Assembly: GCA_025360005.1 (NCBI GenBank)
Contig: JANYDA010000005.1
Span: 1 to 32,097, forward strand
Source of the DNA: Fibrobacteria bacterium
GTDB lineage: Bacteria; Fibrobacterota; Fibrobacteria; UBA11236
DNA: 32,097 nt
Direction of reading: 5' to 3'
Below the pieces are notes generated by a model that saw only the letters and a program-made list of their open reading frames with translations, was not told the DNA's origin and did no database searches. Shown here piece after piece: positions 1 through 32,097 of this stretch. Numbering within the stretch: the stretch's first letter is position 1; each line of letters begins with the position of its first letter. The position numbers and the translations under genes are program-made.

Positions 1-2
1 CC

Positions 3-470
<468 letters not shown>

Positions 471-471
471 T

Positions 472-549
472 CCCCTTAGCTCAAGGGGCAATATCCATGG
501 AGGCTCCGGCCTCCGCCTCCGAATCCCTCCCCCCGGTCCCGCCGGGGGG
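472..549. terminator. Hairpin-rich convergent intergenic region
   Basis: Three hairpins sit between the convergent glnB and DUF4416 genes. They are CCCCTT/AAGGGG (472-477 with 483-488), GGAGGC-tccg-GCCTCC (499-514), and an 8-bp stem CCCCCCGG/CCGGGGGG (529-536 with 542-549). None has a T-tract on either strand, so intrinsic termination is only suggested. They are placed as a bidirectional transcription block would be. Confidence 0.35.
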
Positions 550-572
550 TAAGGGTCTTGGTCCCGCCAAGA

Positions 573-1202
573 TCATTCCGAATTCCCAGGCAATTCCTGA
601 TTCCCATCGGCCTCGACTGGTTCGGTGAAGGCTTTCCGCCGCGAGTACGGTTGTCCTTGATGGCGCATCTGATAAGCCAGTTTGGAACGCGCCGCTTGGA
701 AGTATTCCAGGTAAACCCCGCTGCGGTAATCGCGATAGGTCCATTCGAACGGGTGGAACAGCCCGTCCTGGAAGTACAGGGTGGGCTCAACAAAAATACC
801 GTCGCGGATATAGACCCGATGGCGCTGATCCTTGGTGGTGGCCAGGAAGAACTGTCCCAGAGTCAGATAACCGGGATCGAGATTGACGCAACGGATCCCG
901 TCCCGAGACAGCACCCCCTCAATATCATTGGTAAGCCGCTTGATGTCCACCAGCTCTTCCCGAAGGATGAGGTTTTCATAGGAAATGAGAAGGCGCCAGG
1001 GGGAGTCCCCGACCTCGTCGCGATAGTATTGGGTCCAAACGAAAGGGATGGGGGGAAGGGCATGCTCTTCCGGGCCGAACTTTTCCAGGAGCACGGTCCT
1101 GGCCCGGGCGAGTACCTCCTGGTCCGCGCCGAGCAAGGCGATCACCAATTTCACCTTGGCGGGGATTTTATAGGCACCCATGGCCGCTCTTTGGGTTGAC
1201 AT
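573..1202 (-). CDS. DUF4416 family protein
   Basis: A 209-residue soluble protein recognised as DUF4416 (PF14385), a family of unknown function. Family-like features are the N-terminal stretch PAKVKLVIALLGADQEVLARA, then FVWTQYYRDEVGDSPWRLLISYENLI, NLDPGYLTLGQFFLATTKDQ, and YIRDGIFVEPTLYFQDGLFHPFEWTYRDYRS (each written here only as a landmark). There is no signal peptide or TM segment. The last ~25 residues are polar and look like an extension beyond the domain. The ATG at 1202 has only a weak AAGG upstream; Met8 (1181) is an alternative start. It is transcribed divergently from the STAS gene and convergently with glnB. The function is not known. Confidence 0.82.
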   Translation of the reverse strand: MSTQRAAMGAYKIPAKVKLVIALLGADQEVLARARTVLLEKFGPEEHALPPIPFVWTQYYRDEVGDSPWRLLISYENLILREELVDIKRLTNDIEGVLSRDGIRCVNLDPGYLTLGQFFLATTKDQRHRVYIRDGIFVEPTLYFQDGLFHPFEWTYRDYRSGVYLEYFQAARSKLAYQMRHQGQPYSRRKAFTEPVEADGNQELPGNSE

Positions 1203-1239
1203 GGAAAGCCTTGGGAAAAACGGGCAAAATATGGTAAAT

Positions 1240-1268
1240 TTGCAATTCCATTTCAGAATACTTATTCT
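1240..1268 (+). promoter_or_regulatory. Sigma-70-like promoter of the STAS gene with an overlapping palindrome
   Basis: TTGCAA (1240-1245), a 17-nt spacer and TATTCT (1263-1268) lie in the divergent gap between DUF4416 and the STAS gene. The perfect dyad CAGAATACTTATTCTG (1254-1269) covers the -10 box, where a repressor could block the polymerase. Each hexamer matches consensus at 4 of 6 positions. Confidence 0.45.
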
Positions 1269-1347
1269 GGAAACCCGGCATGCGGGAGCGGCAGGCCATG
1301 GGTATAAAGGTATTAAAGGAAAGGCGATAGCCTCGGGTAGTTTTCCA

Positions 1348-1692
1348 ATGCCAAGAAACGTTTTCTCCTGTAGGAATTACTCGAAGAAGGGCCATGCCGT
1401 GGTGGAGATCACGGGCGACCTTACCTTTGAGACCGTAGACGTGATGCGGCAGGAGTTTTCCAATCTGCGGATGCAGAAGCCCGAGAAGGTGATCCTGGAT
1501 TGCACCGGGGTGACCATGTTGTCCAGCGTGGGCCTGGGAGAATTTTCCAAGCTTATCAAATGGGGTTTGGACAGCCAATGCCAGTTCAAGATCGTATGCC
1601 AGGCCGGCCATGTGGTAGAGGTGCTGGAGATTGCAGGCATTACCGATATGATTCCGCTCCTTCCCACCATCGATATAGCGCTGAATCGCTGA
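1348..1692 (+). CDS. STAS-domain anti-sigma factor antagonist
   Basis: A 114-residue single-domain protein of the SpoIIAA/RsbV type. Such proteins bind an anti-sigma kinase in partner-switching and are switched off by phosphorylation of one serine. The motif TMLSSVGLG (56-64) matches the family site DSSGLG. Ser60 aligns with the phosphoserine, while the usual preceding Asp is Ser59. The strand-helix order fits STAS (AVVEITGDLTFETV at the start, ILDCTGV before the phosphosite). The ATG at 1348 gives a family-length protein but has no good ribosome-binding site. The frame stays open upstream to 1180, but that part is unlike STAS and crosses the divergent promoter. No cognate kinase or sigma factor is adjacent. 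Confidence 0.82.
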   Translation: MPRNVFSCRNYSKKGHAVVEITGDLTFETVDVMRQEFSNLRMQKPEKVILDCTGVTMLSSVGLGEFSKLIKWGLDSQCQFKIVCQAGHVVEVLEIAGITDMIPLLPTIDIALNR

Positions 1693-1805
1693 GGCCGGCG
1701 GGCGGCTCCACCGGGTTTTCCGGTCGCGGGAGTTCCCGATAGGCCATGCCCGCGGCGGCAAAGGGGCGATGTCGCAAGTTTTTCAAGCAGTTTCGGAAGG
1801 GTAAC

Positions 1806-2933
1806 GTGATCGATACTACAGATATTCTCAGGGCGGCCGATGCCATTGCGGCCCGCAAGGCAGTCATGCGTACCAAGAAATTCCTGGTGGGTTTCGACGG
1901 GTTCGTGGACGAAATCATCCATGCCGTGGGCACGCGTAAGAACAATCACGAGTACCAACGCATCGAGACCATCACCGAGTTCGCCGGGCGCATCGCTTCG
2001 GCGGCGGGAAAATCCGCCAACATCGAGTTGGTGCCGGTACTGGAGAAGCTGGGCGGCAACGGGCCGCTGATGGCCATGGCCGCGGCCGGCCTGGGCGCGC
2101 AGGTGACCTGCATAGGCCTGTTGGGTTATCCGGAAATCCATCCCGTGTTCAAGCCGCTCAAGAGCATTTGCAAGGTGGTTTCCGTGGGCGTTCCCGGCCA
2201 TACGGATGCGCTGGAGTTCCATGACGGCAAGCTGATGCTGGGCAAGCTCAACACCATCAAGGATATGTGCTGGCAACGGCTGATGGAGGTGGTGGGCGAA
2301 CCGGTGATGCGGGAGCTGCTGTTCCTCTCCGACATGGTGGCATGCACCAATTGGACCATGCTCACGGAGATGGAAGAGATCATCGAGAATATGATCCGGA
2401 TGGTGCCGGAGGGCTGCAAGGTAAAGTTCTTCTTCGATCTGGCCGATCCGGAAAAGCGGTCCCGATCCGATCTGGGGCGGGTGCTGAACCAGATCCGGGC
2501 GCTGGACAAAAAGACCGATGTTATCCTGGGCCTGAACCTGCGGGAAGCGGAACAGGTGAGCGAAGTGCTGGGCGTGAAGGAAAAGCCGGCGGAATCGGTC
2601 AAGGGAGTGGAGCAGGCCGCCATCCGCGTGCGGGAGCAATTGGGCATCAGCGGCGTGGTGGTGCATGCCATCAAGTACGCGGGCGCATCAATCGGCAAAG
2701 AGTCCGCCGGCATCGAAGGTCCTTTCTGCCCCAGTCCCAAGCTATCGACGGGCGCGGGAGACCATTTCAACGGCGGGTTCTGCGGCGGCATCATGGCCGA
2801 TCTGCCCGTGCTCGACGCGCTGTACTGCGGTGTGGGCGCTTCCGGTTGGTACGTGCGCAATGGCCGCAGCCCCACTTCCGAGGACATTGTGGGTTTGTTG
2901 AAGGGTTGGGCGGCGGGGACGCTGAAGGATTAA
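1806..2933 (+). CDS. PfkB-family carbohydrate kinase
   Basis: Ribokinase/PfkB-fold sugar or nucleoside kinase of about 375 residues. Evidence is the C-terminal signature STGAGDHFNGGF with the anion-hole GAGD and catalytic Asp319 (316-319), the N-terminal substrate region FLVGFDGFVDE, the GGNG motif (LEKLGGNGPLMAMAAAGLGA), and the NLREAEQ segment (N-x-x-E, metal/phosphate binding). The substrate cannot be read from sequence. I prefer the GTG at 1806, which has GGAAGG about 6-8 nt upstream; an in-frame ATG at 1746 adds 20 basic residues unlike the family. It follows the STAS gene by 113 nt and could share its transcript. No transporter or pathway enzyme next door suggests a substrate. Confidence 0.83.
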   Translation: MIDTTDILRAADAIAARKAVMRTKKFLVGFDGFVDEIIHAVGTRKNNHEYQRIETITEFAGRIASAAGKSANIELVPVLEKLGGNGPLMAMAAAGLGAQVTCIGLLGYPEIHPVFKPLKSICKVVSVGVPGHTDALEFHDGKLMLGKLNTIKDMCWQRLMEVVGEPVMRELLFLSDMVACTNWTMLTEMEEIIENMIRMVPEGCKVKFFFDLADPEKRSRSDLGRVLNQIRALDKKTDVILGLNLREAEQVSEVLGVKEKPAESVKGVEQAAIRVREQLGISGVVVHAIKYAGASIGKESAGIEGPFCPSPKLSTGAGDHFNGGFCGGIMADLPVLDALYCGVGASGWYVRNGRSPTSEDIVGLLKGWAAGTLKD

Positions 2934-2970
2934 GTGAGGCCGGCGGGTTCCTGCCGAGCAGTCCAGGAAA

Positions 2971-4041
2971 TCAGCCGGCTGCGATCCCGTCCAGACCGCG
3001 CTTGAGCCGCTGCGAAACTTCCACTCGCAAACTTTCCGGCTTGAGCGGGATCAGGTCCGGCGCCAGCGACATTACCCAGTTCACGAAATCCGGTTTGACC
3101 ATCATCTTAAGTTCAAAGGCGATCTCTTTTCCCTTCTTGATCATCTTTCCGGGCGGATGGAAATGGCTTTCCGACAGGTACTTTTCCAACCAGGGCGCGC
3201 GCACGGCCAGCAGCACCGTTTCCGGCGCTTCGTCGATTTGGCGCGCCCATTGGCCGAAAGTGAACTTGTAGTATTCCGCGGGGTCGAAGGCATCCCGGGT
3301 GAAGCGTTCCTGGGTGGCGATGCCGCGTTTGATGCGCTTGACGGAAAGACTTTTGAACGGCCCGCGGTTCTCGCCTTGGCGGCCGATGAGATACAAGGTG
3401 CCTACGCGCAGGCAAAGCGCATACGGGAAGAACATGAATTCGCCGGCCTCGGGCGCGTATCCGGAATAAGAGAGTTTGATGCCGGTGCGGGCGGCGATGG
3501 AGGCTTCCAGGATTTTCAGGATGCCGGGGGAAGGATCGGCTTCCGCGAAGGGTCCGTGATCGATGTAATAGGCTTCCGCGTTTGCGGGCGATTCTTCCCC
3601 TGAGGCCTCTCCGCGTTGCAGGGAGTCTCGATCTTCCAGGAAGCGCATGAGCTGGTTGATCAGGGCCGTGTATTTGGGATTGCCGCCGGCGTGCAGCTCC
3701 GTGCGGATCTTTTTCAAGGCGGGCAGGAAATGGCCCGGCGGCGTTCCGGAAGCGCGGATGCGGTACAGGGATTTGCGCCCCGCGCCCTTGCGATCCTGGA
3801 CCACTTCGAATTTAAGCCGGCGCAGATCCGAGAGATAGCGTTTGACCGTGCGCTCGTCCACGCCCAGCATGGCGGAAATGTGGCGGATGCCCAAGCCTTC
3901 GGAATGGTCTTGCAGCAGCTTGACCAGGCGATGGATTTTCGCGGTCTTGTTGTTGAGTGCGGGGAGACGGCTATCCTGGGGGTTGTCTTGGCCGCGGGCC
4001 ATGCGGATCTGCATGCGGACGATCGGGGCGCGTGAGGGCAT
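2971..4041 (-). CDS. HTH-WYL domain transcriptional regulator
   Basis: A 356-residue DNA-binding regulator. An N-terminal winged HTH (about residues 30-95: HRLVKLLQ...ISAMLGVDERTVKRYLSDLRRL) is followed by a linker, a WYL ligand-sensing domain (about 165-250) and a C-terminal WCX-like tail. The WYL core here reads LYLIGR rather than WYLIGR, within FFPYALCLRVGTLYLIGRQGE. The third ATG-frame position (4041) is chosen because AAGGAG sits 6 nt upstream; the ATG at 4047 abuts the same GGAG directly. It lies 68 nt downstream of gltX on the same strand, so it may be cotranscribed. WYL proteins often sense nucleic acid or nucleotide ligands; the target here is unknown. Confidence 0.85.
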   Translation of the reverse strand: MPSRAPIVRMQIRMARGQDNPQDSRLPALNNKTAKIHRLVKLLQDHSEGLGIRHISAMLGVDERTVKRYLSDLRRLKFEVVQDRKGAGRKSLYRIRASGTPPGHFLPALKKIRTELHAGGNPKYTALINQLMRFLEDRDSLQRGEASGEESPANAEAYYIDHGPFAEADPSPGILKILEASIAARTGIKLSYSGYAPEAGEFMFFPYALCLRVGTLYLIGRQGENRGPFKSLSVKRIKRGIATQERFTRDAFDPAEYYKFTFGQWARQIDEAPETVLLAVRAPWLEKYLSESHFHPPGKMIKKGKEIAFELKMMVKPDFVNWVMSLAPDLIPLKPESLRVEVSQRLKRGLDGIAAG

Positions 4042-4109
4042 CGCCATCTCCTTTTTCCATTCAGGACATCGTACTCTCCGCGGCGATCCGGCCGCCGCGG
4101 GGCCATTCT

Positions 4110-5597
4110 TTAAACCGTAACGGCGGTCCGTATTTGGCCCGACCGCACGGCCTGGGCCGCGGCGTTCAGGCGCCGCAGCACGGTATCCTTGCCCAGCGCC
4201 ATCATCAGTTCGAACAGGCCGGGCCCGAAGGGGATGCCGGAGATGGCCAGCCGGGTGGGATGGATGAGATCGCCGCCTTTGACGGCAAGCTTTTCCGCGG
4301 TTTCCTTGTACAGGGCTTCCAGATCCGCGGTCTGGAAATGGGGAAGCGCGGCCACGCTATCATGCAGGTTTTGCAAAAGCGTTTCCGAGCCCGGCCCGAA
4401 ATATTTCCTGGCGGCCTTTTCATCGTAGGTATCCGGCTCGCGGAAGAAGTACATGCCGTAGGTGATGAAATCCGGCAGCCGCTTGGAACGATCCTTGAGC
4501 AGGCCGATGGCGGTGCGGAAATAGCTTTCCGGAAACGCGTTCCCGTCCACGCCCGTGGCCACCCACAGGGGTTTGACCAAAGGGAAGAAATAGTCCACAT
4601 CCCGGCGCAGGAAGTATTGGCCGTTGAGCCATTCCAGTTTCTTCTCGTCGAACACGGCGCTCTTGGGATTGATCTTCTCCAGCGAGAAGACCTCCACCAG
4701 GCGATCGCGCTCCATGTATTCTTCATCGCCGCCGGGATTCCAACCGAGCAGGGCCAGGAAATTGATCAGCGTTTCCGGCAGGTATCCCAGATTGCGGTAA
4801 TCGCCAACCGAGGCCGCGCCTTTGCGTTTGCTCAGCTTGCCGCCGTCCGGCCCCAGGATCACGGGAAGGTGGACGAAGGTGGGCGGTTCCCAGCCGAAGG
4901 CCTGGTATAAGAGGACATGGCGGGGCGTGCTGGGGATCCATTCGTCGCCGCGCAGCACATGGGTGATTTCCATGTAGTGATCGTCCACCACGTTGGCGAG
5001 ATGGTAGGTGGGGAACAGATCGGTCTTGAGCAGGACCAGATCGTCCAGGATGCGGTTCTGGTAGGTGATGGTGCCGCGCAGGAAATCCTTGAATACGGTA
5101 TCCCCATGGAAAGGCACCTTGAGGCGGACGGTATGCTTCTCGCCCGCGGCCACGCGCTGTCTGGCGGCCTCGGCGGGGATGTTGCGGCAGAGGCGGTCAT
5201 AGCTGGTGGGCAGGTTATTGCGTTTCTGGGTCTCGCGCAATTGGTCCAGGCGCTCGGTGGTGCAGAAGCAGGGATAGGCATGGCCGCCATCCACCAGCTT
5301 GCGGGCATGTTCCTGGTACAAGGGCAGGCGCTGGGATTGGAAATACGGAGCATGCGGTCCGCCCACCTCGGGGCCTTCCACCCAATTGAGCCCGAGCCAT
5401 TTGAGATCGGCGACGAGTTCCACCAGGGCCTTTTCATCGTAGCGGGTCTGATCGGTATCCTCGATACGGAGCAGGAAATCGCCGCCGATATGCTTGGCGA
5501 ACAGCCAGTTGAACAACGCGGTGCGGGCTCCGCCGACGTGAAGATAACCGGTAGGGCTGGGAGCGAAGCGGACGCGTGCGCGGGGGGGCGAGGCCAT
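4110..5597 (-). CDS. gltX: Glutamate--tRNA ligase
   Basis: Class I aminoacyl-tRNA synthetase charging tRNA-Glu (and tRNA-Gln if non-discriminating). It has 495 residues, normal for the family. The Rossmann core begins RVRFAPSPTGYLHVGG, with HVGG (20-23) as the HIGH motif. KLSKR (254-258) is the KMSKS loop. A Cys110-x-Cys112 ... Tyr133-xxx-Cys137 set resembles the zinc site of GluRS and Glu-Q-RS proteins. The alpha-helical anticodon-binding cage fills the C-terminus. The ATG at 5597 (MASPPRARVRFAPSPTG) fits the family; the frame is open upstream to 5672 but adds nothing family-like. It follows tRNA-Ser(GCT) by 81 nt on the same strand. No gatCAB genes are in view, so discrimination cannot be judged. 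Confidence 0.96.
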   Translation of the reverse strand: MASPPRARVRFAPSPTGYLHVGGARTALFNWLFAKHIGGDFLLRIEDTDQTRYDEKALVELVADLKWLGLNWVEGPEVGGPHAPYFQSQRLPLYQEHARKLVDGGHAYPCFCTTERLDQLRETQKRNNLPTSYDRLCRNIPAEAARQRVAAGEKHTVRLKVPFHGDTVFKDFLRGTITYQNRILDDLVLLKTDLFPTYHLANVVDDHYMEITHVLRGDEWIPSTPRHVLLYQAFGWEPPTFVHLPVILGPDGGKLSKRKGAASVGDYRNLGYLPETLINFLALLGWNPGGDEEYMERDRLVEVFSLEKINPKSAVFDEKKLEWLNGQYFLRRDVDYFFPLVKPLWVATGVDGNAFPESYFRTAIGLLKDRSKRLPDFITYGMYFFREPDTYDEKAARKYFGPGSETLLQNLHDSVAALPHFQTADLEALYKETAEKLAVKGGDLIHPTRLAISGIPFGPGLFELMMALGKDTVLRRLNAAAQAVRSGQIRTAVTV

Positions 5598-5678
5598 TAT
5601 GGATTCCGATGCTGGGTAGGGTGACTTTGCACTTAAGCGACCGTTCCGGAAGCGGCAGCGAATTTTACCCAAGTACGG

Positions 5679-5765
5679 CGGAGAAGGGGGGATTCGAACC
5701 CCCGGTACCTGTAACAGTACAACGATTTAGCAAACCGTCGCCTTAAGCCACTCGGCCACCTCTCC
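5679..5765 (-). tRNA. tRNA-Ser (anticodon GCT)
   Basis: An 87-nt class II tRNA. The acceptor stem GGAGAGG pairs with CTTCTCC and the discriminator is G73, as usual for serine tRNAs. The anticodon loop holds GCT (complement at 5729-5731), reading AGC/AGU. A long variable arm and the T-arm GGGGGTTCGAATCCCCC are present. The gene carries CC but not a full CCA after the discriminator. It lies upstream of gltX on the same strand. Confidence 0.95.
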
Positions 5766-5830
5766 ATGGGTCCGGAACTCCCGGCGAAGGGAAGTCCGAA
5801 GCCAATCTAGGCCGTACTTGGAAGCCGGAA

Positions 5831-5859
5831 ATAATAGTTAATCGGACGGCAGGCTTAAA
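5831..5859 (-). promoter_or_regulatory. Probable promoter of tRNA-Ser (and gltX)
   Basis: Read on the minus strand, TTTAAG (5854-5859) and TATTAT (5831-5836) are 17 nt apart and lie about 65 nt before the tRNA-Ser 5' end. The -10 is close to consensus and the -35 is weak. It lies in a locally A+T-rich island between the divergent tRNA and the penicillin-binding protein gene. Confidence 0.45.
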
Positions 5860-5979
5860 GCGGGAGAGGCTGAGGGCGAAAGCGCGGCAGCGTCCCTTAC
5901 CGGGATGCGAAGGCCCGTCTTGGGGCCTATGGCCCATGTACCGGCGAATTTCTATAAACTACTATTCAAAGGCAATCGC

Positions 5980-8900
5980 ATGAGCTTTCCGACCAGATTG
6001 AAATGGGTGTTCCTGGGGCTGGTATTGACCGGGTCGGTATTCGCCCTGGGAGGGCTGGGCGTATTCGCATACGCGGTGCGCCAAAACCCCAACGACGCCT
6101 TCACCCGCGAGGGGATCATGCAGATCCTCTCCAAGGAAAGCACCGTTTACTTTACGGACGGCAAGACCAAGGTGGGGACCTTTTTCGAGGGCCAGCACCG
6201 GGACTACGTACCTTACGATTCCATCCCCAAGGCCATCATCGACGCCCTGGTGGCCGCGGAGGACCACAATTATTGGCAGCATGGCGGCGTAGATCCCAAG
6301 GCGCTGGCCTATGCCATGCTGGACAACCTCAAATCCTTCAGCTTAAAGCGCGGCGGCAGTACCCTGACCCAGCAAACCGCCAAGAACCTTTTCAAGCGGC
6401 CGCGCACCTTAGTGGGGAAATTCAAGGAGCTGATCAACGCCTTTCGCCTGGAAAAGCATTTCTCCAAGCAAGAGATCCTGGAGTTCTACCTGAACCAATT
6501 CTACGTGTCCGGCAACGGTCACGGAGTGCGCATCGCGGCCCGTTATTTCTTTAACAAGGATCTGGCGAACCTCAACTTGCTGGAGTGCGCTTTCATCGCC
6601 GGATCCGTGAAGGGGCCCAACCAGTACAATCCCTTCATCCAGGAAACGCAGGAAAAGAAGGACCTGGCCCTGCGCCGGGCCCAGTACCGCGTAGGTTACG
6701 TGCTGAAGCAGCTCTACCGGGACGGGAAGATCAGCAAGGAGAAGTACGCGGAAGCCGCGCACCAGAAGCTGGAGTTCCGCCGCGGCGCGTTCCGTTTCTC
6801 CCTGTCCACCAACATGGTCAAGGTCAAGCGGTTGTTGGAATCGCCTGCCATGCAGACCCTCCTGGACAAATACGACGTGAGCGATTTCATGACGGACGGG
6901 CTGCAAATCTATACCACCCTGGACGCCAATATCCAACGCGCCACCGAGTATGCGACCTATGCCAATCTTTCCCGCCTGGACCTGATCCTGCGCGGCTACC
7001 ACGCGCCCAAGGATTCCCTGGAAAGCCTAGTGAGCGCGTTCGCCCCGGGCGGTTTCTATACCGGCAGGATCCTCTCTTCGCCGCTGCCCCGGAAGGACGG
7101 GGCTTTGCAGCCCATCGAGGTGGGTTTCGGATCCGCGCGGGCCGCCATTTCTCCGGCCGCGGTGGAGCGCTTTCTCCGCAATTGGAACCTGCATGAGACG
7201 GGCGTTGCGGACCTGCCTTCGGCGCCGGTAAGGACGGAAGTCCTGCGCAAGCATTTCCAGCCCGGCCAATCCGTGCTGTGCGCCGTACCCTACAAACTCC
7301 AGCCTTCCGCCGCTCCGGGCCATGCGGAAGCCAAGGTGACGGCCGAGCTGGAGCCGGAACTGGAAATCGCCCAACACCCGGAAATCCAGGGCGGCGCGGA
7401 AATCCTGAAGGACGGAAAGGTGATCGCCAACGTGGGCGGTTTCGAGAACACGGGATATGATCGCGTCAACCAGGCGCGCCGCCAATTCGGTTCCGCGTTC
7501 AAGCCGCTGGTATACGCCGCCGCTCTGGAACTGGGTTGGAAGCCCTTGGATCCATTGCCCAATTTCCGCCAGCTCTTCCGCATGGGCAACGTCTTCTATT
7601 TCCCCAAGCCGGACCATGCGCCGGAAGACACGGTGAGCATCGCCTGGGCGGGGCGCCGGTCGGAGAACATCGCCAGCATCTATCTGCTTTTCCATCTGTT
7701 CGATAAGACCCCGTTCGCGCGCTTCTGGGAAATAGCCCGCGAGACCGGCTTCGCGCCGGAGAGCTTCAACATGCAGGGCGAGTTTGAAATTTTCGTGCGG
7801 GATTCGCTGGGGTTGGCTCTCAACCAGGATCGCGCGCGCGAATTGCTCTACCAGAAGGAGGCCGGCGATCTGGCTATCGATTTGACCTTCGAGGGCAAGG
7901 TGGGGGAGGCGGAGGCCTTGAAGACCCTGCCGTACGGAATCGGGTACGGGAAAGAACAGCAAAAGTACGACAACTCTTCCGACAAGGAGGATCAACTACG
8001 GTTCCGCATCCTGGGCCGGAATTTCCTGGCCTATAGCCTGGAAGCGCGCGCCTGGGAGAACCGGAACAACGGCGGTCAGAATTTCACCGTGGCGCGGCAT
8101 AACATCGGCGGGGCCGTGGGCGTGTTCGCGGGCCGCCCGGACAGCAGTTGGACTCCCATCGCCGAGCCGGACAGCTGGCTGGCCGCGGACTCCCTGCTGA
8201 TAGAAGGCGAAGTGGGCATCGGTACTTTGAAGCGCGTGGCGGCCAAGCTGGACGCGCGCGGCGAGGAAGCTCCTTCCGGCTACAGCAAGGAAAACCTCTA
8301 CGCCTCCCAAGACTTCCGCGCGCTGGCGGCCTTGCGCTATATCGTCAAGTTCAGCCGCAGGCTGGGCCTTACCTCTCCCTTGGATCCCGTCATCTCCTAT
8401 CCCCTGGGCGTCAACGTGATCACCTTGGGCGAAGCCGTCAACGCCTACCAGGCGCTCAAGGACGGTTACGTGTACAAAACCAAGTTCGGGGATCCCCAGC
8501 TCTTCATCGAAAAGATCTGCTTGCACGACGGCACCGTCATCTTCGAGGACTATCTCGATCGCGATCGCGTGATCACCGAGCGGACCCGTTTCGGCATCGA
8601 AGCCATCCTGGCCTCCGTGGTGAAAGGCGGGACCGGGCAGCAAATCGGCAGGGAGCTCAAGATCCCTCCCGGGGAAAAAGGCGGTCCGGAACTGCCGTTG
8701 CCGGCCTACGGCAAGACCGGCACCACCAACGACTATCGCAACGGCGCCTTCCTGGGCTTCATCGCGGCGCCCAAGGGCCAGAACAAAGGGTTCGACAGCC
8801 AAAGCGGATACGCCATCGGCGACTACGTGGGATTCGACGACAACGTGTCCATGCTGCGCCGGGGCTTTAAGGGCACGGGCAGCGCAGTTGCCATCCCGGC

Positions 8901-9186
8901 CTGGATAGCCGAGGCTCGCGCCGTGGCGGAGTCGGATGCATTCGCGGATCGGATCGATTTGCTGGATCTGGACATCCAGGCTAGCGGCCAGGCGCCCCTT
9001 TTCAATCAGGAGAAGTACGCCAAGTTCGTGGTCTCCAAGCGCACCGGCCTGCCCATCCAGGGCGCCGACGAGCAAGCGCTGCAAGCCCAGGGCGGTTATA
9101 CGGAAGACCTGTCCGACGAGATCACCGGCGCCGCCGGGGCCGTGGATCTTTCGGCCTACACGCCGGTGTGGATCCGGGAAGAGTGA
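5980..9186 (+). CDS. Class A penicillin-binding protein (bifunctional glycosyltransferase/transpeptidase)
   Basis: A 1068-residue inner-membrane murein synthase that polymerises lipid II and crosslinks peptides in the periplasm. An N-terminal TM anchor (about 7-30) leads to a GT51 domain with catalytic Glu94 in VAAEDHNYWQHGG and RGGSTLTQQ (124-132). The transpeptidase domain has Ser505-A-F-Lys508 (GSAFKP), Ser561-E-Asn563 (SxN) and Lys912-T-Gly914 (KTGTTN). All catalytic motifs are intact. The oddity is about 350 residues between SxN and KTG, more than in common PBP1a/1b proteins, so the domain carries a large insertion. The ATG at 5980 has AAAGG upstream and places the TM anchor at the N-terminus; the upstream in-frame ATG at 5905 adds 25 unconvincing residues. 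The lipoprotein gene follows after 62 nt. Confidence 0.93.
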   Translation: MSFPTRLKWVFLGLVLTGSVFALGGLGVFAYAVRQNPNDAFTREGIMQILSKESTVYFTDGKTKVGTFFEGQHRDYVPYDSIPKAIIDALVAAEDHNYWQHGGVDPKALAYAMLDNLKSFSLKRGGSTLTQQTAKNLFKRPRTLVGKFKELINAFRLEKHFSKQEILEFYLNQFYVSGNGHGVRIAARYFFNKDLANLNLLECAFIAGSVKGPNQYNPFIQETQEKKDLALRRAQYRVGYVLKQLYRDGKISKEKYAEAAHQKLEFRRGAFRFSLSTNMVKVKRLLESPAMQTLLDKYDVSDFMTDGLQIYTTLDANIQRATEYATYANLSRLDLILRGYHAPKDSLESLVSAFAPGGFYTGRILSSPLPRKDGALQPIEVGFGSARAAISPAAVERFLRNWNLHETGVADLPSAPVRTEVLRKHFQPGQSVLCAVPYKLQPSAAPGHAEAKVTAELEPELEIAQHPEIQGGAEILKDGKVIANVGGFENTGYDRVNQARRQFGSAFKPLVYAAALELGWKPLDPLPNFRQLFRMGNVFYFPKPDHAPEDTVSIAWAGRRSENIASIYLLFHLFDKTPFARFWEIARETGFAPESFNMQGEFEIFVRDSLGLALNQDRARELLYQKEAGDLAIDLTFEGKVGEAEALKTLPYGIGYGKEQQKYDNSSDKEDQLRFRILGRNFLAYSLEARAWENRNNGGQNFTVARHNIGGAVGVFAGRPDSSWTPIAEPDSWLAADSLLIEGEVGIGTLKRVAAKLDARGEEAPSGYSKENLYASQDFRALAALRYIVKFSRRLGLTSPLDPVISYPLGVNVITLGEAVNAYQALKDGYVYKTKFGDPQLFIEKICLHDGTVIFEDYLDRDRVITERTRFGIEAILASVVKGGTGQQIGRELKIPPGEKGGPELPLPAYGKTGTTNDYRNGAFLGFIAAPKGQNKGFDSQSGYAIGDYVGFDDNVSMLRRGFKGTGSAVAIPAWIAEARAVAESDAFADRIDLLDLDIQASGQAPLFNQEKYAKFVVSKRTGLPIQGADEQALQAQGGYTEDLSDEITGAAGAVDLSAYTPVWIREE

Positions 9187-9248
9187 AAGCCGTCGCCGGG
9201 CCGCATGAGAATGGGATAATCAGGACCGGGGGATCCCGGGGAGGCGGA

Positions 9249-10499
9249 ATGAAGGCGAGGAATTTCGGATTGGGTAACGTATGCGTTACGTGGGCGGCGT
9301 TGGCCGCGGTTTTGGCGCTGGCTGCCGGCCTGGCGGGCTGCGGGCTGCAGAGCAAGTCCCTAAGCCAACCCACCGGGATGCACGCGGTGATGGTGGATGA
9401 TCGCGGGGACCTTTCCGAGCTGCTCAACGTGGTCAAGACCAAGGAAGACGCCGAGATCCTGGATCTGATGTTGGGGTATCGGATGCTCCTCCTCCGCAAT
9501 CCGGATCCCAAGACCCTGGACAAGGATTTGGTCAAGCGCAGCCGGGACGCTTACGATAAGCTGGAATTCATCCTCCGCCACGGCGGGGTCAAGGCCCAGG
9601 AAGGCGGGGAGCGCGTCTATACCATCACCAATGAAGAACGCCTGTCCCTGCAAGAGGTGATCCATTCGGCCGGCCAGGCCGCGAGCAAGGCCGCGCGCGA
9701 AGGCGATTGGGACAAGGCCCGCACGCGTTGGAAGGAAATCACGCAGGCCAAGCCCGCCGTGACGTTCGTGATGGAAGAGGCGCAATGGGGACTGATCCTT
9801 TCCGATGCGTTGGCCTCGTCGCTGGCCGATTCCGTCAAGCGCAGGCTCAAGGATGTGAATGAAGCCTACCTGGGCGAAGCCGCGAGCGAGGAAATCGCCA
9901 AGCAAGTGAAGGCCCTGCTGGAGGCGGTCCAGGACGTGAAGCTGCAGCGCGAACTGAAAAAGCTGGCCAACCGATCCTGGGAAAAGGATAAGAAGGCGGG
10001 CCGCATCAGCCCGCAGGCCATGCAGGCCCAGTCCGCCGCCGCGGCCGCGGGTACGGTGCCCCCGGGCGGTCCCCCCGATGCCGATAAACCCGCGGCCGGT
10101 AACGAGGCGCCGGCCGGCACCGGGACGGGCGCGTTGCAAACAGCTCCCCAGGCCGGATCGGACGCGGCGGCCATTTCCGCCGAGGCCGATTCGTTGGCGG
10201 CCAAAGGCAAGTATATCGCGGCTTTGAAATCGTTGGAGCGGACGGGAGCGGATCAATCCTGGGTCAAGGAGAAGAAGAACCAGATCGGCGATCGCTTTTG
10301 CGAAGACAAACGCCGTACCGCCGCCAGCAGCTTCAAGGACTTCAAGAAGGCTTCGGCGGATGCGGATAAGCGCCTTTACCTGAAGCGGACGGCGGCGGAT
10401 TTGGACAGCTGCCTTTTCTACTTCCCAGAGCTATCCGTGAGCCAGAAGGTCCGCAAGAACCGGGAGATGGTGGAAAGCGAATTGAAGAAGATCAAATGA
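9249..10499 (+). CDS. Lipoprotein of unknown function
   Basis: A 416-residue secreted lipoprotein. The N-terminus has a basic start, a hydrophobic Ala/Leu segment and the lipobox LAGC with Cys31. The next residue is Gly, not Asp, so outer-membrane retention is plausible. The mature protein is mostly charged helix (about 35-250), then an Ala/Pro/Gly-rich linker (about 254-310), then a helical C-terminal part containing DSLAAKGKYIAALKSLERT, which looks like a TPR-type repeat. I recognise no family. The ATG at 9249 has GGAGGCGGA upstream; an in-frame upstream start at 9168 would place the signal sequence internally. It lies 62 nt after the PBP and its stop overlaps the next start, so an envelope role is a reasonable inference only. 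Confidence 0.75.
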   Translation: MKARNFGLGNVCVTWAALAAVLALAAGLAGCGLQSKSLSQPTGMHAVMVDDRGDLSELLNVVKTKEDAEILDLMLGYRMLLLRNPDPKTLDKDLVKRSRDAYDKLEFILRHGGVKAQEGGERVYTITNEERLSLQEVIHSAGQAASKAAREGDWDKARTRWKEITQAKPAVTFVMEEAQWGLILSDALASSLADSVKRRLKDVNEAYLGEAASEEIAKQVKALLEAVQDVKLQRELKKLANRSWEKDKKAGRISPQAMQAQSAAAAAGTVPPGGPPDADKPAAGNEAPAGTGTGALQTAPQAGSDAAAISAEADSLAAKGKYIAALKSLERTGADQSWVKEKKNQIGDRFCEDKRRTAASSFKDFKKASADADKRLYLKRTAADLDSCLFYFPELSVSQKVRKNREMVESELKKIK

Positions 10500-10975
10500 T
10501 GCATCGACCCCGGAAAGGCAGGCATTTCTCGCGCTACCTGATGGGTGCCGTGTTCCTGCTGTGCGGGTTGCTCCTGGCCACGCAGAACCTGCTGGCGGGC
10601 GGGATTTTTCTGCCGCTGGCCGCCGTGGTCCTCTACTATGCCCCTCGCTGGAATCTGCGCATCGAGGTCACGCCCCAGACGCTGCGGTTTTCGGAAAACG
10701 TGCTGGAGACCTACGCGTTGGATCTTGCCCTTTCCGATATCGCTGAAATCCGGCGGGTAGAGGAAAAGGCCGATCGCAAAGGCTTCCTGACCACCTATCC
10801 GGAATTCTTTCCCTTCGTGGAATTCCAGACCAAGGCAGGCCGCACCTATCGTATGCATGATATCTTCGATGCGTCTTTCGACGAGGACATCCTGCGCGTG
10901 GGCGCCGGCGCGGGCATTGCCATGGGCGCCTTCGCGCGTTCGGAAGAGGAGGAAGAATCGCCTCCCGAAGCTTAA
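10496..10975 (+). CDS. Small membrane protein with PH-like domain
   Basis: A 159-residue protein. A basic N-terminus is followed by two closely spaced hydrophobic segments (about 14-30 and 35-50), then a soluble beta-rich part (LRIEVTPQTLRFSENVLETYALDLALSDIAEIRRVEE... VEFQTKAGRTYRM). That arrangement resembles bacterial PH-like (YdbT/bPH2-type) membrane proteins. It ends in an acidic tail (SEEEEES). The start overlaps the lipoprotein stop as ATGA, so the two are translationally coupled. The function is unknown and the PH assignment is by pattern only. Confidence 0.65.
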   Translation: MMHRPRKGRHFSRYLMGAVFLLCGLLLATQNLLAGGIFLPLAAVVLYYAPRWNLRIEVTPQTLRFSENVLETYALDLALSDIAEIRRVEEKADRKGFLTTYPEFFPFVEFQTKAGRTYRMHDIFDASFDEDILRVGAGAGIAMGAFARSEEEEESPPEA

Positions 10976-11057
10976 CAGGGACTTCCTCGACCCAACCCCG
11001 ACCTGTACGCGACTTCCGCTTTTGGATGGTCCGGAACAAAATTTTACCTTAGGTCCG

Positions 11058-11942
11058 ATGTCCCAGTCCCTCGCAACACCCTTGCCGGCTTTCCCCGCGG
11101 AAGCCTTTGATCGCCTTCTACCCTGGGCCTTTGCCGAGGACGAGGGCCACGGAGACGTGACCTCGCTGGCCACCATCCCCGAAAATGCCGTGGGTCGCGC
11201 CCGCCTGCTCTGCAAGCAAAGCGGCGTGATCGCCGGCTTGCCCTTGGCGGAAAGGGTTTTCCGCCATCGCGGTTTCCATCCCACGCTCGCCCTGCTATGC
11301 CGCGAAGGCGAGGCTGTCGACGCCGGCCGGGAAGTGATGACCCTGCATGGCCCCCTGCGGGCGATGCTGGTATGCGAACGCATCCTCCTGAATTTCCTGC
11401 AGCGGCTTTCCGGCATCGCCACCGTCTCCCGCGAATACGCGGACGCGCTCGGCAATTCCACCACGCGGCTTCTGGATACGCGCAAGACTATGCCCGGCTA
11501 CCGCGCCCTGGACAAATACGCCGTGGCCGTGGGCGGCGGGACCAACCATCGCATGGGCCTCTTCGACATGGTGCTGGTCAAGGACAACCACGCGGAAGCC
11601 TGCGGCTCCGTGCGCGCGGCGGTGGACAAGGTGCATGCCAGCTACGCGGGCAAGTACACGGTGGAAGCGGAAGTGCGCTCTCTCGCCGAATTGGAAAGCC
11701 TGCTGAATGCGCCCGTGGATATCGTACTGCTGGATAATATGGACGATAAGACCCTGCGGGAAGCCGTGGCCATGGCCCGCGCCGGCGCCCCGCGCCTTAA
11801 GCTGGAGGCCAGCGGCAACATGGATCTGGAGCGCGTGCGCCGCATCCGCGATTTGGGACTGGACTACATCTCCGTCGGCGCCTTGACGCATAGCGTGAAG
11901 GCGTTGGACATTTCCATGGATATAGTCGGGGAGAAGCGTTGA
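11058..11942 (+). CDS. nadC: Nicotinate-nucleotide pyrophosphorylase (carboxylating), quinolinate phosphoribosyltransferase
   Basis: Converts quinolinate and PRPP to nicotinate mononucleotide with loss of CO2, in the de novo NAD pathway in the cytosol. It has 294 residues, typical length. Clear motifs are EDEGHGDVTS near the N-terminus, TRKTMPGYRALDKYAVAVGGG (phosphoribosyl/quinolinate site), NHRMGLFDMVLVKDNH, LLDNM, and LEASGNM followed by YISVGALTHS. The ATG at 11058 follows TTAGG and matches the family start; the open frame upstream reads into the PH-protein gene in another frame. Its stop overlaps the coaX start by one base (TGATG). nadA and nadB are not in the window. Confidence 0.95.
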   Translation: MSQSLATPLPAFPAEAFDRLLPWAFAEDEGHGDVTSLATIPENAVGRARLLCKQSGVIAGLPLAERVFRHRGFHPTLALLCREGEAVDAGREVMTLHGPLRAMLVCERILLNFLQRLSGIATVSREYADALGNSTTRLLDTRKTMPGYRALDKYAVAVGGGTNHRMGLFDMVLVKDNHAEACGSVRAAVDKVHASYAGKYTVEAEVRSLAELESLLNAPVDIVLLDNMDDKTLREAVAMARAGAPRLKLEASGNMDLERVRRIRDLGLDYISVGALTHSVKALDISMDIVGEKR

Positions 11943-12733
11943 TGAAGGATCTCCGCCTGGCCGTGGACATCGGCAATACCAATACCGTCATCGGCCTTTT
12001 CGACGGCAGCGCCATCAAGCATCGCTGGCGGCTGGCCACCCGCAAAGATACCACCGTCGATGAGATAGCCATCTCTTTGCACGGGTTGATGCGCACGGAT
12101 AAGGAGCGCGAAGGCATCCGCGCCACCGCCCTGGCTTCCGTGGTTCCCGCCCTGGACGACAGTTGGGCGCGCGCGTTGGCGGAGGTTTTCGGAGCGGCCC
12201 CGCAAGTGTTGGATTTTTCCAATTGCCTGGGGCTCAAGCTGGACTACGAGATCCCGCGCCAAATCGGCGCGGACCGCCTGGCCAACGTGTTGGGCGCGCA
12301 TGCGCTGGGGCATAAGCAGGGCGTGGTCATCGATCTGGGCACGGCCACCACCTACGATGTCTTCGGCGAGAACGCCTACTTCGGCGGCATCATCTGCCCC
12401 GGCATCCAGAGCTCCATGCGCAGCCTGGCCCAGACCGCGGCCAAGCTTTCCGAAGTGGAATTGCGGTGGACGGATAAGGCCATCGGCAAGACCACGGACG
12501 ACGCGCTGAGGATAGGGATGCTGCAAGGCACCCTGGGCCAGGTGGAATACCTGCTGAAAGCGATCTTCGCGGAGAAGGAGATGCGCAAGCCTTCCGTGAT
12601 CGCCACGGGCGGGCTGGCCCCCTTGCTGGGCGGACGTTCCCGGGCCATCCATAGCGTGGAACCGGACCTGACCTTGATAGGCATCAACCATCTGCTGGAC
12701 GGCAAAGGCAAAGAGGGAAAGAAGACGAAATGA
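11942..12733 (+). CDS. coaX: Type III pantothenate kinase
   Basis: First step of coenzyme A synthesis (pantothenate to 4'-phosphopantothenate) by an ASKHA-fold enzyme. It has 263 residues. Marks are DIGNTNT (9-15, phosphate loop), GADRLAN (109-115) with Asp111 and Arg112 of the substrate site, and DLGTATTYD (131-139). The ATG at 11942 shares one base with the nadC stop; a TTG just before it is a less likely start. The 3' end overlaps the next start as ATGA. The nadC-coaX pairing is common in bacteria; birA, often found with them, is absent here. Confidence 0.95.
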
Positions 12734-13704
12734 AGAGAATACTGGTCACGGGCGGCGCGGGATTCCTGGGCTCCCATCTTTGCGAGCGGTTGGTGGAGCA
12801 GGGGCACGACGTGGTCTGCCTGGACAATTATTTCACCGGCAACAAACGCAACGTGGATCACTTGCGCTCGCGCGGCAATTTCGAACTCATCCGCCATGAC
12901 GTGACCATGCCGCTTTTCCTGGAAGTGGATCAGATCTACAACCTGGCCTGCCCGGCTTCCCCCATCCATTACCAATACAATCCCGTCAAGACCATCAAGA
13001 CCAGCGTCATGGGCGCCATCAACATGCTGGGATTGGCCAAGCGCGTCAAGGCCCGTATCTTGCAGGCCTCCACCAGCGAGGTCTACGGGGATCCGGAAAT
13101 CCATCCCCAGAAAGAGGACTATTGGGGGCACGTAAACCCCATCGGCATCCGCTCCTGCTACGATGAGGGCAAGCGCGTGGCGGAAACCTTGTTCTTCGAT
13201 TATAAGCGCCAGAACAAGGTGGATATCCGCATCATCCGCATCTTCAACACCTACGGGCCCAGGATGCATCCCCACGACGGACGCGTGGTTTCCAACTTCA
13301 TCGTGCAAGCGCTGCAGGGAAAGGACATCACCATCTACGGGGACGGATCCCAGACGCGATCCTTCTGCTTCGTTTCCGATCTCATCGACGGGATGATACG
13401 CCTGATGGAACATCCCACCATGGCGGGCCCGGTGAACGTGGGCAATCCCAACGAGTTCACCATCCGGGAATTGGCCGAGCAGGTGATCGCCCAGACGGGA
13501 AGCAAGAGCAAGATCGTTTCCAAGCCGCTTCCCAGCGATGATCCCAAGCAACGCCAGCCGGATATCACGGTGGCCAAAAGGGAATTGGGCTGGACCCCCA
13601 AGGTAGAGTTGCAGCAGGGCCTGGAAAAGACCATCGCCTATTTCGACGCCCTCCTGGCCTCCAAGGAAATGATGGGGGATTACGCGCGCCAACCGCAGGG
13701 ATGA
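12730..13704 (+). CDS. UDP-glucuronate decarboxylase (UDP-xylose synthase), SDR family
   Basis: Extended short-chain dehydrogenase converting UDP-glucuronate to UDP-xylose for polysaccharide or glycan synthesis. It has 324 residues. The NAD-binding GGAGFLGS starts at residue 8. The UXS-type stretch [20 protein letters not shown] identifies the subfamily. STSEVYGDP (from 114) and Tyr144-xxx-Lys148 in [11 protein letters not shown] form the catalytic centre, and the ending includes [14 protein letters not shown]. It is short and has no TM domain, unlike the membrane-anchored UXS forms. The start overlaps the coaX stop as ATGA, so it is cotranslated with CoA and NAD genes, although no pathway link is obvious. 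It converges on bioC. Confidence 0.9.
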
Positions 13705-13767
13705 TGGTCCGGCGCTGGCCCAATAGTCCGGCCTTCCGCGCCCTTGTTGCGACGGCCCCCTGCCGGG

Positions 13768-14670
13768 TCAGGCTTTGCGGAGCATGGCGTGCCAGGGTTT
13801 CCAGGTGACCCGGACGCCTTCCCCGCTGGGGTAACGTTCCTGGTACGTAGCCAGAAGCAGCCGCAAGCGCGAGCGCGTCAGCGGTTTACCGGCTTCCGGC
13901 CTGCGCACCGAGCCCAATTCCCGGATGGATTCCAGAAAGGCCCGCGCCGAGGGTTCCGCCACTACGGTCTCCTCTTCGCGGTAGGCGGCTACGGTGAAAC
14001 CGCATGCCTGCGCTGCCGAGCGGATCTCCGCTTCCGAGTGGCCGGGATAGTCCGCATAGGCGAAGGGCGGCTCTTTCAGGATGGCATTCAATTCGGGGAA
14101 ATTGTCCCGCGAGAATCCGGCTACCAGATAAGCCGCGGACGGGGCCAGCAGGCCGGCCACCAAGGTCAGATGGGGCCGCAAATCCGGGAACCATTGCACC
14201 ATGGCGTTGCTGGCGGCCAAATCGAATCGGGACAGGCCGCGGATCGGTTCCGGCGCGGGTCCGGCGCCCGAAGCATCGAACAAAGCCCAGTCTACTCCGG
14301 GGGTTCCGGCGGATCCCGACCCGGCGCTTTTCGGGAGCGGGGATCCGGCGGCATCGTGAACGCCTATTCCAGAGGTAGCATCCAGGTTACTGCGGGCGGA
14401 GGCCAGCATGCGTGGCGCCGCATCGGTGGCGAGCAGGAGGGCCCGGGGAAAACGGTTCCGCAGAAGCCGCGTGAAATTACCCGTACCGCAACCCATCTCC
14501 AGGATGGAACTGACGGGGGTGGAAGGGTCGCCTGCCGCGAGTCGCGAAGGATTTCCGTTCCGGTCCGCGGGCAATAATCCCAATAGTACATCGGCCATGC
14601 GTTCCTGCACTTGCGCATGCAGACCGTAGGTTTCGGCGGCGCGGTCGAACCTGAGCGCATGGAAATTCAT
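13768..14670 (-). CDS. bioC: Malonyl-ACP O-methyltransferase BioC
   Basis: SAM-dependent methyltransferase of 300 residues that caps malonyl-ACP as its methyl ester so that fatty acid synthesis can make the pimeloyl chain of biotin. Motif I is ILEMGCGTGNFTRLL (56-70). The N-terminus MNFHALRFDRAAETYGLHAQ is BioC-like, and the region ASNAMVQWFPDL matches the post-motif III segment of BioC proteins. There is a Gly/Ser/Ala-rich insertion of about 40 residues after motif II. The ATG at 14670 overlaps the stop of the upstream hydrolase as ATGA. It is the last gene of the bioDF-hydrolase-bioC unit; context strengthens the call over a generic methyltransferase. Confidence 0.85.
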   Translation of the reverse strand: MNFHALRFDRAAETYGLHAQVQERMADVLLGLLPADRNGNPSRLAAGDPSTPVSSILEMGCGTGNFTRLLRNRFPRALLLATDAAPRMLASARSNLDATSGIGVHDAAGSPLPKSAGSGSAGTPGVDWALFDASGAGPAPEPIRGLSRFDLAASNAMVQWFPDLRPHLTLVAGLLAPSAAYLVAGFSRDNFPELNAILKEPPFAYADYPGHSEAEIRSAAQACGFTVAAYREEETVVAEPSARAFLESIRELGSVRRPEAGKPLTRSRLRLLLATYQERYPSGEGVRVTWKPWHAMLRKA

Positions 14671-15362
14671 CCCGCGCCGTTGGGATGGGGGAGGGCGCCG
14701 TCCAACCAGGGGGACAGTAAATCGGGAAAATCGAGGAAGGGAAGGTGGCCGCGCGCATAGGCCAGCCATTGCGGGCCCGGAAAGACCCCCCGGGGAGTGG
14801 GGGCCAGGGGATCCTGCGGGCTGGCCAGGAAAAGATGGCGGGGGTTGGCGAGTAAGGAGGCGCGATCGACTACGGTGCTTCCCAACAATTCCAACCCCTG
14901 GAGCAGGGCGGTCGTGGCATAGCCGCGCGATTGGCGCAGCCAACCGGCTTCCTGATCCGGGGTAACATGGGAGGTACCCAGGGCCAGGTTCCAGAATTCG
15001 GACAGCACGGCTTCCCGTTCACGAGGCAAACGCCTGGTCATGCGGATCACGGCGGCCTTGGGCCAGGGCCCCCCATCCTGGCAGAAGTCGAAAATGGGGG
15101 CGGCGGAAACCAGCCGGCAATCCGGCGACCAGTCTCCCTGTGCCAAAGCCTTGTGCAGGAGCAGGCTGCCCATGGACCATGCCACCAAGGTGCCCTGCCC
15201 GCGCAGGCCGCTCGCGGCCAAGGCCAGCAGTCCAGGTTCTTCCAACACCGCGTGGGCATCCAGGAAAGCATGTTCCCGGCGGGGGTAAAGCGCCTCCAAG
15301 GTCCCGCGCCAGCACGCCAGCCCGGAGGCCCAGCCTCCCAACCAAACCACCGGATCACCCAT
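14667..15362 (-). CDS. BioH-like alpha/beta hydrolase (predicted pimeloyl-ACP methyl ester esterase)
   Basis: A 231-residue alpha/beta hydrolase. A full triad is visible: Ser63 in AWSMGS (nucleophile elbow), Asp184 in LASPQDPLAP and His206 in ARGHLPFLDFP. The end resembles the GHAPFxxHP ending of BioH. It sits between bioF and bioC, with its start overlapping the bioF stop by 8 nt and its stop overlapping the bioC start by 4 nt. The inferred reaction is removal of the methyl ester from pimeloyl-ACP methyl ester to end BioC-started chain growth. Several unrelated esterases (BioH, BioG, BioJ, BioK, BioV) fill this step in different bacteria. This one looks closest to BioH but is divergent, so I give no symbol. 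Confidence 0.75.
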   Translation of the reverse strand: MGDPVVWLGGWASGLACWRGTLEALYPRREHAFLDAHAVLEEPGLLALAASGLRGQGTLVAWSMGSLLLHKALAQGDWSPDCRLVSAAPIFDFCQDGGPWPKAAVIRMTRRLPREREAVLSEFWNLALGTSHVTPDQEAGWLRQSRGYATTALLQGLELLGSTVVDRASLLANPRHLFLASPQDPLAPTPRGVFPGPQWLAYARGHLPFLDFPDLLSPWLDGALPHPNGAG

Positions 15363-16539
15363 CGCCGGCCTCATTGGCGCTTTCGTCCAGCGCGCTGGAG
15401 ATCTCATCGGCCAAGGCTTTGATTTCCGCCGGATCGATTTCGCAGGTCAGATTGATGCGCAGGCGGGCCCGTCCTTCCGGGACCGTGGGGTGCCGAACCG
15501 GCGGGGCATGGTAACCTGCGTGGAACATGGCGGTGGATAGCCGCACCGCCGCCCGGTTGGAACCGGCCAGCACGGGAACGATATGGCTTTCGCTTTCGCC
15601 GATATCGAATCCGCGCTTGCGGAACAGCTCCCGCGCAAAGGCGGCATTCTCCGCCAGCTTCTCCCTTCGCCATGGCTCCGCGTCCGCCACGCGCAGGGCG
15701 GCCAGCGCGGAAGCGATAACGGTAGGCGGCAGAGCGGTGCTGAAGATGAAGCTGCGAGCCGTGTTCACCAGGTAGTCGATGACGGGAATCGGTCCGGCCA
15801 CGTATGCTCCAAACCCGCCGTAGGCTTTTCCGAAGGTGCCCATGATCAGGATGCGGCCCGTTTCGGCTCCCTCGGCCAGGGCCTGGGAAACCAACTCCGG
15901 ATAGCAGCCGGTGGAATGGGCTTCGTCCAGGTACAGGTAGAATCCGAAGCGGGCCTGCAAGGCGAGCAATTCGCGCAGCGGGGCGAAGTCTCCGTCCATG
16001 CTGAACAGGGTTTCGCTGCACACCAGGCCGGGATGCGCATCTCCGCTTTCCCGATGCCCTTCCAACAGGGATTGCAATTGGGCCATGTCGCGATGGCGGT
16101 AACGATGGAAGGCGCGCGGGAACGCGCGCAAGGCTTCAGCCACGCTGGCATGGTTGAGCTTATCGCTGAAAACCGGTCCCAGCATGGGCGCCAACGCCTG
16201 GATGACGCCCAGGTTGGCCATGAAACCCGTATTGAACAAAAGCGCCTTGCCCAGCGGCCGCATGCGTTCCACCGCTCGCTCAAGTTCACGGTGCAGGGGC
16301 AGGCCGCCTCCCAACAGGCGGGAGCCGCCCGCTCCCGCTCCCAGCCGCAATACCGCTTGGGCGCCGGCCTGCTTGACTTCCGGGTGTTCGGCCAAGCCCA
16401 GGTAATTGTTGGAGCTGAGGTTGAGGCAACGACGGCCTTCCCGTTGCAGAAATTTCCCCGGCAATCCTTCCAGTTCGGAAAGGGATCGCAAGCGCTCCGC
16501 CGCCGACAGATGGTCCAAGGCTTTCTCGAAGGGATTCAT
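15355..16539 (-). CDS. bioF: 8-amino-7-oxononanoate synthase
   Basis: PLP enzyme condensing pimeloyl-ACP or -CoA with alanine to give KAPA. It has 394 residues, a normal length. Visible residues are Lys238 in GTFGKAYGG (Schiff base), Asp205 and His208 in YLDEAHSTG (PLP ring contact), His130 in KLNHASV, and the substrate loop SSNNYLGLA (42-50). The ATG at 16539 overlaps the bioD stop as ATGA, and the 3' end overlaps the hydrolase start. A related alpha-oxoamine synthase such as KBL is the only realistic alternative, and the operon argues for BioF. Confidence 0.94.
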   Translation of the reverse strand: MNPFEKALDHLSAAERLRSLSELEGLPGKFLQREGRRCLNLSSNNYLGLAEHPEVKQAGAQAVLRLGAGAGGSRLLGGGLPLHRELERAVERMRPLGKALLFNTGFMANLGVIQALAPMLGPVFSDKLNHASVAEALRAFPRAFHRYRHRDMAQLQSLLEGHRESGDAHPGLVCSETLFSMDGDFAPLRELLALQARFGFYLYLDEAHSTGCYPELVSQALAEGAETGRILIMGTFGKAYGGFGAYVAGPIPVIDYLVNTARSFIFSTALPPTVIASALAALRVADAEPWRREKLAENAAFARELFRKRGFDIGESESHIVPVLAGSNRAAVRLSTAMFHAGYHAPPVRHPTVPEGRARLRINLTCEIDPAEIKALADEISSALDESANEAGDG

Positions 16540-17264
16540 TCCGCCGCCGTTCGCCACCAGGCCGCTAAAGCGGGGGCCAAGGGAGCGTACCAGGATTCCT
16601 CTTCGTCGGCCGCCGGGCCTCGCCCTTGCGCGATGCTTTCCAGGAATCCAAGGTCTCCGAAAAAAGGCAGACTGGTCAAAGCCGCCAGAGTTTCCCGGTT
16701 GTCGCGCGCCAATCCGTCCTCTTCCGCGGTGCGATGGCAGAAGGCGAAACCGGCGGTTTGGCAGCCCGCATTTCCAAGGTGGGCGAGGGTGCTCAGGGTA
16801 TGATGCAAAGTACCGAGTCCGGGCGCGCATGCGAGCAGGCAGGGGATTCCCAGGTCCGCGGCCAAAGCTGCCAAGGTATTGCCCCGGCGATCGATGGGTA
16901 CCGCGGTGCCGCCCGAGCCTTCCAGGATCAGCAAATCGTTTTCCGCCAACAGGGCTTGGGCATCGCTGCGGATGCGGCGCAAATCCAGGGCGACCTGCTC
17001 GCGTTCGGCGGCTAGGTGGGGCGAGGCGGCCATACGTAACTGGTAGGTGACGTGGGCGGCGGTTCCGCTTCCCGCCAGCTTCCGGATCCAATCGGCGTCC
17101 CCGCCTTGCATGGGAGGGGATCCGATTGCGAAAGTCCCGCATTGGATGGGCTTATGATAGGCCGCGCGCAGCCCGCGATCCCGCGCCCATAGCAGTACCG
17201 CCAGACTCAGGGCGGTTTTGCCCACGTCCGTACCCGTTCCGCCGATGAATAACGCGCTGCCCAT
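16536..17264 (-). CDS. bioD: ATP-dependent dethiobiotin synthetase
   Basis: Closes the ureido ring of DAPA to dethiobiotin using CO2 and ATP. It has 242 residues. The P-loop GGTGTDVGKT occupies residues 8-17, followed by a YHKPIQCG segment that carries the DAPA/carbamate lysine. LEGSGGTAVPIDRRG and the ALAADLGIPCLLA region match the family. The ATG at 17264 is the first gene of the minus-strand bio unit. No convincing sigma-70 promoter or BirA operator was found by eye in the upstream 150 nt, which it shares with the divergent tRNA-Val. bioD, usually a late gene, leads this operon. Confidence 0.93.
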   Translation of the reverse strand: MGSALFIGGTGTDVGKTALSLAVLLWARDRGLRAAYHKPIQCGTFAIGSPPMQGGDADWIRKLAGSGTAAHVTYQLRMAASPHLAAEREQVALDLRRIRSDAQALLAENDLLILEGSGGTAVPIDRRGNTLAALAADLGIPCLLACAPGLGTLHHTLSTLAHLGNAGCQTAGFAFCHRTAEEDGLARDNRETLAALTSLPFFGDLGFLESIAQGRGPAADEEESWYAPLAPALAAWWRTAAE

Positions 17265-17335
17265 TATGGATTGGCCGGCTATGGAGGGCCGGTGCGGAGG
17301 AAATCTATAAAACGGGCGCTCCGGCCGGCCCTCGA

Positions 17336-17364
17336 TTGACAGAAGGGAATGGCGGATTTAATTT
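17336..17364 (+). promoter_or_regulatory. Strong sigma-70 promoter of tRNA-Val
   Basis: A perfect TTGACA (17336-17341), a 17-nt spacer and TAATTT (17359-17364) lie about 55 nt before the tRNA-Val 5' end. The G+C-rich stretch after the -10 looks like a stringent discriminator, as expected for a stable-RNA promoter. Confidence 0.75.
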
Positions 17365-17418
17365 TCCCTGCCCCGGCCCCGTCGGGTCCCGGACTTGTCA
17401 TCCGGGTTCGTGAAATCT

Positions 17419-17492
17419 GGACGATTAGCTCAGCTGGTTAGAGTATTACCTTGACATGGTAGGGGTCACTGGTTCGAGTCCAGTATCGTCCA
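17419..17492 (+). tRNA. tRNA-Val (anticodon GAC)
   Basis: A 74-nt tRNA. The acceptor stem GGACGAT pairs with ATCGTCC and the discriminator is A. The D-arm is TAGCTCAGCTGGTTAGAG. The anticodon loop TTGACAT gives GAC, reading GUC/GUU. The T-arm is CTGGTTCGAGTCCAG. CCA is not encoded. Confidence 0.95.
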
Positions 17493-17531
17493 GGTTCGCT
17501 TTCCCTCCTTATTTGCTCCGTCGGTTTTCTC

Positions 17532-17545
17532 ACGTCCATGGACGT
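17532..17545. promoter_or_regulatory. Perfect 14-bp palindrome upstream of a lipoprotein gene
   Basis: ACGTCCATGGACGT reads the same on both strands. It lies in the 209-nt gap between tRNA-Val and the lipoprotein gene, 156 nt before the start codon. It could be an operator, but no promoter boxes of good quality are beside it. The rest of the gap shows nothing else I can support. Confidence 0.25.
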
Positions 17546-17701
17546 TCCATGCACGCTCCATTTTCCGCGGCGGTATGCCGTAAAATGATGGCCAAAGTCT
17601 TCAAAAAAATGGTGCATGTTGATCGGGATACGCATCCAATCATTGCCGGTGACGCCTACCATTACGGGAAGCGGGCCGGTAAACCCTAAAAGGAGTTCAC
17701 C

Positions 17702-18586
17702 ATGATTCATCGAATCCTGAAAGGCCGGGCTATTTTCCTGGCTTCCGCGCTGGCGGGTCTGCTCATGGCCGCCTGTAACAACAGTGAAGAGTCTACCGTC
17801 AATGCTTCGGAACCGGGCCAGACCAAGGCAACCGATTCCCATGCCGATGCTTCGGGCGGCGTCCAATACCCGGGCGGATCCGGCGTCCTGCCGGAACCGA
17901 AGATTCCCACCGCTGCCCAAATCAACGCATTGGAAGCGATGTCAAAGAACGCCAAGACTCCGACGGTGCCTCCGGCCAGCGCCGGGTTCCCGGCGCTCGC
18001 GAAAACCTCGGCGGCCGACTTCAACCTCAACTTCAACGACTTCACCGCCTTGGCTTTCCTTCCGGATCATGCTTGGATCACCTTTGCTCCGTTCTACATC
18101 CAGAAAGTCACTTCGACCGCTTGGGTCTATGTGTTCCCCCTGAACGACGGCCATTTCCACCTGATGTACGAGAACCCGAATCTTTGTTTCGGAACCGTTA
18201 CGGGCAAGTACGGCGTCTTGAGCGGCGGCAGGTGCGTTCAGACCGCCGGGGATGCCGCTTCCCAACCCCGCAACCTGGCGCCTCATGAAGCCACCGAAAA
18301 GGTTCAGGTATATGTTTGGGACGGATCGCGCAGATACACTTTCGATTTCAAATCGTTCTACTTGCCGCCCACCACCGATACGCGTTATGGCCACGTCCAG
18401 ATCTGGATCCATAAAATCGACGTGGGCTGGAGATATTGGGCCGACCTTCCTTCCGCTACCGGCGGATTCACCTGGAGCCTTCCGCAATCCGGCATCGGCG
18501 GCGCGCAGGGGATCGATGAAATCCAGATCACCTCCCCCGGCACATTCGGCTGGACCATCGATAACTTGGTCATCAACGTACACTAA
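17702..18586 (+). CDS. Orphan lipoprotein of unknown function
   Basis: A 294-residue predicted lipoprotein. It has a basic start, a hydrophobic core and the lipobox LMAAC with Cys25 followed by Asn (no inner-membrane retention Asp). Residues 26-100 are low-complexity, rich in Ser, Ala, Pro and Thr, like a spacer from the membrane. Residues 100-294 are rich in aromatic and beta-type sequence (YVFPLNDGHFHLMYENP, VQVYVWDGSRRYTFDF, FGWTIDNLVINVH), suggesting a beta-sandwich. Two cysteines in that domain (CFGTVTGKYGVLSGGRC) could form a disulfide. The AAAAGGAG ribosome-binding site is excellent. I recognise no family. It stands alone between tRNA-Val and thrS, and its base composition looks somewhat lower in G+C than its neighbours. 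Confidence 0.75.
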   Translation: MIHRILKGRAIFLASALAGLLMAACNNSEESTVNASEPGQTKATDSHADASGGVQYPGGSGVLPEPKIPTAAQINALEAMSKNAKTPTVPPASAGFPALAKTSAADFNLNFNDFTALAFLPDHAWITFAPFYIQKVTSTAWVYVFPLNDGHFHLMYENPNLCFGTVTGKYGVLSGGRCVQTAGDAASQPRNLAPHEATEKVQVYVWDGSRRYTFDFKSFYLPPTTDTRYGHVQIWIHKIDVGWRYWADLPSATGGFTWSLPQSGIGGAQGIDEIQITSPGTFGWTIDNLVINVH

Positions 18587-18600
18587 GCCTTGTCTTGGAG

Positions 18601-18640
18601 GCGGTGATCTTGCCTTGCAAGGTGGCGACCGCTTTGCTTT
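18601..18640 (+). terminator. Possible intrinsic terminator after the lipoprotein gene
   Basis: GCGGT (18601-18605) pairs with ACCGC (18628-18632), and CTTGC/GCAAG pair inside (18609-18613 with 18617-18621). TTTGCTTT follows. The internal loop is asymmetric and the T-run is interrupted. It lies 15 nt after the lipoprotein stop. Confidence 0.35.
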
Positions 18641-18811
18641 GAGCCGAAGTTATTGTCGGATCCGGGTATGCTATCTTCGGGAAAATAGTCTCCGTCGCGG
18701 GCCTTACGGTTCCATGACGATTTCCAGGGTCCTCGCGGCGAAGTGGCTTTCTTTAAGTTTAGGCCGGAACTTGCTACTTTTACCCAGTTTTCAGCCCGAT
18801 CGGGAGCCACT

Positions 18812-20731
18812 TTGACCACTATCAACGTCACTTTGCCCAACGACTCCGTATTGGAAGTGGAATCCGGCAGCACCATCCTGGACGTTGTGAAAAAAATTGG
18901 CCCCGGCTTGGCCAAGAGCGCCATCGCGGCCATCTTCAACGATCAGGAGCTGGACCTTTCGCGAACCTTGCACCAGGATGGCCGCTTGCGCGTGCTCACC
19001 CACCAGAACGCGGAGTCGCTGGCCATCGTCCGCCATTCCACGGCCCATCTCATGGCCATGGCCGTCACCGAGCTGTTCCCGGGAACCTTGCTGACCATCG
19101 GCCCCGTGATCGAAAACGGATTCTATTACGATTTCGATTCCACCCACAAGTTCAGCCCGGATGATTTCCCCGCCATCGAAGCCAAGATGAAGGAGTTCGC
19201 CAAACAGGATTTCCCCGTGGAGCGATCGGAAATGACGCGCCCGGACGCCATCGCCTACTTCAAGGATCCCGCTCATCGCGAACCGTACAAGGTGGAGATG
19301 ATGGAAGAGTGGACGGACGCTACGGTGAGTTTCTACAAGCAGGGCCCGTTCTCCGATCTGTGCCGCGGCCCGCACGTGCCCGCTACGGCCAAGCTCCAGC
19401 ATTTCAAGCTGCTCTCCGTGGCTGGCGCCTATTGGCGCGGGGACGAGAAGCGCCCCATGCTCCAGCGCATCTACGCCACCGCCTTCCTCACCAAGGAAGA
19501 TCTGGAGAAGCATCTCTTCCAATTGGAAGAGGCCAAGAAGCGCGATCACCGCAAGCTGGGCAAGGAGCTGGATTATTTCCACATCGAGGAAGGCTCCCCG
19601 GGCATGGTGTTCTGGCATCCCCGCGGCTGGAGCCTTTATAACAATCTGATGAACTACCTGCGCGCCAAGATTTCGCGGCGCGGATACGTGGAAGTCCGCA
19701 CTCCCGAAATCGTGGAGAAGAACCTGTTCGTGCTTTCCGGCCATATCGCCAACTATGCGCACAATATGTTCTTCACCGAGAGCGAGAACCGCGAGTACGC
19801 CGTCAAGCCGATGAATTGCCCGTGCCATGTGGAGATCTTCAAGCAGGGCATCAAGTCCTTCCGCGACCTGCCCATCCGCATGGCCGAGTTCGGCAAATGC
19901 CACCGCAATGAATTGGCGGGCGCCATGCACGGCCTGATGCGGGTGCGGGGGTTCACCCAGGATGACGCCCATATCTTCTGCACCGTGGATCAGATCGCCG
20001 ACGAAGTCGCGGACTTCTGCAAATTGCTGCAAGAGGTGTATGCGGATTTCGGCTTCACCCAGATCCTGGTGAAGCTCGCGGACCGCCCCGAAAAAAGGGT
20101 GGGCGGCGATGTATTCTGGGATAAGGCCGAAGACGCGTTGAAGGAAGCCTGCCACCGCGCCAACCTGGAATACCAGATGAACCCGGGAGACGGCGCCTTT
20201 TACGGTCCCAAGCTCGAGTTCACCCTGTTGGATTCGCTCGGCCGGCATTGGCAATGCGGGACCATCCAGGTGGACTATTTCACCGCCGGAAGCCTGGGGG
20301 GGGAATATGTGGCTTCGGACGGATCCAAAACCGCGCCCGTGATGTTGCATCGCGCCGTATTCGGATCCCTGGAGCGCTTCATCGGCATCCTCATCGAAAA
20401 CTTCGCCGGGGACCTGCCGCTTTGGATCAATCCTCAGCAAATCCGCATTCTTCCCGTCTCGGAGAAGTTCGTGGATGCGGCCGCGGAGCTGAACCAAAAA
20501 CTCCTCAATGAGGGTTTGCGCTCCGAAGTGGACGTCCGGAACGACAAAATCGGCTTTAAAATCAGGGAAGGGGAGCGTGAAAAAGTCCCTTATCTGGTCA
20601 TTTTAGGCGATAAAGAGATTCAGTCGGGCCAAATCTCGCTCCGGAAGCGTAAAACCGGGGACTTGGGCGCTTTTTCATTAGACGAAGCCCTGGAAAAATT
20701 TAAATTGGAGATTTCCTCTCGCGGTATGTAA
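18812..20731 (+). CDS. thrS: Threonine--tRNA ligase
   Basis: Class II synthetase charging tRNA-Thr, of 639 residues. An N-terminal TGS domain (INVTLPNDSVLEVESGSTILDV) is followed by the N2 editing domain with HSTAH (75-79) and DLCRGPHVPAT. The catalytic core carries the zinc ligands Cys336 (MNCPCH), His387 (DDAHIF) and His513 (MLHRAVFGS), close to the E. coli positions 334/385/511. The C-terminal anticodon domain begins around PLWINPQQIRILPV. The TTG at 18812 is preferred: GGGAG lies 5 nt upstream and the TGS domain starts at once. A GTG at 18743 would add 23 residues without a good site. It heads the thrS-infC-rpmI-rplT cluster. Confidence 0.96.
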   Translation: MTTINVTLPNDSVLEVESGSTILDVVKKIGPGLAKSAIAAIFNDQELDLSRTLHQDGRLRVLTHQNAESLAIVRHSTAHLMAMAVTELFPGTLLTIGPVIENGFYYDFDSTHKFSPDDFPAIEAKMKEFAKQDFPVERSEMTRPDAIAYFKDPAHREPYKVEMMEEWTDATVSFYKQGPFSDLCRGPHVPATAKLQHFKLLSVAGAYWRGDEKRPMLQRIYATAFLTKEDLEKHLFQLEEAKKRDHRKLGKELDYFHIEEGSPGMVFWHPRGWSLYNNLMNYLRAKISRRGYVEVRTPEIVEKNLFVLSGHIANYAHNMFFTESENREYAVKPMNCPCHVEIFKQGIKSFRDLPIRMAEFGKCHRNELAGAMHGLMRVRGFTQDDAHIFCTVDQIADEVADFCKLLQEVYADFGFTQILVKLADRPEKRVGGDVFWDKAEDALKEACHRANLEYQMNPGDGAFYGPKLEFTLLDSLGRHWQCGTIQVDYFTAGSLGGEYVASDGSKTAPVMLHRAVFGSLERFIGILIENFAGDLPLWINPQQIRILPVSEKFVDAAAELNQKLLNEGLRSEVDVRNDKIGFKIREGEREKVPYLVILGDKEIQSGQISLRKRKTGDLGAFSLDEALEKFKLEISSRGM

Positions 20732-20737
20732 GTACAG

Positions 20738-20754
20738 GGGGGACAATGTCCTCC
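20738..20754 (+). promoter_or_regulatory. Hairpin between thrS and infC
   Basis: A 7-bp stem (GGGGGAC with GTCCTCC, one G-U pair) closes a 3-nt loop 6 nt after the thrS stop and 55 nt before the infC start. It has no T-run, so it is more likely a leader or RNA-processing element than a terminator. Control of infC or L20 by this element is a guess. Confidence 0.35.
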
Positions 20755-20808
20755 GGATTGCTATATCCCCGGCAGAACATCGTTCGTAGGTTCATCGAAA
20801 GGTAGAGA

Positions 20809-21492
20809 TTGCAGAGAAGACCGTTTTTCAGCGCCCCCAAAGAAACCATCCGCATCAATGAACATATCCGCACGTACGAGGTACGTGTCATCGACGCCGA
20901 TGGAAAACAGCTGGGCGTGCTCACGGTGCCGGTCGCTTTGGAGAAAGCCAAGGAAAGAGGTCTGGATCTGGTGGAGGTTAGCCCCACCGCCCAGCCCCCC
21001 GTATGCCGAATCATGGATTTCGGCAAGTACAAATACGAAATCTCCAAAAAAGCCAAGGCCTCCAAGGCCAAGCAGCATATCATCAAGGTCAAGGAGATCA
21101 AGTTCCATCCCAAAACGGGAGAAAATGACTATAATTACCGCCTCGTTCAGGCGAAGGAATTCCTGGAAAAGGGTTTCAAGGTCAAGGCCACGGTGGTATT
21201 CCGCGGTCGCGAAATGGCCCATATGGAATTCGGTTCCCGGTGGCTGAAGAAAATGGTCGTCGACTTGGCCGGCATCGGGCTCGCGGAAACGGGTTCGATC
21301 CAAGAAGGTCGCAACGTGACCACTATCTTTGGACCGGTGAAGCATCATGTTCCGGCAGTGGTTAAGCCGAAGGCTCCTGGGGAAACCGCAGGGGCCAAGC
21401 CGGTGACGGAAGTAAAAGTGGCGTCGGGATCCGATGCCGCGGCCAAGACGGTCGGCGAAAGCAGGGAAGTGTCCCCTGCCGGTCAAGCTTAA
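20809..21492 (+). CDS. infC: Translation initiation factor IF-3
   Basis: Binds the 30S subunit, blocks premature 50S joining and proofreads the start codon. The N-domain (INEHIRTYEVRVIDADGKQLGV ... VEVSPTAQPPVCRIMDFGKYKYE), Lys-rich linker helix (about 76-95) and C-domain (VKEIKFHP ... RGREMAHMEFG ... NVTTIFGPVK) are all present. The protein is 227 residues because of a 47-residue tail (about 181-227) rich in Ala, Lys, Val and Glu that is absent from most IF3 proteins. The start is TTG with AAAGG upstream. Rare starts are typical of infC and allow autoregulation, since IF3 itself discriminates against such codons. rpmI follows after 31 nt. Confidence 0.96.
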   Translation: MQRRPFFSAPKETIRINEHIRTYEVRVIDADGKQLGVLTVPVALEKAKERGLDLVEVSPTAQPPVCRIMDFGKYKYEISKKAKASKAKQHIIKVKEIKFHPKTGENDYNYRLVQAKEFLEKGFKVKATVVFRGREMAHMEFGSRWLKKMVVDLAGIGLAETGSIQEGRNVTTIFGPVKHHVPAVVKPKAPGETAGAKPVTEVKVASGSDAAAKTVGESREVSPAGQA

Positions 21493-21523
21493 GTATTCGA
21501 AGAATCGTGAAGGAAGGTCTAGC

Positions 21524-21724
21524 ATGCCGAAGATGAAAACCCACAGCGGAGCGAAGAAGCGGTTCAAGGTCACCGCCAACGGAAAGCTCAAGCGCAAGGG
21601 CGCCAACAAGAACCATATCATGGGCAAGAAGAAGCCCGAGATGAAACGTCGCGCAGGCGGCAACTTTTACGTGGGTCCCACCGAAGAGCCGCGCATGAAG
21701 CGCCTGCTCGCCATCGGCGGATAA
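21524..21724 (+). CDS. rpmI: 50S ribosomal protein L35
   Basis: A 66-residue basic protein of the large subunit. It begins MPKMKTHSGAKKRFKVTANGK, the L35 signature, and ends MKRLLAIGG. The ATG at 21524 has GAAGGAAGG upstream; the open frame extends back into infC but is not family-like. rplT follows after 30 nt. Confidence 0.97.
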   Translation: MPKMKTHSGAKKRFKVTANGKLKRKGANKNHIMGKKKPEMKRRAGGNFYVGPTEEPRMKRLLAIGG

Positions 21725-21754
21725 GCCCGGTCATAGAAATCAGGAGATAGAGAG

Positions 21755-22108
21755 ATGCCCAGAAGTAAACCAGCAGTAGCCTCGCGCGCCCGCCGCAAGA
21801 AGATCCTCAAGGCCGCCCGTGGGTTTTACGGCCGCAAGAAGTCCAATCTCAAGCTCGCCAAGGAAGCCGTCGACAAGTCGCGCGTCTTTGCGACCGTCCA
21901 CCGCCGCGACAAGAAGGCCGCGTTCCGCACCTTGTGGACCGTGCGCATCAACGCCGCCGCGCGTGAATTCGGGACCACGTATTCGCGTCTGATCTCGGGC
22001 TTGAAAAAAGCCGCCATCAGCCTCGACCGCAAAATCCTGGCCGACCTCGCGCTTTCCGATTCCGCCGCCTTCGGCAAAATCGTGGAAGCCGCCGGCAAAG
22101 CCAAGTAA
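21755..22108 (+). CDS. rplT: 50S ribosomal protein L20
   Basis: A 117-residue protein essential for early large-subunit assembly, and in several bacteria a repressor of its own operon. It begins [21 protein letters not shown] and contains [36 protein letters not shown], and [11 protein letters not shown], all typical. The AGGAGATAGAG ribosome-binding site is clear. It is the last gene of the thrS-infC-rpmI-rplT run and is followed by a strong terminator at 22170. Confidence 0.97.
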
Positions 22109-22169
22109 GCACCGGAGGTTACTCCGCGAGGCCCGGCCCCGACGGTCAGGCTCCGCCCCTTGAATCGGG

Positions 22170-22198
22170 AAGGCCCGGGAAATTCTCCCGGGCCTTTT
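22170..22198 (+). terminator. Strong intrinsic terminator of the infC-rpmI-rplT operon
   Basis: An 11-bp perfect stem closes a 5-nt loop (AATTC): AAGGCCCGGGA at 22170-22180 pairs with TCCCGGGCCTT at 22186-22196. It is followed directly by TT to make a TTTT run. It separates rplT from the patatin gene, so that gene and pheST need their own promoter. Confidence 0.9.
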
Positions 22199-22344
22199 CG
22201 TTGTATCCGATCCGGACGCAAAGGCAATCGCGGGGTTACCCTTCTGCGCCGGCGCATGTCTCAATTCCCGGTCGCACCCTTCCCTAAAAAGCTAAATATG
22301 TGGGCGACTCGTCTTGTCCACCTCCAAGTTACGGAAACATCCCG

Positions 22345-25029
22345 ATGACGGACTTCACCAGGACCCCGCCGCAAATCCCGCCTGAGCAGGCCAATTTCCG
22401 TTCCCGCATGGCCGACAATGCCACGCCGCGCAAGCAGGATATCAGGAGCAGCAAATCCCTGATGCTCAGCGCAATCGTGGTGGCATCCTCGCTGCTTCCC
22501 GTGATTCTTCCGGGCATTTTCGCCTATGCTTTGCGCAATCCGCTCCTGAGCATGGTTGATGCGAGGCCGCAAAGCGGCTGGCTGGGCCTGTTCGCATCGT
22601 TGCTGGTAATCGGCCTGCAAATCTGGATGACGCGCCGTTCCACCTTCCGCATCTGCTTTGAGAACCTGCGCATGCCGGCGCAGGAGATCATCGGCTACCT
22701 GTGGCTTTGCCGTTTCGGCGTGGCCATGCTGCTGATGGTGGCTGCCACCTTTCTGCTGGTGCCGCAAGGCGAGGAATCCCTACGTACGCTTTTCGAGCAT
22801 GCCCACCGCTTCGATTTTTGGTATTACCTGCGCGCCTGTTTCTTCCATGCCAGCGTCGTCCTCTTTTCGCTGGCCTTGTGGTTCTCCAGCCGGTACCTGG
22901 TGGATCGGTTCCGCGGGGAAAACCGCGGATCGTCCATCCAGATCAACTTCCCGCGCATTCTGGGGGCCCTGGGTTGCCTGATCCCGGCCCTGGCGCTCCA
23001 TCAGGCTTCCTATGCCTACCTGAGCGACTCCCATCCAGTAACGCGTGTGTTACTGATGCTTCCTGCTTTCGCGCTTTTCTTCGTGGGTCCCAGGCTGTTT
23101 CCGGGCCTGCTGCTGTTGCTGGGGGTCATTTATGCGACCGCCTACTTCCCCAACATCTGGATAGTCGATCGCGGCGGGGTGGAAGGCCACGCCTGGCATT
23201 CCCTGAACCGGGCCGCTTTGATCGAGTTTTTCCTGGGCGGCCTCCTATCCTGGTTCTTCGTGGGCCATCGCGCCTTGCGCGAAGCGCAAAGCCTGCGGGT
23301 CGGCGCGACCGCGGAAATGCCGGCGGTGCCTGCGGATCCCGGCGGTAAACCCGGGGCGGGCGCGGGAACGGTCGTGGCCCCCAGCGCGGATTTCATGACG
23401 CGTACTTCGCAAAGCTTCCCGCGTATCTGGTGGCTGTGCGGAGCGGCTTTCATTCTTATCCTGGCCGTCATCACCCTGTTCCCGGAAGTCCCCGGATCCC
23501 TGAACGCGGCCGGCATCCTGGTATTCGCGTGCGCCAGTTGGATCAGCCTCGGCAGCATGCTCACTTCTTTTTCCGAGAAGCCGCCCGGGCAAACCGCCTT
23601 GCGCGCGCGGCCCCTGCCCGTATTCTCGGCGTTGATAGCCGCGTTGGTCGGATTCGGCCTCATCAACGACAACCATCCCGTCCGCCAACTGGGGCGCTTG
23701 CCGATGCCCGCTCCCCGCGAACCCAGCCTGCACGCGTATATCGGCGATTGGCTGGCCGCATCCGGCGATCGCTGCCCGGAAGCCGAGGGCCGCCCGCAAC
23801 CCCTCATCCTGGTGGCGGCGGAAGGCGGAGGCATCCGCGCGGCCTATTGGACGGCGTCCGTGCTCTCGGCCTTGCAGGATCGGTATCCCTGTTTCGCCTC
23901 CGGCGTGGCGGCCTTAAGCGGGGTCTCCGGCGGCAGCGTGGGCTCCGCCGTATTCGCCGCGCAAGTGGCCCACCGCATCGGTTTGGCCCAAGGCGCGCCC
24001 CAGCCGGTTTGTCAGGACTATGATGGCGCGATAAAGAACACCTATCTGGCCTGCTCCCGGCGCGTGTTGGGTAAGGATTTCCTCTCGCCTACCTTGGCCT
24101 ATCTCCTGTTCCCGGATCTGGTGCAGCGCTTTCTGCCGTTCCCGGTCGCCTTCTTCGATCGCGGCGCGGCCCTGGAGAAATCCTGGGAACGCAGTTGGAA
24201 GTCCACCTTCAAGAGTTCCGATTACTTCGCGGCACCGTTCGATTCCCTGTGGAAGAATCCCGGTCCCGCTTGGCGCGTGCCCGCGCTGTTCCTGAACGGC
24301 ACCTGGGCGGAGAACGGCTGGCGCCTCATCAGCGCGCCCGTGCAGTTGGGCCGGGAAGAGGTCTCCGCCGCCCGCAATGTTTTCGATCTGGCCGATCATC
24401 CCATGCGCCTTTCCACCGCCGCGCACGTCAGCGCGCGCTTCACCTACGTTTCGCCTGCGGGTACCTTAATCCGGGACGGGAAGGTGGCCGGGCACGTGGT
24501 GGACGGCGCTTATTTCGAGAACTCCGGATCCGCCACCGCGGGGGAAATCCTCAATGCCTCCCGGGGCGTGCTGGATTCCGCCGGCTACCGTCTGGCGCGG
24601 ACCAAGGATACCGTGGACGTGGTGCCTATCCTGCTGGTCATCCGCTTCCAGGCGCAGCTGCCCAAGGACAGGATCGAACTTACCACCGGACCGGTGCCCC
24701 GACCGCAATTGGTCCTGAAGGAAACCACGGTACCGCTCACCACCTTGATGAACACGCGCTCCGCGCGCGGCGATTTCTCCTTGGATGCCATCCGCATCCA
24801 GATGACCCGTGTGGCCCGCCTCCAGCATGCGACGGCGCCCCCGGCGCGCGTCATCGAAGCCACTCTATACGAGACCCAGGCCCCGCTTCCTTTGGGCTGG
24901 TCGCTTTCGGAAGTGGCTCAGGAGGAAATGGCGCATCAGCTGGAAGGGTGGCTGCAGCATTCCGAAGCCGTGCGCTATCTGGACGGGATCTTCGCGCATG
25001 GCGGGCCCGCGGCGCAAACTTCCCTATAG
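22345..25029 (+). CDS. Multi-TM membrane protein with patatin-like phospholipase domain
   Basis: An 894-residue protein. About ten hydrophobic segments (roughly residues 37-445) form a membrane part, broken by an Ala/Pro/Gly-rich linker near 330-360. The C-terminal part (about 480-880) is a patatin-like lipid acyl hydrolase. EGGGIR (493-498) supplies the oxyanion hole, Ser528 in SGVSGGS is the GxSxG nucleophile, and Asp720 in VDGAYFENS is the DGA Asp, so the Ser/Asp dyad is intact. Membrane phospholipids are the likely substrate class, not shown. The ATG at 22345 has a weak site; a GTG at 22300 is in frame. It is inserted between rplT and pheS, genes that are usually adjacent, and is followed by pheS after 78 nt. 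Confidence 0.85.
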   Translation: MTDFTRTPPQIPPEQANFRSRMADNATPRKQDIRSSKSLMLSAIVVASSLLPVILPGIFAYALRNPLLSMVDARPQSGWLGLFASLLVIGLQIWMTRRSTFRICFENLRMPAQEIIGYLWLCRFGVAMLLMVAATFLLVPQGEESLRTLFEHAHRFDFWYYLRACFFHASVVLFSLALWFSSRYLVDRFRGENRGSSIQINFPRILGALGCLIPALALHQASYAYLSDSHPVTRVLLMLPAFALFFVGPRLFPGLLLLLGVIYATAYFPNIWIVDRGGVEGHAWHSLNRAALIEFFLGGLLSWFFVGHRALREAQSLRVGATAEMPAVPADPGGKPGAGAGTVVAPSADFMTRTSQSFPRIWWLCGAAFILILAVITLFPEVPGSLNAAGILVFACASWISLGSMLTSFSEKPPGQTALRARPLPVFSALIAALVGFGLINDNHPVRQLGRLPMPAPREPSLHAYIGDWLAASGDRCPEAEGRPQPLILVAAEGGGIRAAYWTASVLSALQDRYPCFASGVAALSGVSGGSVGSAVFAAQVAHRIGLAQGAPQPVCQDYDGAIKNTYLACSRRVLGKDFLSPTLAYLLFPDLVQRFLPFPVAFFDRGAALEKSWERSWKSTFKSSDYFAAPFDSLWKNPGPAWRVPALFLNGTWAENGWRLISAPVQLGREEVSAARNVFDLADHPMRLSTAAHVSARFTYVSPAGTLIRDGKVAGHVVDGAYFENSGSATAGEILNASRGVLDSAGYRLARTKDTVDVVPILLVIRFQAQLPKDRIELTTGPVPRPQLVLKETTVPLTTLMNTRSARGDFSLDAIRIQMTRVARLQHATAPPARVIEATLYETQAPLPLGWSLSEVAQEEMAHQLEGWLQHSEAVRYLDGIFAHGGPAAQTSL

Positions 25030-25107
25030 CCCTGGGCCCCGCAACCAGGCGCAACCGGTGCGGATAGCTATATTTTCCGCCGGTTCAGCCTGGAGTGGTC
25101 CAATCCT

Positions 25108-26238
25108 ATGCAGCCCATCGATGAAATCCGCGTCCGCCTGGACGGGGACGTGCAAAAGCTAGAGTCCCGGGTCGCCGGAAAATCCGCCGCGCAGGCTCCC
25201 GCCCTCGCGTCCGGACCCGAGGAGGAAGGCCCCACGCCGGCCAGGCAATTCGAGGATTTAAAGGTCCGCTACCTGGGCAAGAAGGGCGAAATCTCCGGAC
25301 TCCTGCGCGCCATGGGCACGCTCCCTGCCGAAGAGCGCCCCGGCTTCGGCAAACTGGTCAATGAATTGCGCGATCGGGCCGAAGCCCTTTTTGCCGCACT
25401 CCAGGAACGCATCCAGGAGATGGAAATCGCGGGCAGCCTGGCGGGTTCCAAATTGGATCCGACCCTGCCCGGTTATCGCGTCCCGCTGGGCTCCCTGCAT
25501 CCCATGAGCCAGGTGCGCGAAGAGATCATTGCCTTCTTCCAGGGCCTGGGTTTCGAGCTGGCGGTGGCGCCGGAAGTGGACAACGACTGGTACAATTTCG
25601 AGGCGCTCAACATCCCGCCCGATCATCCCTCCCGTGACATGCATGATACCTTCTACGTGGACGACAAGGTGGTGCTCCGCACGCATACTTCCAACGTGCA
25701 GGTCCATTACATGGAGACGCATCCGGACCAGCCTATCCGCATCATCGCGCCCGGCTTCGTCTACCGCGTGGACAACGACGCCACCCATTCGCCCATGTTC
25801 CAGCAGGTGGAATGCCTGGTGGTGGACAAGGACATCTCCTTCGCCAACCTAAAAGGCACCCTTTTCCTATGGGCCCGCCACATGTTCGGCGCGGAAACCA
25901 CCATGCGGTTCCGGCCCAGCTATTTTCCTTTTACGGAGCCGTCCGCGGAGATGGACGTGTCCTGCTATTTCTGCAAAGGCACAGGCACTGTGCCTACGGG
26001 TACGGGTACTGTTCCCGCGGGCACGGGCTGCCGCGTCTGCAAGCAAACCGGCTGGATCGAAATCGGCGGCTGCGGCAGCGTAGACCCCAACGTGTTCGGC
26101 AAGGTGGGATGGGATGCGGAGAAATACACCGGCTTCGCCTTCGGTTTCGGCATCGATCGCATCACCATGCTCAAGTACGGGATACCGGACATCAGTTATT
26201 TGACGCGGAACGACAATAGGTTCCTGAGGCAGTTTTAG
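25108..26238 (+). CDS. pheS: Phenylalanine--tRNA ligase alpha subunit
   Basis: Catalytic alpha chain of the (alpha-beta)2 synthetase, class II, 376 residues. An N-terminal coiled-coil region binds tRNA. Motif 2/3 regions (PGFVYRVDNDATHSPMFQQVE; GFAFGFGIDRITMLKYGI) and FRPSYFPFTEPSAEMDV are intact. As in many bacterial PheS proteins there is a cysteine-rich insertion with two CxxC pairs (Cys286/Cys289 and Cys308/Cys311), followed by GWIEIGGCG. Here the loop between the pairs is expanded by two copies of GTGTVPx (291-304) plus GTG. The N-terminal region also has an extra Ala/Glu/Pro-rich stretch (about 24-46). pheT follows after 234 nt, an unusually long gap. Confidence 0.96.
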   Translation: MQPIDEIRVRLDGDVQKLESRVAGKSAAQAPALASGPEEEGPTPARQFEDLKVRYLGKKGEISGLLRAMGTLPAEERPGFGKLVNELRDRAEALFAALQERIQEMEIAGSLAGSKLDPTLPGYRVPLGSLHPMSQVREEIIAFFQGLGFELAVAPEVDNDWYNFEALNIPPDHPSRDMHDTFYVDDKVVLRTHTSNVQVHYMETHPDQPIRIIAPGFVYRVDNDATHSPMFQQVECLVVDKDISFANLKGTLFLWARHMFGAETTMRFRPSYFPFTEPSAEMDVSCYFCKGTGTVPTGTGTVPAGTGCRVCKQTGWIEIGGCGSVDPNVFGKVGWDAEKYTGFAFGFGIDRITMLKYGIPDISYLTRNDNRFLRQF

Positions 26239-26269
26239 GCTGGCCGGAACGAGGAGAAAGAAGAACTTT

Positions 26270-26410
26270 GCAAATTGAAAATCGCAGATTGAAAATTGCA
26301 AATTTTGGAGACGCCCGAATTTGCATTGGCGCGCGCGGGAATGCGCTGCGCCTTGAGAAAGAGGCGTCGCCTTTTCCCCTTCAATTTTCAATCTGCGATT
26401 TTCAATTTGC
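26270..26410. repeat. 141-nt element with perfect 29-nt terminal inverted repeats between pheS and pheT
   Basis: The left arm (26270-26298, starting GCAAATTGAAAATCGCAG) and right arm (26382-26410, ending CTGCGATTTTCAATTTGC) are exact reverse complements over 29 nt. The arms are A+T-rich in a G+C-rich genome and contain the sub-repeat ATTGAAAAT. The 83-nt core is G+C-rich and has a nested pair GACGCC/GGCGTC and an inner GGCGC/GCGCC. The RNA would fold into one long hairpin within the pheST transcript. There is no coding sequence that fits, so this looks like a non-autonomous, MITE- or REP-like repeat. Family membership cannot be tested from one copy. Confidence 0.85.
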
Positions 26411-26472
26411 CTATTGCAAAAAAAAGCCTTACCCGTTCAAACCGCTCGCAGGATAGTCCCCGAAGGATCCCC

Positions 26473-29007
26473 ATGGAAGTCAGTCTCAATTGGATCAAAA
26501 AATACGTCGACCTTTCCGGCGCGGACGATCCCGGCGCTCTCTCCAAGGCTTTGACCTCCCTGGGGCTGGAGGTGGAGGGCATGCGCATTGTCGGCGCCTT
26601 GCCGGGCGTGGTCTCAGCGGAAGTACTGGAATGCGGGCGCCATCCGGAGGCGGACAAGCTTAGCGTTTGCAGCGTGACGGATGGAACGGAAACATATCCG
26701 GTGGTATGCGGCGCGCCCAACGTGGCCAAGGGCCAGAAGGTGCTGTTGGCCAAAGTGGGGGCGGAGCTTCCGGGCCAGGGACCGGGCCAGCCGGGCCTGA
26801 AGATCAAGAAGGCCAAGCTGCGCGGCCAGGAATCGCACGGCATGATCTGCGCCGAAGATGAGGTGGGATTGGGGGAAAGCCATGCGGGCATCCTGGTCCT
26901 CGATCCGGCTACGCCGCTGGGCCTGCCCATGGAAAAGATCCCGGGCTTAGGCGACGTGATTTTCGAGATCAACGTAACGCCCAACCGTCCCGACGCCTTG
27001 TGCCATACCGGCGTGGCCCGGGAGTTGGCCGCCGTGCTGGGGAAACCGCTGCGTTACCCTGCCGCCGCCCTCCGCGAAGCGGGCCCGGACATCGCAGGGT
27101 TGATCGCCGTCGAGCTGGAAGACAAGCAGGGCTGCACCAAATACGTGGGCCGGGCGATACGGGGCATCAAGGTTGGGCCCAGCCCGGATTGGCTGGTCAA
27201 GGCCCTCAAGTCCATCGGCAAGCGCAGCATCAACAACGTCGTCGATCTCACCAATTATGTCCTGTTCGAGGTGGGTCAGCCTTCCCACGCATTCGACTTG
27301 AACAAGATCCGGGGCCGCAAGGTCATCGTCCGCAAAGGGCGCGCGGGCGAGAGGCTGAAAACCCTCGACGATGCGGAACGCGTCATCACCGTTGAGGATA
27401 TGGTCATCGCGGACGCGGATGGGCCGATGGTCCTGGCGGGCGTAATGGGCGGCAAGGATTCCGAAGTGGATGCCGCCACCACGGACATATTCCTGGAAAC
27501 GGCCTACTTCACTCCTTCCGTGGTACGCCGCCAAGGCCGCCGCCATGGGCTTTCCAGCGATTCCTCCTTCCGCTTCGAGCGCGGCATCGATCCTTTGAAC
27601 ACGGCATGGGTAAGCGATTACCTGGCCGCCCTGATCGCGCGGGAATGCGGGGGCGAGGTTGCCGGCGGGCGCCTGGAAATGACCGCGGCCGATCATCCCA
27701 CGCAACCCCGCAATGTCAGCCTGCGTCCGGTGCGGGCGGAAAAATTGCTGGGCACGGTGCTGGGGGCGGAAACCTGCGCGCGGCGTCTGGAATCCATCGG
27801 TCTGGTGCGCGGGGCCGCGGCAAGAATGAACGGAGAAGACTCCATCGCTTTCGCCATCCCCGGCTTCCGAGGAGATCTGGAGCGTGAGGTCGATCTCATC
27901 GAAGAGATCGCGCGCCTGGGCGATTACAACGGCATCCCCGTCGTGCTTCCTTCGCTGCCCTTGGGATTCAAAGCCTTGCCGCCCCTGGAAAGCCTGGCGC
28001 GCAGGCTGCGCCATCATCTCCGCGATGCAGGCCTCAATGAAGCCCTCAACCTGCGTTTCTCCTCCCGCAAGGTTTTGGCCAAGCTGGGCCTGGCCGCGGA
28101 CGATCCACGCAGCGCCTGCGTGCCATTGCGCAATCCCCTTAGCGAAGAGTGGGAAATCCTGCCCACCACCGCCTTGCCGGCTTTGCTCAACGCGGCCGCG
28201 TACAACCAGAACAACCAAGAGCGGAATATCCGTTTGTTCGAGATCGCCAAATCCTTTTACCATCGCCCTGAGTTCCGCACCGAACGGGCGCCGGGGGTGT
28301 TGGAAGAGGAAATGCTTTACGTGGTGTTGGCGGGGGAATGGCCGGATCGGCGTCCCTGGGGCTCCGATGCCGTCGCATCCATGCCCGTGGAGTTCCATCA
28401 TCTCAAAGGCATATTGGAAAATCTCCTGGCCGCCGCCGGGGTCAAGGCCCGCTTGGCTTTCCCGGGATCGGAAACCTATTTGCATCCGGTGGAATGCGGG
28501 CGCATCCTGGCTGACCTGGCGCCTCCGGTTCCGGGCACGGAAGTGTTATGCGGAACCCTGCGCGCCGCAGGCCGGCAAAAGGCGGCCGGCATCGGTTGCT
28601 TCGGCATTTTGCATCCGCGCGTGCTGGCCGCCTTCGCTTTGAAAGGCCCCGTGCTGGTGGCGGAATTGTCGTTGGCCGGTCTGTTGGCGGCCATCCCGGA
28701 AGAGAAAAAATTCGCCCCCTTCGGCCATTTTTCCACTATGTCCCGGGACCTGAATCTGGTGGTCGAGGATTACCGCACGCATGGGGAAATCCTGGCGCAG
28801 ATACCGTCAAGCCGCATTCCCATCCTGCAGGAAGTGCGCCTTAACAGCGTGTACCGCGGGCCGGGCGTGCCGGATGGGAAAAAGGCGCTGCATTACAGCT
28901 TCATTTACCGGCATGCCGAAAAGACCCTGACGGATGAGGAAGTCAATAAGGTGCAGGAAAAACTGAACCAGGAATTGGCCAAGGATTCCGGAATCGTTTT
29001 TAAGTGA
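26473..29007 (+). CDS. pheT: Phenylalanine--tRNA ligase beta subunit
   Basis: Beta chain of PheRS, 844 residues, somewhat longer than E. coli PheT. Domain order is: B1 start (MEVSLNWIKKYVDLS), EMAP/tRNA-binding domain (about 40-155), B5 and B3/B4 with the Tyr-editing site (about 200-400), the catalytic-like B6/B7 part, and the C-terminal FDX-ACB anticodon-binding domain (FGHFSTMSRDLNLVVED ... KTLTDEEVNKVQEKL). The ATG at 26473 follows GAAGGATCC and matches the family start. The frame is open back to 26296, but that stretch is the inverted-repeat element and is not part of the protein. Confidence 0.96.
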   Translation: MEVSLNWIKKYVDLSGADDPGALSKALTSLGLEVEGMRIVGALPGVVSAEVLECGRHPEADKLSVCSVTDGTETYPVVCGAPNVAKGQKVLLAKVGAELPGQGPGQPGLKIKKAKLRGQESHGMICAEDEVGLGESHAGILVLDPATPLGLPMEKIPGLGDVIFEINVTPNRPDALCHTGVARELAAVLGKPLRYPAAALREAGPDIAGLIAVELEDKQGCTKYVGRAIRGIKVGPSPDWLVKALKSIGKRSINNVVDLTNYVLFEVGQPSHAFDLNKIRGRKVIVRKGRAGERLKTLDDAERVITVEDMVIADADGPMVLAGVMGGKDSEVDAATTDIFLETAYFTPSVVRRQGRRHGLSSDSSFRFERGIDPLNTAWVSDYLAALIARECGGEVAGGRLEMTAADHPTQPRNVSLRPVRAEKLLGTVLGAETCARRLESIGLVRGAAARMNGEDSIAFAIPGFRGDLEREVDLIEEIARLGDYNGIPVVLPSLPLGFKALPPLESLARRLRHHLRDAGLNEALNLRFSSRKVLAKLGLAADDPRSACVPLRNPLSEEWEILPTTALPALLNAAAYNQNNQERNIRLFEIAKSFYHRPEFRTERAPGVLEEEMLYVVLAGEWPDRRPWGSDAVASMPVEFHHLKGILENLLAAAGVKARLAFPGSETYLHPVECGRILADLAPPVPGTEVLCGTLRAAGRQKAAGIGCFGILHPRVLAAFALKGPVLVAELSLAGLLAAIPEEKKFAPFGHFSTMSRDLNLVVEDYRTHGEILAQIPSSRIPILQEVRLNSVYRGPGVPDGKKALHYSFIYRHAEKTLTDEEVNKVQEKLNQELAKDSGIVFK

Positions 29008-29040
29008 GTGACAGGGCCCTCGAGGGAGTTTAGCTTTTTA

Positions 29041-29146
29041 CCGCTTCACGGTGAGTCGCCGGCCCGGGCTGCCCGCGCCGGTTGGGGTGGGCGCTCCCCT
29101 TGGGGCGGAACTCCTCGCGGGGGCGAGCGCTTCCCGGAAGAAGCGG
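29041..29146 (+). other. Candidate structured RNA leader upstream of the zapB-like gene
   Basis: The 161-nt gap after pheT contains a possible folded domain. CCGCTTC (29041-29047) pairs with GAAGCGG (29140-29146) and encloses two substructures. One is a hairpin with CCGGC/GCCGG and CGGG/CCCG stems separated by one C-C mismatch (29059-29081). The other is GCGCTCCCC with GGG-c-GAGCGC (29091-29130). In such G+C-rich DNA some helices occur by chance. No known riboswitch or SRP RNA signature was recognised. Confidence 0.3.
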
Positions 29147-29168
29147 GTCTAGTTCAACAGGAGAAAAA

Positions 29169-29435
29169 ATGGACTTCAGTCAATTCGACGCCCTTGCCAA
29201 GAAGGTAGAGCATGCGGTTGCCACTATCGATGGATTGAAACAGGAGCGCGAGCATCTCCAGACGGAGTTGCACAAAACCCTGGAACGCGCGGGGAATCTC
29301 GAAAAGTTGCTGGCTGAAAAGGAAGTGGAATTGGCGGAGCTGCGCAATGACGTCAACAGCAAGTCGGATAATATCAACCTGGTCGGCGAAAGAATCCGGG
29401 ACCTTGTGGGTCGGCTGGATACCGCGCTGGCCTGA
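29169..29435 (+). CDS. ZapB-like coiled-coil cell division protein
   Basis: An 88-residue protein that is almost entirely coiled coil (heptad-like pattern from about 8 to 75: VEHAVATIDGLKQEREHLQ ... LEKLLAEKEVELAELRNDV), ending VGERIRDLVGRLDTALA. Small coiled-coil proteins in front of zapA are common and are called ZapB-like; in E. coli ZapB bridges ZapA to MatP and stabilises the Z-ring. The ATG at 29169 has AGGAG upstream. Identity rests on size, coiled coil and position rather than on a conserved motif. Confidence 0.72.
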   Translation: MDFSQFDALAKKVEHAVATIDGLKQEREHLQTELHKTLERAGNLEKLLAEKEVELAELRNDVNSKSDNINLVGERIRDLVGRLDTALA

Positions 29436-29438
29436 AAA

Positions 29439-29487
29439 GCCTCCGGGAATCGGCCTTTCGCCCTTGGCCGATCGGTCCCGGGAAGGC
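29439..29487 (+). terminator. Long hairpin after the zapB-like gene
   Basis: Nested stems GCCT/AGGC, CCGGGA/TCCCGG and ATCGGCC/GGCCGAT run from 29439 to 29487, starting 3 nt after the stop codon. There is no T-run, so it may be an mRNA 3'-end stabiliser or a weak terminator. Confidence 0.4.
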
Positions 29488-29517
29488 TGGATTGGCTGGC
29501 GCCCAAAGCCGGCCCGA

Positions 29518-29526
29518 TGGTATATT
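29518..29526 (+). promoter_or_regulatory. Possible extended -10 promoter of zapA
   Basis: TGGTATATT is an extended -10 (TGn plus TATATT) in a G+C-rich setting, with no -35 at the right distance. Transcription would begin near 29533, just before the hairpin CCCGCC-gctcaa-GGCGGG (29535-29552) in the zapA leader. Confidence 0.35.
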
Positions 29527-29572
29527 AAGAAACGCCCGCCGCTCAAGGCGGGTTGTGGAGGCCGCATCGTCC

Positions 29573-29911
29573 ATGGCAGCAATGGAACATTCCTACAAGG
29601 TCAATATCTGCGGCGAGACCTTTCAAGTCAAATCCGATCAAGGTCCCCAGACGATTGAACGCGTGGCCGGATATTTGGACTTTAAGATCCGCGAGATGGG
29701 AAAGGGCGGCATCAATGTGGATAAGTTCCGCGTGGTGGTCATGGCCGCCATGAACCTGGCCGGGGAGCTTTTCGAGCTCCGCGCCAAGGTGGAAGAATTC
29801 GATAAACAACAGAATCGGGTGCAGGAAAAGGCCCGGTCGCTTAACGAAAGCCTGGATCGGGCGCTGGACCCGTTGGCAGTGGACCCGCAGCTCTTTAGAG
29901 AGCCGATTTAG
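29573..29911 (+). CDS. zapA: Cell division protein ZapA
   Basis: A 112-residue FtsZ-associated protein that promotes Z-ring bundling. The N-terminal fold reads YKVNICGETFQVKSDQGPQTIERVAGYLDFKIREM, followed by FRVVVMAAMNLAGELFELRAKVEEF, the ZapA pattern of a small alpha/beta head plus a long coiled-coil helix. The ATG at 29573 has GGAGG 11 nt upstream; Met4 (29582) is an alternative. Its place after pheT and the ZapB-like gene is the usual bacterial neighbourhood. Confidence 0.9.
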   Translation: MAAMEHSYKVNICGETFQVKSDQGPQTIERVAGYLDFKIREMGKGGINVDKFRVVVMAAMNLAGELFELRAKVEEFDKQQNRVQEKARSLNESLDRALDPLAVDPQLFREPI

Positions 29912-29925
29912 AAAGGGAAAGAAAA

Positions 29926-30125
29926 GGGACTCCGTCGCAGGCCTCATGCGTCTCGGCCTTACAAACCTAGATCAACAAAACCGCATTTCCGTTCAACTAG
30001 CGCAAGCCCCCGGCGCCCGGTCTTTGGCCGGACGATAGAGGGGAAGCGCGAACTGGATGGGGTAGGTTAATCCTTTGATCACAAGGTCCGAGATAATGGG
30101 CTGTAAGTCGGCGGAGTTTCTTTTC
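29926..30125 (+). ncRNA. ssrS: Candidate 6S RNA (by position and rod-like fold)
   Basis: A 275-nt non-coding gap lies between zapA and folD, and many bacteria keep 6S RNA directly after zapA. A long rod can be drawn by hand. ACTCCGTCG (29929-29937) pairs with CGGCGGAGT (30109-30117). CAG-CC-CAT (29938-29947) pairs with ATGGGCTG (30096-30103). TCTCGGCCTT (29951-29960) pairs with AAGG(T)CCGAGA (30083-30093). Two alternative helices come next: AACCTA/TAGGTT (29964-29969 with 30063-30068) or GATCAA/TTGATC (29970-29975 with 30075-30080). The apical stem is GCGC-aa-(g)CCCC with GGGG-aa-GCGC (30000-30010 with 30040-30049). TTCTTTT follows the closing stem. Length is right for 6S RNA, which binds sigma-70 holoenzyme. 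A weak promoter TTGGCA-N17-TAGAGA lies at 29873-29901. Primary-sequence signatures were not confirmed. Confidence 0.55.
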
Positions 30126-30186
30126 CTGGTCTCCGCGGCCTGGGGACCCGGAGCCACTTCCCGAACGGCTTTTCTAAATTCCCTTC

Positions 30187-31116
30187 ATGGCCATACTTCT
30201 CGACGGAAAAAAGACCGCTGCGGATATCCGCGAAGCCCTGAAGCATCGCGTCGAAGCGCTGACCGAAAAAGGCGTGCGGCCGGGGCTTTCCGTAACCTTG
30301 GTGGGGGATGATCCCGCCTCCAACGTTTATGTCACCGCCAAGGATGCCGCTGCCAAAGAGGTGGGCATCCAGGCTTGGACCCATCGCCTGCCCGCGACCA
30401 TTTCCGAGAAGGACCTCGCCGATCATCTGGAGAAGCAGAATCGGGATCCGTCCATCCACGGCATCCTGCTGCAATTGCCTTTGCCCGCGCATCTGCCCGC
30501 GGAGAAACTCCTCAACCTCATTTCCGCCCGCAAGGACGTGGACGGGTTCCATCCCATCAGCCTGGGCAACCTGATGCTCGGCCGCGACGGCTTCAAGCCT
30601 TGCACGCCCTGGGGCGTGCAAGTGTTGCTCAAGGCGTACAACCTTTCCCCGGAAGGCAAGCATGTGGTGATCGCCGGCCGCTCCAATATCGTGGGCAAGC
30701 CCATCGCCAACATCCTGGTGCAAAAGGAAGCCTTCGCCAACGCTACGGTAACGGTATGCCATACCGGCACGCCGGACTTGGCGTACTTCACCCGTCAGGC
30801 GGACTTCATCATCGCCGCCATGGGCAGGCCCGGCGTCATTACCGGCGACATGGTCAAAGCGGGCGCGGTGGTGGTGGACGTGGGGGTTAACCGGGTCAAG
30901 AGCGACAAGACCAAGTCCGGCTTCAAGCTGGTGGGCGACGTGGACTTCGAGTCCGTGGCGGCCAAGGCCAGCTATATCACCCCGGTGCCGGGCGGAGTGG
31001 GGCCTATGACCATCGCCATGCTCTTGACCAATACGGTACAGGGCGCGGAGACCGCGCTTGCGGAGAAGGCGTTGGGCCGTGGCGGGGCTTCGGAAGAGTT
31101 GCTGAAGCGCAGCTAG
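30187..31116 (+). CDS. folD: Bifunctional methylene-THF dehydrogenase / methenyl-THF cyclohydrolase
   Basis: Interconverts 5,10-methylene-, 5,10-methenyl- and 10-formyl-tetrahydrofolate with NADP. It has 309 residues. Catalytic Tyr48 and Lys52 lie in NVYVTAKDAA. QLPLPAHL, KDVDGFHPISLG, GRSNIVGKPIANIL (NADP binding) and ITPVPGGVGPMTIAMLL are the family signatures. The ATG at 30187 (MAILLDGKKTA) fits the family although no strong ribosome-binding site precedes it. The last ~20 residues are an extra polar tail. It follows the candidate 6S RNA; in other bacteria that RNA is linked to the folate gene ygfA/fau. Confidence 0.96.
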   Translation: MAILLDGKKTAADIREALKHRVEALTEKGVRPGLSVTLVGDDPASNVYVTAKDAAAKEVGIQAWTHRLPATISEKDLADHLEKQNRDPSIHGILLQLPLPAHLPAEKLLNLISARKDVDGFHPISLGNLMLGRDGFKPCTPWGVQVLLKAYNLSPEGKHVVIAGRSNIVGKPIANILVQKEAFANATVTVCHTGTPDLAYFTRQADFIIAAMGRPGVITGDMVKAGAVVVDVGVNRVKSDKTKSGFKLVGDVDFESVAAKASYITPVPGGVGPMTIAMLLTNTVQGAETALAEKALGRGGASEELLKRS

Positions 31117-31221
31117 TCTTCCCTGGACCGCGACCATGCGGGTGTGCGGCGTTCGGGTCTTCCGAAAGCCCGATTCCCGCCTCATTCCGGGCCCGCAACG
31201 GGATGCGGACCTTAGTGCGGC

Positions 31222-31256
31222 GGCCTTTTTTTGTATCTTTCCAGGGGCCTTTTTTT
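31222..31256 (+). repeat. Direct repeat GGCCTTTTTTT upstream of ispA
   Basis: Two exact copies of the 11-mer lie at 31222-31232 and 31246-31256 in the 184-nt gap between folD and the prenyl synthase. Each ends in seven T, so both resemble terminator tails, but only a weak upstream stem (CCCG-caa-CGGG near 31192-31202) is available. The function is unclear. Confidence 0.5.
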
Positions 31257-31300
31257 CGGCATTCGTGTATCTCTATACCTATCAGGCGGCCCAAGGAAGC

Positions 31301-32097
31301 ATGTCAGCCCCAAAAAACCAAATAGCGATCACGGTCGAGGATTACCTCAAGCAGGCCTCCTTGCGCGTGAACGCCGCTTTGGAAAAATTTCTCCCCGCCG
31401 AAAGCGAGGCGCCGGTCGATCTGCACAAGGCGGTGCGCTATTCCACATTCGCGGGCGGAAAACGGCTTCGTCCCGCCTTGGCCCTGGCCTCTTTCGAGGC
31501 TTGCCATGGACAGGGCGACTCTATCCTTCTGGCGGCCTGCGCGTTGGAGATGACGCATACCTTCTCTTTGATCCATGACGATTTGCCCTGCATGGACAAC
31601 GATGATTTTCGCCGCGGCCGCCCCACCAACCATAAGGTGTTCGGCGAAGCCATCGCCATCCTGGCGGGGGACTCCCTGCTTGTCTACGCGTTCGAGCTTC
31701 TGGCCAAAACCGGGCGCCCGGAATGCATCGCCACCCTGGCGCGCGCCTTGGGCACCAAAGGCATGCTCGGCGGCCAGGTGGTGGACATCCAGAGCGAAGG
31801 CAAAAAGGTGGGACTGGAAACAGTCAACTACATCCATCGCCATAAGACCGCGGCCTTGATCGAGGCTTCCCTGGTTCTGGGCGCGCAATTGGCCGGCGCG
31901 GAAGATGACGTCATTGCGGCCTTGGGCGCCTTCGGCAGCAAAATCGGATTGGCCTTCCAGATCGTGGACGATGTGCTGGACCTGGAAGGCACCACGGAAG
32001 CCTTGGGCAAGGACGCCGGCTCGGATCTGGAAAAAGGCAAAGCCACCTATCCCGCCGTGGTCGGCATCGCCGCTTCCAAGGATCTGGCGCGCCAGTT
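31301..32097 (+). CDS. ispA: Polyprenyl synthetase, farnesyl/geranyl diphosphate synthase type (partial, runs off the window)
   Basis: Head-to-tail isoprenyl diphosphate synthase adding isopentenyl units to dimethylallyl or geranyl diphosphate. About 265 residues are visible and the frame is still open at 32097; the 3' end is missing. The first Asp-rich motif is DDLPCMDNDD starting at Asp93, in the bacterial short-chain form DDxxxxD. FAGGKRLRPAL binds IPP. The second Asp motif is QIVDDVLD with Asp223/224/227. GTKGMLGGQVVDIQSEGK is typical of IspA. The ATG at 31301 has AAGGAAG upstream. The two extra residues in the first Asp motif fit FPP/GPP synthases; exact chain length cannot be fixed from sequence alone. 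Confidence 0.93.
   Translation, partial: MSAPKNQIAITVEDYLKQASLRVNAALEKFLPAESEAPVDLHKAVRYSTFAGGKRLRPALALASFEACHGQGDSILLAACALEMTHTFSLIHDDLPCMDNDDFRRGRPTNHKVFGEAIAILAGDSLLVYAFELLAKTGRPECIATLARALGTKGMLGGQVVDIQSEGKKVGLETVNYIHRHKTAALIEASLVLGAQLAGAEDDVIAALGAFGSKIGLAFQIVDDVLDLEGTTEALGKDAGSDLEKGKATYPAVVGIAASKDLARQ

Follow-up and report, generated by a model that had tools for sequence, protein, structure and literature searches.

Inverted arrays of different heptads occupy the pheS-pheT gap in related Fibrobacterota species

The gap between pheS and pheT was occupied by inverted heptad arrays in seven species, with seven different heptads, and by none in three others. Period, inverted layout and gap recurred, and the sequence was replaced. 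The copy described here lies in a window of 32,097 nt (the whole stretch of DNA that was analysed) from a genome designated G000, to which relatives G001 onward were compared. On balance, we read it as one copy of a dispersed TTGMAAA heptad family of one Fibrobacterota genus, and jointly with this we hold, with the same modest preference, that elements dispersing repeatedly into a restricted number of tolerated gaps between cistrons would explain the repeat occupancy.

A repeat search of the window recovered two perfect arms at 26270-26298 and 26382-26410, complementary at 29 of 29 positions and spaced by 83 nt, as the earlier note had described. The flanking genes matched pheS, the alpha subunit of phenylalanine--tRNA ligase (25108-26238, + strand; TIGR00468, 308.6 bits, cut-off 237), as the upstream cistron and pheT, the beta subunit (26473-29007, + strand; TIGR00472, 669 bits, cut-off 403), as the downstream one. 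The gap between them was 234 nt, compared with 14 nt in G004 and 7-76 nt in most of the more distant relatives, bearing out the statement that the two genes are normally near-contiguous. The left arm sits in an array of about 5.3 units at 26268-26304 (+ strand), in which Tandem Repeats Finder (TRF) reported periods of 7 and 14; the arm reads as the tandem heptads TTGCAAA, TTGAAAA, TCGCAGA, TTGAAAA and TTGCAAA. The right array (26382-26419, + strand) is its reverse complement, consisting of the perfect arm plus one degenerate unit to 26419. The internal sub-repeat ATTGAAAAT noted earlier was present, but it is a piece of this period-7 array. When searched as a degenerate pattern, the arm occurred twice in the whole window, once for each arm, against a chance expectation of 0.01. 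The G+C-rich core (26299-26381) folded by itself with a z of about -2, and the RNA fold of the complete inverted repeat reached -77 kcal/mol compared with -51.7 +/- 4.0 for shuffled sequences (z -6.3, with 0 of 200 shuffles equal). GAAGGA, the probable Shine-Dalgarno sequence of pheT, is retained 3' of the element at 26462-26467 (+ strand), and an identical motif precedes pheT in G005. A coding sequence in the gap was rejected, since the open reading frames listed across it were either TTG-start extensions of pheT or antisense. At the Rfam gathering score, only two tRNAs were found in the whole window (17419-17492, + strand, and 5679-5765, - strand), and no known RNA family matched the element. 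The 909-aa open reading frame immediately 5' of pheS (22300-25029, + strand) was without an NCBIfam match.

Similar places were found by the dozen elsewhere in G000. When 815 kb were covered in full, together with three further loci, 18 paired TTGMAAA elements and several single arrays were counted, and the copies had common ends, GARGAWTTTTGC...GCAAAAWTCYTC. The arm search across the genome thus returned many copies with shared ends, and the repetitive part of the earlier idea of a small mobile or repetitive element stood, but no mover was found for the mobile part among the Y1 and RT families searched. The TTGMAAA cores were 34-98 nt long and mutually unrelated (mean score 14.7, null 13.7). 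Whole-element matches among 41 relatives were confined to the element's own genus, and one exact arm pattern, when compared with named genomes, matched a single contig (L038, Fibrobacteres bacterium RYN_348). Single heptad arrays lacking a core and sharing the outer ends of full elements were observed in G000 at C21:105664, C32:269777, C40:43767, C56:21578 and C8:107955; these are perhaps deletion products or founders.

The occupants of the pheS-pheT gap were TTGMAAA in G000, GGGGTTA in G001, GTCGGGC in G002, AGGGTAC in G003, AGGTTTA in G005, AATGAGA in G006 and GGGGGAC in G009; the gap was empty in G010 (34 nt), in G008 (7 nt) and in G004 (14 nt), a sister species. A single copy conserved at this site, with covarying arms, had been named beforehand as the sign of a native regulatory structure. 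This was half borne out: six further species of the family had an element in the gap, but the sequence differed each time and the element was multicopy. In a more distant Fibrobacterota species (G045, L179), a pheS-pheT gap of 128 nt was filled by a long inverted repeat whose 5' arm was pyrimidine-rich and whose period was not evidently 7. Between parE and parC, the units were TTGMAAA in G000, AAAAGTT in G001, AGGGTAA in G003, AGGTTTA in G005 and GGTTGTT in G009, and G002, G004 and G006 were empty. The gap after serS was occupied in G000, G001, G003 and G005, with its own unit in each. Before metH, G000 carried an element, G004 a core-less copy of the same family, G006 CACAGCA and G009 AATGATG, and G002 and G003 were empty. 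The metH site gave a filled/empty pair, in which the G000 element lies between TGA and CTTACCAACACTAAGGACC and G002 reads TGA-CTTACAAGACAAAGGACC; the flanks of the core-less version in G004 were as in this pair. More unit swaps were seen 3' of parC, 5' of guaA and at two other gaps. Across the orthologues of six gaps occupied in G000, 17 of 34 were occupied, compared with 17 of 578 gaps elsewhere in those stretches (Fisher p = 6e-15, a value that is overstated because the species are related and the tally was unblinded, although the contrast is still large). This tally was made by eye on gaps picked for their occupancy in G000, with species taken as independent and borderline cases (half arm, core-less) scored as empty.

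Inverted repeats with both arms periodic were sought de novo in 815 kb of G000 at periods 4 to 15, which gave 17 at period 7, 16 at its harmonic of 14 and 0-1 at each other period. The same-family relatives (381 kb) had 13 at period 7 versus 0-2 at non-harmonic periods, and 334 kb of other Fibrobacterota families had one at period 7. The units found were TTGMAAA, GTCGGGC, AGGGTAC, AGGTTTA, GGGGTTA, AATGAGA, AATGATC, GGTAGAC, GGGGGAC, GGTTGTT, AAAAGTT, CACAGCA and GCAAAAG. The 5' arm was usually the purine-richer one with G over C, the exceptions to one or other part being CACAGCA and GGTTGTT. Elements of the class consist of a core of 20-170 nt between two arrays of a 7-nt unit in inverted orientation, and the pheS-pheT element, with its tandem 7-nt arms and its dispersed, intergenic, multicopy occurrence, belongs with what may descriptively be called heptanucleotide inverted-repeat intergenic elements. 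Several heptad families stood side by side in each species, in patchy, species-specific bursts, reaching tens of copies or roughly a hundred in some species and missing from others. GTCGGGC gave 78 matches in G002, 68 in G005, 11 in G000 and 0 in G001, G003 and G004; AGGGTAC gave 0 in G005 and 94 in G003, a count that includes arms on both strands. Several AGGGTAC copies in G003 were 79-89% identical over the full element, and their cores contained related motifs, with GGTTTTCC on one side. The GTCGGGC cores had AAAAAACCG...CGGTTTTTT in common; at L095:2312-2425, L158:2870-3010 and other G002 and G005 loci this formed a nested A-run/T-run hairpin with a variable tip hairpin, and this structure inside the heptad arms resembles a bidirectional terminator. 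At L198:4047-4220 in G002 we observed a GGGGTTA element, and the matching place on G000 contig C45 held a near-loopless palindrome of a different unit, GCAAAGTGCAAATTTGCACTTTGC.

Nearly all elements lay between genes read in the same direction. In G000, 25 of 26 were in co-directional gaps compared with 433 of 617 of all gaps (p = 0.001), and the bias persisted against gaps of at least 120 nt, 131 of 203 of which were co-directional (p = 0.0002); the relatives gave 26 of 29. Genes were called here with a simple ORF and GC-position rule. The elements often filled the whole gap, starting a few nt 3' of the stop codon, although individual element-gene distances are approximate because of this rule.

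We modestly favour the reading that short heptad elements disperse repeatedly into tolerated gaps between cistrons, where an older heptad array probably aids insertion by serving as a target for recombination. At pheS-pheT, the element would presumably be transcribed with the operon, placing a long hairpin between the two parts of the message, and such a hairpin is a plausible RNase III site or exonuclease block. The orientation of the core relative to transcription (5:4 in G003) is consistent with insertion, as this is expected if the core carries no directional signal. Other observations count against dispersal: 50% of gaps being reoccupied is a lot for tolerance alone, the cores of the TTGMAAA family to which the window copy belongs are non-homologous, unlike those of ordinary MITE copies, and neither a target duplication nor a transposase was found (Y1 and RT being the movers searched).

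The main alternative, which we consider possible but rather unlikely, is that these are native regulatory hairpins inherited at fixed gaps, the stem being selected for mRNA processing, stability or translational uncoupling and the unit being turned over by genome-wide concerted evolution. Occupancy of the same gaps across species with units replaced fits this view, as do the three sites common to G003, G005, G000 and G001 and the apparent intermediate arrays (AATGAGA/AATGATG, and the similar AGGGTAC, AGGTTTA and GGGGTTA). Cores were also more stably folded than dinucleotide-shuffled sequences (mean z -1.04, n = 49, p = 7e-5). Against it, orthologous gaps were empty in G004, G008, G010 and others, whole families were missing from some sister species, and the core orientation in G003 was unbiased. 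If stems were maintained individually, matching should be best between the two arms of a single copy, and this was not observed: the match within copies was no better than between copies in G000 (0.887 vs 0.859, p = 0.56) or in G003 (0.871 vs 0.874), indicating no surplus of the kind expected from stem selection or intramolecular correction in either genome. The window copy has one variant heptad that is mirrored across both arms, which speaks for fixed hairpins but is a lone exception, not weighable by itself. Because the tests of arm-arm matching and core orientation were negative, we prefer repeated insertion at favoured gaps to a conserved regulator; the data lean toward dispersal over fixed selected hairpins without settling between them.

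It is unlikely, in our judgment, that one unrecognised process, an enzyme or a repair route, uses arbitrary 7-nt units to build and spread hairpins across many bacterial phyla and targets the same operon gaps, with the architecture inherited and the sequence rewritten. A MITE or REPIN proper, whose non-autonomous copies are moved by a resident transposase (a RAYT for REPINs), appears slightly less probable again. The size, inverted ends, dispersed copies and patchy families would suit such an element, but the mover search, which covered the Y1 (PF01797) and RT (PF00078) families, found no PF01797 in G000 or G002-G006, and a REPIN/RAYT mover was rejected on that ground; the family did occur in G001 and G010. 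Of the six genomes examined from its genus, G001 was the sole carrier of Y1/RAYT-like transposases (L215, L217). No target-site duplication was seen at the filled/empty comparisons, where the flanks were mostly too diverged and metH was the cleanest. Internal sequence common to copies was lacking in TTGMAAA and was found in part in AGGGTAC of G003 and GTCGGGC of G002. REPINs and REPs with their RAYTs are dispersed intercistronic inverted repeats of species-specific sequence. In contrast to these, G000 is without a RAYT, and tandem 7-nt arms of changing unit differ from the REP palindrome, which the element lacks. The MITE/REP-like label given before was therefore not upheld, as G000 combined unrelated cores with the absence of a Y1/RAYT gene and of any target-site duplication seen.

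A bidirectional intrinsic terminator or attenuator within the operon is very improbable. The GTCGGGC cores do contain AAAAAACCG...CGGTTTTTT, and 8 terminator-like cores were counted in G000 versus 3.3 expected, but the excess was small across all families (9 vs 5.2 expected, 49 cores), the elements were almost missing from convergent gaps, where such terminators belong, and the 5:4 core orientation in G003 showed no bias. A scan of 26100-26600 gave no site in the pheS-pheT gap, and a looser one flagged the window core on the + strand with a null probability of 0.33; an intrinsic terminator was rejected on the scan, the co-directional context and the lack of orientation bias. Templated heptad synthesis by a reverse transcriptase was rejected because PF00078 was missing in G000-G004 and G006.

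Inverted pairs of heptamers have been described in other bacteria. In each Xanthomonas genome, 70-75 inverted GGGAATC pairs have their G-rich strands turned toward one another; most are intergenic, with flanking ORFs that run in the same direction, and two species carry them largely between the same genes (PMC4692102). These resemble the present elements in their tandem 7-nt units, inverted pairs and co-directional gaps. There, a single unit for the genus was reported and discussed as a G-quadruplex former (PMC4692102), whereas the Fibrobacterota units are many and coexisting, most are incapable of forming quadruplexes, and one gap holds different units in different species. Geobacter metallireducens has paired repeat sites of classes 1-3 on opposite strands, including class 3 heptanucleotides (MTYCTGA) and class 1 octanucleotides; one pair lies in the proB-proA gap, where G. 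sulfurreducens has a different repeat (PMC2700814). The paired inverted heptad arrays and the other repeat in the sister species' gap are as here; unlike here, the sites were read as IHF/HU regulator sites, numbered 8-24 pairs and came without a cross-species survey (PMC2700814). Cyanobacterial STRR heptamers likewise form intergenic or intronic hairpins, including those in the hupS-hupL gap (PMC2670836) and the P6b stem of the Nostoc trnL intron (PMC3488679), for which transcript stability or coupling was suggested; they differ in belonging to another phylum, and the intron stem is a structural insertion in an RNA (PMC3488679). The TAACTGA repeats of Beggiatoaceae are dispersed intergenic heptamers, patchy across phyla, but they are short direct arrays right before start codons and hardly ever inverted (PMC4679880). 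Work cited in PMC4679880 and PMC4692102 links the overabundance of heptamers in bacterial tandem repeats to polymerase slippage.

Paired heptamer elements are already known; the new part is the exchange of units at fixed operon gaps. Until now, intergenic heptamer repeats were known from scattered reports in several phyla, with no mechanism given. The pheS-pheT gap supplies a natural series of seven species with seven units at one gap, plus empty sites, and this is repeated at other operon gaps. It results in a testable choice between a mover that favours operon gaps and the maintenance of a hairpin between cistrons whose sequence is exchanged.
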